A stretch of DNA of 64,000 nucleotides from assembly GCA_021800535.1 (NCBI GenBank), contig JAJYYV010000003.1:1-64000 (forward strand), in the 5' to 3' direction. The notes beneath the pieces are model-generated. The model made no database searches and was not told the DNA's origin. It worked only from the letters and a program-made list of their open reading frames with translations. Below, one piece after another: positions 1-64,000 of this stretch; positions within the stretch are counted from its first letter, which is position 1, and every line of letters begins with the position of its first letter. This DNA comes from a bacterium (GTDB lineage Bacteria > Ratteibacteria > UBA8468 > B48-G9 > DTJG01). Made by a program: the position numbers and the translations under genes.

Positions 1-79
1 GGAGAAAGGATTAAGGTTTGCTATCAGGGAAGGAGGAAGGACAGTAGGTGCTGGAGCAATTTCTGAAATTATTGAATAA
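1..79 (+). CDS. tuf: Elongation factor Tu, C-terminal end (partial)
   Basis: Frame from base 2 reads EKGLRFAIREGGRTVGAGAISEIIE*, the EF-Tu C-terminus, directly upstream of rpsJ. Confidence 0.93.
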   Translation, partial: EKGLRFAIREGGRTVGAGAISEIIE

Positions 80-97
80 TAAATATAAATAAAAAAT

Positions 98-409
98 ATG
101 AATACAAAAAAAATAAGAATAAAAGTGAGAAGTTTTGACCATAGAATTTTGGATGAATCTGTAAAACAAATTGTTGAAATTGTAAAAAGCACAGGAGTAA
201 AAACTATAGGACCGATTCCTTTACCTACTAAAAGAGAAATATTTACTGTTATAAGGTCTCCGCATGTCCATAAAAAAAGTAGAGAGCAATTTCAATTACT
301 GACACATAAAAGAATTATTGATATTATTGAGCCGTCAACAAGAACTGTAGATGCTCTTAGTCGTTTAAATCTGCCTTCAGGGGTAGAAATTGAAATGAAA
401 TTGGAGTAA
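98..409 (+). CDS. rpsJ: 30S ribosomal protein S10
   Basis: Protein motif [22 protein letters not shown]; operon position. Confidence 0.98.
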
Positions 410-413
410 ATAA

Positions 414-1061
414 ATGATAAAAGGTTTGCTAGGAAAAAAACTTGGGATGATGACATATTTTGATGAAACAGGCAAAGCTATTTCAGTTTCAGCTGTTGAA
501 GTGGGTCCTTGTTATGTAACACAAATTAAAACAAAAGAAACAGATGGTTATTTTGCAATTCAAATTGGATATGATATGATTGTTAAGGAAAAAAATTTAA
601 ATAAACCAATTACTGGTCATTTAAAAAAACATAATCTTCCATTATTAAAGTATTTTAAAGAGATAAGATATAGCAATCCTTCAGAAGAATTCAAGATTAA
701 TATAGGTAATGAATTTAAAATAGATATTTTTAAAGAGGGGGAATTTATAGATGTTACTGGAAATACAAAGGGAAAAGGTTTTCAGGGAGTAGTTAAGAGA
801 CATGGGTTTAAGGGTGGACCTTCTTCTCATGGTTCTATGCAGCATAGGAAAGTAGGGTCAGTTGGAGCAACCAGTCCTCAGGGTACTATTAAAGGCACTA
901 AAATGGCAGGACATATGGGCAATAAACAACTAACAGTTCAAAATTTAAAAATTATAAAAATTTTTTCTGAAAAAAATATAATGTTGGTAAAAGGTGCAAT
1001 ACCAGGAGCAGAAAATAATACTATTTTTATAAGAAAGGCGATTAAAAAGAGTGCAAAATGA
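414..1061 (+). CDS. rplC: 50S ribosomal protein L3
   Basis: GLLGKKLGMMTYFDETG...GPSSHGSMQHRKVGSVGATSPQGTIKGTKMAGHMGN. Confidence 0.98.
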   Translation: MIKGLLGKKLGMMTYFDETGKAISVSAVEVGPCYVTQIKTKETDGYFAIQIGYDMIVKEKNLNKPITGHLKKHNLPLLKYFKEIRYSNPSEEFKINIGNEFKIDIFKEGEFIDVTGNTKGKGFQGVVKRHGFKGGPSSHGSMQHRKVGSVGATSPQGTIKGTKMAGHMGNKQLTVQNLKIIKIFSEKNIMLVKGAIPGAENNTIFIRKAIKKSAK

Positions 1062-1708
1062 TAAAAGAAATAGCGATTTTTAATATTGATGGAGAGAAAA
1101 TAGGGACAGAATCTTTGGATATAAATGAAAAAGAAAAAATAAATAAAGATATACTTTACAGGTATGTTGTATCTTATCTTGCCAATCAAAGGCAGGGTAC
1201 TGTGTCTACTAAAACAAAAGGGGATGTTTCCGGAAGTGGTAAAAAGCCATGGAGACAAAAAGGAACCGGGAGAGCCAGAGTTGGTACAACAAGGAATCCT
1301 GTATGGAGACATGGTGGTGTTGCATTTGGACCAAAACCGAGGGATTACAGAAAATTTCTGCCTAAAAAAATGAAAGAAAAAGCATTAAAAGATGCTCTTA
1401 TTTCAAGAATAATGGAAGAAAAATTTTGTTTTATTTCAATACCTTCAGAAATAACTCAGCCAAAAACGAGAATTTTCGCCAATTTTATTAAAAAATCTGG
1501 TTTTTCTGATTCAAAGATTTTATTTGTTCTTGATAAAGCCAATGAAAAAAAATTGACAATTTTAAAAAGTTTGCGTAATATAAATTCTCTTTGTTATTGT
1601 TATAATGACCAGATGAATCCGTATGATATATTAAAAAATGATATAATTATTGTTCAAAAGGAAATTTTATTAAATATAAAGAAAACCCTGGGAGTTTTAA
1701 ATGTTTGA
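1058..1708 (+). CDS. rplD: 50S ribosomal protein L4
   Basis: RQGTVSTKTKGDVSGSGKKPWRQKGTGRARVG motif. Confidence 0.98.
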   Translation: MIKEIAIFNIDGEKIGTESLDINEKEKINKDILYRYVVSYLANQRQGTVSTKTKGDVSGSGKKPWRQKGTGRARVGTTRNPVWRHGGVAFGPKPRDYRKFLPKKMKEKALKDALISRIMEEKFCFISIPSEITQPKTRIFANFIKKSGFSDSKILFVLDKANEKKLTILKSLRNINSLCYCYNDQMNPYDILKNDIIIVQKEILLNIKKTLGVLNV

Positions 1709-1979
1709 TATCTTTCATCTAATAAAATATCCGCTTATTACCGAAAAAGCTACTTTAATTGGACAGAATAACAAATATATATTTGCTGTATCAAAAAATG
1801 TAAATAAATTTCAGATTAAAGAGGCTATAGAGAAGATTTATAAAGTAAAAGTTATTAGTGTGGCTGTTATTAATATCCATCCCAAGAAAAGAAGAACCAG
1901 ATATGTTGAGGGATATAAATCTTCTTATAAAAAAGCAATTGTTACATTGAAACAAGGAGATAAAATTGCCATTACGTAA
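1701..1979 (+). CDS. rplW: 50S ribosomal protein L23
   Basis: [11 protein letters not shown]...[28 protein letters not shown]. Confidence 0.97.
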
Positions 1980-2784
1980 ACTAAAATCTTTAAATAATTC
2001 TTCAAGGCATACTGTGATTTCTGATTATTCAGAAATTACAAAAAGAGACCCGGAAAAAAGATTGGTAAAAGGGTTTAAAAAAAATTCCGGAAGAAATAAT
2101 TTAGGCAGAATAACTGTAAGGCATAAAGGTGGAGGACATAAAAAACTGTATAGATTTATAAATTTTAAAGGAATACCTGGCAAGGCAAAGGTTATTAGTA
2201 TTGAATATGACCCAAATAGAACATCCAGGATTGCTTTAATTCAATATCCTAATGGTATAAAGAATTATATTATAGCTCCGGCAGGACTTAGTGTAGGGAC
2301 AATTATAGAAATTGGAGAAAATGCTGAGGCTAAAATAGGCAATAGGCTTCCTTTGAAAAATATACCTGAAGGAACTGAAATATGTAATATTGAAATTCAA
2401 CCTGGGAAAGGCGGTCAACTTATCAGGTCTGCCGGGTCATCAGCAATTTTAATGGCAAAAATGGAAAAGTATGCTAATGTTAAACTTCCTTCTGGAGAAA
2501 TAAGACTTTTTCCTTTTGAATGTATGGCTACTATTGGAAAGATAAGTAATCCGGAATATAAATATATATCTTTAGGTAAAGCAGGCAGGAAAAGATGGAA
2601 AGGTATAAGACCCACAGTTAGAGGTGTTGCCATGAATCCAATAGACCATCCTATGGGTGGTGGAGAAGGACGGGGTAAAGGAAATATTCCTGTTACACCA
2701 TGGGGGCAGCCCACAAAAGGTTTTAAAACAAGAAAAAAAATTAAATATTCAGATAAATTTATTTTACAGAGGAGAAAGAAATAA
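1966..2784 (+). CDS. rplB: 50S ribosomal protein L2
   Basis: [22 protein letters not shown] and [20 protein letters not shown] start. Confidence 0.98.
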
Positions 2785-3066
2785 ATGCGGTCTTTAAAAA
2801 AAGGTCCTTTTGTTGATGAAAAACTTCTAAAGAAAGTAAAAAAAGTTCAATCAAAAGGTTCAAAAGAATCAATTAAAACATGGTCAAGACGGTCCACTAT
2901 TATACCGGAATTTGTTGGTATTACATTCTCTGTGCATAATGGTAAAAATTTTATACCTGTTTATGTTACAGAAAATATGGTTGGTCATAAATTGGGTGAA
3001 TTTTCCCCAACAAGGATTTTTCGTTCTCATGGAGCCCATACTGAAAGATCAATGGAGAAAACATAA
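2785..3066 (+). CDS. rpsS: 30S ribosomal protein S19
   Basis: [14 protein letters not shown]...[18 protein letters not shown]. Confidence 0.98.
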
Positions 3067-3422
3067 TGGAAGTGAAAGCAATTGCAAAATTTATAAAAAT
3101 AAGTCCAATTAAGGCAAATGTTATTAGGAAATCAATTGTGGGGAAAGAAGTACAACAGGCTGTAAATATTTTAGAAAATATACCTAAAAAATCTTCAAGA
3201 ATTATAAAAAAAGTTGTTCAGTCGTGCTTTGCTAATGCAAAACAAAAAAATTCTGATATTCAGGGATGGTATATAAAAAATATATTAATTAATGAAGGCC
3301 CAAAAATGAAAAGAATACAATCTGCTTCTATGGGAAGAGGAGTAATTATAAGAAAAAGATTTTCACATATAACAGTTATTCTTGATGAGCAGGTAATAAA
3401 TAAAAAAATAAAGAAAACTTAG
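3066..3422 (+). CDS. rplV: 50S ribosomal protein L22
   Basis: L22 fold sequence and operon position. Confidence 0.95.
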   Translation: MEVKAIAKFIKISPIKANVIRKSIVGKEVQQAVNILENIPKKSSRIIKKVVQSCFANAKQKNSDIQGWYIKNILINEGPKMKRIQSASMGRGVIIRKRFSHITVILDEQVINKKIKKT

Positions 3423-3430
3423 AGGAGTGT

Positions 3431-4156
3431 ATGGGACAAAAAGTAAATCCGATTAGTTTAAGGCTTGGTATTACTGAAAAATGGCGTTCTTTATGGTTTG
3501 CAGATGATAAAAATTTCAAGAATTTTTTAAAAGAAGATGTATTAATAAAAAATTATTTATTCAAAAGATTTCCCAGGGGTTCTATAACAAAAATAGAAAT
3601 AGAAAAAATCGCAGAAAAAATCAGAATTATTCTTTATAGTCCCAGACCAGGTGTGGTTCTGGGTAGAAAAGGAACAGAAATAAATCAGGTAAGAAATGAA
3701 ATTATCAAATTATTAAATGAAGATAAAAAGCAAACAAAGCAGGTAAGTATAGATGTTGAAGAAATAAAAAATCCGATTTTATCTGCCCAGTTTGTAGCAG
3801 ATACTATTGCTATGCAGCTTGAAAGACGGGTTCCTCATCGTGTGGCAATAAAAAAAGAAATGTCTTTATGCAGAAGCGCAGGTGCTCCTGGTATAAAAAT
3901 AAAAGTTGGAGGAAGATTAGGTGGGGCAGAGATTTCAAGAGCGGAATTATATATAGATGGTAAGGTTCCCTTACATACTTTAAGAGCAAAAATTGATTAT
4001 GCAACTTCTACAGCAATAACAAAATTTGGATGTATTGGAGTAAAAGTATGGATATTTTTAAAAGAAGTTTTAAATCCTAACGAAATCTATTTAAAAAAAG
4101 AACCAAGTGATAAAAAAGAAGAAGTGAAAACAGATAGAGTTTATGAAAAAAAATAA
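3431..4156 (+). CDS. rpsC: 30S ribosomal protein S3
   Basis: MGQKVNPISLRLGITEKWRSLWFAD; RRVPHRVAIKKEM. Confidence 0.98.
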   Translation: MGQKVNPISLRLGITEKWRSLWFADDKNFKNFLKEDVLIKNYLFKRFPRGSITKIEIEKIAEKIRIILYSPRPGVVLGRKGTEINQVRNEIIKLLNEDKKQTKQVSIDVEEIKNPILSAQFVADTIAMQLERRVPHRVAIKKEMSLCRSAGAPGIKIKVGGRLGGAEISRAELYIDGKVPLHTLRAKIDYATSTAITKFGCIGVKVWIFLKEVLNPNEIYLKKEPSDKKEEVKTDRVYEKK

Positions 4157-4177
4157 ATAAATAAATGAGGAAAAAAA

Positions 4178-4594
4178 ATGCCATTAATGCCAAAAAGAGT
4201 AAAATATAGAAAACTTCAAAAAGGTAATACAAAAGGTAAGGCAAAAAAAGGTTGTACACTTTTTTTTGGTGATTATGGGCTGCAATCTCTCCAACCAGGA
4301 AGGCTTACTAATAACCAAATAGAAGCCGCAAGGGTCGCAATAATGCACCATCTTAAATCCAAGGGAAAGATGTGGATAAGAATTTTTCCTGATAGACCTT
4401 TTACAAAAAAGCCAGCAGAAACAAGAATGGGAAAAGGTAAAGGTGATGTATCCGGGTGGGAATCTATTATTAAACCAGGGAGAATTCTTTTTGAAATATC
4501 CGGGGTTTCATCAGATGTTGCTTTAGAGGCTTTAAGGTTGGCTTCATATAAACTACCAATAAACACAAAAATGATTGTCAGGGAAGAAATATGA
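4178..4594 (+). CDS. rplP: 50S ribosomal protein L16
   Basis: [11 protein letters not shown]-like start; [26 protein letters not shown]. Confidence 0.98.
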
Positions 4595-4821
4595 AAAGAG
4601 AAGAATTTGAGAATTTGAGAAATCTGTCACTAATAGAACTTCAGCAGAAGAAAAATGATATTGCAAAAAAACTTTTTGAAAGTAGATTTCAGCTAAAACT
4701 TGGACAATTAAAAAATTATTCTTCTTTGAAAGAAATGAGAAAAGATATATCCCGTATTAATATTGTTATAAGACAAAAACAAATTAATAAAACAGAAGGT
4801 GCAAATGGACAAAAAAAATAG
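4591..4821 (+). CDS. rpmC: 50S ribosomal protein L29
   Basis: Small L29-like protein between rplP and rpsQ. Confidence 0.93.
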
Positions 4822-5077
4822 CCGTTCAATAAAAATAGAAAAAACAGGGGTGGTATCAAGTGATAAAATGAATAAAACAAGAGTTGTTGTTGTTGAAAGA
4901 CTTTCAAGGCATCCACTATATAAAAAAATAATTAGAAAGAAAAACAAATTTTATGTTCATGACGAAGGAAATATAAGTAAAGTCGGGGATATGGTTAAAA
5001 TTCAACAGATAAGACCTTTAAGTAAAATGAAACGATGGAAATTGATAGATATTATTAAAAAAGGTCAGGTTAAATAG
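4805..5077 (+). CDS. rpsQ: 30S ribosomal protein S17
   Basis: [27 protein letters not shown]...[25 protein letters not shown] at 4805 chosen over GTG at 4799. Confidence 0.96.
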
Positions 5078-5085
5078 GAGTAAGT

Positions 5086-5454
5086 ATGGTTCAATTAAGA
5101 ACAATTCTTGATGTTGCAGATAATACAGGCGCAAAAAAATTATGTTTAATAGGAATTCACGGAGCATCAAAACGTAAATATGCAAAAGTAGGAGATATTA
5201 TTGTCGCCAGTGTTAGGGATGCTTTACCTGATGGTATTGTGAAAAAAAAACAGGTTGTAAAAGCAGTAATTGTGAGGACAAAGTTTCCTATAAAAAGACA
5301 TGATGGTTCTTATATCAGGTTTGACCATAATTCTGCTGTAATTATTGATGATGACCTTAATCCAAGGGGAACACGTGTTTTTGGTCCTGTTCCAAGGGAA
5401 CTAAGGGAAGGCAATTTTATGAAAATAATTTCTCTTGCTCCGGAGGTTTTATAA
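5086..5454 (+). CDS. rplN: 50S ribosomal protein L14
   Basis: [37 protein letters not shown]. Confidence 0.98.
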
Positions 5455-5778
5455 ATGAAAGCAGGAATCAGAAAAAATGATTTTGTTATGGTTATTAAAG
5501 GGAAAGACAGGGGGAAAAAAGGAAGAGTTTTACATGTTTTACCCAGGGAAAACAGGATATTAATAGAAGGGGTCAATTTTGTTAAAAAACATACCAAACC
5601 TCGTTCAGCAACACAACAAGGTGGAATAATCACAATGGAAAAACCAATTTCTATTAGTAATGTTCAATATTTTTGTATGAGGTGTAATAAGCCTGTAAGA
5701 CTTGGCATCAAAAAATTAGATGATAAAACAGATGTCCGAGTTTGTAAAAAATGCGGTGAAATTGCGGAGATTAAATAA
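5455..5778 (+). CDS. rplX: 50S ribosomal protein L24
   Basis: KNDFVMVIKGKDRGKKGRVL KOW motif. Confidence 0.97.
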   Translation: MKAGIRKNDFVMVIKGKDRGKKGRVLHVLPRENRILIEGVNFVKKHTKPRSATQQGGIITMEKPISISNVQYFCMRCNKPVRLGIKKLDDKTDVRVCKKCGEIAEIK

Positions 5779-6327
5779 ATGGAAACAAGGCTTAAAAAAT
5801 ATTATAAAGAAACAGTTATTTCAGAGATGATGAAAAAATTTAAATTTAAAAATTCAATGCATGTTCCAAAGATTACAAAAATAATACTTAATATGGGTGT
5901 TGGTAGAGATAATAAAGATTCAAAATTAATAGAAATAGCACAAAAAGAAATGATGCTTATCAGTGGACAAAAACCTGTTATAACAAGAGGTAAAAGGTCC
6001 ATTTCCGGATTTAATCTTAGAAAAGGGGATATTTGCGGAATAATGGTAACCTTAAGAAATGATAGAATGTATGAATTTCTTGATAGGTTGATAACTGTGG
6101 CTTTACCAAGAGTTAGAGATTTTAGCGGACTTCCTGCAAATTCTTTTAGTGGACAAAATTCCTATACTATAGGAATTAAAGAACAGGTTATATTTCCTGA
6201 AATTGATTATAATATAGTTAACAAAGTCAGAGGATTAAACCTGACAATTTGTACAAATTCAAAAAAAATTGAAGAAGCACGAGAACTTTTAAAATTAATG
6301 GGATTACCTATACAGGAGACAAAATAG
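5779..6327 (+). CDS. rplE: 50S ribosomal protein L5
   Basis: [14 protein letters not shown]...[26 protein letters not shown]. Confidence 0.98.
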
Positions 6328-6512
6328 TGGCTAGAAAATGTTTTTTTGAAAAATCCAAGAAAACTCCAAAATTTAAAGTTAGAAAAAGAAATAGATGCTG
6401 GAGATGTGGCAGACCAAGAGGTTATATAGAAAAATTTGGATTATGTAGAATATGTTTCCGGGAACTTGCTTCAAAGGGTGAAATTCCTGGTATTACAAAA
6501 GCAAGCTGGTAA
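6327..6512 (+). CDS. rpsN: 30S ribosomal protein S14, zinc-binding type Z
   Basis: [25 protein letters not shown] (CXXC-CXXC); GTG start overlapping rplE stop. Confidence 0.97.
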
Positions 6513-6542
6513 ATTATTAATAAATTATAAAAGGAAAAAAAT

Positions 6543-6944
6543 ATGACTTTTACAGACCCAATATCTGATATGATGATAAGGTTAAAAAATGCTGGTATGG
6601 TGAAAAAGGAATTTGTAGATATTCCATATTCATCTTTTAAAGAACAGATATTAAATACTTTAAAAGAGGAAAAATATATAAAAAAAGTAGAAACTATTGA
6701 AAAAGATAATAAAAAATTTTTAAGGGCATTTTTGCTATACAATTCTGAAGGTAAACATTTAATTTTCAATATAAAAAATATAAGTACGCCAGGCAGAAGG
6801 ATATATATGCCTGCAAAAAATATCCCGGGTGGGAAATCAGACTATGTTTTGGCAATTTTAAGTACTTCCAGAGGAGTTTGCAGCAGCAGAAAAGCGAAAG
6901 AATTAGGTGTTGGAGGAGAAATTTTATTTTATATATATAAATAG
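6543..6944 (+). CDS. rpsH: 30S ribosomal protein S8
   Basis: DPISDMMIRLKNAG...STSRGVCSSRKAKELGVGGEILFYIYK. Confidence 0.97.
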   Translation: MTFTDPISDMMIRLKNAGMVKKEFVDIPYSSFKEQILNTLKEEKYIKKVETIEKDNKKFLRAFLLYNSEGKHLIFNIKNISTPGRRIYMPAKNIPGGKSDYVLAILSTSRGVCSSRKAKELGVGGEILFYIYK

Positions 6945-6956
6945 AGAGATAAAACT

Positions 6957-7532
6957 ATGAGTAGATTAGGTAAAAAACCAATTATAATTCCGGAGAAAGT
7001 TAATGTGTCTGTCAAAGAAGGAATGATTGAAATTTCAGGGCCCAAAGGGAAATTATCACAAAAAATATTTGATAATATTTCAGTAAGTGTAGAAAATAAT
7101 CAGATTTTTATCAAAAATTTAGTAGGTTCTGATGATAAAAAAATGAGAAAAATATTTAAAAAAACAGACAGTTTACAGGGTTTATTAAGGGCCCTTATTA
7201 TCAATAAAATTAATGGGGTATTAAATCCTTTTGAAAAAATTCTTGAGATTCATGGGGTTGGATATAAAGCAGAACTAAAAGATAAAAAACTTATTTTAAA
7301 TATAGGATTTAATCATCCTGTAGAAATTAATATTCCAGAGATACTTTCAGTGGAAATTGTTCATAATACTATTCTTTTTATTAGGGGAATAGATAAACAT
7401 TTTATTGGTAACTGGACAGCACAAATAAGAAATCTGTGTCCGCCAGAACCTTATAAAGGCAAAGGTATTAGATATAGAGGAGAATATGTAAAACATAAAG
7501 TTGGGAAAGCAGCAATAGCAACACAAAAATAA
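6957..7532 (+). CDS. rplF: 50S ribosomal protein L6
   Basis: MSRLGKKPIIIPEKVNV...PPEPYKGKGIRYRGEYVKHKVGKA. Confidence 0.98.
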   Translation: MSRLGKKPIIIPEKVNVSVKEGMIEISGPKGKLSQKIFDNISVSVENNQIFIKNLVGSDDKKMRKIFKKTDSLQGLLRALIINKINGVLNPFEKILEIHGVGYKAELKDKKLILNIGFNHPVEINIPEILSVEIVHNTILFIRGIDKHFIGNWTAQIRNLCPPEPYKGKGIRYRGEYVKHKVGKAAIATQK

Positions 7533-7554
7533 TATTAATAAACTGGATTAAAAT

Positions 7555-7932
7555 ATGAGAATAACTAAAGATATTCAAAGAAAAAAAAGACATTTAAGAC
7601 TTAGAAAAAAAATTTCAGGTTCTGGTGAAAGACCAAGACTTTTTGTTTTTAAAAGCAGTAAACATTTTTATGCTTCTTTGATTAATGACCAGGAGCATAC
7701 CTGTAAGATTATTACTACTGTTTCCACCTTAAGTAAAGAATTTAAAAGTCTTTCAGCAAATGGTGAAAAGGGATGGAATACTAAAGGAGCAATTTTGATT
7801 GGAAAGCTTATCGCTGAGAAAGCAAAAATCTTAAATATAGATAAGGTTGTTTTTGACAGGGGAGGATTCCAATATATAGGTAAGATTAAAGCATTTGCAG
7901 ATGCTGCCAGACAAGGAGGTTTAAAATTTTAG
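7555..7932 (+). CDS. rplR: 50S ribosomal protein L18
   Basis: L18 sequence ending FDRGGFQYIGKIKAFADAARQGGLKF*. Confidence 0.97.
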   Translation: MRITKDIQRKKRHLRLRKKISGSGERPRLFVFKSSKHFYASLINDQEHTCKIITTVSTLSKEFKSLSANGEKGWNTKGAILIGKLIAEKAKILNIDKVVFDRGGFQYIGKIKAFADAARQGGLKF

Positions 7933-8408
7933 AAAAAAAACAAAAAATAGAAAAAGATGAAAAACAGTTTGTTATAGAAATAAGAAGAGTTACAAAAGTA
8001 ACGAAAGGTGGTAAGAGACTTAATTTTCGTGCTATTGTTGTTTTGGGCAATGAGAAAGGAACAGCTGGTTTTGGTGTTGGGAAAGCAGGAGCGGTTCCAG
8101 AAGCGATAAGAAAAGCAACAGAAAAAGCAAGAAAGAATCAAATACATATTTTTTTAAAAGGAACCACTATCCCTCATGAAGTAAATGCCAAGTTCAATGC
8201 GTCTAAAATAATTTTAAAACCTGCAGTAAAAGGTTATGGTATGGTTGTGGGTAAAACAATGCGTGCTTATCTGGAATCTTTTGGAATAAAAGATATTGTA
8301 GGAAAATGTTTAAATTCTACAAATCCTATAAATGTATTAAATGCAACACAAAAAGCACTTTTACAATTTAAAAAAGGAGTAGAAAAAGATGAAACTTCAT
8401 CAGATTAA
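7926..8408 (+). CDS. rpsE: 30S ribosomal protein S5; apparent ATT start
   Basis: Frame of ORF 8043..8408 continues upstream as LEKKQKIEKDEKQFVIEIRRVTKVTKGGKRLNFRAIVVLGNEKGTAGFGVGKA. AAGGAGGT (7913-7920) precedes ATT at 7926; no ATG/GTG/TTG start retains the N-terminal domain. Confidence 0.85.
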   Translation: MLEKKQKIEKDEKQFVIEIRRVTKVTKGGKRLNFRAIVVLGNEKGTAGFGVGKAGAVPEAIRKATEKARKNQIHIFLKGTTIPHEVNAKFNASKIILKPAVKGYGMVVGKTMRAYLESFGIKDIVGKCLNSTNPINVLNATQKALLQFKKGVEKDETSSD

Positions 8409-8832
8409 ACCATCTTTAGGAATGAAAAAATATTCAAAAAGAGTTGGAAGAGGAGATGCTTCTGGTCATGGTGCCACCTCTACACGAGGAAATAAAGGCC
8501 ATAGGTCCAGAAAAGGATTTCATCGTGTTGGTGGTTTTGAAGGTGGGCAGATGCCTCTTATAAGAAAATTGCCAAAACGTGGATTTATACATAAAAGAAG
8601 TATAGATATTTCTATAGTAAATATTTATCAATTAAATGAAAAATTTTCTGAAGGAGTAGAAATTACTCCTGATTTATTATTAAAACATAATCTGATAGAT
8701 AATATTAATACACATATTAAAATTCTTGGAAAAGGTAATATTAATAAAAAACTAAATATTCAGGCACATTCATTCTCTTCAAAGGCAAAAAATAAAATAG
8801 AGAATATTGGTGGAAAAACAATTATATTATGA
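8389..8832 (+). CDS. rplO: 50S ribosomal protein L15
   Basis: KRVGRGDASGHGATSTRGNKGHRSRKG; overlaps the rpsE 3' end. Confidence 0.97.
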   Translation: MKLHQIKPSLGMKKYSKRVGRGDASGHGATSTRGNKGHRSRKGFHRVGGFEGGQMPLIRKLPKRGFIHKRSIDISIVNIYQLNEKFSEGVEITPDLLLKHNLIDNINTHIKILGKGNINKKLNIQAHSFSSKAKNKIENIGGKTIIL

Positions 8833-10139
8833 GCCCAGCATTTAAAGATACTTTTAAAGCCCCTGATTTAAGGAAAAAAATATTATTTACAATAGGTATG
8901 TTGGCTATTTACAGGTTAGGTTGTTATATTCCTACCCCAGGTATTAATGGAAAAGCCCTATCCCAGTTTTTTGCAAGTATGCCGGGAAATCTTTTATCCA
9001 TTGCCAATTTTTTTGCAGGAGGAGCCCTTGGTAGTGCCACAATTTTTGCATTAGGTATTATGCCTTATATAAGTATTTCAATCGTTCTGGAACTTCTTGC
9101 AGGCATATTTCCATATTTTGAACGTATTTTAAGAAGTGGGGTGGAAGGCAGAAGAAAATTTACACAATGGACAAGAATAGGTACTGTCCTTTTATGTATA
9201 GTCCAGGGATTTATGGTTAGTATATGGCTTGAAAATCCATCTCATTTTGGAAATATAGTAATGGTTTCTCACCCTGGTTGGAAATTTATAGCTATTACTA
9301 TCATTACTTTAACAGCAGGAACATCTTTTCTTATGTGGTTAGGGGAACAAATAACAGAAAAAGGCATAGGTAATGGAATATCTCTTATTATAGCAGGAGG
9401 AATTATTTCTCAGATTCCTGCGGCAATTCAGCAAATGACAATGTTGACATCAGAAGGTTTATTAAGTCCTGTACTTATAGTTTTTCTTATTATTCTTATA
9501 TTCTTTGTGGTGGCAGCAGCCATAGCTCTTAGTCAGGCTGAAAGACGTGTTCCTATTCAGTATGCCAAGCGTGTTGTTGGAAGAAAAGTATATGGTGGTC
9601 AATCCACATATTTACCAATAAAAATCAACCAGGGTGGTGTTTTACCCTTAATATTTGCTATTGCATTTGTTACTTTTCCTTCTATTATGCTCCAATTTTC
9701 CAATAAACCGGTTTTTAGAAATTTAGCAATGATTTTATCACCAGCTTCAGGCCCTGGTATGATTTTATATGGGCTTTTAATTGTTGGTTTTTGTTATTTT
9801 TATGCTGCGATTATTTTTAATCCTGAGCATATAGCGGAAGACCTTAAAAATTATGGCGGGTTTATTGCAGGTATAAGACCAGGCAAGACCACCTCTGAAT
9901 ATTTAGAAAAAATTCTTGTCCGTCTTACACTTCCAGGTTCATTGATGCTTGTTGGTATAGCTATTTTACCTTATATCCTAATGCATATTTTTAAAATACA
10001 ATCATATTTAATTGTAAGTATGTTTGGGGGTATAGGTCTTCTTATTGTAGTAGAAGTTATTTTGGAAACAATGAATCAGGTGGAAGCAAATTTAGTAATG
10101 AGACAATATGAAGGATTTTTAAGAAAGGTACACAGATGA
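8829..10139 (+). CDS. secY: Preprotein translocase subunit SecY
   Basis: FAGGALGSATIFALGIMPYISISIVLELL; ERRVPIQYAKR. Confidence 0.98.
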   Translation: MSPAFKDTFKAPDLRKKILFTIGMLAIYRLGCYIPTPGINGKALSQFFASMPGNLLSIANFFAGGALGSATIFALGIMPYISISIVLELLAGIFPYFERILRSGVEGRRKFTQWTRIGTVLLCIVQGFMVSIWLENPSHFGNIVMVSHPGWKFIAITIITLTAGTSFLMWLGEQITEKGIGNGISLIIAGGIISQIPAAIQQMTMLTSEGLLSPVLIVFLIILIFFVVAAAIALSQAERRVPIQYAKRVVGRKVYGGQSTYLPIKINQGGVLPLIFAIAFVTFPSIMLQFSNKPVFRNLAMILSPASGPGMILYGLLIVGFCYFYAAIIFNPEHIAEDLKNYGGFIAGIRPGKTTSEYLEKILVRLTLPGSLMLVGIAILPYILMHIFKIQSYLIVSMFGGIGLLIVVEVILETMNQVEANLVMRQYEGFLRKVHR

Positions 10140-10777
10140 GAAAAATTATTATTTTATTTGGACCTCCAGGTATTGGCAAAGGAACTGTAGGAACATCTTT
10201 AAATAAAGATATAAAAATGCCTCTTGTTTCAGTTGGGAACCTTCTTAGAGAAGGAGTAAAGAATCAATCCGTGATAGGTAAAAAAGCAGAAAATTATATG
10301 ACAAAGGGAGAACTTGTTCCTGATGATTTGGTTTTGGAACTATTAAAAGAAAGGATTATGCAACAGGATGCTTCTACAGGTTTTGTCCTTGATGGTTTTC
10401 CAAGAAATCATCAGCAGGTTGTTATGCTGGAGAAAATATTTAAGGATGGAGATATATGTTTTGTTTTAAATTTAGAAGGTTCAGATAAAATAATTATTGA
10501 AAGACTTTCCAATAGAAGAATTTGTGAGAAATGTGGGGCAATATATCATCTTATAAATATACCTCCCAAAAAATCTGGTATATGTGATATATGTGAAGGA
10601 AAACTTATTCAAAGAGTTGACGATACTCCGCAGGTTATTAAAAAAAGATTGGATGTTTTTAAAAATGATACAAAACCAATCCTTGATTTTTATAAAAAAA
10701 AGGGATGTCTCTATTCAGTTTTTGCAGAAGGGAAACTTTCTGAAACACTCGAACAAATTTATAAAATTATAAATTAA
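10136..10777 (+). CDS. adk: Adenylate kinase (zinc-binding lid type)
   Basis: GPPGIGKGTVG P-loop; DGFPRN; CEKCG...CDICEG. Confidence 0.96.
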   Translation: MRKIIILFGPPGIGKGTVGTSLNKDIKMPLVSVGNLLREGVKNQSVIGKKAENYMTKGELVPDDLVLELLKERIMQQDASTGFVLDGFPRNHQQVVMLEKIFKDGDICFVLNLEGSDKIIIERLSNRRICEKCGAIYHLINIPPKKSGICDICEGKLIQRVDDTPQVIKKRLDVFKNDTKPILDFYKKKGCLYSVFAEGKLSETLEQIYKIIN

Positions 10778-11541
10778 TGTTGGAAATGGCTATCTATAAA
10801 AATCAACAGGATATAGAAAAAATTAAAAAAGCCTGTAGGATTTCAAAGGCAATATTGGAAAAAGTAGGCGCTTCTATAAAAGAAGGAATAACAACAAAAG
10901 ATTTGGAAATAGTTGCAGAAAAACTTATGAAAGAGTATAATACAAATTCTGCTTTTAAAGGATATATGGGATACCCTGGTCTTATTTGTATTTCCGTGAA
11001 TGAAGAGGTTGTTCATGGTATTCCTTCAGAAAAGAAAAAACTTAAAAGTGGGGATATTGTATCAATTGATGTGGGTTTTAGATATAAAGGTTTTTGTGGG
11101 GATTGTGCAGCTACTTTTCCTGTAGGGGAAATAAGTAAAGAGAAAAACCATCTTCTGGAGATCACAAAAAAATCTTTATTGGCAGGGATAGCGTATGCTC
11201 TCCCGGGTAAAAGAACTGGAGATGTTGGATATGCTATACAAAAAGTTGTTGAAAGCGCAGGATTTAATGTTGTTAAAGAATTTGGTGGACATGGTTTAGG
11301 CCGTTCTTTACATGAAGAACCTGGTATTTCAAATTTTGGAAATCCAGGCACAGGTGCATTTATAAAAAAAAATATGATTTTGGCAATTGAACCGATGGTA
11401 AATATGGGGGATTCTAAAATAAAAATTTTAGAAGATGGCTGGACAGTTGTTACCTCTGATGGATTGCCTTCTGCACATTTTGAAGAGGATGTTCTTATAA
11501 CAGAAAATGGTAATGAAGTATTAACAGTATATGACGGATAA
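10777..11541 (+). CDS. map: Methionine aminopeptidase, type I
   Basis: [43 protein letters not shown]. Confidence 0.97.
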
Positions 11542-11752
11542 AAAAGAAGAAAAAATTGTATTTAATGGAACAATTATAAAATCTTTGCCAGGGACAAATT
11601 TTGTTGTAGAACTTGACAATAAAATGATTATTACATCGCATCTAAGTGGTAAAATGAGATTGCATTATATAAAAATAATTCCAGGAGACAGGGTTTCTGT
11701 TGAAATTTCGCAGTATGATTTAACAAAAGGAAGAATTATAAAACGATTATAG
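11531..11752 (+). CDS. infA: Translation initiation factor IF-1
   Basis: S1-fold protein [18 protein letters not shown]...[36 protein letters not shown]. Confidence 0.95.
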
Positions 11753-11769
11753 AATCTGGAGGATAAAAT

Positions 11770-11895
11770 ATGAAAGTTCGTTCATCAATAAAAAAAATTT
11801 GTCCACAATGTAAAATTATTAAAAGAAAAGGAAATGTAATTGTAATATGCTCTAACCCGCAGGATGGGCCAAAGCATAAACAAAGACAAGGATAG
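11770..11895 (+). CDS. rpmJ: 50S ribosomal protein L36 (zinc-binding form)
   Basis: 41-aa ORF absent from track: [41 protein letters not shown]. Confidence 0.96.
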
Positions 11896-11903
11896 GAGAC
11901 AAG

Positions 11904-12308
11904 ATGGCACGTATATTAGGAGTTGAAATTCCAAATGAAAAAAAAGTAATGGCTGGTTTAACTTATATATATGGTGTTGGACAAAAATCAGCAAGGGAAA
12001 TAATTAAAAATTCCGGTATAAATCCTGATAAAAGGATTAAAGAATTAACAGAAGAAGAACTTGGTAAAATAGCAGGGATTATACAACAAAGTTACAAGAT
12101 AGAGGGTGATTTGCGAAGAGAAATAGCAAGAAATATTGTAAGACTTAAAGAGATTAATTCTTATCGTGGTTCGCGTCATAAAAGAGGACTTCCTGTAAGG
12201 GGCCAGAGAACCAGAACCAATGCAAGAACAAGAAAAGGGCCGCGTAAAACTGTTGGAGTGGTGAGAGAGAAAGCCAAAAGAAAGGAAATGACACCAGAAA
12301 AAAAATAA
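11904..12308 (+). CDS. rpsM: 30S ribosomal protein S13
   Basis: [52 protein letters not shown]. Confidence 0.98.
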
Positions 12309-12358
12309 AACAATTATAATATATACTAATTTGTAGTCAAATTTATGGAGAAAATCTT

Positions 12359-12769
12359 ATGGCAGAAGACAAACAAATAAAGAAAAAATATGTTAAAAAA
12401 GCAAAAAAGAAAAATTTAAATATACCAAAAGGTGTTGCTCATATCAAAGCCACTTTTAATAATACCCATATTACAATTACAGACCTTACTGGAAAAGTTA
12501 TTGCCTGGGGTAGTTCCGGGATGGTGGGTTTTAAAGGTACAAGAAAAGGGACTCCATATGCAGCTCAGCTTATAGCTGAAAATGTTGTAAAAAAAGTACA
12601 ATCTTTAGTAAACATGAAAGATGTGGATGTTAAGGTAAAAGGACCAGGACCAGGTAGGGAAACAGCTATCAGGTCAATACAAAGTGCAGGAATTAATGTA
12701 CTTTCTATTAAAGATATCACACCAATTCCTCATAATGGATGTAGGCCTCCAAAAAGAAGAAAAGTTTAA
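12359..12769 (+). CDS. rpsK: 30S ribosomal protein S11
   Basis: [37 protein letters not shown]. Confidence 0.98.
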
Positions 12770-12787
12770 TATAAGGAGAATTATTAA

Positions 12788-13408
12788 ATGGCAAAAGTTA
12801 CTAAACCCGTATGTAGACATTGTATAAGATATGCTGAAAAATTATATTTGAAAGGTAGTAGATGTGAAAGCGATAAATGTCCGCTGGATCCAAGAAAAAA
12901 CAAAAAAATATCTGCTATGGCAAAAACATCAGAATATGGAATGCAGCTTAGAGAAAAAAATAAAGCAAAAATATATTATGGAGTTTTGGAAAGACAATTT
13001 CAAAAGTATTTTGAACTTGCCAAAAAAGCCAAAGGTGTCACCGGAGAGATTCTTCTTCAAACCCTTGAACGAAGACTTGATAATATTATATATAGATTAA
13101 AATGGGTGGAATCAAGAAGAATGGCTAAACAGGTAATTGTTCATGGATTTATTTTTGTTAATGGTAAAAAAGTGGATAAACCTTCTTTTGTTGTTGATAT
13201 AGGGGATGAGATTAATATTAAAAAAGATTCCTCGCTGGAAAAATATATCATTAAACACATTGAAGAAAAAAAGGGACAAATTATTCCAGTGTGGATTGAA
13301 AATTTTGGACCCAATGAGATAAAATCAAAAATAGCTCGTTTTCCAACTAGGACAGAAATTCCTCTTTCAATAAACGAACAGTTAATAATCAATTTTTATT
13401 CAAAATAA
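12788..13408 (+). CDS. rpsD: 30S ribosomal protein S4
   Basis: S4 domain ERRLDNIIYRLKWVESRRMAKQVIVHGFIFVNGKKVDKPS. Confidence 0.98.
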   Translation: MAKVTKPVCRHCIRYAEKLYLKGSRCESDKCPLDPRKNKKISAMAKTSEYGMQLREKNKAKIYYGVLERQFQKYFELAKKAKGVTGEILLQTLERRLDNIIYRLKWVESRRMAKQVIVHGFIFVNGKKVDKPSFVVDIGDEINIKKDSSLEKYIIKHIEEKKGQIIPVWIENFGPNEIKSKIARFPTRTEIPLSINEQLIINFYSK

Positions 13409-13433
13409 AAAATAAAACCTATGTGGAGGGAAA

Positions 13434-14414
13434 ATGGAAGAAAAAAATTTTACTTTTTTATATCCATCTATAATTAAATGGCTCAAGGATACCTATAGAT
13501 TAAATTATGGGCGATTGGTTATAGAACCGTTGGAAAAAGGTTTTGGTATTACTATAGGAAATGTTTTGAGGAGAGTTCTTTTATCATCTATTCCTGGAAT
13601 AGCGATTACCGGTATAAAAATAGAAGGTGTTCCACATGAGTTTTCCACAATAAAAGGAGTAAAGGAAGATTTTACTCATATAATATTAAATTTAAAACAG
13701 ATTGCCTTAAAACCTATTATTTCTAAATTTCCTCATAGATTTTCTCTGACAATTTCAGGGAAAAACGAAATAATAGCAGGAGACCTTATAAATGATAATA
13801 GTGTTGAAGTGTTAAATCCTGATTTATACATTACAGCAATAGATCCTTCTGTAGAATTAAAATTGGAAATTGAACTATCAGAAGGGATTGGATATCTTCC
13901 TGTAGAAAAAATGAAATTTGTAAGAAAAGATATATCCAAGGACATTATTCTTATAGATGGTATTTATTCTCCCATAAAAAAAGTATCGTTTAATGTAGAA
14001 AATACTCGTGTAGGGCAGCTGGTTGATTATGAAAAGCTAAATTTTGAAATTTGGACCACAGGTGCTATTTCCCCCTTTGATGCAGTTAAGGTTTCAACAG
14101 AGATATTAAATAATCACTTTCAATTAATAGGAGCACAGCAGATTATTGGAGAAAAACCAGTTGTAAAAGAACAAATAGAAAATATGCAGGATAACGATAA
14201 TTTAGATATCTCTATTACTGAATTAAAACTTTCAACCAGAGTTATTAATGCTTTAAGTTTAAAGAATATAAAAACATTAAAAGATATTCTACAAACTCCA
14301 AGAGAGCAATTTACAGAAATGAAAAATCTTGGTAAAAAATCTTTGGAAGAAGTAGAAGAAATTTTAGATAAATGGAATAAAAAAATAGTTCTTAAGGATA
14401 AAAAAGAAAAATAA
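13434..14414 (+). CDS. rpoA: RNA polymerase subunit alpha
   Basis: FVIEPLEKGFGITIGNVLRRVLLSSIPG; C-terminal helix-hairpin domain. Confidence 0.98.
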   Translation: MEEKNFTFLYPSIIKWLKDTYRLNYGRLVIEPLEKGFGITIGNVLRRVLLSSIPGIAITGIKIEGVPHEFSTIKGVKEDFTHIILNLKQIALKPIISKFPHRFSLTISGKNEIIAGDLINDNSVEVLNPDLYITAIDPSVELKLEIELSEGIGYLPVEKMKFVRKDISKDIILIDGIYSPIKKVSFNVENTRVGQLVDYEKLNFEIWTTGAISPFDAVKVSTEILNNHFQLIGAQQIIGEKPVVKEQIENMQDNDNLDISITELKLSTRVINALSLKNIKTLKDILQTPREQFTEMKNLGKKSLEEVEEILDKWNKKIVLKDKKEK

Positions 14415-14425
14415 GGAGTTAACAG

Positions 14426-14776
14426 ATGAGGCATAAAAGAAATATAAAAAAATTAGGCAGGAATAAATCCCAGAGAAAAAGTCTTATAAGAAATCTTGCT
14501 ATAAGTTTTTTTCAAAATAAAAAAGTTGTAACAACACAGGCAAGAGCAAAACAGCTTTGTAGAGTTATTGAAAATCTTATTACTATTGCAAAAGCTCAGA
14601 ATCTCACAAGTATCAGGAGAATAAATACAATTTTAAATCATTATCAAACAACAAAAATAGTAAAAGACTTAGGGTTGCAATATAAAGAAAGAAATGGCGG
14701 GTATACACAAATTATAAAAAAGGGCAATAGAAAAGGCGATGCAGGAGAAACTGTAATTATTAAACTTATTGGTTAA
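14426..14776 (+). CDS. rplQ: 50S ribosomal protein L17
   Basis: MRHKRNIKKLGRNKSQRKSLIRNLAISFF. Confidence 0.98.
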   Translation: MRHKRNIKKLGRNKSQRKSLIRNLAISFFQNKKVVTTQARAKQLCRVIENLITIAKAQNLTSIRRINTILNHYQTTKIVKDLGLQYKERNGGYTQIIKKGNRKGDAGETVIIKLIG

Positions 14777-14780
14777 AAAA

Positions 14781-14963
14781 ATGGAAGAGACACTTAAAAT
14801 TCTTGATAAATTAGATAGAAAAGAGAATGTATATTTTTTGATAAAAAGATATGCTAATTATGCGCATCAGATAATGAAGAATAATTCCATGTCAAATTCT
14901 GGTGATATGGGAGAAGTTGTTAGAATAACTTTAAAAAAAATCTTAGAAGATACTGATAAATAA
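14781..14963 (+). CDS. RNA polymerase omega-like small protein
   Basis: Short helical protein with YFLIKRYANYAHQIM after rplQ; ATG at 14781; identity inferred from context. Confidence 0.45.
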   Translation: MEETLKILDKLDRKENVYFLIKRYANYAHQIMKNNSMSNSGDMGEVVRITLKKILEDTDK

Positions 14964-14965
14964 AA

Positions 14966-16060
14966 ATGAATCTTATTGAAATTTTATCAAAAGCAGTGGA
15001 AAAAGACGCTTCTGATGTACATTTAAAATTTGGTAAGAAACCTTTATTGCGTATAAAACAGGGACTTATAGAACTAAAAGAAGAAGAAATACTCAATGAT
15101 AAGATATTAGATGAATTTCTTTCTCAAATTATGACTCCTGTTCAGAAAACAAAGTTTCTTGCCCAGATGGATATAGACTTAGCTTATGAACTTGAAGATA
15201 TCAGCCGCTTCCGTGTTAATGTTTTTAAACAGCGAAGTCATATAGGCATAGTAATGAGAAGAATCAAATCTTATATTCCATCTTTTGAAGAACTAAATCT
15301 TCCTCCTGTTCTACAAAAAATTTCAGGTTTTAATGAAGGGTTTATCCTTGTAACAGGTCCTACAGGATGTGGCAAATCCACTACACTGGCATCTATTATT
15401 GATTATATATCAACAAATCAATTTAAACATATAGTCACAATTGAAGACCCAATAGAATATGTATATAAAGATAAAAATAGCATTATAGACCAAAGAGAAG
15501 TCGGGCTTGATACACTTTCTTTTAATGCGGCCTTAAAACATGTTTTAAGGGAAGACCCGGATATTATTCTTATAGGTGAGTTAAGAGATGTTGAAACATT
15601 TGAATCCGCTGTAAGAGCAAGTGAAACCGGGCATCTTGTATTTGGAACTCTTCATACCACAGATACTATTACAACTATTACCCGAATTCTTGATTTTTTT
15701 CCTCAAAGTCAGCATGACCAGATAAGAAAAGTAATTGCTTACAATTTAAAAGCTACAATATGTCAGAGACTGCTTCCCAAAAAGGATGGAAAAGGGCTTG
15801 TTCCTGTATGTGAAATTATGGTTGTTACTCCTATTATTTCACGGCTTATAGTGGAAAATAAGATACAAAAGATATATGGAGCGATTGTTGGGGGTAGAGA
15901 AGAAGGCATGCAAACATTTAATCAGCATCTTGTTCAACTTATTCAATCTGATATAATAACAAAAGAAATAGGTTTTACTGTTTCTCCTGCGCCTGATGCT
16001 TTGGAAATGAATCTTAGAGGGATATATTTGGATGAAGAGACCAGAATCATAGGTGAGTAA
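14966..16060 (+). CDS. pilT: Twitching motility ATPase PilT
   Basis: GPTGCGKSTTLAS Walker A; REDPDIILIGELRD; ASETGHLVFGTLHT. Confidence 0.95.
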   Translation: MNLIEILSKAVEKDASDVHLKFGKKPLLRIKQGLIELKEEEILNDKILDEFLSQIMTPVQKTKFLAQMDIDLAYELEDISRFRVNVFKQRSHIGIVMRRIKSYIPSFEELNLPPVLQKISGFNEGFILVTGPTGCGKSTTLASIIDYISTNQFKHIVTIEDPIEYVYKDKNSIIDQREVGLDTLSFNAALKHVLREDPDIILIGELRDVETFESAVRASETGHLVFGTLHTTDTITTITRILDFFPQSQHDQIRKVIAYNLKATICQRLLPKKDGKGLVPVCEIMVVTPIISRLIVENKIQKIYGAIVGGREEGMQTFNQHLVQLIQSDIITKEIGFTVSPAPDALEMNLRGIYLDEETRIIGE

Positions 16061-16077
16061 ATATTTATCATTAATTT

Positions 16078-17334
16078 ATGAAAATACTCATTATAGGCAG
16101 TGGCGGCAGAGAGCATGCAATTATATGGAAAATCTTTTCTCAAAATAATAATACCAAAATCTTTTCTTTCCCTGGTAATGGTGGTATTTCTGAATTATCA
16201 GAGATAGTAAATATTCCATTAAATCAAAAAAAACAGATAGTGGAATTTGTCAAAAAAGAAAAAATAGGTATCACAATAGTTGGGCCTGAAGTTCCTTTAT
16301 CAGAAGGTATTGTGGACATTTTTATTGAAAATGGATGTCCGATATTTGGGCCTGTCCAGAAAGCCGCTTTAATAGAAAGTTCAAAAACATGGGCAAAAGA
16401 ATTTATGTCTTCATCAGGTATTCCTACAGGTTCATTTGATATATTTGATAATTTTAATGGAGCAAAAAATTTTCTTGAAACAAAAGCGCATCTTCCTCTC
16501 GTAATCAAATTTGATGGCCTTGCCGCAGGAAAAGGTGTTCAGATAACCCATACTATTAAAGAAGGAATATCTTTCTTGGATGATATATTTTTAAAGAATA
16601 TCTATAAAACAGAAAATCCTAAAATAATCTTTGAAGAATTTTTAACAGGCAAAGAAATTTCCTATCTTGTTTTTACAGATGGGCAGGATTTCATTCCTAT
16701 GGAGCCTGCAAAGGATTATAAAAAAATTTTTGATGGAGATAAAGGTCCAAATACCGGAGGAATGGGTTGTTATAGTCCGGTTGATTTTTGTACCAGAGAC
16801 ATAAAAAAATCAATAGAAAAACAGATAATTATTCCTACCCTGAACAATTTACAAAAAAGGGATATTCTTTATACAGGTGTTTTATATTGTGGGCTCATTT
16901 TAACATCTAATGGCCTGAAAGTTTTGGAATACAACGCAAGATTTGGGGACCCGGAAACTGAAGTTATTTTACCAGGAATTAAAACACCTCTTATTGATAT
17001 CATAGATGCTGTTATAAACAAAGAATTAAAAAAAATAAAAATCCAGTGGGACCAAAACTATTATGTTGATGTTGTGTTATCTTCTCAAGGATATCCTGAC
17101 CATTATCAAACAGGAAAACAGATACTTGGTTTGGATAATATTCCTTCGGATATTTTTGTTTTTCATGCAGGAACAAAAAAACAGGATAATAAATATTATA
17201 CCTCAGGGGGAAGAGTTTTAAATATTGTTTCTATGGGGCAAAATCTTATAGAAGCAAGAGAAAAAGTTTATAAAGCCATCAATCAGATTGAGTTTGAAGG
17301 GAAATATTACAGAAAAGACATTGCCCTCTCCTAA
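16078..17334 (+). CDS. purD: Phosphoribosylamine-glycine ligase
   Basis: MKILIIGSGGREHAI; KFDGLAAGKGV; GPNTGGMGCYSP; NARFGDPE. Confidence 0.97.
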   Translation: MKILIIGSGGREHAIIWKIFSQNNNTKIFSFPGNGGISELSEIVNIPLNQKKQIVEFVKKEKIGITIVGPEVPLSEGIVDIFIENGCPIFGPVQKAALIESSKTWAKEFMSSSGIPTGSFDIFDNFNGAKNFLETKAHLPLVIKFDGLAAGKGVQITHTIKEGISFLDDIFLKNIYKTENPKIIFEEFLTGKEISYLVFTDGQDFIPMEPAKDYKKIFDGDKGPNTGGMGCYSPVDFCTRDIKKSIEKQIIIPTLNNLQKRDILYTGVLYCGLILTSNGLKVLEYNARFGDPETEVILPGIKTPLIDIIDAVINKELKKIKIQWDQNYYVDVVLSSQGYPDHYQTGKQILGLDNIPSDIFVFHAGTKKQDNKYYTSGGRVLNIVSMGQNLIEAREKVYKAINQIEFEGKYYRKDIALS

Positions 17335-17339
17335 AGAAA

Positions 17340-17566
17340 GTAAATACTCATTAAATTATGTAGTAATAAGAAGGCACAAAGATAAGACTTGATATAGGAG
17401 AATGCAATACTCAGGCACAAAGGCACAAAGTATTTAAGATATTTTAGTTTTTACTCTGTGCCTTAGTGCCTATGTGCCTGTAAATATGCTTGTCCGCCAA
17501 TATTGTAGGTGGAAACGTAGTTTCAACCTACGGCTGATCCGCTGTGGTGGACAGTGAATATTTACT
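17340..17566. repeat. Intergenic composite repeat (copy A)
   Basis: Contains AGGCACAAAGGCAC / GTGCCTTAGTGCC and GTAGGTGGAAAC / GTTTCAACCTAC inverted repeats; ends in CAGTGAATATTTACT, shared with other copies. Confidence 0.6.
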
Positions 17567-17572
17567 GAAGAA

Positions 17573-19153
17573 TTACATTTCTACTATAGTAGGTTGCTTG
17601 CTTTCATTTTTAGATTTTTTAATCTTTTTTATCCCTAAAAGTAGAGGGATAAATATAAGGGATGACCACATCATTATATGAAATGCATCCTGGTATGCCA
17701 TAATAAGACTCTGTCCAGTAAGAGTTTTATTAGCTAAAGCTATTGCCGCATGATAGGTATTAACAAAAGATATGCCGCCTGTAGAAACTAAAAAATGTCT
17801 CATTTTATCAAACATATTATTAAAAATAGGATTTGTTGGGCTTAGGTGGGATACTAAAGCATCTCTATGAAAAATAAACCGCCTTTCAATTAAAGTATCA
17901 ATCATAAATGAAATTCCAATACTGCCGCCAATATTTCTTGTAAAATTTATAACACTGCTTGCCTCATTAAAATCCTCCTTTTTTAGAAAATTAAATGCCA
18001 CAACATTAATTGGAATAAAAATAAAAGGTAAACCAAATCCTATCATTACCCTTCCCAGGGTAACAAAATATGGTGAGGCAGTAAGATTAAGCTGCTGCAT
18101 TAAATAAAGAGAATAAAATACAATAATACTTCCTATAAAAATAGACATCTTATGGTCTACTTGATGTGAGAATCTATTTAAAAATAATAATACAATAAGA
18201 CTGGCAATTCCACCAGGCATCATAATAAGTCCTGCTGTATAGGCATCATATCCTAAAAAAGTCTGAACAAAATTTGGTAAGAGGGCTACTGTGACGAAAA
18301 ATATAAAACCCAGAAAAAACATTGCTATTGCAGCAGAAGCATAATTGGAATCTTTTAAAAGTTTTAGTCTGATAAAAGGATTCTTTGAATAAAATGTTCT
18401 TATTAAAAACATTAAAACAAAGAAAAAACTTAGAATTGCCAGAGCCACTATAAAATTGGAATTAAGCCAGTTATATTCCTGTCCCCTGTCTAACATTACC
18501 TGAAATGAACCGATTCCTATTATTAAAAAACTTAGAGCCAAGTAATCTATTTTTAAAAACTTTTTTGCTTTTGCATAGTCAGGGTCAAATATAAGCATTA
18601 ATATCATAATAGTTGCAAGTATTCCAAAAGGCACATTAATTAAAAACATCCATCTCCATGAATAATTATTAACAATATAACCACCTAAAAGAGGGCCTAA
18701 AATAGGAGCAAATATTACTCCAACAGCAAAAATTGCCATTGCTTTTGTTCTTTTTTCTATAGGAAAACTTTCCATTAGAATTGCCTGGGATAATGGTTGA
18801 AGAGCTCCGCCTGTTGCACCCTGTATGGTTCTGAATAAAAGCAATAAATCAAGATTAGGGGCAATTCCGCATAAAAAAGATGATATAGTAAATCCTATTA
18901 CATTAAATAAAAAGAAATTTTTTCTTCCAAATTTTTGTGATAAAAATCCTGTAATAGGTAGTATTATAGCATTTGCAGCAAGATACACTGTTAATGTCCA
19001 GGCTGCATCATCCGGTGTTACAGATAATGGTCCTGCTATATAACGGAGTGCTACACTTACTATGGACGTATCCATTAATACCATAAATGTTGGCAGCATT
19101 ACAGTAATTGCTATTAAATATGGATGAATCTTTCTTTCTGCATTATTTTCCAT
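17573..19153 (-). CDS. emrB: MFS drug efflux transporter, DHA2/EmrB type
   Basis: 14-TM MFS sequence; FMVLMDTSIVSVALRYIAGPL; adjacent to HlyD/EmrA and TolC-like genes. Confidence 0.88.
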   Translation of the reverse strand: MENNAERKIHPYLIAITVMLPTFMVLMDTSIVSVALRYIAGPLSVTPDDAAWTLTVYLAANAIILPITGFLSQKFGRKNFFLFNVIGFTISSFLCGIAPNLDLLLLFRTIQGATGGALQPLSQAILMESFPIEKRTKAMAIFAVGVIFAPILGPLLGGYIVNNYSWRWMFLINVPFGILATIMILMLIFDPDYAKAKKFLKIDYLALSFLIIGIGSFQVMLDRGQEYNWLNSNFIVALAILSFFFVLMFLIRTFYSKNPFIRLKLLKDSNYASAAIAMFFLGFIFFVTVALLPNFVQTFLGYDAYTAGLIMMPGGIASLIVLLFLNRFSHQVDHKMSIFIGSIIVFYSLYLMQQLNLTASPYFVTLGRVMIGFGLPFIFIPINVVAFNFLKKEDFNEASSVINFTRNIGGSIGISFMIDTLIERRFIFHRDALVSHLSPTNPIFNNMFDKMRHFLVSTGGISFVNTYHAAIALANKTLTGQSLIMAYQDAFHIMMWSSLIFIPLLLGIKKIKKSKNESKQPTIVEM

Positions 19154-19173
19154 AATAGAAGACTTATATTAAA

Positions 19174-20289
19174 TTATTTATTATTTAGATGTATTGTCAC
19201 TTCGCAATTTAAACCAACTCTTAATGGATATTTTTTATAATCATAAGGATAAAGTTTTATTCTTACAGGGACTCTCTGTACAATCTTTATATAATTGCCT
19301 GCAGCGTTTTCAGGCGGTAACAGGGAAAATCTGTCTCCTGTTCCTGCGTCTATATCTTCTACATAACCCTTAAATTTTATTCCAGGATAAGCATCCACAT
19401 TAACTGTAGCTTTTTCACCGGGTTTTATTTCATACATATCTGTCTCTTTAAAGTTTGCATTAATCCATGCTGGTTTTAAAGGGACCACCATAAGAAGCAT
19501 TTGCCCTGGTTGTACATCCTGGCCCGGTTCTACATTTTTTTGTGTTATTATTCCATTTATAGGGGATATTATATCTGTGTGTTTTAGGTTATTTTTGGCT
19601 ATATTAATCTGATTTTGTAATCCTTTTAACTGATTATTATAAGCAGCTATTTGTGCATAAATTTCTGCCACTTGATTTTTATAACTTAGAACCCCACTTA
19701 TTTGTGTTGAGGTGGCAGATATTTGTTTTTGCTGGGCTTGAACTTTTGAAAGAGCCGCATGATATAATTGGTTTTCTATTTCAAGCCTATTTTTGGAAAT
19801 TACTGCATGTTTATATAAATTTTGATATCTTTTAAGGTCAAGATATGCCTTATGCAGGTTGACATTATAACTTTCAAGTAGGGCTTTTTGGGCATTTATA
19901 TTATTTTGAAGTGTGCTAATCTGGGCAGAGGAAGATGTTTGTATAGCAATGCTTTTTTGTCCTAAACTCAATATGGTATTTTCTGTGGCATTATATTGAT
20001 GTTCTAAGGATTTAAGCTGATTTTTGTAATCAATAGGGTCAATCTTAACCAGAATTTGTCCCTTTTTCACATGATAAAAATTATCTACATACACTTTTTT
20101 GATAAGGCCGCCTACTTTTGGAGACATATAATAAATATGAGAGTCTACATGCGCATCACTTGTTGAAATAATACTGCGGCTATATATCCAATAAGCAATA
20201 GCTCCTAATGTGATTAGAATAACTATAGAAATTAAAACAATCTTTTTTTTATCAGACGATATTTTTACATTTGATATTTTTCCATTCAT
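19174..20289 (-). CDS. emrA: HlyD/EmrA-family membrane fusion protein
   Basis: N-terminal TM; GLIKKVYVDNFYHVKKGQILVKIDPIDY; NGIITQKNVEPGQDVQPGQ. Confidence 0.88.
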   Translation of the reverse strand: MNGKISNVKISSDKKKIVLISIVILITLGAIAYWIYSRSIISTSDAHVDSHIYYMSPKVGGLIKKVYVDNFYHVKKGQILVKIDPIDYKNQLKSLEHQYNATENTILSLGQKSIAIQTSSSAQISTLQNNINAQKALLESYNVNLHKAYLDLKRYQNLYKHAVISKNRLEIENQLYHAALSKVQAQQKQISATSTQISGVLSYKNQVAEIYAQIAAYNNQLKGLQNQINIAKNNLKHTDIISPINGIITQKNVEPGQDVQPGQMLLMVVPLKPAWINANFKETDMYEIKPGEKATVNVDAYPGIKFKGYVEDIDAGTGDRFSLLPPENAAGNYIKIVQRVPVRIKLYPYDYKKYPLRVGLNCEVTIHLNNK

Positions 20290-20308
20290 TTTTTTGCTCC
20301 TCTCCTTT

Positions 20309-21649
20309 TCAATTAAATCTGATTAAATAATCAAAAGCATTGTCTTTACCAATAGAAAGTGAAAGATTTTCCAATGCTTTGGCATAGCCGTATATACTAT
20401 TATAATAATCCATTTCTGCTTGTGTAAGTAATGTTCTGGCATCCAAGATATCTGTAGATGTAGCAAGTTGATTTTTATACCTCAGGTTTGTAAGTTTATA
20501 ATTTTCTATTGCTTCTGCCACAGATGTTTTTGCTACAGATATATTATTATAAGCAACCATAGCCTGGTTGTATGCATTTAAAATCTGTGTTTGGGCATAG
20601 GTTTTTAAATTATTTAATTCTTCCTGCAAAGATTTTTCCTGTAAATTTATAGCCTGTACTTTATTTTTTGTTTTTCCCCAGTTAAAAATGTTCCATGATG
20701 CTATTAAAAGCAAACTATACATAGAATTATTTGAATATCTGTTTTCATCTATATCTGCATTTTCCCCTGCTCTGCTATAATTCCCTATAAGTTCAATCTG
20801 AGGATAATAGGCGGATTTTGTCTCTCCGATTTCAGATTTTGCTTTATATATAGCAAAAGATAAAGCTTTTATATCAGGTCTTTGATATATATCAGAATAA
20901 AGAGATTTTAAAGTGTCTTTTAGTGGCATTACTTTTTTAATTTGAGTAAAAGTATGCTGTTTTTCTATAGGTTCATTTATAAGTTGATTAAGTTGGGCTA
21001 TTGCATTGATAAGATTTGTTTGTGCCTGTTGTAGTTCTTGTTTGGAATTATAATAGGCAACTTCTGACTTTAAAAGGTCTACACTTGGTATAAGTCCGTT
21101 TTTAAAAAAATATTGTGCATCTTTTAAATGAGAAGAAAACTCTTTAGATGTAATCTGTCTTACTTTTAGAATTTTTTGTGCGTATAATACATTTAAATAA
21201 GCAATTTTTGCATTTGTAACAATCTGATTTTTAATAAGGCCAATCTGTGCTTTTGAAAACAATTCATTATATTTGGCATATTTGTATTTATTTAATAAAT
21301 ATAAGGAAAACAGGGGTTGACTTACAGTTAAATTCCATTGGAAATTACTTGTAGAACTCATAAAAATTTTACTATTATTTACTATTTGATATGGTTGTTG
21401 ACTAAGTTTCTTATATGAATAGTTGGTGGAAACATCAGGTAAAAAATTTTTAAATTCACTTTCCTTTATATTTTTACTGCTTTGATAAAGCAATTTATAT
21501 TGTTTGATAATATAATTATTGTTAGAAGCCCTGGTTTCAACCTCTTTTAGATTTAAAGCATAACAATTTCCTGAAAAGAAAATTATAGTTAGAATGGAAA
21601 AACTTATAAATATAAATTTTTTATGAAACAATATTTTTTTTATAGACAT
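20309..21649 (-). CDS. TolC-family outer membrane efflux protein
   Basis: Signal peptide plus coiled-coil repeats; YSLLLIASWNIFNWGKTKNKV. Confidence 0.87.
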   Translation of the reverse strand: MSIKKILFHKKFIFISFSILTIIFFSGNCYALNLKEVETRASNNNYIIKQYKLLYQSSKNIKESEFKNFLPDVSTNYSYKKLSQQPYQIVNNSKIFMSSTSNFQWNLTVSQPLFSLYLLNKYKYAKYNELFSKAQIGLIKNQIVTNAKIAYLNVLYAQKILKVRQITSKEFSSHLKDAQYFFKNGLIPSVDLLKSEVAYYNSKQELQQAQTNLINAIAQLNQLINEPIEKQHTFTQIKKVMPLKDTLKSLYSDIYQRPDIKALSFAIYKAKSEIGETKSAYYPQIELIGNYSRAGENADIDENRYSNNSMYSLLLIASWNIFNWGKTKNKVQAINLQEKSLQEELNNLKTYAQTQILNAYNQAMVAYNNISVAKTSVAEAIENYKLTNLRYKNQLATSTDILDARTLLTQAEMDYYNSIYGYAKALENLSLSIGKDNAFDYLIRFN

Positions 21650-21663
21650 TGTTCTTCTCCATT

Positions 21664-21825
21664 GTAAATACTCAGTGAAGTATGTTTAAAATAAGTTTGA
21701 ATTGTCTTTTCAGCCTTCGGCTGATTCGCCGTGTTGTGTGGCGAAGAAATGAGAAGAGCAATTCATAACTTAATTCTTACTTTAGTTAGTATAAAAAAAA
21801 TAACAGTGTTTACTGAATATCTACT
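21664..21825. repeat. Intergenic hairpin repeat (copy B)
   Basis: GTAAATACTCAGTGA start; TTTAAAATAAGTTTGAATTGTCTTTT...AGAGCAATTCATAACTTAA imperfect inverted arms; ends GTGTTTACTGAATATCTACT. Confidence 0.7.
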
Positions 21826-21862
21826 CTCCATTTATTGTTATTAAAAAAATTAAATTGCTATT

Positions 21863-21886
21863 TATATGCCATATTTAGTATATATT
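21863..21886. promoter_or_regulatory. Candidate operator (copy 1 of 4)
   Basis: TATATGCCATATTTAGTATATATT upstream of the efflux operon. Confidence 0.55.
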
Positions 21887-21919
21887 AATATAAGAATAAA
21901 AATCTGTCAAATTTTAAAT

Positions 21920-21938
21920 GAAAATGATTATCATTATA
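21920..21938. promoter_or_regulatory. Fur-box-like site
   Basis: GAAAATGATTATCATTATA versus consensus GATAATGATAATCATTATC. Confidence 0.6.
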
Positions 21939-21989
21939 ATATAATTTTTTTATAAATCAAAAATTTATTTTCATAAATGTCAGAATCTG

Positions 21990-22472
21990 TCACGGGTCTT
22001 CTGTATTATATCCCTGGCCTGAATTCTCTGAATTTATCATACTAACAAGATATGGTTACCATATTGAAGAATTATATAAAACACTTAATCCATATAAATC
22101 TACATCATTATCATTTATGGATGAGGTTGTGGAATTTTCATTTACTTTGGCAAAGAATCCTTGAGCGGATAATTTTGAAATTGTTTGAGGGGTATAATTA
22201 ACTTTTATGGCATCAAATGATTTTTGTATGCCTAAAGTTGAACCAAGTAAAGGCCCTAATTCTTTTGAGGCATTTAGGGCATTATATTGGCTTCCAATAA
22301 CAAATCCTTCTCCTATTTTCAGGTTTTGTCTTCCTATTGTCAGGTTAAGTCCTGGGGTAAAAATATTATCAATCTTTATATATGCAAGGTTAAGAATAAA
22401 ATCCCTATAGCAATTCCAAATATCAGAAGTAATTTTTTCACGAATAAATATGTTCTCATCTATTAGAACAGG
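21990..22472 (-). pseudogene. Outer membrane porin remnant (alginate-export-like)
   Basis: NIFTPGLNLTIGRQNLKIGEGFVIGSQYNALN, no start region; reading continues past an internal stop as PYLVSMINSENSGQGYNTEDP*. Confidence 0.6.
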
Positions 22473-23052
22473 GGATGCAAACAAATTCTCCATTTTTTAT
22501 CTGTAAGTATCTTTCAAAAACATATTCCCCGCATACTGCGCATTTGTTCTTATTAAATGAGTTTTTAATTGGCGTAATCTTAAAATCAGGTTTTGGTTCA
22601 ATCTTAAACATAGATTCATCTGATTGTTGATAAACCCAGTTTATTACTTCATCTACAACACTTGAAGGAATTTGTGAAGGTTCCACTCCTTTTTTACGAT
22701 ATACAAAAAATTCAAATTTTCCCATTTCATCAATAAATTTTGGTAAGAGGGAATAACGGACTGCTTCTTTTTGTGGATGATAAAAAGTTGCAGCTAATTT
22801 CCCGTAAAATGTTTTTTCTATCAAACCCTTGCCATAGGTTGCCCCGGTTGCTATCTGTATTCCATCTACCATGCATGTTTGCGGATGTCCTTTACCTATT
22901 TCAGCAAAAACCAGAAGACCATGGTCTTTTACATATCCTTCTTTAAGATATTCTAATGCCAATTTTCCCATTCTATAGCCAATAGGCATAAATGGACATT
23001 TATGCCCATGAAACTCCCATGCCCATTCAGGCGGAACAAATTTTTTTTTCAT
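22456..23052 (-). CDS. FmdE-family protein
   Basis: EFHGHKCPFMPIGYRMGKLAL; C-terminal CAVCGE...CIPC zinc-finger-like motif; ATG at 23052. Confidence 0.8.
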   Translation of the reverse strand: MKKKFVPPEWAWEFHGHKCPFMPIGYRMGKLALEYLKEGYVKDHGLLVFAEIGKGHPQTCMVDGIQIATGATYGKGLIEKTFYGKLAATFYHPQKEAVRYSLLPKFIDEMGKFEFFVYRKKGVEPSQIPSSVVDEVINWVYQQSDESMFKIEPKPDFKITPIKNSFNKNKCAVCGEYVFERYLQIKNGEFVCIPCSNR

Positions 23053-23099
23053 ACTGCCTCCTTTTTCTCCTTTTATTGTGTAAATTATTAATATATTGT

Positions 23100-23123
23100 T
23101 ATATGCCAATACTTACATATATT
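23100..23123. promoter_or_regulatory. Candidate operator (copy 2 of 4)
   Basis: TATATGCCAATACTTACATATATT upstream of the FmdE-family gene. Confidence 0.55.
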
Positions 23124-23215
23124 TTAAAACATATTTTATATCTGTCAAATTTTTTTGGTTAGATACTAATTTTAGTAAATATTCACTGATAAAATTGGAA
23201 TTGGGACAAAATTAT

Positions 23216-23437
23216 TTAAGTTAAAGATTTATCTTTGCTAATACCTGTTTCTTTGATGATTGCCCGTAATGTCCCTTTTGGAATATCACCTGGATGATTG
23301 GGAACAGTGGTACGCCTTCGAGTTTGAGGATTATACCAAATTTCATGACTTCCTTTATCTTCTCTATCAAAAACAAATCCTGCTGCACGCAATTTCTTTA
23401 TTACTTTTTGATATGTAAAGGCTGGTAGTTTACTCAT
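23216..23437 (-). CDS. hicA: HicA-family toxin
   Basis: LPAFTYQKVIKKLRAAGFVFDREDKGSHEIWYNPQTRRRTTVPNHPGDIPKGTLRAIIKETGIS. Confidence 0.92.
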   Translation of the reverse strand: MSKLPAFTYQKVIKKLRAAGFVFDREDKGSHEIWYNPQTRRRTTVPNHPGDIPKGTLRAIIKETGISKDKSLT

Positions 23438-23676
23438 ACATTTACAGGAATTTGTAAGTTTTCAATTTTCGCTTTTGGAGATTTTAAACTTTTTGGAAGG
23501 GGGTCCCCATGTGATATACAAGATTCAATAATTTTTCTACCAACATCTTGGGCTATTTCAATTGTTTCAGCAATAGTTCTTCCTTGAGCTATTAATCCTT
23601 GAATTGTATCACTTGTTGCTAAATATCCACCTTCTTTTAATTTTTTAATCTTTATATGTAATAAATATTCACTCAT
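23434..23676 (-). CDS. hicB: HicB-family antitoxin
   Basis: GGYLATSDTIQGLIAQGRTIAETIEIAQDVGRKIIES; overlaps hicA by 4 nt. Confidence 0.88.
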   Translation of the reverse strand: MSEYLLHIKIKKLKEGGYLATSDTIQGLIAQGRTIAETIEIAQDVGRKIIESCISHGDPLPKSLKSPKAKIENLQIPVNV

Positions 23677-23824
23677 GAAATAATTATATCATTTACATTG
23701 ATTTTTGTGAAATATTCGCATTGTGTTAAAATTCTTACAGAAGGAAGTTTAGTTTTTACTCTGTGTCTCTGTGCCTGTCTATATACACGTGTCTCAGTGA
23801 ATATTTACTTTCTACATTCAAGTT

Positions 23825-24892
23825 TCAAACTTTCCAGAGCAATGCCTTGATATTGTTTTTTACTGATTTTTTAAACATTAATGCAAAATTGACTAATCCT
23901 ATCATTACAGGTACTTCTATTAATGGACCGATTACAGCAGCAAAAGCCACGCCCGAATTAATTCCAAATACAGCCACTGCAACTGCAATTGCTAATTCAA
24001 AATTATTGCTGGCAGCTGTAAATGCTAAAGTTGTTGATTTTTTATATCCTGCCGCAAATTTATTTGCCATATAAAAACTCAGTACAAACATTACAACAAA
24101 ATAAATTAAAAGAGGTATAGCAATCCGGACCACATTTAAAGGAATTTCTACAATTAATTTTCCCTGTAAACTAAACATTACTATAATAGTAAATAAAAGT
24201 GCTATTAATGTTATAGGGCTTATCTTGGAAATAAATTTAGTATGATACCATTGTTTGCTTTTCTTTTTGATTAATGCAAATCGTATAATGATTCCAGCTA
24301 AAAACGGTATTCCAAGATAAATAAAAACGCTTTTTGCAATTTCTGCGATACTTATATGAATAACGCTGCCTTTTAGACCAAACAATGGAGGAAGTTTCGT
24401 AATAAATATCCATGCATAAATAGAGTAGAAAACCACTTGAAATATACTATTAAAGGCCACCAGACCAGCAGCATATTCTGTATCTCCTTCAGCAAGGTCA
24501 TTCCAAACCAGTACCATGGCAATACACCTTGCTAAACCAATCATTATCAAACCGATCATATATTGCGGATAACTTCTTAAAAATATAATAGCCAGAAGGA
24601 ACATTAATATTGGGCCTATAATCCAATTTTGCAGTAAAGAAAGTCCAAGAACCTTCCAGTCGCTAAACACATCTGCAATCTCTTCATATTTTACTTTAGC
24701 AAGAGGTGGATACATCATAAGAATAAGGCCTATTGCAATTGGAATATTTGTGGTTCCAATAGTAAAATGTCCCCAGAATTTAGAAATGGTGGGGAAAAAG
24801 AATCCTAATCCTACACCGACTGCCATAGCCAAAAAAATCCATAGGGTTAAAAATCTATCTAAAAATGATAATTTCTTTTTAGTATTTTCCAT
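23825..24892 (-). CDS. acr3: ACR3-type arsenite efflux permease
   Basis: [43 protein letters not shown]. Confidence 0.93.
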
Positions 24893-24917
24893 AAATTTAT
24901 ATTTTAATTTAATATTA

Positions 24918-24941
24918 TATATGCCAAACTTAGCATATATT
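24918..24941. promoter_or_regulatory. Candidate operator (copy 3 of 4)
   Basis: TATATGCCAAACTTAGCATATATT upstream of acr3; half-sites TATATGCCAA / TTAGCATATA. Confidence 0.6.
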
Positions 24942-24985
24942 TTATCATAGATATTTTTTTTGTCAATAGTATAAAAATGTAAATT

Positions 24986-25327
24986 TTAAAATTCTTGTTT
25001 AAAGAAGTTTTTTAGTCTTTCCTTTATGAAATTTTTTGGTAAAATACCACTTTTTTTATTGTCTATATCAAAAGTTCTACAAGCATAATTAACCTCTGTA
25101 GGTTTTTTTAGGGTATATATATCAATTCCATTTATATAAATTGAAGGAGACCCTAAAAAATTAACCTCTTTTGCTTTTTCAATTGTTTCTACATTTATTT
25201 GTTTGATTTTAACAGATAAATGTAATTCTTTTAACGCTTCTTTCAAATTATTCAATGTCGGTTGCGAATTAGGACAACCACTAAAGTATAAAAACTCTAT
25301 TTGGTTCATAAGTTCTCCTGCTTTCAT
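24986..25327 (-). CDS. Thioredoxin-fold-like small protein
   Basis: IEFLYFSGCPNSQPTLNNLKEAL...FLGSPSIYINGIDI; ATG start may be internal (MNQIEF). Confidence 0.6.
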   Translation of the reverse strand: MKAGELMNQIEFLYFSGCPNSQPTLNNLKEALKELHLSVKIKQINVETIEKAKEVNFLGSPSIYINGIDIYTLKKPTEVNYACRTFDIDNKKSGILPKNFIKERLKNFFKQEF

Positions 25328-25489
25328 TTGGAATTTTAGTTAAAAACTTTTTAGGGATGTATTAAAAAATTGGCTTTAAATTTTTAGAAATATTAAGACC
25401 TGTTTTACCAAGAATTCTTTTTAATAACATACTATTTATTATAACATTATTAATCAATTCAATTATAGTAAATAATTTTGTTACTGGTT

Positions 25490-26320
25490 CTAACAGGCTA
25501 AATATTTTACTAATGCATCATGTGCCGCTGCTACAATTCTATATACAGTTGGTCCATCTGTTAGATAAGGTTGCGTTGCCATTTGAAAGGTTTCTAATTC
25601 TGTTACAGAAACTCTTTTTTGTATAGCTAATCCAATAATATTAGTCATTTCACCGGCTGATATTCCTCCAGCAACTTGTCCTCCTAATAATACACCAGAC
25701 TGTTTAGAAAAAATCAGTCTGACTATTACTTTATTTGTTCCTGGCATACTTCGTGGATGTTTATCTGCTCCTTCTGTATTCCCTGTAATAATGTCAAAGC
25801 CTTCTTTTTTGGCACTTACCTGGTTAAGGCCTGCTGAACCCAAAACCAATCCATCTATATATGTGGCATAAATTCCAATAGTTCCTTTATTTTCCCTGAT
25901 AAGTCGTATTTTATAAAGATTTGCAGCGGCAATTTTGGCTTCAGCTCCTGCAATGGATGCAAGCATAACCGGAGATACTTTTCTTGTAAAAAAATCTTTT
26001 TTTTCTGCACAATCTCCTATAGCAATAATATCCGGGTCTGAAGTACGCATATATTCATCTGTCCAGATACCTTTTCCTCTACCCAAATCTAATCCTGCAT
26101 CTACTGCAATCTTTGTGTTTGGAACTGCTCCTATACCTAAAACAACACTATCTGCTTTTAATTCTTTGCCATTTTCCAATTTTACTGCTTCAACTTTATT
26201 TTTTCCCAGAATTTCCACAACTTTGCTATTAAGAAAAAGTTGTATTCCCTTATTTTTAATTTTCTCTTCAGCCAATAGAGAAAAATCTTCATCAAAAGAG
26301 TTTGCCAGTAAATGTGGCAA
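25490..26320 (-). pseudogene. FAD/NAD-dependent disulfide oxidoreductase (NADH oxidase/CoA-disulfide reductase-like), missing N-terminal domain
   Basis: SVVLGIGAVPNTKIAVDAGL, IIAIGDCAE, dimerization domain; no N-terminal FAD-binding GxGxxG; truncated at 26320. Confidence 0.8.
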
Positions 26321-26797
26321 AGCCTTGAAGTTTACGGATGTTCAGATTTTTCTAAAGAGTTTAAAGATAAAGTGATAGATTTAAAAGGAAAATTCATAGA
26401 AATAGAAAAATTTACAGAAATCTATAAAAATATTTATCTAACCGGTACATTAGAAGGAAACCACAAAGGAAAATATATTTCAGAACAAGCCCTGTTTATA
26501 AAAACAGATAATGGAGTTAGTATAATAACCGGATGTTCACATTTTGGAATTTTAAATATTTTTAGTATACTTAATAATTGTTTACAGCAACAGGATATAT
26601 ATTTAATAATGGGAGGATTCCATTTAAAAGATACTGATAAAAAATCTATTGAATATATAGTCAGTCGGTTTAAAAAAAATAATGTAAAGAAAGTTGCTCC
26701 TACCCATTGTTCAGGAAAACAAACAGAGGAAATTTTTAAAGATATTTATAAAGAAAATTTTATATATGTAAAAGTAGGACAAACAATAAGGATATAA
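26312..26797 (+). pseudogene. MBL-fold metallohydrolase, missing N-terminal half
   Basis: SIITGCSHFGILNI, IMGGFHLKD, VAPTHCSGKQ typical of a C-terminal MBL portion; no HxHxDH N-terminal motif. Confidence 0.75.
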
Positions 26798-26801
26798 TAA
26801 A

Positions 26802-27614
26802 ATGGCTACAGAAAAACAAGAAAATGAATTAAAAAAAATAGAGGATTTATTGAAAAAAAATATGGCCCAGATTAAATCTAAAATTTTAATTCTTTCAAAT
26901 AAAGGCGGGGTAGGTAAAAGTTTTATAAGTTCCAATATAGCAGTTTTTTTAAGTAAAAATAATAAAGTCGGATTAATGGATGCTGATATTCATGGCCCTT
27001 CCATAGGTAAAATATTAGGGTTTGAAGGAGAAAGATTATATAGTAAAGAAAATAATATCATTCCTTATCAGATTAATCCTAATTTGGTGGCTGTTTCCAT
27101 GTCTTCTTTTATTGAAAATTCTGACACTCCCCTTATATGGAGAGGCCCGTTAAAAATGAGTATCATAAGACAATTTTTAGCAGAAGTGGAATGGGGGATT
27201 TTAGATTATCTTATTATAGATTCCCCTCCGGGGACAGGGGATGAACCTTTATCTATATGTCAATTAATTCCTGGTTTAACAGGAGCAATCATTGTTACAA
27301 CACCTCAGGAAATAGCCCTATTAGACTCAAGAAAATGTGTAAATTTCCTTAGGCAGCTTTCTATACCTATACTGGGAATTGTAGAAAATATGAGCGGTTT
27401 TGTTTGCCCTAATTGCGGGTTTAAAATTGACTTGTTTAAATCCGGTGGGGGCCAAATAGCCTCTAAAGAATTAAATGTTCCATTTCTTGGTAAAATTCCT
27501 TTTATTCCTGAGGTGGTGGAATCAATGGATAAAGGAACTCCATTTGTTGATATATATCCGGATTCAGAAATTACAAAAGATATTGAAAAAATTTGTGTAT
27601 CTCTACCTAAATAG
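26802..27614 (+). CDS. mrp: Mrp/NBP35-family Fe-S carrier P-loop ATPase
   Basis: LSNKGGVGKSFISSNIA; DADIHGPSIGKILG; DSPPGTGDEPL; CPNCG. Confidence 0.93.
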   Translation: MATEKQENELKKIEDLLKKNMAQIKSKILILSNKGGVGKSFISSNIAVFLSKNNKVGLMDADIHGPSIGKILGFEGERLYSKENNIIPYQINPNLVAVSMSSFIENSDTPLIWRGPLKMSIIRQFLAEVEWGILDYLIIDSPPGTGDEPLSICQLIPGLTGAIIVTTPQEIALLDSRKCVNFLRQLSIPILGIVENMSGFVCPNCGFKIDLFKSGGGQIASKELNVPFLGKIPFIPEVVESMDKGTPFVDIYPDSEITKDIEKICVSLPK

Positions 27615-28030
27615 ATAAATCATTAGATTTTAGGGCACTAATTACTACAAAACCTCCCTGGTCAAATCCTTTTTTAGGAGTTTCAATTACATTTATATTA
27701 TCCGGGAAATCAAAAATTGTCTGATAATAAGAAAAAGAATCAAAACCTGTATCTTTAAGCAGGTCTATCACTTCCTGAACACTTAAAAAATTTGCTTTTT
27801 CATAGAATACACTTTTTTTATGCTGATAAAATTCCCCCAAAAAATTTTTTTTGTCTACTATTCCAATGATTATTTTACCTTTTTTCTTTAAAACCCTGGC
27901 AGATTCTTCTATAACCTTTTTAGGATTTTCAACAAAACATAATGTAATAATAATTATGACATAATCAAAAGCAGAATTTTTATATGGGAGATTTTCTCCT
28001 TGTCCATGTTGAACATCTATACCCCTTTTT
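27607..28030 (-). pseudogene. SAM-dependent methyltransferase, C-terminal remnant
   Basis: Open frame GIDVQHGQGENLPYKNSAFDYVIIIITLCFVENPKKVIEESARVLKKKGKIIIGIVDKKNFLGEFYQHKKSVF...; N-terminal motif I missing. Confidence 0.7.
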
Positions 28031-28040
28031 TTTGTTAATA

Positions 28041-29333
28041 TTATTTTTTAAATTTTTCTGATTGAGATTCCTCTAAAGAATGTGTAGGAGATGTAATCTC
28101 TTTAAGTTCTTTATTAAAATATTTATTTATTACCTGCTTTACTGTATCATTTTCTTCCACCTGATATATATCTACAAAACTGTTTTTTAACATATAAAAA
28201 GATAATTCCCCTATTTGCCGGGTAAATAATATATTTAATTTATATTTAATAATATGTTTAATCACCTTAATACCTATATGTGTTTTTTCATCTAAAAATT
28301 CATTATAGAAAAAATCTTCTATTTCTACAAATTTATTTTGTAGATTAATTTTTAATATAATATAGTATGGAGCTCTTCCAAAATGTCCATAAACCTTTGA
28401 ATCTAAGTTGTTTATTTCTTTTACAGGGATAATTCCATATTCAATATTTTCTATTGCAGGTTCAATATGTATAAATATTGATTCAATATCTTTATACTCT
28501 GTTGTGATAAAATTTTCTATTTTATCTGTTAACTGGTGAGCCTGGTATAAAGGAAGTGTTGGAGAAGTTTGAATTTTACATTCTACAATTTTAAAAGGCC
28601 CTGATTGTCTGATTTTTACTTCATTTGTTCCTTTAACTCCATAAATTTCATTTATTTTTTCCTTTATTTTTTGTTGTAATTGAGGGTCCAAATTTGCATC
28701 CAACAAAACCAGAAGAGATGTCCAGGTGTTTTGAATACCAAATCTTAAAATCAGAAAAGAAATCAGAATTATAACAGTGCCTTCTATATATGGTATATGT
28801 AAAAAAGATAAATATATGCCTACAGAAACAATAATTGATGTAAAAATATCCATAAAAGATTCCTAGGCATTTATAATAAGTGCAGAAGAATTAATATTTT
28901 CACCAACCTTATATATTTTCTTAGAAATAAAAAAAGATGTAATAATGGATATTATGCTTGCAAGTATAGGCATAAAAGGAAAGGAGATGATTTTTTCTAT
29001 ATGGAAAAGTTTATTATAGCCGGTTTTTAATAGTTCAATGCCAATCCATATTACCAATAGTCCTATTATAAATGTTGCCAGGGTTTCTGCTTTAAAAAGT
29101 CCATAAGGGAATTTATCACTTTTTTTCTTTGATGCCAGCCATAGCCCAAATCCGGATATCAAAATAGCAAAAAGGTCAGTACTACTATGAAAAGCATCAG
29201 CTATTAAAATTTTGGAGTTAAAAAGAGAGCCAATAGTTCCTTTTAAAATTGCTAAAATCAAGGTAATAAACGCAGAGATAAAGGCTATTTTTTGTCCTGG
29301 TTTCAGTTTTTCTATTTTATTATCAGTATTCAT
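28041..29333 (-). pseudogene. CDF cation transporter with C-terminal NifX-like domain, interrupted by in-frame TAG
   Basis: ORFs 28863..29333 and 28041..28853 share one frame: NSSALIINA-TAG-ESFMDIFTSIIVSVGIYLS; CDF N-terminus then HFGRAPYYII domain. Confidence 0.75.
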
Positions 29334-29343
29334 AAATTAAGTA

Positions 29344-29562
29344 TTACCGGGATAAAAATTGACGCGCCATATATGCCCCGCATTTAGGACATTTTGTTTT
29401 AAAACAAGGAACTCCTTGCTGATGAGGAACTACTGTCATGCAATTAGGACAAATACAGGTTTCTTCTGGATTAATCATTCTATGATACATAAACAGATTC
29501 CATCTTTTTCCCCTGCGAAACATTCTGCCGGGGGCACTTCTTCTATTTCCTCTAAATGGCAT
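29344..29562 (-). CDS. Small zinc-ribbon protein
   Basis: CICPNCMTVVPHQQGVPCFKTKCPKCGAYMAR. Confidence 0.7.
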   Translation of the reverse strand: MPFRGNRRSAPGRMFRRGKRWNLFMYHRMINPEETCICPNCMTVVPHQQGVPCFKTKCPKCGAYMARQFLSR

Positions 29563-29565
29563 TTA

Positions 29566-30444
29566 TTACTCTCCAAATTTCTCCCAGATTTTTATAATTT
29601 CTTCTTTTACTTCTGTTTTATTATATTCTATTATAGTTTTACCATTTACTATTGCTTCAATAATACCTGCATCAAATTTTATTTTTCCAATCAAAGGAAT
29701 ATTATTTTTTTTACAGAATTCTTCTATTTTTGTTGACATATTTATATTTAGGTCATACTTATTTATTACAAGTTTTACCTCAGCTCCAAAATGATTGGCT
29801 ACATTTATGATTCTTTCAGCATCATGTAAACCTGAAAGTGTAGGTTCTGTTACAATTAGAGACCTATCAACTTCAGAAAGTGATGCAATTACAGGACATC
29901 CAATTCCAGGCGGTCCATCAATAATTATTAAATCGCATTTATTACTTTTTGCCAGGTTTTTTGCCTGGTTTTTTACCATAGTAACCAATTCTCCTGAATT
30001 TTCTTCGCCGATACCAAGTTTTGCATGCACAAAAGGTCCATATTTAGTATCAGATATATACCATTGTCCACTGACAGCTTTTTTAAAGTCAATAGCATTT
30101 ACAGGGCAGTTCCAGACACATACGCCGCAACCTTCGCAAGAAATATCATCAATTATGATTTTTTCAAGGTTTCCATTATGTTTTTTTATTGATTTTACAG
30201 CATCAAATCTGCATAGAAAAAAACACTTTCCGCATTTTATACATTTCTCCTGATTAATAAAAGATTTTTTTTCTCCCATAAAATCATGAGTTTCTTTTAT
30301 TATAGGATGTAATAAAAGGTATAAATCAGAAGCATCTACATCACAATCTACCATCACTTTATTCTTTGCCAGTGCTGCAAAAGCAGCAGTAAGAACAGTT
30401 TTTCCTGTTCCTCCTTTACCACTTATAATTAGTAGTTGTTTCAT
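29566..30444 (-). CDS. MinD-superfamily P-loop ATPase with inserted 4Fe-4S ferredoxin domain (1)
   Basis: ISGKGGTGKTVLTAAFA; CIKCGKCFFLCRF...CEGCGVCVWNCP; DGPPGIGCPVIAS. Confidence 0.92.
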   Translation of the reverse strand: MKQLLIISGKGGTGKTVLTAAFAALAKNKVMVDCDVDASDLYLLLHPIIKETHDFMGEKKSFINQEKCIKCGKCFFLCRFDAVKSIKKHNGNLEKIIIDDISCEGCGVCVWNCPVNAIDFKKAVSGQWYISDTKYGPFVHAKLGIGEENSGELVTMVKNQAKNLAKSNKCDLIIIDGPPGIGCPVIASLSEVDRSLIVTEPTLSGLHDAERIINVANHFGAEVKLVINKYDLNINMSTKIEEFCKKNNIPLIGKIKFDAGIIEAIVNGKTIIEYNKTEVKEEIIKIWEKFGE

Positions 30445-30472
30445 TGTTTATTAACCCTTAAATCCTTAGAAA

Positions 30473-30596
30473 TATGTTTAAAATAAGTTTGGGTTGTCTT
30501 TGATCCGCCTAAAAGATTGGCGGAGAAAAGAGCAATCCATAACTTAAGTCTTACGTTAGTTAATATAAAAATTAACAGTGTTTACTGAATATTTAC
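30473..30596. repeat. Intergenic hairpin repeat (copy C)
   Basis: TGTTTAAAATAAGTTTGGGTTGTCTTTGATCCGCC...GGCGGAGAAAAGAGCAATCCATAACTTAA...AACAGTGTTTACTGAATATTTAC. Confidence 0.7.
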
Positions 30597-31445
30597 ATTA
30601 ACCCTTTTTATTATATTTTCAAATAAATCATAAAAAATTTTTTTATATTCAGGATATTTTTCAACAATAGGAATTCCTTCAGAATAAGATAAGGCTATTT
30701 CTTTACTAAAAGGAATTTTCATAAGTATAGGGATATTTTCATCTTTACAATATTTTTCTACTTTATTATCTCCTATATCAAAACGATTAATTACCACGCA
30801 AAAAGGAATATTTAACTTTTTTACAGTTTCAACTGCCAGGATTAAATCATTTAATCCAAAAGGAGTTGGTTCTGTTACCAAGATACAAAAATCAGTTTCT
30901 TTAACAGTATTAATTACCGGGCAGGATGTTCCAGGTGGGGCATCTATAATAGTTATTTGTTGATTTTTGTTTTTTATCTGGGCGGCTGTTTTTTTTACTT
31001 GTCTTATTAGGGGAGAAGCATGGGCCTGTCCTAAATTTAAAACGCCATCCAAAAATTCAATATCGTTAATACATCTACCTATTCTTATAATGCCAAGTTC
31101 TTTGCTTTTTTCTGTAATAGCTTTTTGAGGGCAGATAAGTGCGCATCCACCACATCCATGACATAACTCTTCAAAAATTATTACCTTTTTGGGCATAACC
31201 GCAATAGCATGAAACTCACAAATTTTTCCACATTTGCCACATAGATTACATTTACTTTCATCAATAATAGGATGTAATATTTCAAAAGATTCAATTTTTT
31301 CTATTTTGGGATTTAAAAATATATGGGCATTAGGTTCTTCAACATCACAATCAAGAAACTGAATATTTCCGATGGATAATGCCAAATTAACTGCCACAGT
31401 TGTTTTTCCTGTTCCTCCTTTACCGCTTGCAACTGAAATAATCAT
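30582..31445 (-). CDS. MinD-superfamily P-loop ATPase with inserted 4Fe-4S ferredoxin domain (2)
   Basis: VASGKGGTGKTTVAVNLA; CNLCGKCGKICEF...CHGCGGCALICP; DAPPGTSCPVI. Confidence 0.92.
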   Translation of the reverse strand: MIISVASGKGGTGKTTVAVNLALSIGNIQFLDCDVEEPNAHIFLNPKIEKIESFEILHPIIDESKCNLCGKCGKICEFHAIAVMPKKVIIFEELCHGCGGCALICPQKAITEKSKELGIIRIGRCINDIEFLDGVLNLGQAHASPLIRQVKKTAAQIKNKNQQITIIDAPPGTSCPVINTVKETDFCILVTEPTPFGLNDLILAVETVKKLNIPFCVVINRFDIGDNKVEKYCKDENIPILMKIPFSKEIALSYSEGIPIVEKYPEYKKIFYDLFENIIKRVNVNIQ

Positions 31446-31453
31446 ATTTATCC

Positions 31454-31837
31454 CTATTTTTTATTTATTCCTGATTTGGCATCAACAGTAGAATTTTTTG
31501 TTGTTTTTAAAAGCCCCTTTTTATATTGTTTAATTGTTTCTCTTACAGTTCCGGAAATACCTGTAATTATTTCTATTCCATCTGATTGTAATGAGGTAAA
31601 AGCATTTGGTCCTACATTTCCTGTTAAAACAATTTTTACATCTTTTGATGCTATTAATTGGGCAGATTGAATACCTGCTCCACCTCTCATATTAATACTT
31701 GAGTTTTCAATTGCTTCAAATTGTAGGGTATCAGTATCTACAATAATAAAATACTGACATCTTCCAAAACGAGGGGCAACCTCAGAATCTAAATTATCAC
31801 CTTGTGAAGTAATACATATTTTTTTTTCACTATCCAT
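31454..31837 (-). CDS. NifX/NifB-like dinitrogenase iron-molybdenum cofactor-family protein
   Basis: DSEVAPRFGRCQYFIIVDTDT...VLTGNVGPNAF. Confidence 0.85.
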   Translation of the reverse strand: MDSEKKICITSQGDNLDSEVAPRFGRCQYFIIVDTDTLQFEAIENSSINMRGGAGIQSAQLIASKDVKIVLTGNVGPNAFTSLQSDGIEIITGISGTVRETIKQYKKGLLKTTKNSTVDAKSGINKK

Positions 31838-31852
31838 AGTTTCTCCTTTAGA

Positions 31853-32236
31853 TTAATTATTAAAATGGTCACATTCTGTTTTTTCAAGTCCATAGTCTTT
31901 TCCAGATTCAGGACTACAGGTATTATTACTGCTTTTTAGTTCATTTTTTAGGAATTTCTCTATTGTTTCATTTATCTGTCCGGTTATTCCAACAATTGTT
32001 TTGATTCCAAATTCTTCAAAGAGTGAAGCAGCCCGGGAACCCATACCTCCGCAGATGATACAATCAACATTTTTTTGGTGAAGAAATTGTGGAATAAAGC
32101 CTGGCTGATGCCCTGGATTATCTATAATTTCTTTATTTACAATCTGATTATTTTCTATATCCACGATTGTATAAGAAGGGCATCTTCCAAAATGGGCAGA
32201 TACAAAATTTTCGTCTGTAGAAATAGCTATTTTCAT
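31853..32236 (-). CDS. NifX/NifB-like dinitrogenase iron-molybdenum cofactor-family protein
   Basis: VSAHFGRCPSYTIVDIEN...IICGGMGSRAASLFEEFGIKTIVG. Confidence 0.87.
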   Translation of the reverse strand: MKIAISTDENFVSAHFGRCPSYTIVDIENNQIVNKEIIDNPGHQPGFIPQFLHQKNVDCIICGGMGSRAASLFEEFGIKTIVGITGQINETIEKFLKNELKSSNNTCSPESGKDYGLEKTECDHFNN

Positions 32237-32281
32237 AAAATTTTCTCCTCTTTAAATTTAATTATTAGTAAACAATACCTT

Positions 32282-32318
32282 AACAGGGAAGATAGAGATT
32301 GTTTCTATCTTCCCTGTT
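32282..32318. terminator. Strong intergenic hairpin, T-run on plus side
   Basis: AACAGGGAAGATAG...CTATCTTCCCTGTT perfect arms, followed on + by TTTTTT. Confidence 0.6.
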
Positions 32319-32321
32319 TTT

Positions 32322-32669
32322 TCACTTTTTCTCTTCAGCAGATTCAATATCCTTTATTTGCTGGTTTATTGCATCAACCTCTTCCTGCATGGCCTTAACC
32401 TGGGATTTTAAAATCTCCACCTGATTTTGTGGTGTGATATTAGAAAGGTAAGGGTAATCCATATAAGGGTATCCGCCTCCTCCATAAAATCTGCCAAAAC
32501 CTTTTCCTCTACCACGGCCAAAACCTCTTGGTCCGCCAAAACCAAAACCTAATCCTCTGCCTGGTATAGGATTCATATAACCAGGGACAGAATATCCTGA
32601 ACAATAACCAGCTCCTCTGCCTGTTCTTGATCCTAAACCCATTGGACCTGTTCCATCTCCAAATGGCAT
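32322..32669 (-). CDS. DUF5320-like Gly-rich protein
   Basis: MPFGDGTGPMGLGSRTGRGAGYCSGYSVPGYMNP; start at 32669 preceded by GAGGAGGTG. Confidence 0.78.
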   Translation of the reverse strand: MPFGDGTGPMGLGSRTGRGAGYCSGYSVPGYMNPIPGRGLGFGFGGPRGFGRGRGKGFGRFYGGGGYPYMDYPYLSNITPQNQVEILKSQVKAMQEEVDAINQQIKDIESAEEKK

Positions 32670-32692
32670 ATCACTCACCTCCTCTTTACTAT

Positions 32693-32711
32693 GCAAATGA
32701 TTATCATTTTC
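32693..32711. promoter_or_regulatory. Fur-box-like site
   Basis: GCAAATGATTATCATTTTC upstream of the DUF5320 gene. Confidence 0.65.
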
Positions 32712-32730
32712 ATTAAATTCTAAAAAAATT

Positions 32731-33207
32731 TTATTTAATTTCCTTCTGGCATTTTTCACATAATCCATAAAACAAAATCTGATGTCCTGATATCTTAAAA
32801 TTAAATTTTTCAGATAAACCCTTCTCTGTTTCTTTTAATAATTCAATCTCTTTATCAATAAAATCTGTATAATCAATAGCTCTTTTACAATTTGTGCATA
32901 TCAGATGATGGTGATGTCTTGTTCCTTTTGGTCCCTGTGATAATTCATATCTGGCTCTTCCATCTCCAAAATCAAATTTAAATACAAGGCCTGTGTTAGT
33001 CAGAATCTCTAATGTTCTATAAACTGTTGTAAGTCCAATGTTGGGATATAAAGAATGAACCTTAAAATATATTTCTTCTGCACTTAAGTGTTTATCTGAA
33101 TTAGCAAGAACATTAAGAATAATATTTCTTCCCATTGTTAATTTATAGCCACAGCCTCTAAATTTCCCGTACAACCATATCTGTCCGTTTCTTTGCCTAT
33201 TATGCAT
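32731..33207 (-). CDS. fur: Fur-family metal-responsive regulator
   Basis: LSAEEIYFKVHSLYPNIGLTTVYRTLEILTNTGLV; RHHHHLICTNCKRAIDY. Confidence 0.93.
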   Translation of the reverse strand: MHNRQRNGQIWLYGKFRGCGYKLTMGRNIILNVLANSDKHLSAEEIYFKVHSLYPNIGLTTVYRTLEILTNTGLVFKFDFGDGRARYELSQGPKGTRHHHHLICTNCKRAIDYTDFIDKEIELLKETEKGLSEKFNFKISGHQILFYGLCEKCQKEIK

Positions 33208-33233
33208 AATTGGTTTCTCTTTTTATATTGTAT

Positions 33234-33252
33234 GAAAATGATTACCATTTCC
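33234..33252. promoter_or_regulatory. Fur-box-like site
   Basis: GAAAATGATTACCATTTCC upstream of fur. Confidence 0.65.
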
Positions 33253-33301
33253 ATTATAGTTATACCTTTTAAAATTTATTTTGTCAATAGTTGTATAAAA
33301 T

Positions 33302-33880
33302 TTAAAGTTTTCGTATAATTTCTTCACACATAACAATAATATCTTCAAATTCAAAAACACTATAAATATTTGGAGTGAAAACAACCTTGACATCCGGAGG
33401 GAATTCTTCACTTGCAGGATAAATTATAAAAATAACATAAATTTTAGGCAATACTATAAATTTTACTGAAAAATCTGAAATATTTATAGGTTGCCCATTT
33501 AAATCTTTGGATTTATTAAAAATTTCCTGAGGGGTTTTGCCAAATTTTTCAATCAGGGGTTTATAAATTCTTAAATAAATATGAGGAGAATATAGTTGTC
33601 CTGATATATTATCTTTAAATCCTATAGCCTCACTAATATCATTTTCTTTTATATCTGGTTTAACTTTACTAAGATAATGAAGTATTAAAATTTTTTCTCT
33701 ATTTGTTAGTTTTTCATCTAAAAATTTTATATCAGGATACTGAATGGAACATGCTTTACCAAAATATTCCACTTCTAAAATATTATTTATTTTATCCCAT
33801 TTTACTCCTGGATTTAAAGCAATCTGTTCAGGAGGAAATTGTTTTAAATTTTCAATACCAAGTTCAAGTGCAGTTGCCAT
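33302..33880 (-). CDS. DUF3786-like protein
   Basis: Family-like pattern: EVEYFGKACSIQYPDIKF...LILHYLSKVKP...FPPDVKVVFTPNIYSVFEFEDII. Confidence 0.65.
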   Translation of the reverse strand: MATALELGIENLKQFPPEQIALNPGVKWDKINNILEVEYFGKACSIQYPDIKFLDEKLTNREKILILHYLSKVKPDIKENDISEAIGFKDNISGQLYSPHIYLRIYKPLIEKFGKTPQEIFNKSKDLNGQPINISDFSVKFIVLPKIYVIFIIYPASEEFPPDVKVVFTPNIYSVFEFEDIIVMCEEIIRKL

Positions 33881-33978
33881 ATTTTATTTTTAAAAGTCTC
33901 TTTTTAAAATCGGTTAATATTTATTTATAATAGTGTGCTATAAAAAAAAGTTTATGTCAATCCTGTGTATGAGTTGAG

Positions 33979-34731
33979 TTAAAATACATTTTTACAGATT
34001 AAAATAATAGCTACTATTACTGAAATTATTCCGAATATTTTACCAATGGATTTTGAATCAAGTTTTTTTGCCATAAATCTGGACCCGAGTTGACTGCCTA
34101 TAATAACTGATATTAAACAAAAAATCCATACCGGCCAATTGGGTTTGGCTGTAGTAAAAAGATGAGAAATAAATCCTGAAGTTCCTGAAAGGGTAACAAC
34201 AAAACTTGAAGTTGCAACAGCAATTTTGGGGAATAGTCCAATTATAAAAAGTATCGGAACAACAAAATTCCCAGCGCCTCTTCCTAATAATCCAGTGAAA
34301 AAACCTAAGATACTTCCTGAAATAATTCCCAGGATAATTTTAAATTTTAAAGACATATTTACATTTTTTTGCGGTTTCCATTCTGAAAGCATTAAAATAC
34401 CAGCACCCAGTGTAAAAAGTGCAAAAATAAAAATTATAGGCTTTGTTGGTATACCTATATTTGCCCATGTGCCTATAGGGGCAAATATAACCATGGCAAG
34501 TCCAAAAGGTAGAGCCATTTTCCAGTTAATAAGTTTATTTTTTGCATAGATAATAGATGCTGAAAGTGTTGTGGCAATATTTAAAAGCATACCCAATGGA
34601 ATAGCCTGTGTTTTAAAATTCATTCCCAACCAGAATAAAATAGGTATATAAAGTTGTCCTCCACCCATTCCAAGGATGGAAAAAACAAAAGAAATAAATA
34701 AAAACATTATTGGAGTAAAATAAATAGTCAT
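33979..34731 (-). CDS. TauE/SafE-family permease
   Basis: Multi-TM; FVFSILGMGGGQLYIPILFWLG; GFFTGLLGRGAGNFVVPIL. Confidence 0.88.
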   Translation of the reverse strand: MTIYFTPIMFLFISFVFSILGMGGGQLYIPILFWLGMNFKTQAIPLGMLLNIATTLSASIIYAKNKLINWKMALPFGLAMVIFAPIGTWANIGIPTKPIIFIFALFTLGAGILMLSEWKPQKNVNMSLKFKIILGIISGSILGFFTGLLGRGAGNFVVPILFIIGLFPKIAVATSSFVVTLSGTSGFISHLFTTAKPNWPVWIFCLISVIIGSQLGSRFMAKKLDSKSIGKIFGIISVIVAIILICKNVF

Positions 34732-34763
34732 AAATAAATTATAAATAAAAATTATCTTGTTTA

Positions 34764-34787
34764 TATATGCTTAATGTTACATATATT
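34764..34787. promoter_or_regulatory. Candidate operator (copy 4 of 4)
   Basis: TATATGCTTAATGTTACATATATT upstream of the TauE-like gene. Confidence 0.5.
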
Positions 34788-34842
34788 AGAAGTATTTTTA
34801 CAGTATGTCAATTTTTTTAAAAAAAGATTTCTGAAAAATTTA

Positions 34843-34945
34843 TATAATAAGTTTGGATTGTCTTTAAATCTTTATTTGAGTATTGGTAGTTATAAAGAGA
34901 TAAAGAGCAATCCACAACTTATTTCTTACTTTAGAATAAGTAAAT
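34843..34945. repeat. Intergenic hairpin repeat (copy D)
   Basis: AATAAGTTTGGATTGTCTTT...AAAGAGCAATCCACAACTTATTTCTTACTTTAG, arms shared with copies B and C. Confidence 0.65.
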
Positions 34946-34997
34946 TATATAATTTCTATTTTAATAATGACTTTGACTTTTTTAGAAATTGTTACAA

Positions 34998-35315
34998 TTA
35001 CATTTTTTTATTCCAGAGATAAGGTGAAATTTCAGATTGTGTTTGAGAGTGTTTTTTTAATGGTTTTAAAGAAATATGACTATAGGAATTTATTTTTGTT
35101 TGGCATGCAAGAACCCATCCTTTATTTACTGTATCTCCCATGGTTGAAACAGAACCTGAAAGAATTTCCACTCTGCATTTTCCGCATATTCCTTTCCCTG
35201 CACAGGGAAGATCAAAATTAATACATGCTTTTTTAATTGCAGTACTTATTTTGGTTCCTTCCGGGACTTCTATTTCTATATTATCCGGTTCAAAGAGAAC
35301 TTTTACATTTTTCAT
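34998..35315 (-). CDS. Stand-alone [2Fe-2S] ferredoxin domain (RACo/DUF4445 N-terminus-like)
   Basis: CAGKGICGKCRVEILSG...GWVLACQT Cys pattern; ATG at 35315. Confidence 0.75.
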   Translation of the reverse strand: MKNVKVLFEPDNIEIEVPEGTKISTAIKKACINFDLPCAGKGICGKCRVEILSGSVSTMGDTVNKGWVLACQTKINSYSHISLKPLKKHSQTQSEISPYLWNKKM

Positions 35316-35441
35316 GATTTTTATATTATAATTATAATATTTTGAAGTCAATAAATTTGATTTTCTTTGCTTAGAAGTTGGTTTTATGGTATTCTTTAAA
35401 TAAATAAAAAATTTATAATAAAACAAAAAGTAGGAGGATAT

Positions 35442-36146
35442 ATGAAAAATCTTTATAAAAAATGGATATTGGGAATTTTGTTTGTTTCTCTCTTGGCAGG
35501 ACAAACATGTTTTGCATCAACAATGGCGAGTCTTAATAGAAGAATAGAAAGAGCAAAAACTTATCTTGAAGACATAAATGCTGCTCCGGATAAAGCAATT
35601 CCTGAAAGTATTTTGAGCGATTGCAAAGGAATTATTTTTATGAGAATGTATAATGCAGGTTTTGTTTTTGGAATTAAAGGTGGATATGGAATTGTATTGG
35701 TAAAAAATCCAAAAACACATAAATGGAGTCCGCCTGCATTTATTAAATATGCCGGAGGAAGTTTTGGAGCTCAGATAGGGATTCAAAAGATAGATGCAAT
35801 TTTTCTTATTATGAATAGACGGGGTATTGATATGCTTATGAAAACAAAATTTACAGTAGGTGTAGATGCTTCAGCTGCTGCTGGTCCTGTCGGAAGAAAA
35901 TTTGCCGGTTCTGTTGGCCCTGGAACAGCTATTTTAGTGTATTCCCGTGCCAAGGGATTATATGCAGGAGCAACATTTAGCGGAGCTGCATTTATAAATG
36001 ATGATGCAGCAAATCATAAGTTTTATAATAATAATAATATTACAACTCAGGATATTCTTTTTAAAAATAAAGTTTCTATGCCTGAAATTGCTCTTCCTTT
36101 AATAAAGGATATAAAGAAATATTCAGAAATTTATAAAACACAATAA
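35442..36146 (+). CDS. SYLF (DUF500) domain protein with signal peptide
   Basis: ILSDCKGIIFMRMYNAGFVFGIKGGYGIVLVKN; GVDASAAAGPVGRK. Confidence 0.87.
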   Translation: MKNLYKKWILGILFVSLLAGQTCFASTMASLNRRIERAKTYLEDINAAPDKAIPESILSDCKGIIFMRMYNAGFVFGIKGGYGIVLVKNPKTHKWSPPAFIKYAGGSFGAQIGIQKIDAIFLIMNRRGIDMLMKTKFTVGVDASAAAGPVGRKFAGSVGPGTAILVYSRAKGLYAGATFSGAAFINDDAANHKFYNNNNITTQDILFKNKVSMPEIALPLIKDIKKYSEIYKTQ

Positions 36147-36158
36147 TATGCATAATTT

Positions 36159-36230
36159 GGACCCGTAGCTCAGCGGCAGAGCACCGGACTCATAATCCGT
36201 TGGTTGCAGGTTCGAATCCTGCCGGGTCCA
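36159..36230 (+). tRNA. tRNA with CAT anticodon (Met or Ile2)
   Basis: GGACCCG...CGGGTCC acceptor stem, GGTTCGAATCC T-arm, anticodon loop CTCATAA. Confidence 0.9.
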
Positions 36231-36348
36231 TACTAAATTCTTCTTTTTTGAAAGGTAGGATTCGAAGAGAGCGAAGTAAGGGATTGTGAGTGAGCGCAAC
36301 AATACCGGCGAGTGGCCGACCCGAACCGTCGTGGGAGGTGAGAGGCGC

Positions 36349-36366
36349 CGAATCCTGCCGGGTCCA
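36349..36366 (+). repeat. Exact 18-nt copy of tRNA 3' end
   Basis: CGAATCCTGCCGGGTCCA identical to 36213-36230. Confidence 0.9.
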
Positions 36367-36372
36367 AAGCAA

Positions 36373-36552
36373 ATGAAAAAATTTAATAACTCTTCTTCTT
36401 TTTTCAATAAATTAGATAAAACTTATCAATATATCCATATTTTCTGGCATCATGATATTGTAAAACATGGACATTTAATAAACTGGATTATTTTAATACT
36501 TGTGGGTCTTTTTATACTTGTTTTCTTTAATCATATAATTTCTGGTGAGTGA
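36373..36552 (+). CDS. Small single-TM protein
   Basis: MKKFNNSSSFFNKLDKTYQYIHIFWHHDIVKHGHLINWIILILVGLFILVFFNHIISGE. Confidence 0.6.
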   Translation: MKKFNNSSSFFNKLDKTYQYIHIFWHHDIVKHGHLINWIILILVGLFILVFFNHIISGE

Positions 36553-36574
36553 AAAAAGATTTATTTTATAAAAA

Positions 36575-38455
36575 ATGTGTGGAATATGTGGTTTTGTTGG
36601 TAATAAAACAGGGTTCCTTAATAAAAAAAATCTGGATATTATGCTGGAAGAAATTAATCATAGAGGGCCGGATGAAAAAGGTATATACTTTAAGAATGGA
36701 GCAGCATTTGGTTCTCAAAGATTAGCAATTCTTGATTTATTAAAAGGTGTTCAACCGATTCATAATGAAAACAAAGAAATATGGACAGTCTTTAATGGTG
36801 AGATATATAATTTTGAAGAATTAAGAGAAGAATTATTAAAAAAGGGTCATAATTTTTATACCACAAGTGATACGGAAATTATTGTTCATTTATATGAAGA
36901 ATACGGAGAAAATTTTGCTTCTTATCTTGCAGGTATGTTTGGTATTGCTATCTGGGATGAAAAAACAAGAAAGTTGATTTTGGCAAGAGACCATTTAGGA
37001 ATAAAACCTCTCTATTATACCTTAAAAGATAATACAATTATTTTTGCTTCAGAAATAAAAGCATTATTGAAAAACAGTATTGTTGAAACGGATTTAAATG
37101 ATAAAAAATTATATGATTTTTTTTCTTTTAGATATATACCTGGACAACAAACTATTTTTAACAATATATATAAACTACTACCTGGTCATATTCTTATATT
37201 TTCAGATTATAAAATAAGAATAAAACAATTTTGGGAAATTCCATGGAATGAAAATTATACAAGGCAAACAGAAGATTTCTATGGAGAAAATATATATTCT
37301 ATAATTTCTAATTCTATTAAAGATATGCTAAAAAGTGATGTGCCTTTAGGCATATTTTTAAGTGGAGGTTTAGACTCCAGTATTATTCTTTCAGAATCTT
37401 CAAAATTATACGGGAAAATAAAAACTTTTTCTGTGGCTTTTGAAAAACCTATAAAACCGGTTAAAAAAACAGAATATGATGAACTTCAGAATGCACAAAA
37501 AGTTGCTAAATATTATGGGTCAGAGCATTATGAATATATTATTAAACCACAGGAGATTATTCAAGATATAAATAAAATTATATGGCATTTAGAAGAACCC
37601 TTAGCTGACCCTACAGCTATTCCTTTATATTATTTATCAAATCTTACCAAACAGCAGGGTATTAAATCTATTTTATCCGGAGAAGGAGCCGATGAGATTT
37701 TTGCCGGATATACAATTTACGAAGAACCCAAAATAATAGATAGATATAAAAAAATACCTGAATTTATAAGAAAAAAAATTTTAAACCCTTTTATTCTTTC
37801 GTTGCCGGTTTCCTATGGAAAAGATTTTATAAGAAGAACTAATATTCCTTTATCAGAAAGATATAAAGGAGTAGGTATGACTTTTAGAAAAAATGAAATA
37901 TTTGCCTTATTAAACAAAGACTTAATTAAACAAATTGAACCCAGGGAGATAGACCCTTATATATATTATGTTTTAAAAATGATTAAAGATAAAGATAATA
38001 TTACGCAAATGTTATATTTTGATCAAAAGATATGGCTGCCTGAAGATGTCCTTACAAAGGCAGATAAAATATCTATGGCTCATTCAATAGAAATGCGGGT
38101 CCCATTTATTACAAAACAGTTAGTGGAATTTACATCTGGAGTTCCATCAGATTTAAAATATAAAGGTAATTGTGAAAAATATATTTTAAGAAAAGCCTTT
38201 TCTAAAGTATTGCCTAAATTTATCTATAAAAGAAAAAAGAATCAGTTTCCAATTCCTATTTCTATTTTAATAGAGGGGGAGTATAAAAATTTTGTAAGGG
38301 ATATTTTGTTATCTCAGCAGACAATAAATAGAGGATATTTTAATAAATTATATATAGAAAAACTTTTGAATATGCCGTATAAAAAAAGATATCATAATAG
38401 ACAAATCTGGCTATTATTAGTTTTTGAACTTTGGCACAGAATGTATTTAGGATAG
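36575..38455 (+). CDS. asnB: Asparagine synthase (glutamine-hydrolysing)
   Basis: MCGICGFVG; NHRGPDEKG; LSGGLDSSIIL; LSGEGADEIFAGY. Confidence 0.96.
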   Translation: MCGICGFVGNKTGFLNKKNLDIMLEEINHRGPDEKGIYFKNGAAFGSQRLAILDLLKGVQPIHNENKEIWTVFNGEIYNFEELREELLKKGHNFYTTSDTEIIVHLYEEYGENFASYLAGMFGIAIWDEKTRKLILARDHLGIKPLYYTLKDNTIIFASEIKALLKNSIVETDLNDKKLYDFFSFRYIPGQQTIFNNIYKLLPGHILIFSDYKIRIKQFWEIPWNENYTRQTEDFYGENIYSIISNSIKDMLKSDVPLGIFLSGGLDSSIILSESSKLYGKIKTFSVAFEKPIKPVKKTEYDELQNAQKVAKYYGSEHYEYIIKPQEIIQDINKIIWHLEEPLADPTAIPLYYLSNLTKQQGIKSILSGEGADEIFAGYTIYEEPKIIDRYKKIPEFIRKKILNPFILSLPVSYGKDFIRRTNIPLSERYKGVGMTFRKNEIFALLNKDLIKQIEPREIDPYIYYVLKMIKDKDNITQMLYFDQKIWLPEDVLTKADKISMAHSIEMRVPFITKQLVEFTSGVPSDLKYKGNCEKYILRKAFSKVLPKFIYKRKKNQFPIPISILIEGEYKNFVRDILLSQQTINRGYFNKLYIEKLLNMPYKKRYHNRQIWLLLVFELWHRMYLG

Positions 38456-38557
38456 ATTTTTGATGATACAACGCGGTTCGTTGACATGTAGATAGTTTTT
38501 ATTATAAAATAGAATTAAATAAATATGCAAATGAAACAGAAACAGGAGATAAAAAAA

Positions 38558-38776
38558 ATGACAAAACTTCTTGAGCAGGTTTTTGATAAAGTATCCAAAC
38601 TTCCTGATAGAGAGCAAAATGTAGTGGCTAAATGGATACTGGAAGAAATGGAAATGGAAAAAAGTTGGGATAAAACCTTTGCTGAATCAGAAAACATTCT
38701 TGACAATCTTGCTGATGAAGCAATCTCTGACCACAAAAAACATAAAACAAAATTTTTGAATACTGCTTTTTTATGA
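38558..38776 (+). CDS. Putative antitoxin of RelE/ParE-type pair
   Basis: Short acidic protein KLLEQVFDKVSKLPDREQNVVAKWILEEMEMEKSWDKTFAESE overlapping the RelE-like ORF. Confidence 0.65.
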   Translation: MTKLLEQVFDKVSKLPDREQNVVAKWILEEMEMEKSWDKTFAESENILDNLADEAISDHKKHKTKFLNTAFL

Positions 38777-39042
38777 ATTCAAAAACAACAAAACGTTTCT
38801 GGCAATGCTATGAAAAATTACCCGAAAATATCAAAAAACAAGCAAAAGATTCATATAAAATTTTTCAGATAAATCCATATTATCCTGGCTTACGTTTTAA
38901 ACAAATTCACTCTACACGTCCAATATTTTCTATAAGAATCACAAAAAACTATAGAGCCATCGGCGTTATTCAAAGGAATGCTATAATCTGGTTTTGGGTC
39001 GGTTCACATGCAGATTATGAAAGAATGTTGCTGAACTTATAA
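38773..39042 (+). CDS. RelE/ParE-like toxin
   Basis: FWQCYEKLPENIKKQAKDSYKIF...SIRITKNYRAIGVI...WFWVGSHADYERML. Confidence 0.78.
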   Translation: MNSKTTKRFWQCYEKLPENIKKQAKDSYKIFQINPYYPGLRFKQIHSTRPIFSIRITKNYRAIGVIQRNAIIWFWVGSHADYERMLLNL

Positions 39043-39137
39043 AAATAATGAAAATTATTTATAATTCTGAAGTTTGACTTTTTTATATACGGCAATTCTG
39101 CTTATTCCAGTTCAAGTCCTTTTAGGATAGAGTGCAA

Positions 39138-39220
39138 TGCCGGAGGGGGGACTTGAACCCCCACGAGGTTGCCCTCAATGGATTTTGAGTCCATCGCGTC
39201 TGCCATTTCACCACTCCGGC
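39138..39220 (-). tRNA. tRNA-Leu(CAA)
   Basis: GCCGGAGTGGTGAAATGGCAGACGCGATGGACTCAAAATCCATTGAGGGCAACCTCGTGGGGGTTCAAGTCCCCCCTCCGGCA; long variable arm. Confidence 0.93.
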
Positions 39221-39325
39221 AAGAAATATTTGTATTCTTTGTCTTGCAGATTGTTATTATATCCTGATTTTCAGAATTTATAAAAAATACATAGAATCCT
39301 AATTGCAGAGATAAAGATGGAGTCC

Positions 39326-41053
39326 TTACTTTATAACTTTATTTGAAGATGTTTTCCCAAATGAAAAGTTTTTAATAATAAGCGGACGGACAAATTCACC
39401 ACGATAGACCGCTTTTACAATTACAACGTCTGCATCAGTCAGCCATTTTTTATCTATATAAGGAAAAACAAAGTTGTGGTTTTTACTTAAACTTGTATAA
39501 TGCGGGGTGTTCGTTTGAAAACGAAGTATGCCGAACTGCATTAACTCTACGAAAGAAATAAAGGGAAAAATATCAGGAGTAGAATCCGGAAGAAATATTT
39601 CTTTTTGTTTCTTATTGTATAAAAGATATACATAATTATCACCGAATTTTTCATTTATACGTTGTATCATGGATTGTTTCTGAAAAAGTAAACTCATAAA
39701 ACGTTTTCTGATAACGATTGTACATCCGCCGGTTTCATGAAGTATATCAATAATGGAAAAATATGTAGAGCCATCATGACAAGAAGCCCCTATTTTTAAT
39801 GGAAGGGAGGAAATAATTTTATACGTAAAAGCTTTCATAAGAACATTAGCCGATAATATACCGATTTTTCTTCTGAATCTTGTATAGTCTGAAACGTGAA
39901 TATTCATCCCTATGTTTTCAATGTCTTCATTCAAAAATCCGGTTTTAGATTCTATTAAACATTTATGAAAAATATCTTTAAGCGCTCCATGAATTGATTC
40001 TCTGCTTTGTGATTCCTGTATACCAGTTTCAATACGACTGGATTCATTGAACGTCGGATAAAGATATCTCTTATCAGGAAAAGAAATCTTAATATTGCTT
40101 AATGTCTTAACAGTTGCAAAATATCCCTGAGGTAATCCAGTGATATGTACAGGGAAATTTATTTCTTTTAATGGGTGATTATTTTTTAAATATGGCACCA
40201 TAGGTTCATCATTTGCAATCACCTTAAATTTTTTTACGGGAATGACATTAATGTTGGTAACGACTATTTTTTTATCTAATGGAATAGGAGTTCTTTTTAA
40301 GAAATCCCAGTGCCAAAAATGATAAGTCGTAATGATAATGCCGACGGTTAGAACAGAAAAAATAGCAGTCCGAAGGGTTTTACGCGTCAAGTATTGATGA
40401 AAAATCAATCCAGTTCCAAGAACAACTGTCATTATAGAAGAAATAACCTGTAGCGATATCATTCCGGAGGGAGAGATTAAAGAAGGGGATAATAAGGATA
40501 AGTGTGTTTTATAAAAAACAGCTACTATAATTATTGATATGAAAAGATAAGATATCCAAATCATTACAGCGGTTAAAATAAAATTTGCAAGACTGAAAGT
40601 CAATGTAGCTAAAATCCAAATACAGACTAAATAAGGAATGTTGTAGTCCATAGTTTGTAAAATAGCAAACGCTATTTCCCTGGGGGAAGCTTTACTGTAA
40701 ACCAAAATTCCAATGTATATAATAAGTGGGACAAGAAACAACAGCAAAAAAATAAATAGCATTTTTGCTGTAAACATTGTTCTACGACTGATAGGACGTG
40801 TAAACCAAAAAGCAGTTGTTCCAACCAAAGGATCATCATGAACAAGAAGAGGTACAAAGAATACAAGAAATCCTGTTTCCAGTAAAGGCGCCAATAGAGA
40901 CATAGTTAAAAAAAGCAGATAATGGATAGACTTTATGTTTCCGATGTTCATAAGGGTACATACTGTTCCCAAGATAATAAGAAAAAACCATATTCCAAGC
41001 CATATCCTGAAATGTCGTACATCTTTTTTAAACTGGCGAAAAACGAGATTCAT
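39326..41053 (-). CDS. ABC-2-type transporter permease
   Basis: Multi-TM N-terminus MNLVFRQFKKDVRHFRIWLGIWFFLIILG...FFVPLLVHDDPLVGTTAFWFTRPISR next to ABC ATPase. Confidence 0.8.
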   Translation of the reverse strand: MNLVFRQFKKDVRHFRIWLGIWFFLIILGTVCTLMNIGNIKSIHYLLFLTMSLLAPLLETGFLVFFVPLLVHDDPLVGTTAFWFTRPISRRTMFTAKMLFIFLLLFLVPLIIYIGILVYSKASPREIAFAILQTMDYNIPYLVCIWILATLTFSLANFILTAVMIWISYLFISIIIVAVFYKTHLSLLSPSLISPSGMISLQVISSIMTVVLGTGLIFHQYLTRKTLRTAIFSVLTVGIIITTYHFWHWDFLKRTPIPLDKKIVVTNINVIPVKKFKVIANDEPMVPYLKNNHPLKEINFPVHITGLPQGYFATVKTLSNIKISFPDKRYLYPTFNESSRIETGIQESQSRESIHGALKDIFHKCLIESKTGFLNEDIENIGMNIHVSDYTRFRRKIGILSANVLMKAFTYKIISSLPLKIGASCHDGSTYFSIIDILHETGGCTIVIRKRFMSLLFQKQSMIQRINEKFGDNYVYLLYNKKQKEIFLPDSTPDIFPFISFVELMQFGILRFQTNTPHYTSLSKNHNFVFPYIDKKWLTDADVVIVKAVYRGEFVRPLIIKNFSFGKTSSNKVIK

Positions 41054-41056
41054 GTT

Positions 41057-41971
41057 TTATTCCTCCTTACTTGAGAGTTTAAAAGATTTAGTCAGAACAA
41101 TGAAGATTTCTTTTAACGTCATACCATCAAATATAATATTTTCACAATTCGGAAACAAAGTGTGGATGGTTTCCAAGGTATTATTTTCTTCATAAGCACT
41201 GTCTATGAATTTAAGTATCCTATTATTATGTTCCGGCAACAACCAGGATTGCGGCAGATTTGGAACAGGCATAGATAATGAAGATGTCAAAATTTCTATC
41301 TTTCTAAAACGCGCTTGAAGACTTTCTAATTTCTCTATGATTTTAAGAACACCCTTATCAATGATTCCCACCCAGTCTGCTAAACGTTCCACTTCATTAA
41401 TGTCATGGGAGGAAATAAAAATTGTCCAATCTTCTGACTCACTCAGTTCAAGAATACCGCAGACAAATTCATCTCTAATCAAAGGATCAAGACCACTGAA
41501 TGGTTCATCAAGAATCAAAAGTTTCGGACGGTATGCAATGGAGGAAACCAATGCGATTTTCATTTTCATACCCCGGGAAAAATGACTTATTTTTTGTTTT
41601 AATGGGATGTCAAACTGATTGAGTAGTTTTTTGCAAAAAAAATCATCCCATGTGGAATACATAGATTTACAGTATCCGAGAAATTCTTCTGCCGTCATCC
41701 ATTCAGGCATACTCTGATTTTCTGAAACGTAGCCGATACGACAAAATTCACAGGGGCCTAACTGATGGGAATCCACATCCAGGATTTTCGCTTTTCCTGA
41801 TGAAGCACCTAAAATATTCATTAAAATCTTAATGGTTGTAGTTTTTCCTGCACCATTCGGACCAAGGAACGCAAAAATACTTCTTACAGGAACGGTGAGG
41901 GTAAGTTTGTCCACTGCTACAAGATGACGAAATGTTTTTTTCAGGTCTTTTGTTTCTATTGCATTATTCAT
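41057..41971 (-). CDS. ABC transporter ATP-binding protein
   Basis: FLGPNGAGKTTTIKILM; LLILDEPFSGLDPL; start at MNNAIETKDL likely. Confidence 0.92.
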   Translation of the reverse strand: MNNAIETKDLKKTFRHLVAVDKLTLTVPVRSIFAFLGPNGAGKTTTIKILMNILGASSGKAKILDVDSHQLGPCEFCRIGYVSENQSMPEWMTAEEFLGYCKSMYSTWDDFFCKKLLNQFDIPLKQKISHFSRGMKMKIALVSSIAYRPKLLILDEPFSGLDPLIRDEFVCGILELSESEDWTIFISSHDINEVERLADWVGIIDKGVLKIIEKLESLQARFRKIEILTSSLSMPVPNLPQSWLLPEHNNRILKFIDSAYEENNTLETIHTLFPNCENIIFDGMTLKEIFIVLTKSFKLSSKEE

Positions 41972-41972
41972 T

Positions 41973-42347
41973 TTATCCCTCCCGGGAAAGCTCCTTCCAG
42001 TGTTTTTGAACAGCACTGATAATGTCTTTTTCGCTCAATTTCAATCTTTTTGCTTCCAATATCAGATGTTCCATATCCCACATAAGAAGGTTCTGATATT
42101 GTTCTATGTTCACATTTTCTATAGTATAGCCTCCAGGTTGGACCTTAAGAATTTTTTCAGTGACAAGTTTTGTGAGTGCTTTTTGGACAGTATTCGGATT
42201 TATCTTTAACTCCTGGCTTAATGTTTGTATTGACGGAATCTTATCACCATGTTGGAAAACACCAGAAATTATCGCTTTTTTAAGAGCATGTATTAACTGT
42301 TCATAAAATGCAATGCCGGGTTTAAAATCAACACTAAAAGGTATCAT
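41973..42347 (-). CDS. GntR-family regulator (YtrA-type)
   Basis: PGIAFYEQLIHALKKAIISGVFQHGDKIPSIQTLSQELKINPNTVQKALTKL. Confidence 0.92.
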   Translation of the reverse strand: MIPFSVDFKPGIAFYEQLIHALKKAIISGVFQHGDKIPSIQTLSQELKINPNTVQKALTKLVTEKILKVQPGGYTIENVNIEQYQNLLMWDMEHLILEAKRLKLSEKDIISAVQKHWKELSREG

Positions 42348-42357
42348 TATCTCCTTT

Positions 42358-42415
42358 TGAAATCAGTTTTTCGTGATTTCAGTATAGGTTATAATCCTCT
42401 TGTATGATTTCATAC
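42358..42415. promoter_or_regulatory. Candidate GntR operator region
   Basis: TGAAATCA-N8-TGATTTCA (42358-42381) and palindrome GTATGATTTCATAC (42402-42415). Confidence 0.5.
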
Positions 42416-42445
42416 GTTCTCTATATCATTTCCTACTTCAGATTA

Positions 42446-42818
42446 ATTATGAAATCTTTAAGGTTAGGGCCATACTGATTTCCCCTTGGTACACTGTCGT
42501 GTACCATAAATATGATTATAATGACCCATCCGATAAAGGGAATAAGCCCAATTAATAGTCACCATCCACTCCTATTGGTATCATGCAATCTGCGAACACC
42601 CACGGCAATACAGGGAATCAGTACTGCCAGATTGTAAAGAGTGTAGTGTATAGATAGCCCATTCTAATGGAGGGATGTGGAATTCTGATTATACGATCAA
42701 TAATAAAAAATATACCACTTATAAGAAAGTTAAACAACTGAAAATACCAATATTCTTTACGTCGTGCCCGTCCTTCAAAAACTGCATAATTCTTTAGTAC
42801 CTTAAAATACCAATTCAT
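42446..42818 (-). pseudogene. DUF805 membrane protein, disrupted
   Basis: [30 protein letters not shown]... then frameshift to [55 protein letters not shown]. Confidence 0.8.
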
Positions 42819-43105
42819 TTTTCATTCTGGATTCGTTCAAACAATCTTTATCTCATATTTATCATTTTTTAAGAATATATTACTACCAAAATCTGTCTGA
42901 AGCAACTTTTTTCAAAAATTCTTATAATACCTATTGGAAAATAATTATAAAAACAGATTTTGTTGTCATAGTTTTTTTGCTTTACTTATTATGATAGATT
43001 ACCAAGTAAAAAAATTCAAACACTGTTGGGATAGATTTTATTATGCCACAATGAATTGTACTTAGGATAAGTTTATTTTTGACACAACGGGTATTTTTTT
43101 CTTAT

Positions 43106-43939
43106 TTAGTCCCCAAAAATTTGAAAAAGATAAATTAAAAAATAAATTCCGCTAATTAGCAAAAATAAAAGTGTTAATATAGTAAATAGAGTAGCCAATT
43201 TGGGAAATATTGTTGCCAATTTTACTGACAAGATTAATATTAAATTAATTATAAATAATGCCAAAATAATTAATATGCCAAGAAATATCCATTTTTTAAA
43301 ATCTTCTTTGTTTTTTAAGAAACCTTTGATTACCCACACAAAGAAGTTTTTACTATATCCACATTCCGAATTTTTACATATATTATTACCCATGAAATTT
43401 TCCACACCGCATTCCGGACAAATCCATATTTCTCCGGTTTTAATTTTATACTCTTTTTCTGCGGATTGTATTTTTTGACTTAAATGAATATTATCATTGA
43501 TTTCATGCTCTTTTGATATGCTCTCTGCTTGTTTATAGAATTTAAGGGCATTATCATATAAACCTTTCTTAAAATAAATGTCTGCTAATTCTATACAAGA
43601 AAAATATATTAGTTCTGTTGTATTAGACGTTTCTATAATAAAAAGTCGATTCTGTATTTTTTGATTTTCTTCATTTTTTTGTTTTATTTTTTCTATTGTC
43701 TTTCTTATTTCTTCAAGAATAAACCATACTATTAGTGGAGCAGAAACTAATAGAGAAACAATGAGCGGTTTTGGGAGTACGAGGGTTGTAAAAAGTTCAA
43801 TCATTAAAAAAATTATACCCAATAAAGCAGCAATCTCACTTAAAACCAGTTCAAAGAAAAAAGCTTCTGATGTTTCATATAAATAGAATAAATACTTCTG
43901 AATTCCTATCAGTCCAATAATAATAATTATATAACCCAT
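43106..43939 (-). CDS. Multi-TM protein with TPR-like and zinc-ribbon segments
   Basis: ELADIYFKKGLYDNALKFYKQAESIS; WICPECGVENFMGNNICKNSECG; flanking hydrophobic helices. Confidence 0.55.
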   Translation of the reverse strand: MGYIIIIIGLIGIQKYLFYLYETSEAFFFELVLSEIAALLGIIFLMIELFTTLVLPKPLIVSLLVSAPLIVWFILEEIRKTIEKIKQKNEENQKIQNRLFIIETSNTTELIYFSCIELADIYFKKGLYDNALKFYKQAESISKEHEINDNIHLSQKIQSAEKEYKIKTGEIWICPECGVENFMGNNICKNSECGYSKNFFVWVIKGFLKNKEDFKKWIFLGILIILALFIINLILILSVKLATIFPKLATLFTILTLLFLLISGIYFLIYLFQIFGD

Positions 43940-43944
43940 AAGTA

Positions 43945-46044
43945 TTAAAAATGAAGAGGAATTTTATATATGCGAACTATTGTGCTTGTTGTAATCCAAT
44001 TGTGTTCTATAGAAATTCCCATACTGGTAAGGACCAGTTTACTGTTATTTTCATTCAAGGATGCTTCATTTATGTCAAATGTTCCTGTGGTTCTCCCAAT
44101 GTTTATTTGTTTTTTGCCATTTTCGGAAACAAGAAAAATATCAGGGAACAAAACCCCTACAGAAATAATTGCCCAGTGAGAATCTGGAGACCAATTCAAA
44201 AAAGATTTGTTTCCTTTCATATCAGTCGTGATTTTTTGAAAAACATTCCTATCAAGATTATATAAGTACGCTTTTCCATTCAAAATCGTAATTACACTTT
44301 TTTCATCCGGTGACCAGGAGAAATCAGGAAAATAAATATTCAATTTTCTCGGAGCAGTCTGTTGGGTTTTTGAAAACACATTTATCACAATAGTCTTATT
44401 TTCTTGAACGTTTTCAATAAAAAATTTTCCATGTGGAGAAACTGTTTCTTCACCGCAGTATCCTGTGGCTTCATAAATGGGATCTATTTTTCCATGTCCA
44501 AGTAAGCGGATAATGGAATATCTGAATAGTTTTTTCCCTTTCTTTTCAATCATCAGACTTCCCGGAGTCCCATCAGGAAGCCAGAAAGATTCACCGGCAT
44601 TATATCCTTCCCATACTTTTCTTAGGTTGCCTGTAATTATATTTATTATGGCAACTGTCCATTTTATTCTATTTTGATTAGAATTGTTATTTGAATAACT
44701 TACAATTAATTTCGTTCCGTTTTTATTCCAACAACCATACTTTTTCAGTGAAATATTTTTTGATTTCAGAAGTTTTTTACATTTAAGAGTCTGTGCATCA
44801 AGCATTAATAATTCATGGGTATGAAAATCTATAAATGCAAGTTTTGTTCCGTTAGGTGACCACTGGGAAGAAAAAGGGAAAATTTCCCCGTATGATAAAG
44901 TTTTAAGTATTTTCCCTGTTTTGGAATCAAGAATGAATGATTTGTAACCTTCTATTTCTGGGTTTTCTTCTTTAATTTCATTAATTTTTATTTTTTTATC
45001 AATATTTCCGGCAAAAAAGATTTTTGACCCATCAGGAAACCAACTTACTGTAAATACAGAAAAATTTCTGATTAATGAAAGAATCTGTATTTTGGGAAGA
45101 AAAGTATTACCCGCTGCTAATGTCATAAAAATAACGGCTATAGCGGAATATAATAAAACCTTTCCTGATGCCTGTGGAATAAAAGAAAAAATGCTCATTA
45201 ACAAAGATATAGCAGTAATAATAATTATCCCCCACAACACAATTAAAAAATTGCCACTTAAGAATATTATTGGAAGAAATAATATCATGGCATGACATGG
45301 TATAGGAACCAAATCCTGAATAAAAAGCCATTTATCTCCATACCATTTGTATAGAAAGTTGGTACACAAAAGACCTACAATAGCGATACATTCTATCAAA
45401 ACAATAAGAATCATGAGCAAATAAGAAATATTGAAACGTGATATTTCAAGAAATACAATGGCAGAACTTAGTGAAATTAAAATAAAAAAAAGACTGTACT
45501 TCCTGCTGGTTTGATTAACTTCTTCAATATTCGCAGGCCTAAGCAGTTTATTAACTTCAGGGTTTATCCATGCTTGAGAGCTTTTGAAAATAACTATATT
45601 TAGAAGATTTTGAAAATTAACATAATCCCTTGAAAAAACAATAGTCTTTCTGAAATGATTTCGTGAAAATATTATGAATGGCTTATGTGGCAGAGTACTA
45701 AGAGTTACAGTTGCACTGATTTTATTAGTTGTTATGATTCTTATTTCTTCCCATCTGATACTTCTTCGTATTATTTTCAAAAAAGGTAATGGATGATAAC
45801 TAATTCCTTCTTCATTAACAGTGATTGTTCTTAAATGGCTGGTCAAAAAGATGATTACACTTACAAATAGGTCTATGGCTACAAAAAACAAAACTGAGAT
45901 TGTGGAAATGGAAAATGACAGAAATTTCAAAAATACAAAACATATAATAGGAATTATACCAATCAAAATTACAGAGGAGGCATGCAGAATGCTTACTAAC
46001 AATCGAACCCTATACACTCGGGTTAGGGACCTTTTTATATCCAT
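43945..46044 (-). CDS. Membrane protein with C-terminal TolB/WD40-like propeller
   Basis: N-terminal TM helices; repeated FTVSWFPDGSKI, SSQWSPNGTKLAFID, DFSWSPDEKSV, LNWSPDSHWAII. Confidence 0.65.
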   Translation of the reverse strand: MDIKRSLTRVYRVRLLVSILHASSVILIGIIPIICFVFLKFLSFSISTISVLFFVAIDLFVSVIIFLTSHLRTITVNEEGISYHPLPFLKIIRRSIRWEEIRIITTNKISATVTLSTLPHKPFIIFSRNHFRKTIVFSRDYVNFQNLLNIVIFKSSQAWINPEVNKLLRPANIEEVNQTSRKYSLFFILISLSSAIVFLEISRFNISYLLMILIVLIECIAIVGLLCTNFLYKWYGDKWLFIQDLVPIPCHAMILFLPIIFLSGNFLIVLWGIIIITAISLLMSIFSFIPQASGKVLLYSAIAVIFMTLAAGNTFLPKIQILSLIRNFSVFTVSWFPDGSKIFFAGNIDKKIKINEIKEENPEIEGYKSFILDSKTGKILKTLSYGEIFPFSSQWSPNGTKLAFIDFHTHELLMLDAQTLKCKKLLKSKNISLKKYGCWNKNGTKLIVSYSNNNSNQNRIKWTVAIINIITGNLRKVWEGYNAGESFWLPDGTPGSLMIEKKGKKLFRYSIIRLLGHGKIDPIYEATGYCGEETVSPHGKFFIENVQENKTIVINVFSKTQQTAPRKLNIYFPDFSWSPDEKSVITILNGKAYLYNLDRNVFQKITTDMKGNKSFLNWSPDSHWAIISVGVLFPDIFLVSENGKKQINIGRTTGTFDINEASLNENNSKLVLTSMGISIEHNWITTSTIVRIYKIPLHF

Positions 46045-46280
46045 AATTTCTTCTTCTAAATTTTATGCTATTCATAATTTTACCTACTATTTTTTAAAGA
46101 TATTTTATTACCAAAAATGGCATGTGTCCAATGAATGAATTGCACTTGGAATAGATTTATTATGGCACATCTATGAAAGAGCTTTGTCAAGTATCAGATA
46201 TTCTATTATAAAAGTCTTTTTGTTTCATAATATCAATGCGGTTTGGTTACTTTCTTTGAAAGTGATGATATAATAAAAAT

Positions 46281-46727
46281 ATGAAAAGGATAGAAGAACT
46301 TATTATCTTTATATTGGATTGAGCTCGCATGATGGGTAACGAAAATTTATCAACTTTTCAATTATTTAAAATCCCATATATTATTTACGTTCTTTTCTAT
46401 TAAATATGCCGGGATTGGATTTCTTCCAGAAGTTACTTTTTTAGAGATAAGAATTGGCCTATTTCTATGAATATTTATTCAGCAATAGATAATTTAAGAA
46501 AAAAAGAATTTATTGACGTGAATATTAGTTACAAAGATGATTATTCACATGAGCGACATTATCATAAGCTAAATAAGAAAATTTCCAAATGGAGTTTTAG
46601 CAATGGAGAAATTATTTTTCTTGATAATTTGCTTTCAAAATTACTGCCGTTATCTCTGAAAAAACTTAAAGAGTATGCCTATAACACAGAACCAATGAAA
46701 AATATAGTAAACAAAGAGAGAAAGTAA
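46281..46727 (+). pseudogene. Degenerate DUF4065/Panacea-like (SocA-type) protein
   Basis: Frames combine as MKRIEELIIFILD*ARMMGNENLSTFQLFKI...ISMNIYSAIDNLRKKEFIDVNISYKDDYSHERHYHKL with stop and frameshift. Confidence 0.4.
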
Positions 46728-46955
46728 GGGATAATAAAAAAAGGGGTTATTATTGATTTTTCAACAGTCACAATAGACCCAGATGTAGTTAATGCTTTTT
46801 CTGACACAATATGAGCTTCGCCATTGGAGACATTCTGTTTTTTGAGGAATACCGAAGAAATTAAGAAATTCTTTATATGCGATACACGACATTGCTAGTG
46901 ATTCTTATATGAAAGGTACGATTATTTATACTTGGGAAAAAGCATTGGACTTGAT

Positions 46956-47170
46956 TTAAATAAGCCTACGGTAAAAACAAGAGTAAAAATAGGTTTTGTC
47001 GCCATTATTGTTTTTGATATTGACATCTGCCCCATGTGCTAATAATACTTTCACGACTTCATTATTTCCATTGAGTACTGCAAAGAACAATGGTGTATGG
47101 CTATAGCCATCTGTCATATTAACTAAACTAGGATTTTTTGCCAACAATTTTTTTATTGTTACTATATCCC
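46956..47170 (-). pseudogene. Ankyrin repeat fragment
   Basis: KGDIVTIKKLLAKNPSLVNMTDGYSHTPLFFAVLNGNNEVVKVLLAHGADVNIKNNNGDKT without a start. Confidence 0.65.
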
Positions 47171-48540
47171 CCTTTCAATAGGAACAAAAAGGGGGTTTGG
47201 TGGTAACACAGTGATTTTGACAGAATTGGAGCAGAATAGTTCACTTCTATCTAAAGGTTTTCGAGATTTTTGTTCTTCATTCCAATCTATGAAACGTTTG
47301 AAATAAATAAACTGTAAATAATAGTTACCTGGATGCCATCCATCTGTGGGGAAAGAAAAATCTGTGCCGACATAGCCGTCATGCGGAATGAATGTAGCAG
47401 GCATTCCCCCTATGAAGGAACCTCCACGAAATGCGATGAGGTCAAGGAGATATTTTTTTTTGCTGTCATAAAGAGCTAATTGGCCAGGCAAAGCAGTCTG
47501 CATATCAAAAAATGGATTATAGAATAACCCCCCATCTCCACCATTTGAATAAAATCGTATGTCAACAGAAACCCAGCCTCCATTTCTAACGGATAACGGT
47601 GTAACTGTTAATTTAGAATAAGAGTGATAAGGCCCATTAACTAAATCATGTTTTTCCACAAATGGGAAATGATAAGTGTCAGCATCGGGTTGGACTATAT
47701 TGTTTTTATCAGCAATGGCATAAAGGCCAACATTGCATGCTACATATATTGTTTTGTTAGGTCCAATAACCGGAGATGATTCATAGTTACATGGAGAAAG
47801 AAAAAATTTCCATTTTAAGGTTCCATCAGGTTTAATAGCATAAAGATAGCCTTTTATTGTATAAACATATATTACTCTCTGAGCATCAATTGCCGAAGCC
47901 GCTTCAGCAGGTCCATCTATTTTATATTTCCATTTCAAAATTCCATCAGAATTTATTGCATATAAATAATCTTTATTACTAACATAAACGGTTCCATCTT
48001 TACCAATTGTCGTTTGGCCTAAATAAATACCCTGTTTAGAGCTTATTATAAATTTAAACTTATATTTTCCATTAGATTTTATTGCATACAAAGTAATACG
48101 ACTAACAAAATATATTGTTCCATTTGTTCCTATAGAAGGAGATGTCCGGCCATAATTTAAAAAATCATTAGTATCTAATTTAAATTTTATAGTTCCATTA
48201 GGATTAAGAGCATAAATGGTAGGATAAATAGTAGGTAATGTTTTATTATATTTTGGGGAAAAATAACTAATAATGCCATCAGAAGTAAAATAAATTGTAC
48301 CATTGGGGCCAATACTGCAAGATGGAGACGATATACTTATATTATATTGATAATAGTGCCATAAAATAACTGGGTTGTTGGGGCCATTATATATATTATT
48401 ATACTAATATGTTCTGCTGGTATGTTCAGCATTTTGCATATACATTGGCCATGGGGCAATTCCTTGAGCAGCGCAACCTGTTAATATAACTGATAAAACA
48501 AAATATAACTCTCCGTGAATTGTTTTTCTCTGTGCCGAAG
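47162..48540 (-). pseudogene. Lipoprotein with PQQ-like propeller repeats, 5' end disrupted
   Basis: Repeats GPNGTIYF, ALNPNGTIKFKL, GTNGTIYFVS, GKDGTVYVSNKDYLYAINSDG; upstream frame LYFVLSVILTGCAAQGIAPWPMYMQNAEHTSRTY then TAG; no clear start codon. Confidence 0.6.
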
Positions 48541-48861
48541 AAGAATTTCAGCAGGATTCTGTTGAAAATAAGTTGATTTATCAATTTTAAACTATATTGT
48601 GCTTTTAATATGAAATCTGCTATATCAAACCTGACGGATACCTTTTTCTAAGTTTTGAAAGACATTTTATTACCAAAAACGATATCTGTCCAATTAAAAT
48701 TCTTTATAAAATTGCTGGTAAAAAATAGTTTTTTCTGTCATACTTTTTATCTCTTGTTTTCTGATTTTATAAAAGATTTAATAGAAATCGGCTGGATTTT
48801 ATTAATACAATACTTGGTTGTAGAAATTTGACTTCTAATGTAGGTTTGCTATAATGAAAAT

Positions 48862-49080
48862 ATGAAAACATTTACTGCTTATATGGAGTGGGATTCGGAA
48901 TCAAAGCTTTATGTTGGTATTATTCCAGGCATACCTGGGGCTCATACTCAGGCGGCAACATTAGATGAATTACATAAAAATCTTCAAGAAGTGTTTCAAT
49001 TGTGTCTTGAGGAACTTAGAGAATCTATAGAAGACCTTCCTCAATTTGTAGGTCTTCAGCAGATTGAGGTTCCAGTATGA
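48862..49080 (+). CDS. hicB: HicB-family antitoxin
   Basis: YMEWDSESKLYVGIIPGIPGAHTQAATLDELHKNLQEVFQLCLEEL. Confidence 0.9.
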   Translation: MKTFTAYMEWDSESKLYVGIIPGIPGAHTQAATLDELHKNLQEVFQLCLEELRESIEDLPQFVGLQQIEVPV

Positions 49081-49311
49081 GTCGTTTACCCATCGTTAAT
49101 TTTAAAACGATGGAAAAGGTACTTCTTTCTTTAGGATTCATACCTATTAGACAAAAGGGAAGTCATGTATTCTATAGGCATTCTGATGGAAGAACAACTA
49201 CTTCTGTTAAACCATCTTGGAAGGGACATTTCTCGCTTTTTAACCAGAGAAATTCTTCGTGAAATTGATATTACCCCAGAAAAATTTATTGAGATACTAA
49301 AAAATATTTAA
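49077..49311 (+). pseudogene. hicA: HicA-family toxin, frameshifted
   Basis: RLPIVNFKTMEKVLLSLGFIPIRQKGSHVFYRHSDGRTTTS then other frame LLNHLGRDISRFLTREILREIDITPEKFIEILKNI*. Confidence 0.85.
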
Positions 49312-49320
49312 TTTTACTAA

Positions 49321-49361
49321 GGTTTTGAATCCATCGCGTCTGCCATTTCACCACTCCGACA
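49321..49361 (-). repeat. tRNA-Leu 5'-half remnant
   Basis: 38 of 41 positions identical by eye to 39181-39221. Confidence 0.85.
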
Positions 49362-49393
49362 ATTCTTAATCTGTTTTTGAGGGGGGGATATAT

Positions 49394-50749
49394 CTATTTA
49401 TTTATAAATTCTTTTACTGTTTTGATAAATTCAGGTTCTATTTTCTGGAGGGATTCTTCAGTATATCCCTCTACTCTTACAACCAGGGCTGGTTGAGTAT
49501 TTGATGCTCTTACAAGTGCCCAGCCATCATTAAAATAGACTTTTACCCCATCTATATCAGAAATAGGATACTGGGTTTTATAAAATTTTTTTAAATTTTC
49601 AACGATATTAAATTTTTTTTCATCAGGGACTTCAATTCTCATTTCTTCACTTGCATAATATTGTTTTACATCTTTTAAAAGCTGGTTTAAGGTTAAACCT
49701 GTTTCATCCATAATTCTTAAAAGTCTCAAGGCTGTATATGTTCCATCATCATAGCCAAAATATTCATCTGCAAAATACAAATGTCCTGATAATTCTCCGG
49801 CAAGTGGAGAATTTTCCTGTAACATTTTATCTTCTATAAGGGAATGCCCTGTTTTCCACATAATAGGTATCCCGTTGTTTTCTTTTATGGAATCTTCTAA
49901 TGCTTTTGTGCACTTTACATCAAATATTATTTTAGAACCAGGTCTTTTTTCCAATAAGGCTTTACTGAAAATAATTAATAACTGGTCTCCCCATAGAATT
50001 TTTCCATCTTCTGTTATAGCGGCAAATCTGTCTCCATCCGCATCAAGAGCAAAACCTGCATCTAATTTTTCTTTTTTTACAATACCTATAAGGTCTTTTA
50101 AGTTTTCTGCAACAGCAGGGTCAGGCATATGATGTGGAAAAGTTCCATCACTTTGTAAATAAAGCCCATGATAAGAAATCTTTAGTGTGTTAAAAATTTT
50201 TGAGATTAAAGGTCCAACAACTCCATTTCCTGTATCAAGTCCTATTCTCCATTGTTTTTTAAAAGAGAAGTTTTCCTGCATAAAGGTAATATAATCTGGT
50301 TGAAAATCCTGTTGATGTTTTTCCCCTTTTCCTGAAATAAAATTTTCTGATTCCATAATATCGGCTAATTGCAATATTTGTGCCCCATAAAGACTTTTAT
50401 CCCCTATTACAACCTTGAATCCATTAAATTGAGGAGGGTTATGGCTTGCTGTTACAACCACTCCAGCATCAAAATTACCGGTTTTTCTGGCAAAATATAA
50501 TACAGGTGTAGGTGTAATTCCTATGTCTGTAACAATTTTTCCTGAATCAACAAGGCCTTTAATAAGATTTTCTTTATATGAGGGGGTGGAGGTTCTATTA
50601 TCTCCGGCAACAGCAATGGTTTTTGCATTATATTTCTGAATATAGGATGCTATTGCCCTGCCAAGAAAATATGCAAAATTATTATCAATATCTTTTCCCA
50701 CAACACCTCTTATATCATACTCTCTGAATATAAGTTTATTAATTTTCAT
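49394..50749 (-). CDS. Phosphomannomutase/phosphoglucomutase
   Basis: FREYDIRGVVGKDI; VVTASHNPPQFNGFK; ALDADGDRFAAI; ATG at MKINKLIF. Confidence 0.92.
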   Translation of the reverse strand: MKINKLIFREYDIRGVVGKDIDNNFAYFLGRAIASYIQKYNAKTIAVAGDNRTSTPSYKENLIKGLVDSGKIVTDIGITPTPVLYFARKTGNFDAGVVVTASHNPPQFNGFKVVIGDKSLYGAQILQLADIMESENFISGKGEKHQQDFQPDYITFMQENFSFKKQWRIGLDTGNGVVGPLISKIFNTLKISYHGLYLQSDGTFPHHMPDPAVAENLKDLIGIVKKEKLDAGFALDADGDRFAAITEDGKILWGDQLLIIFSKALLEKRPGSKIIFDVKCTKALEDSIKENNGIPIMWKTGHSLIEDKMLQENSPLAGELSGHLYFADEYFGYDDGTYTALRLLRIMDETGLTLNQLLKDVKQYYASEEMRIEVPDEKKFNIVENLKKFYKTQYPISDIDGVKVYFNDGWALVRASNTQPALVVRVEGYTEESLQKIEPEFIKTVKEFINK

Positions 50750-51135
50750 AATATTTTCTCCTCGGTTATTTTTATTTCTCTGGCATCTGCCCACAATTTT
50801 TCCAAGTTATAAAATAGTCTTGCTTCAGAAAGAAATATATGGATAATAATATCTTGAAAATCAATTAAAATCCAGTTACTGGAAGATGTTCCTTCTATGG
50901 ATAAAGGCTTTTCATCAAAATTTTCAATAATACTATCCAGTAGGGCTTTTGCCTGAACAGAACTTTGTGCAGATGTAATAATAAAATAATCTGTTATCCA
51001 TGTAATATTTCGGACATCAAGAATTTTGGTTTCTACTGCTTGTTTTTCTTCAAGAATTTTTACTAAAGTTAGTATTTTTTTATTAATATGTACCTCCATG
51101 TTTATAATTGTTCCATTATTTATTATACATACCAA
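50746..51135 (-). CDS. rsfS: Ribosome silencing factor
   Basis: NITWITDYFIITSAQSSVQAKALLDSI; SNWILIDFQDIIIHIF. Confidence 0.92.
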   Translation of the reverse strand: MVCIINNGTIINMEVHINKKILTLVKILEEKQAVETKILDVRNITWITDYFIITSAQSSVQAKALLDSIIENFDEKPLSIEGTSSSNWILIDFQDIIIHIFLSEARLFYNLEKLWADAREIKITEEKIL

Positions 51136-53114
51136 TCAGAACTAAAGTCTTCAATTTTAAATGAAAAATAGCCTGATGGTGGAAACTGAAATGTTTGTTG
51201 ATTTTCAGAAAAAAGGTTTATTCTGAAAAAGATTGTTTTTTCATCTTTTATTTTTTCAAGCGGTACTTTTAATTCAAAAATTTTATCAAAAGCATATTCA
51301 GAAAAAGAATATTTTTCATTTGTTAAATGGATTTCATAAATGACCGGAGGCTCTTTTTTAAATTCTATTTTCAGCATACCTTTAAAAGATATAAAATCAA
51401 TTCTTAAGAAAAAATATGACTGGTTGTATCCATAGAAAATTTTTTTTAATGGAAGATTTACAGGTTGAAATGTAAGCCAGAGTTTATCAGGACTTATTTC
51501 ACTGGAGCCTTGCCATTCAAAAAAGTCTGTTATTTGTCCATCAATAACAGGATTAATATAACCGGTTGGGTCAGGGAAAGAAAGTTCCTCCGTATTATTT
51601 CCTAATAAATCTTTTATATCTATATCCTTTTCTCTGCCAATTAATTGATAAAATTTATTAATGCTATCTATAAATAAAGAATAAAATTTTCTTTTTACAG
51701 ATATGTCTGCCGGCAGACTCATCCACCAGAAAAAATCACTGCTTTCTGCAAAAAGCAATAATTCATAAGGGTTCTGATTATATTTAATATTTTCATTTTC
51801 TATCTCTTTCCATGTTTTTCTTGCTTCTGATAATATTTCCCATCCTTTGTTTGCATCTTTTTGCCCAATCCAATTATCAAAGTTATGTCCCATCCATGTT
51901 CCAGGGATAAAGAAAGAAAGATTGTTTTTTGGTATATCAAGGGAAAGACTTTCAGAAAATGTAAGGGTTTTTATCTGACTGTTTGATGTTAATCCCTTGT
52001 AAAATTCAGGTAAAAAAGTTTGTCCTTCTTCTGTATACCATTCCCACGGATTTTCTCCATCAAGTATGATAGGTAAAACTATATTGGAGTTTTTATAAAA
52101 ATTTGCTATTTTGTTTATGAAATCTTCAGCTGCTTTTTTTTCATCCCATTTCTGGTAATTAAAACCTATTAAATCTGAAAATTCTCTATCACGAAAAAAT
52201 ATTCCAATCTTATTTTTCCATAAATAAATATTTTTAAATTCTTCTTTTCCTTTTATTCCTGTTATTTTGGAAAGAAGGTAATTATCAGTAGCTATCCATT
52301 TTAGGCCACTATCTGTAAATATATCCAAGATTTCACTGCTGACGGATCCTTCTGCCGGCCACATTCCTTTTACATCTTTTTTAAATAGGTTTTGATAAAA
52401 ATTTATAGATTTTTGTACTTGTATTTTTGCATCATCAGGATAAGAATAGTCAATATCAGGGATAGGCAATGATGTTTCTGTTTGTTTCGCGCATTTTATA
52501 TTATAGACAAGAGGCAGTATAGGATGATAAAAAGGTGTTGTGCTGATTTCAATTTGCCCTTTTTTCTGAAGATTTTTATATTTTTCAATTACAGAGATAA
52601 ATATATTTTTTTCATTTTCTATAATAAGATTTATATCATTTTCGTTAAATCCGATTCCTTTATAAAAAAGAGAGGAAATATCTTTATTGTTGTTGACATA
52701 AAATGGATGAAAACAAAAAAGATGCAGCCACACTTTTAAGTCAGAAAGTTCTTTTTCTTTTATGGTTGGGTCATCTAATTTTTGATAAAGTCTATTTGGA
52801 ATATTATATTTTGATTTTATTTGTGAGGGAATTTCATTCCAGAAGAATTTTATCTGTTCTTTTTCAATCTGGTTTGTTAGTATTGCCTGAAAATTATCTT
52901 TAATTTTATTCTTGGATATTCCATCTATCTGCTGTAAAAGTGTTGCAGTTAGATTACATGTGACTTTTACCTGGGGAAAATGTTCTAAATACATTGCCAT
53001 AGGATAATAATTATAAAGTGTACGGAAGGTAATAATAGAAGTATTTAATGTATCAGAAAACAGGTCAATATATAAAGGTTGATGAAAATGCCATAATATA
53101 TTTAAATATGTCAT
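51123..53114 (-). CDS. Glycoside hydrolase family 57 protein
   Basis: ILWHFHQPLY...CNLTATLLQQ; GMWPAEGSVSSEI; LDGENPWEWY. Confidence 0.9.
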   Translation of the reverse strand: MTYLNILWHFHQPLYIDLFSDTLNTSIITFRTLYNYYPMAMYLEHFPQVKVTCNLTATLLQQIDGISKNKIKDNFQAILTNQIEKEQIKFFWNEIPSQIKSKYNIPNRLYQKLDDPTIKEKELSDLKVWLHLFCFHPFYVNNNKDISSLFYKGIGFNENDINLIIENEKNIFISVIEKYKNLQKKGQIEISTTPFYHPILPLVYNIKCAKQTETSLPIPDIDYSYPDDAKIQVQKSINFYQNLFKKDVKGMWPAEGSVSSEILDIFTDSGLKWIATDNYLLSKITGIKGKEEFKNIYLWKNKIGIFFRDREFSDLIGFNYQKWDEKKAAEDFINKIANFYKNSNIVLPIILDGENPWEWYTEEGQTFLPEFYKGLTSNSQIKTLTFSESLSLDIPKNNLSFFIPGTWMGHNFDNWIGQKDANKGWEILSEARKTWKEIENENIKYNQNPYELLLFAESSDFFWWMSLPADISVKRKFYSLFIDSINKFYQLIGREKDIDIKDLLGNNTEELSFPDPTGYINPVIDGQITDFFEWQGSSEISPDKLWLTFQPVNLPLKKIFYGYNQSYFFLRIDFISFKGMLKIEFKKEPPVIYEIHLTNEKYSFSEYAFDKIFELKVPLEKIKDEKTIFFRINLFSENQQTFQFPPSGYFSFKIEDFSSDWYV

Positions 53115-53118
53115 TTTT

Positions 53119-54552
53119 TTACAGAGTTAATGCTTTTTGATATAACTGCCAGTATTGTTTAATAGACTGGTTCCATGAAAAATCCTGTTTTTTTGCGTTT
53201 GTGAATAATAATTCCATATCTTGTTGTTGTGTATATAAGTCAATTGCCCTTTGAATAGCCTTTTGTAATTCAGAAGCATTATCTTCTTCAAATACGATAC
53301 CCCATCCATTTTTATCTTCCTGACTGAAATCTTTTACAGTATCTGTAAGTCCGCCTGTTTTTCGGACAATTGGGATAGTTCCATATTTCATACTTATAAG
53401 CTGACCTAAGCCACAGGGTTCAAATCTTGAGGGCATCAGAAAGAAATCACTTCCTGCATAAATTTGATGGGCAAAAGTCTCATTGAATTGTAAAGTTATA
53501 GAGATATTTCCCGGATATTTTCGGGCTATTTCTTTTAATTGAGTTTCATAATTTGCTTCTCCTGTTCCTAAAACTACAAGCTGAAATTTTTCTTTATCAA
53601 TTATATTTTTTATGGCTTCTACAATTAAATCTGTTCCTTTCTGTTGAACAAGTCTTCCTACAAAACCAAAAAGTGGTATTTTTTCATCCACTAAAAGATT
53701 TAATTTTTTCTGAAGGGTTTTTTTATTTTCTATTTTTATTTTTCGGGTTTTATATTTTTTTGTGATAAACGGGTCAAACATTGGATTCCAGATCTGATAG
53801 TCAATACCATTGATAATTCCATATACAAATTCTTTTTTTTCTGAAAGAAGACCTTCAAGACCGCATCCATATTCCGGAGTAAGGATTTCTTTTGCGTATG
53901 TAGGACTTACTGTATTGGTTATTGCACTATGGATAATCCCTGCTTTCATCAGATTTATATTTCCATAAAATTCTAATTCTTTCATATTAAAATATTTCCA
54001 ATCAAGTCCTAAAAGAGGAAATTTTTCTTTTGAGAAAACTCCCTGATATGCAAGATTATGGATTGTAAAAATAGATTTTGAATTAAAGTCTTTATAAAAT
54101 TCATTTAAATAAAGAGGTAAAAGAGCTGTTTGCCAGTCATGACAATGGAATATATCAAATTGCAGGCTATTAATTTTACAGGCTTCTAAAACCCCTTTGC
54201 AAAAAAAAGAAAATCTTTCCAGATTGTCCGGATAATCAATCCCATTTTCTCCATAAGGGTGTTGTCTATTGAAATAATGTTCATTATCAATTAAATAGAT
54301 ATTTGGGTATTTTGCGTCTATTGATTTTAAAAAGGATGCTGTTTCTTTTTTCCCTGTGGAAAATGGAATATTAAAATCAGATATTTTTTCGATTTTTAAA
54401 GATTTTTTTATTTGCGGAAATGCCGGCATAAAAGCGCTTACTTGGTAATATTGGTTTAATTTTTTATAAAGGGCGCCAACAACATCAGCAAGTCCTCCTA
54501 CTTTTATTAGAGGAAACATTTCACAACTGACAATTGCTATTTTTTTATCCAT
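53119..54552 (-). CDS. glgA: Glycogen synthase
   Basis: CEMFPLIKVGGLADVVGAL; FHCHDWQTALLPLYL; FFLMPSRFEPCGLGQLISMKYG. Confidence 0.95.
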   Translation of the reverse strand: MDKKIAIVSCEMFPLIKVGGLADVVGALYKKLNQYYQVSAFMPAFPQIKKSLKIEKISDFNIPFSTGKKETASFLKSIDAKYPNIYLIDNEHYFNRQHPYGENGIDYPDNLERFSFFCKGVLEACKINSLQFDIFHCHDWQTALLPLYLNEFYKDFNSKSIFTIHNLAYQGVFSKEKFPLLGLDWKYFNMKELEFYGNINLMKAGIIHSAITNTVSPTYAKEILTPEYGCGLEGLLSEKKEFVYGIINGIDYQIWNPMFDPFITKKYKTRKIKIENKKTLQKKLNLLVDEKIPLFGFVGRLVQQKGTDLIVEAIKNIIDKEKFQLVVLGTGEANYETQLKEIARKYPGNISITLQFNETFAHQIYAGSDFFLMPSRFEPCGLGQLISMKYGTIPIVRKTGGLTDTVKDFSQEDKNGWGIVFEEDNASELQKAIQRAIDLYTQQQDMELLFTNAKKQDFSWNQSIKQYWQLYQKALTL

Positions 54553-54594
54553 TTTTTTATTCCTTTCGTTTTTTATTAAGAGATAGGGAAATTC

Positions 54595-55623
54595 TTATAC
54601 ATTTATTTCTCTTAAAAATTTTGCTGCGTCTTCAGGCATAGTGGGATTTATATAAAAGCCTGTTCCCCATTCAAATCCACCAAGGTTTGTTACCCTTGGT
54701 ATAATCTCAAGATGCCAATGATAATCTTTATCAATTGTTTGCCAGTACCCGGGTCTTAAAAATCTGTTTGGGGATGAATGAAAAGCAAAGTTATAAGGCG
54801 GTTTTTTTAGTGCTATACTTAGCTTTTTAAGAACAAGCCTTAATATATCAGCAAAATTTTTTCTTTCTTTATCATTCATTTTATCAAAGTCAGGGTTATG
54901 GTTTAGAGGAAGAATCCATATTTCAAAGGGTGTCATAGAAGCAAAAGGTGCAATTGCAATAAAATCCTGATTGGTTGTTATAATTCTTTCCTGTTTTTCT
55001 GTTTCAGTGTCTATTATATCACAGAAAATACATCTTTCTTTATATTCATAATATTCTCTGGAACCGGCTAATTCTTCTTTTACTCTTTTAGGGGTTACCG
55101 GCGTTGCTATAATCTGGGAATGTGAATGATGTAAAGAGGCTCCTGCTTCTTTACCAAAATTTTTAAATATTACTGCATACTTAAAACGTGAATCCTTTTT
55201 TAAATCCAAACTTCTTTCCTGGTATGTGCTTATAACTTTTACAAGGTGTTCAGCAGGATAGTCTTCCATCTGGTCTTTGTGGGAAGGAGTTTCTATAACT
55301 ATTTCATGTGCCCCGATACCATTCATAGAATCAAATGGTCCTATTCCTTTTTTTCCTAAAGGACCTTCTATCCTTAATGCAGGATATTTATTTGATACAA
55401 CCCTTACATCCCAGCCGGGAGTGTTTGGTAATGTTTGAGGGTTTCTTACAGCATATATTTCAGGAGGGGTTTTGTCTTCATTTCCTTCATCAAAAGGACA
55501 AAATTTATTATTATCTTCTTCTGAATCTTCCTTTATTTCTCTAAAATCTGTAGGCCGCAATTGTCTTTCTGTAGAGATTATTATCCATCTCCCGGTTACA
55601 GGGTCTTTTCTTAATTGTGGCAT
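54595..55623 (-). CDS. galT: Galactose-1-phosphate uridylyltransferase-like protein
   Basis: LRKDPVTGRWIIISTERQLRP; SLHHSHSQIIA; HWHLEIIPR. Confidence 0.92.
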   Translation of the reverse strand: MPQLRKDPVTGRWIIISTERQLRPTDFREIKEDSEEDNNKFCPFDEGNEDKTPPEIYAVRNPQTLPNTPGWDVRVVSNKYPALRIEGPLGKKGIGPFDSMNGIGAHEIVIETPSHKDQMEDYPAEHLVKVISTYQERSLDLKKDSRFKYAVIFKNFGKEAGASLHHSHSQIIATPVTPKRVKEELAGSREYYEYKERCIFCDIIDTETEKQERIITTNQDFIAIAPFASMTPFEIWILPLNHNPDFDKMNDKERKNFADILRLVLKKLSIALKKPPYNFAFHSSPNRFLRPGYWQTIDKDYHWHLEIIPRVTNLGGFEWGTGFYINPTMPEDAAKFLREINV

Positions 55624-55635
55624 TGTCCTCCTTTT

Positions 55636-56844
55636 TTACCATACATAATTTTTGGGTATTACTACCACCCCATTTTCTGAGATAGTAAATCTTTTTTTAT
55701 CTTCCTGGTGATTATAACCAATTTCAGTATTTGGGGGTATTATAACATTTTTATCAATAATTGTCTTTTTAATTTTACTGTATCTGCCAATCTGAACATC
55801 TGAAAAAATAATAGAATCTTCAACCTGAGAAAAACTATTAAGTTTTACCCAGGGGGAGAGAATTGAGTGGTGCATTTTTGCTCCGCTTATAATACATCCG
55901 GGAGAAATAATTGAATCTGTTGCAAAGCCGGTTCTATCACCTTCAGAAAAAACTGTTTTGGCTGGAGGAAGTTGGTCCTGGTATGTTCTTATCGGCCAGC
56001 TTTTATCGTAAAGATTTAGTATGGGGTTTACACTAACAAGGTCCATATTTGCTTCATAATAGGCATCTAGTGTTCCAATATCTCTCCAATATTTTGTTTC
56101 TTTTTTGTTTTCATCAATAAAAGGAAAGCCATATACCTTGTCTTGTTTCATTATTAAAGGAATAATATCTTTTCCAAAATCATGGGTTGATTGTGGATTT
56201 TTAGAATCTTCAAAAAGTCTTTTAACAAGTATTTCTATATTAAAACAGTATACACCCATGGAAATAAAGGAAACAGATGGATTTAGAGGGGAGGGTTCAG
56301 GTTGAGAAGGTTTTTCCTGGAAATCTATAATTCTGAAATCTTTATCTATTTTAAGGACTCCAAATCTGTTTGCCTGGGAACATGGGACTTCAAAAACACT
56401 TATTGTAAGGTCAGCATTTTTTTCTTTATGGAATTCTATCATTTTTCTGTAATCCATTTTATATATATGGTCTCCTGATAAAACAAGGACAAGGTCTGGT
56501 TTTTCCTGATTTAAAAAATATATACTCTGAAATACTGAATCGGCTGTTCCTTTATACCATTCTTCATTGAATCTCATCTGGGCAGGAACAACATCTATAA
56601 ATTCATCTATTTCCCTGCTGAAAATATTCCAGCCTTCTCTGATATGTCTTTGTAAAGAAAAAGATTTATATTGAATAAGAATATAAATTTTTCTTAAGCT
56701 GGAATTTATTGCATTACTCAGGGTAAAATCTATAATTCTATATATTCCTCCAAATGGAACAGAGGGTTTTGCCCTGTCTTTTGTAAGAGGGTATAACCGT
56801 TCACCTTTTCCTCCTGCCAAGATTAAGGTGGTGATTTTATTCAC
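55636..56844 (-). CDS. glgC: Glucose-1-phosphate adenylyltransferase
   Basis: LILAGGKGERLYPLTKDRAKPSVPFGGIYRIIDFTLSN; LSGDHIYKMDY. Confidence 0.96.
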   Translation of the reverse strand: MNKITTLILAGGKGERLYPLTKDRAKPSVPFGGIYRIIDFTLSNAINSSLRKIYILIQYKSFSLQRHIREGWNIFSREIDEFIDVVPAQMRFNEEWYKGTADSVFQSIYFLNQEKPDLVLVLSGDHIYKMDYRKMIEFHKEKNADLTISVFEVPCSQANRFGVLKIDKDFRIIDFQEKPSQPEPSPLNPSVSFISMGVYCFNIEILVKRLFEDSKNPQSTHDFGKDIIPLIMKQDKVYGFPFIDENKKETKYWRDIGTLDAYYEANMDLVSVNPILNLYDKSWPIRTYQDQLPPAKTVFSEGDRTGFATDSIISPGCIISGAKMHHSILSPWVKLNSFSQVEDSIIFSDVQIGRYSKIKKTIIDKNVIIPPNTEIGYNHQEDKKRFTISENGVVVIPKNYVW

Positions 56845-57193
56845 CGATAATCTCCTTTATTTTATTTTTTAGTTCTGTTAAATCCGAACTTTTTGGAATA
56901 TATGCGCTTGCTGCCCAGCTTATAAAATCTGTTTTATAATGCGGATATGCTGTATAAATAATAACAGGAAGATTTTTTCTTTTTCCAAGCAGTTTACCCA
57001 TTGTTTCAAGCCCGTCTATTTTAGGCAGTCTGATATCCAGAACAACAAGATGTATATTCTGTTTGTCTAATATTTCCAGTCCTGTAAGTCCATCTTCTGC
57101 TGTAAATATATTATATCCTTCTTTTTCCAATTCTTCCTTATAGAGTATTCTTTGATTTTCTTCATCTTCTATTATTAAAATATTTTTAGCCAT
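56837..57193 (-). CDS. Single-domain response regulator
   Basis: ILIIEDEENQRILYKEEL; VVLDIRLPKIDGLE. Confidence 0.93.
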   Translation of the reverse strand: MAKNILIIEDEENQRILYKEELEKEGYNIFTAEDGLTGLEILDKQNIHLVVLDIRLPKIDGLETMGKLLGKRKNLPVIIYTAYPHYKTDFISWAASAYIPKSSDLTELKNKIKEIIGE

Positions 57194-57216
57194 TGTTCCC
57201 CCCCCTTATTAAGTTT

Positions 57217-58623
57217 TTATTTGGATATTTCATTATTGGGAATATATAATATTACTTTAGTCCATTTTCCTAATTCTGAATATATTTCTATTTTTCCCTG
57301 GTGTAATTCTTCTATAATAGTTTTTACTATTGTAAGTCCTAGTCCAATTCCATGGGTTTTTGTTGTAAAAAACTCTGTGAAAATATTATCAATATCTTCT
57401 TTTGCTATACCCTGTCCATCATCTGAAATTTCTATTTTTGCCGAATTGTTTTCATATGAAAATTTAATAGTAACAGAACCTTCTGCTTTTATACTTTCAA
57501 TAGAGTTTAATATAATATTAAAAAAAACTATCCTTAATTGTGCTTTATCTCCAAATATTATAGGGTTTTCCGGTATATTAAAATAAAATTGTATATTTTT
57601 GTCTGTCATTTGCAATTTAAGAGAGATTTTTAGGTCTTCTAATATGTCTAAAATATTTATATTTTCTTTTTTAGAATTCTGTAAAAATGAAAACTCTAAA
57701 AAATTATTATATAACAATTCAAGTCTATTAATTTCTTTTTTTATAACATGAAGATTTCTTTTTATTTTAATTTCATCATCTGTTTCCAAGGTTTGTTTTA
57801 TATATCCGCCAATGGTTACAAGTGGATTTTTTAGTTCATGGGCAAAATAAGCAGATATTTTGCCTATTGAAGCAAGTCTTTCAGAAGCTATCAGATTATT
57901 TTGGGTATCTTTTAGTTTTTCATGAAGATTTTCAAGTTCTTGAAGATTTTTTTTAATTTTTTCATAGGCTAATGCATATCCAATGGCCAACCCTGCATGA
58001 GAAAGAATAATAAAAAGAAAATTAATTGTGGAAGTATCAAAAATTTTAAAATGAAAAGCATTATCAGTTATAACAATACCTGAAATTTTATCTTTTATAT
58101 ACAAAGGAGCAATTATTATTTCTGAAGATATATGAAAAATTTCAGAAAGTGATTGTGGAAGTAAAAGAGATTGAGGACTGTCTAATTTTAATATATTACC
58201 TTTTTCAAGCACAATTTTTATAGGACTATTAGAGGAAAGATTTTCAATTTCTATTAAAAGTTCTTTTATTCTCTGGGGGAATAATTGTTTTTTCAGATAA
58301 TCCTTGTGGCTATTTTTAAAAAGATCTTCAAGTGTACAATTTTGTCTATCCAACTCGGCCCATATTATTCCTGCTTCCTGTTGGTTGTATGGACCAATTC
58401 CATATCCATTTCCCAAATGTTTTCCATCTTCACTGAGAAAGAAAATTGCTGCCCTGCTGAATCCGAGGGCACCACCTGCAGTAAGAGTTACAAGTGTTAT
58501 ATGGATAATTTTTTCAAATTCAAAAGTGGTTTGAAAAGCCTTTCCTAATTTATAAAGAAGTTCTAACTGATATCCTTGTTCATCAATTTTCTTTTCAATT
58601 TCCTGATATTCAGTTTTAACCAT
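57217..58623 (-). CDS. GAF-domain sensor histidine kinase
   Basis: FAHELKNPLVTIGGYI H-box; ISDDGQGIAKEDIDNIF; GIGLGLTIVKTI. Confidence 0.92.
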   Translation of the reverse strand: MVKTEYQEIEKKIDEQGYQLELLYKLGKAFQTTFEFEKIIHITLVTLTAGGALGFSRAAIFFLSEDGKHLGNGYGIGPYNQQEAGIIWAELDRQNCTLEDLFKNSHKDYLKKQLFPQRIKELLIEIENLSSNSPIKIVLEKGNILKLDSPQSLLLPQSLSEIFHISSEIIIAPLYIKDKISGIVITDNAFHFKIFDTSTINFLFIILSHAGLAIGYALAYEKIKKNLQELENLHEKLKDTQNNLIASERLASIGKISAYFAHELKNPLVTIGGYIKQTLETDDEIKIKRNLHVIKKEINRLELLYNNFLEFSFLQNSKKENINILDILEDLKISLKLQMTDKNIQFYFNIPENPIIFGDKAQLRIVFFNIILNSIESIKAEGSVTIKFSYENNSAKIEISDDGQGIAKEDIDNIFTEFFTTKTHGIGLGLTIVKTIIEELHQGKIEIYSELGKWTKVILYIPNNEISK

Positions 58624-59401
58624 TTTTTATTGTTTTTGTCGTTTTTTTTATAGTATTTAATGGAGTTGTTTCCCTGGATGTTTTGTCAGAAGGTAAAGAA
58701 GTTTTTTTAATTGATATAAAAATTTTAATTTTTGAATTGTGTTTTACTTTATTAAACCATTTCTGAAAAATTTGGTTTTCTTTTTCTCTAAGCACTAACA
58801 TTCTTATTTTTTCTATTTGTTTTGGAGTGTCTTTTTTGGTGATAAATGGTTTTAAATCTGAATTATTTACTACAATATTTCTCTGACTTGCAATAAACTG
58901 TTTTAGTTTTTGATACATAATCTGTTGTTTTAATTTATTTTCAATATTATTAATTTCCTCAGGGGACATATTTGAGAAATACTCTTTAAACTTTATTGGG
59001 TCAAACTGCCCCTTTTTATTTTGGAAAATAGGTGTGGATTTAATGACACCCATAATATCTTTGGAAGATACTTTTATATTATATTTTTTAGCCTGTTGTT
59101 CTAAGATTTTTTCATCAATCATATTATTAAGAACAAGTGTTTCCATTTGAGAATTACTTATTTTTTTTGTATAATTTGCTCCAAGCATTTGGCTATATTT
59201 TCTCTGGATTCTATCTAGTGTTTTATGGTATTCCTGTAGTGTTATCGGTTGGCCATTAACTGTTGCTGCATAATTTTTGTTTGAATGGTTTGATATGGTC
59301 ATTGATATTCCAAAGAAGATAAAGCCGGGTATAGTAAAAAGACCGATTATAATTGTGATAATTTTAAGATTTTTTTTCTTTCTGAAAAATTTAAGAGACA
59401 T
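58616..59401 (-). CDS. SurA/PpiD N-terminal-like periplasmic folding factor
   Basis: TM anchor; ATVNGQPITLQEYHKTLDRIQRKYSQML...LVLNNMIDEKILEQQAKKYNIKVS. Confidence 0.75.
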   Translation of the reverse strand: MSLKFFRKKKNLKIITIIIGLFTIPGFIFFGISMTISNHSNKNYAATVNGQPITLQEYHKTLDRIQRKYSQMLGANYTKKISNSQMETLVLNNMIDEKILEQQAKKYNIKVSSKDIMGVIKSTPIFQNKKGQFDPIKFKEYFSNMSPEEINNIENKLKQQIMYQKLKQFIASQRNIVVNNSDLKPFITKKDTPKQIEKIRMLVLREKENQIFQKWFNKVKHNSKIKIFISIKKTSLPSDKTSRETTPLNTIKKTTKTIKNG

Positions 59402-60065
59402 TTTTATTTCCCTCCAGAATAATTACAAACTCCCCTTTTAATTTTTTATTGTTATAGTATTGAATGGATTGTTGAGTTTTTAGTGAGATAACCTCTTCAA
59501 ATTTTTTTGTTAATTCTCTGCATATGCATATTTCTCTTTCTGGAAATATTTCTGAAATGATTTGTAATGTTTTTTTTATTCTGTGTACAGATTCAAAAAA
59601 TATTATATATTGCTTATACTTTCCAACGGTTTCAAAAAATTTTTTCTTTTTCCCATCTTTTCTTGGAATAAAGCCGAAAAATGTAAATTCATTAATAGGA
59701 AAACCGGAAACAGATATGGCAGAAGTCAAAGAAGATGCTCCCGGAATAGCAACTACAGGTATATTGGCTTGTTGAGCTTTTTTTACAATAATATAGGCTG
59801 AATCTGAAATTCCCGGGGTTCCTCTGTCGCAAACAAGAGCTATTTTTTTCCCTTCCAATAAAAAATTTAAAATTTCTTTGCTTTTTTCCATTTCATTCCA
59901 CTTATGATAACTTATAAGTTTATTGTTTATTTGATAATATTTAAGCAGATTCATTGTCTCTCTTGTATCTTCAGAGGCAATAATATCCACCTCTTTTAAA
60001 ATTCTTAATGCTCGTATTGTAATATCCTCTATATTTCCTATCGGTGTTGCTACAATATATAACAT
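59391..60065 (-). CDS. rsmI: 16S rRNA 2'-O-ribose C1402 methyltransferase
   Basis: MLYIVATPIGNIEDITIRALRILKEVDIIASEDTRETMNLL; CDRGTPGISD. Confidence 0.95.
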   Translation of the reverse strand: MLYIVATPIGNIEDITIRALRILKEVDIIASEDTRETMNLLKYYQINNKLISYHKWNEMEKSKEILNFLLEGKKIALVCDRGTPGISDSAYIIVKKAQQANIPVVAIPGASSLTSAISVSGFPINEFTFFGFIPRKDGKKKKFFETVGKYKQYIIFFESVHRIKKTLQIISEIFPEREICICRELTKKFEEVISLKTQQSIQYYNNKKLKGEFVIILEGNKNVS

Positions 60066-60090
60066 TATTATTTTGATAATTATCGTTATA

Positions 60091-60158
60091 AATATTTACT
60101 ATCCGCCTAAAGCGGACACTTTGTGCCTTATTACTACAGGTTTCACTGGGTATTTACA
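60091..60158. repeat. Short intergenic repeat (copy E)
   Basis: AATATTTACTATCCGCCTAAAGCGGACACTTTGTGCCTTATTACTACAGGTTTCACTGGGTATTTAC; shares modules with copy A. Confidence 0.5.
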
Positions 60159-60257
60159 TTTTAACATTTTTACATTCTTTGACATCTTGTATAAAGTATT
60201 ATATCATAAAAAATAAAAAAATTTATTTGTGGATAATTAATTTACAAAAATAAAAAA

Positions 60258-61472
60258 ATGGAAATAGAAAAAATACTGCCGGAAATTATTGAAAAAAACA
60301 ATAAAAAGATTTTACTTATTGTCCTTGATGGTTTGGGTGGACTACCTAATCCAAATACAGGACTTACTGAACTTGAAACAGCAAAAATTCCTAATCTTCA
60401 TAATTTTGCCAAAAAAGGAACATGCGGACTTACAATTCCTGTTTTACCTGGAGTCACACCCGGAAGTGGGCCTGCACACCTTTCGCTTTTTGGTTATGAC
60501 CCTGTGGAACATCAAATAGGCAGAGGTGTTTTGGAAACTTTAGGTATTGGTAAGCATTTGGATAAGGAAGACCTTGCAATAAGAGGAAATTTTGCAACAA
60601 TTGATGAAAATCGGATTGTAACTGATAGAAGAGCAGGAAGAATTGCAACAGAAGAAAATGAAAAATTAGTGGAAATTATTTCAGAAAATATAAAAGAAAT
60701 AAAAGGGATAAAAATTAGTATTTATACTGTAAAAGAACACAGATGCGCTATTATTCTTAAAGGTAAGAATTTAAATCCATTTCTTATAGAAAATGACCCT
60801 GAGAAAGAAGGTAATCCTATAAGAAAAATAGAACCTTTAAGTGATGATGCTAAATTTACTTCTGAGATTTTAGAAGAATTTATAAAACAGGTGGAATCTA
60901 TTTTAAAGAATCAACAGACCAAAGCAAAAACTATTTTGCTAAGAGGTTTTTCAAAGATTCCAGGAATTCAAACTTTTGAAGAAAAATATCTTTTAAAAGC
61001 CGCATGTATTTCGTCTTATCCAATGTATAAAGGGTTATCCAGATTAGTAGGAATGGATATTATTGAAGGACTTGAAACTTTCCATAATAGAATAAATGCT
61101 CTTATAGATTATTATAAGAATTATGATTTCTTTTATTTTCATTATAAAAAAACTGATAGCGCAGGAGAAGATGGAAATTTTGAAAAAAAGGTTTCTGTAT
61201 TAGAAGATTTTGATGAAAAACTTCCTGATATTCTGAAACTGAAATTTGAAGCAATAGCTATTACAGGAGACCATTCCACACCTGCTGTTCTTAAAGGACA
61301 TTCGTGGCATCCGGTTCCTATATCTATTGTTTCTCCTAATATTATGCCTGATTACATTGACACATTTACAGAAAGAACATGCGGTAATGGTTTGCTGGGA
61401 ACATTTCATGCTATTAATGTAATATATCTTCTTCTGGCTGCATCATTGAAAATGAAAAAATTCGGAGCATAA
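60258..61472 (+). CDS. apgM: Archaeal-type 2,3-bisphosphoglycerate-independent phosphoglycerate mutase
   Basis: LLIVLDGLGGLPNPNTGLTELETAKIPNLHNFAKKGTCGLTIPVLPGVTPGSGPAHLSLFGYDP; ITGDHSTPAVLKGHSWHPVP. Confidence 0.95.
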   Translation: MEIEKILPEIIEKNNKKILLIVLDGLGGLPNPNTGLTELETAKIPNLHNFAKKGTCGLTIPVLPGVTPGSGPAHLSLFGYDPVEHQIGRGVLETLGIGKHLDKEDLAIRGNFATIDENRIVTDRRAGRIATEENEKLVEIISENIKEIKGIKISIYTVKEHRCAIILKGKNLNPFLIENDPEKEGNPIRKIEPLSDDAKFTSEILEEFIKQVESILKNQQTKAKTILLRGFSKIPGIQTFEEKYLLKAACISSYPMYKGLSRLVGMDIIEGLETFHNRINALIDYYKNYDFFYFHYKKTDSAGEDGNFEKKVSVLEDFDEKLPDILKLKFEAIAITGDHSTPAVLKGHSWHPVPISIVSPNIMPDYIDTFTERTCGNGLLGTFHAINVIYLLLAASLKMKKFGA

Positions 61473-61492
61473 ATTTTATGGAGGCCAAAGCT

Positions 61493-61648
61493 ATGACAGA
61501 GTATAAAGATGTAATATGCAGAATGAATTTAAAAAAGAAAACAAAAAATAAATCAGATAAAGAAGGAAAGGTGTATTATTTCTGTTCTCCAAAATGTAAA
61601 GAAAAATTTGATAAAGAGCCGGAAAAATACATAAAACTTGTTGGATGA
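61493..61648 (+). CDS. YHS-domain small protein
   Basis: 51-aa ORF absent from track: MTEYKDVICRMNLKKKTKNKSDKEGKVYYFCSPKCKEKFDKEPEKYIKLVG. Confidence 0.8.
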   Translation: MTEYKDVICRMNLKKKTKNKSDKEGKVYYFCSPKCKEKFDKEPEKYIKLVG

Positions 61649-62454
61649 TAAAAGAAATACCTTTAATTATTGCTATTGATATTGAAACTACAGGACTTTT
61701 TCCACGAAATGGTGAAAGAATATGTGAAATTGCCATTCTTAAGATAAAAGATGGTCAAATTTTTGACAGGTTTGTTTCTCTTATAAATCCTGAAAAATCC
61801 ATATCTAAAGCAGCCACATTGGTATCAGGAATAACAGAGGAAATGACAAGGAAAGCCCCGACATTTAAAGAGGTTGCTAAAGATATTTTTAATTTTTTAA
61901 AAACAGGTGAACCTATTTTGGCTCATAATGCAGCATTTGATTTATCATTTTTAAATTATCAGATGGAATTATGTGGTTTCCCAAGATTGGAAAATAAAGT
62001 CATAGATACACTTTTAATAGCAAGGAAGTATTTTAATTTTCAGAGTAATTCTTTAGGAGATTTAATCAGTCAGTTCTCTATACCTGTAGATAGATTACAT
62101 AGAGCGTATAATGATGCTCTTTCATCTTATAGATTAATGGAAATTTTATTAGATAAATTAAAAAATTCCAAAGAATTTAAAGATTTTCTAATGACACAGG
62201 ATAGTATCACTTCTTTATCTCCTGAGTTGAATAATATTCTGCCTTTTTGGTTGCTTAATGCATTAAAAAACAAAACTTCTATTGTATTTAGATATATTGA
62301 TAGAAATGGAAATACATCTACAAGGAATATTCAGCCAAAGGAAATAACTATCTCGGGTAATTATATATATCTTGTTGGTTTTTGTGCTCTTAAACATGAT
62401 GAAAGAAAATTTAGACTTGACAGAATAATTGAAGTAATGGAAAATATAGAATAG
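61645..62454 (+). CDS. DnaQ-like 3'-5' exonuclease fused to C-terminal WYL domain
   Basis: IAIDIETTGLFPRNGERICEIAI; AHNAAFDLSFL; then IVFRYIDRNGNTSTRNIQPKEITISGNYIYLVGFCALKHDERKFRLDRI. Confidence 0.87.
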   Translation: MIKEIPLIIAIDIETTGLFPRNGERICEIAILKIKDGQIFDRFVSLINPEKSISKAATLVSGITEEMTRKAPTFKEVAKDIFNFLKTGEPILAHNAAFDLSFLNYQMELCGFPRLENKVIDTLLIARKYFNFQSNSLGDLISQFSIPVDRLHRAYNDALSSYRLMEILLDKLKNSKEFKDFLMTQDSITSLSPELNNILPFWLLNALKNKTSIVFRYIDRNGNTSTRNIQPKEITISGNYIYLVGFCALKHDERKFRLDRIIEVMENIE

Positions 62455-62469
62455 TAATAGGAGATCAAA

Positions 62470-62586
62470 GTGAGAAAAATTATATTTTTTATTTTAGTTT
62501 CTGTTTTAATGATGGGTATATTTATAGGATTTACTGGATGTACTGCAAGCATAAACTTTAACCCCAATGGAACTACTTCCAAATAA
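62470..62586 (+). CDS. Very small predicted lipoprotein
   Basis: GTG start: MRKIIFFILVSVLMMGIFIGFTGCTASINFNPNGTTSK with lipobox FTGC. Confidence 0.5.
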   Translation: MRKIIFFILVSVLMMGIFIGFTGCTASINFNPNGTTSK

Positions 62587-62656
62587 ATCATATATATTAT
62601 AATTTTATTACCCCAATCTACATTTTGTATTTTGGGCTGAAAAAGGAGGAAAGAAG

Positions 62657-62863
62657 ATGCCGAAGGAAAAAGGTAAGGTGAAGTGGTTCAATAATACCAA
62701 AGGATACGGTTTTATTGAACGAGAAAATGGCGAAGATGTTTTTATCCATTACTCTGCAATTGGTGGAGATGGATATAAAACATTGGAAGAAGGAGCATCT
62801 GTTGAGTTTGAAGTGACTCAAGGGAAAAAAGGTCTTCAGGCCATTAATGTAGTAAGGTTATAA
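62657..62863 (+). CDS. csp: Cold shock domain protein
   Basis: [31 protein letters not shown]. Confidence 0.97.
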
Positions 62864-62892
62864 ACGAAAATATATAAACTTAACTACAATAA

Positions 62893-62930
62893 TGAGGGGA
62901 GGAGGAAAATCCTCCCCTCATATTTTTTTT
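62893..62930 (+). terminator. Rho-independent terminator after csp
   Basis: TGAGGGGAGGAGGAAAATCCTCCCCTCA hairpin followed by TATTTTTTTT. Confidence 0.95.
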
Positions 62931-62995
62931 ATCGTATTTACTTAACCAAACACTTTTATTTATGAAGACTTTAAAAAAGTGTTAAAATAGTAATT

Positions 62996-63634
62996 ATGAA
63001 TCTATGGCAATTAACTATTCATGGTGGGATTCTCATGTTTCCCATTATTTTTTGTGGATTACTTGCAATTTCAATAATAATTGAAAGGATTATCTCTTTA
63101 CATCAGGCTGAAATAAATTCAGAAAACTTTTTGGAAAAAGTAGAAAAAATATTAAAAAAGGAACAGATAAAAGAAGTTGTTAATTTGTGTGATACCTCCC
63201 CCGGAGTTACTCCCCGTATAATTAAAGCAGGTATTTTAAAATCTGATAGAAGTATTGATGAAGTTAAAGAGGCAATAAAAGAAGAAGCAGAATATCAGGT
63301 TTTAAGTCTTGAAAAATACCTTGGAATTCTTGCTACAATTGCAACCATAGCTCCACTTCTTGGTTTTTTAGGCACATCTACAGGTTTTATAAAAACATTT
63401 ATGATTATTACTACAAAAGGTGTAGAATTAACAATGAAGGACCTTTCCAGAGGAATATGGGAGGCTTTACTAACTACTGTGGCAGGATTATCTGTTGCTA
63501 TTCCTGCATATATCGGGTATAATTATTTGGTAAGCTGGGTAAATAAAATTATTTCAGAAATGGAAAGGGCATCTTCTAAAATAATTGATGTATTAATTTT
63601 TCTTAGAGCAAGTCAGGAAGAGAAAGAAGTCTAA
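62996..63634 (+). CDS. exbB: MotA/TolQ/ExbB proton channel family protein
   Basis: EKYLGILATIATIAPLLGFLGTSTGFIKTF; LTTVAGLSVAIPAYIGYNYL. Confidence 0.93.
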   Translation: MNLWQLTIHGGILMFPIIFCGLLAISIIIERIISLHQAEINSENFLEKVEKILKKEQIKEVVNLCDTSPGVTPRIIKAGILKSDRSIDEVKEAIKEEAEYQVLSLEKYLGILATIATIAPLLGFLGTSTGFIKTFMIITTKGVELTMKDLSRGIWEALLTTVAGLSVAIPAYIGYNYLVSWVNKIISEMERASSKIIDVLIFLRASQEEKEV

Positions 63635-63635
63635 A

Positions 63636-64000
63636 ATGAAATTTCAGAGACATTATGAAATTGCCAAAGGAGAAATAAATTTTATTCCTTTAGTAAATAT
63701 TGTGCTGTTAATAACAATATATTTTATAATAACTTCCAGTTTTATTACTCAACCTATTATTAATGTTAGAACAACCAAAATGGTACAGGCAAAAAAATGG
63801 ACAAATAAAATTTTTTTGAATATTTCTGCTACAGGTAAAATATTTTCTGAAGGGAAAGAAATTCCATTTAAAGAGGTTGGTGTGTTTCTTAAAAAATTTA
63901 AAGGGAATATTTTAGTAATAGTAAAGGGACAAAAAAATACTCCTAATGGTACAATAGTTAAGATTATAGATATGGTTCATAAGTCAGGGATTAAAAATAT
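63636..64000 (+). CDS. exbD: ExbD/TolR biopolymer transport protein (partial at window end)
   Basis: MKFQRHYEIAKGEINFIPLVNIVLLITIYFIITSSFITQP... directly downstream of exbB. Confidence 0.85.
   Translation, partial: MKFQRHYEIAKGEINFIPLVNIVLLITIYFIITSSFITQPIINVRTTKMVQAKKWTNKIFLNISATGKIFSEGKEIPFKEVGVFLKKFKGNILVIVKGQKNTPNGTIVKIIDMVHKSGIKN

Follow-up and report, generated by a model that had tools for sequence, protein, structure and literature searches.

Composite and passenger-gene elements

Two described groups of mobile elements are among the systems closest to the locus analyzed here. TIME-COMP elements are composites of two MITEs of the Tn3 family, the mobility of which, with 5-bp duplications, has been shown in trap plasmids (PMC4133298). 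The elements denoted tIS66 are IS66 elements with passenger genes, e.g., ISPa75-fosZ (PMC12888890). The features that are characteristic of the IS66 type are ends beginning with GTAA (PMC12888890) combined with 8-bp target repeats, which have been recorded for IS66 elements (PMC3281130).

In the window, i.e., the whole stretch of 64,000 nucleotides, a hicBA toxin-antitoxin gene pair is enclosed by perfect 16-bp inverted repeats that correspond to ends of IS66-type MITEs (Table 1). The likeness to TIME-COMP elements consists in the presence of two MITEs, direct or inverted, around cargo without transposition genes, and the likeness to tIS66 elements in a non-transposition gene located between IS66-type ends. 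The hicBA unit differs from TIME-COMP in that it lacks a target duplication, one of the MITEs is only 15 bp long and the family is IS66-type. It also differs from the tIS66 elements, which carry their own transposase, in that it carries none. On balance, we lean toward the view that this unit is a horizontally acquired type II toxin-antitoxin pair with the remnants of two IS66-MITEs, in opposite orientation, on either side of it. It is open to testing, though as yet unproven, as a case in which MITEs bracket a toxin-antitoxin pair and perhaps help it to spread.

Table 1. Features of the hicBA locus and other MITE copies in the window (positions are those of the window)
Feature	Position	Strand	Description
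hicA	23216..23437	-	complete, 73-aa HicA toxin with the GSHE motif; Pfam PF07927 (HicA_toxin), E 5.4e-21
hicB	23434..23676	-	80-aa HicB-like antitoxin; 4-base overlap with hicA
Predicted hicBA promoter	23683..23711	-	TTCACA-17-TATAAT, TG before the -10 box
Left 16-bp end	23174..23189	+	first 15 bp of the right-type (R) IS66-MITE terminal inverted repeat
Right 16-bp end	23794..23809	-	R-type IS66-MITE terminal inverted repeat with subterminal ..CGT
Right half of a 'TGTGCCT'-type IS66-MITE, 68 bp	23741..23808		matches positions 99-174 of the contig C25 copy and the copy at 17340-17565
Complete 161-bp IS66-MITE	21664..21824		duplication TCTCCATT at 21656-21663 and 21825-21832
139-bp IS66-MITE	30458..30596		duplication ATTAACCC at 30450-30457 and 30597-30604, read from the sequence
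226-bp IS66-MITE, 'TGTGCCT' subfamily	17340..17565		decayed duplication, 6/8
Short decayed IS66-MITE copy	60089..60157		left boundary approximate

The hicBA pair

The gene pair resembles typical HicBA type II systems in that a gene for a HicA-family toxin overlaps a HicB-like gene, with hicB coming first; the small size of HicB is the sole unusual feature. The toxin is confidently recognized by its Pfam profile. The 80-aa HicB protein is detected by no Pfam or NCBIfam model, and its identification comes from weak matches to the HicB antitoxins 6u0i and 6hpb in the PDB (E 0.04) together with the pairing in its closest relative in the phylum. This relative is encoded in a genome of another family (G033), where a HicB that is 79% identical over 80 aa is accompanied by HicA. 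No such MITE ends were found at the G033 locus, which, judging from the sequences, fits horizontal transfer of hicBA independent of MITEs. A search of viral contigs found no HicB relative. The pair is predicted to be an ordinary, self-contained type II toxin-antitoxin system.

The predicted promoter of hicBA, with an 11/12 match to the consensus, was called on match quality and position, the promoter scan having yielded no more sites than shuffled sequences. It lies within the unit and outside the MITE sequence, so that the expression of hicBA need not depend on a MITE. The predicted -10 box is only 6 bases before the hicB start codon (window 23676-23688), and for this reason the hicBA mRNA may be leaderless. 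The window also contains another HicA match (49104-49214), which is shorter, covers model positions 2-38 and lies in a 64-aa open frame with no MITE ends nearby.

A family of IS66-type MITEs in Aerophobetes

Both ends of the unit read AGTAAATATTCACTGA, each on its own strand and exactly alike, and they enclose 636 bp. The first-pass annotation had noted these repeats around complete hicB and hicA ORFs, and the sequence and the enrichment of the motif bear this out. The repeats are real and not a product of chance: the window contains 13 matches to the 16-mer with no more than 3 mismatches compared to 1.8 expected (0 of the 100 shuffles reached 13), the genome contains 15 matches with no more than 1 mismatch compared to 0 for a reversed control pattern, and a Markov estimate of the chance expectation is 0.01 exact 15-mers in a 2-Mb genome. 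The other occurrences of the motif that had been pointed out in the window (17551, 21664, and near 21815 and 30585) are real element ends as well. The paired arrangement that was expected of the 16-mers elsewhere is also there: most of the strong end matches in the window's own genome (G000), which was surveyed as the stretches around such matches, are facing pairs that span 88-341 bp.

Two further candidate features of the unit were rejected. An apparent third copy of the repeat at 23660-23675, on the minus strand, consists of the first hicB codons (ATGAGTGAATATTTA, encoding MSEYL) and has a 24-bp score of 4.2; it is a coding coincidence because the same residue pattern is present in the G033 relative, which lacks the repeats. 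The presence of CTAATTTTA and TAAAATTGG around the left end suggested a terminator or hairpin there; no terminator was found, and the folding was no better than that of shuffled sequences.

The consensus of the terminal inverted repeat, derived from 84 ends, is GTAAATAYTCASTGAAC..CGT and begins with GTAA. The aligned copies combine a conserved terminus, GTAAATAYTCASTGAACNNCGT, with strongly differing interiors, and the paired copies, the interiors of which vary and are non-coding, have lengths of 39-341 bp. Such ends are present at high copy in five Aerophobetes genomes, namely G000, one genome of the same genus (G001), one of the same family (G003) and two of another family of the class (G032 and G028), with counts of about zero for reversed controls. 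In a scan of genome contigs, the named records with paired ends were just two, each from Candidatus Aerophobetes; as the scan accepted only exact ends within a narrow range of sizes, absence elsewhere is weak evidence.

An 8-bp target-site duplication that matches at 7 or 8 of the 8 positions flanks 29 paired MITEs and the insertion sequence on contig C5 (see below), in six Aerophobetes genomes or records. Exact duplications are found at many of the paired MITEs, e.g., TATTGATA, CTCTTTTC, AAGAAATG and GAACGATT, and agreement at 7 or 8 positions is seen in about 0.1% of draws of random 8-mer pairs. About half of the certain MITEs in G000 have lost the duplication. Apart from the insertion sequence itself, the duplication-bearing elements are 78-256 bp long and none of them contains a cargo gene, so that the search for other cargos proposed in the first-pass annotation came up empty. 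Given the matching ends, the 8-bp duplications and the presence of an IS66 partner in the same genome, these repeats can be assigned with high confidence, on the strength of their sequence features, to IS66-type MITEs. The literature searched contains no description of an IS66-type MITE family of Aerophobetes. With this assignment, an abundant class of intergenic repeats of a poorly known phylum would gain a mechanism, in which IS66-type MITEs carry 8-bp duplications and have their probable autonomous partner in the same genome.

Several individual copies show additional features. The last codons and the stop of the ORF at 30582-31445 are supplied by the right end (30582-30596) of the MITE at 30458-30596. 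At three positions (G000 C25:50679-50701, G000 C28:22392-22414 and G001 C3:28666-28688), a 23-bp palindrome of the GTAAATACTCAGTGAATATTTAC type stands alone; these sites consist of the left and right MITE ends fused via a shared TCAGTGAA, without a target duplication, and are possibly products of deletion between two MITE ends. The end of contig C32 and the start of contig C64 in G000 share the 3' end of a tRNA gene and the right flank GATTTATGGAGATATAATT, with different MITEs, 183 and 88 bp long; these are possibly strain variants of one site in a metagenome assembly.

A probable autonomous partner

A search of the phylum for IS66 transposases turned up one on contig C5 of G000, the genome of the window. 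The element (C5:6092-8578) is a 2,487-bp IS66-family insertion sequence that has ends matching those of the MITEs and is flanked by an exact 8-bp duplication, ATAGAAAC. A transposase element with matching ends, for which the first-pass annotation had proposed to look, is thereby found in the same genome. The element contains two ORFs, encoding a 587-aa IS66 transposase (NF033517, transpos_IS66, 6.6e-77) and a 111-aa DUF6788 protein. By inspection, the transposase retains the HADE, VD and NNISER motifs, as expected of a DDE enzyme, and appears to be intact. A relative of the element that has the same right end and is broken by stops is present in the genome of the same family (G003 C19).

The MITE family and the C5 element share with IS66 the GTAA...TTAC ends, the 8-bp target duplications and, in the case of the C5 element, the DDE_Tnp_IS66 transposase. 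An IS66 element with canonical GTAAGCG-type ends is also present in G003. The differences from IS66 are that the ends read GTAAATAYTCASTGAAC and that classical IS66 members possess a tnpA/tnpB/tnpC set, in contrast to the single IS66 transposase ORF and the DUF6788 ORF of the C5 element. The C5 element is the probable autonomous partner of the MITEs, and its transposase would be the enzyme that moves them.

Origin of the hicBA unit

The two ends of the unit are not equally preserved. The first 15 bases of the left end score 23.2, the same as the right end. Over 24 bp, the left end scores 12.6, compared to 26.0 for the right end and a training median of 27.5, and the sequence that follows it (TAAAATTGG...) contains no subterminal MITE sequence; by these sequence-based scores, the left end is incomplete, comprising 15 bp only. 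At the other side, bases 567-634 of the unit match the right half of a MITE (79% over 76 columns, E 2e-12, with the contig C25 copy as the closest), and no match to a MITE is seen for bases 16-566. A single MITE interrupted by an insert would have left-half sequence behind a left-type end, so that the structure found here takes no fewer than two MITE copies, facing opposite ways. Between the outer flanks, TAATTTTA and TTTCTACA, 3 of the 8 positions are identical, and hence no target-site duplication surrounds the hicBA unit. This absence only lowers the odds of transposition as a unit, given how many certain MITEs in G000 have lost theirs.

Under the reading that we favor, the inverted repeats would stem from two separate miniature transposons, both partly deleted and pointing in opposite directions, of which they would be the outer ends. 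The family of these transposons would be mobilized in trans by an IS66-type transposase, presumably that of the 2,487-bp element on C5. The hicBA pair would have been acquired horizontally, with its own promoter, and the MITEs would have inserted beside it, independently of each other, in the intergenic space that separates an FmdE-like gene from a gene for an ACR3/SBF transporter. Subsequent decay would have spared 15 bp of the left copy and, of the right copy, the 68-bp right half, and the unit would not be mobile now; no sign of the pair moving as part of an element was found in this analysis. Of the two interpretations offered in the first-pass annotation, a toxin-antitoxin pair located between two repeat ends fits best. 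From the other, a MITE-like repeat that has captured a toxin-antitoxin pair, the MITE-like family survives, along with the target-site duplications, which are found at the paired MITEs and not around the hicBA unit. The 636-bp unit as a mobile MITE with captured genes does not survive, given the missing duplication, the bare 15-bp R-type left end and the absence of cargo in the other duplication-bearing elements. Counting against the favored reading are the tight fit of the unit, with the left end only 26 bp from the hicA stop and exactly matching the right end that it faces, the low evidential weight of a missing duplication when about half of the certain MITEs lack one, and the occurrence of a second, unrelated hicBA between two MITEs in G032.

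The same observations make a decayed composite transposon conceivable, if doubtful. Two inverted IS66-MITEs would once have moved hicBA jointly via their outer R ends, in the manner of TIME-COMP, the left MITE would have been later cut to 15 bp, and the target duplication would have decayed or been deleted. Both ends are R-type, as expected for the outer ends of two inverted MITEs, the toxin-antitoxin pair fits tightly between them, and both MITE composites (PMC4133298) and IS66 elements with passenger genes (PMC12888890) are documented. However, the outer flanks carry no target duplication, the left end lacks the subterminal bases that are kept by duplication-bearing elements, and a search of 35 genomes yielded no further copy of the unit. 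Searches of the phylum for HicB, FmdE and ACR3 revealed no syntenic locus in the relatives whose flanks were read.

The G032 locus bears on this reading from both sides. There, a different hicBA pair (C115:3487-3929) is located between MITEs at 3248-3430 and 3960-4136, but the right MITE has its own duplication, CAAAAGTC, and thus inserted on its own, and the outer flanks of the bracket show no target duplication. Moreover, MITEs are dense and clustered in G032, where an oxidoreductase-like gene and a pilin-like gene are also flanked by them; because ordinary genes are bracketed too, bracketing by MITEs alone does not show mobility. A specific association of MITEs with toxin-antitoxin genes was rejected for the same reason and because such ends enclose only 2 of the phylum's 43 HicA matches (a set in which some matches fall below the cut-off and those not retrieved were assessed by means of the list of ends). 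These two cases, noticed after the fact among clustered elements, are suggestive. It is unlikely that the Aerophobetes IS66-type MITEs are trans-mobilized carriers of toxin-antitoxin pairs that form composite mini-transposons (MITE-hicBA-MITE); if they were, the window unit and the unrelated hicBA on G032 C115 would be two independent decayed examples.

Capture of hicBA in the interior of a single MITE would agree with the one pair of perfect inverted ends that encloses the genes and with the wide variation of interiors in this family. We consider it quite improbable, given that in a single 'TGTGCCT' MITE the left end is L-type (GTAAATACTCAGTGAAG) and comes with left-half sequence, whereas the hicBA unit has an R-type end on its left side and lacks the left half, and that no other element holding a gene was found in the surveyed genomes. 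Finally, a site-specific recombination module with the ends as recombinase sites, for which the resemblance to the pdif modules known from Acinetobacter, with toxin-antitoxin genes between inverted short sites, and the three fused 23-bp sites could be invoked, has hardly any probability. For the entire MITE family, it is refuted by two findings: elements with these ends duplicate 8 bp of unrelated targets, and an element with a DDE transposase has the same ends.

Two other arrangements in G032 were observed. The two MITEs of the C115 bracket are near-identical and in direct orientation; the intergenic region around them also includes a TATCACAGATTAAAAATTAAAGTCAAATT segment that is duplicated, as well as another MITE, the third, at 3049-3173. 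On contig C264 (1093-1485 of the stretch read), a 68-aa ORF (MAQADIVEKTKLSYDAESDVLYINF...), which may be DUF2283-like, is located alone between two MITEs.
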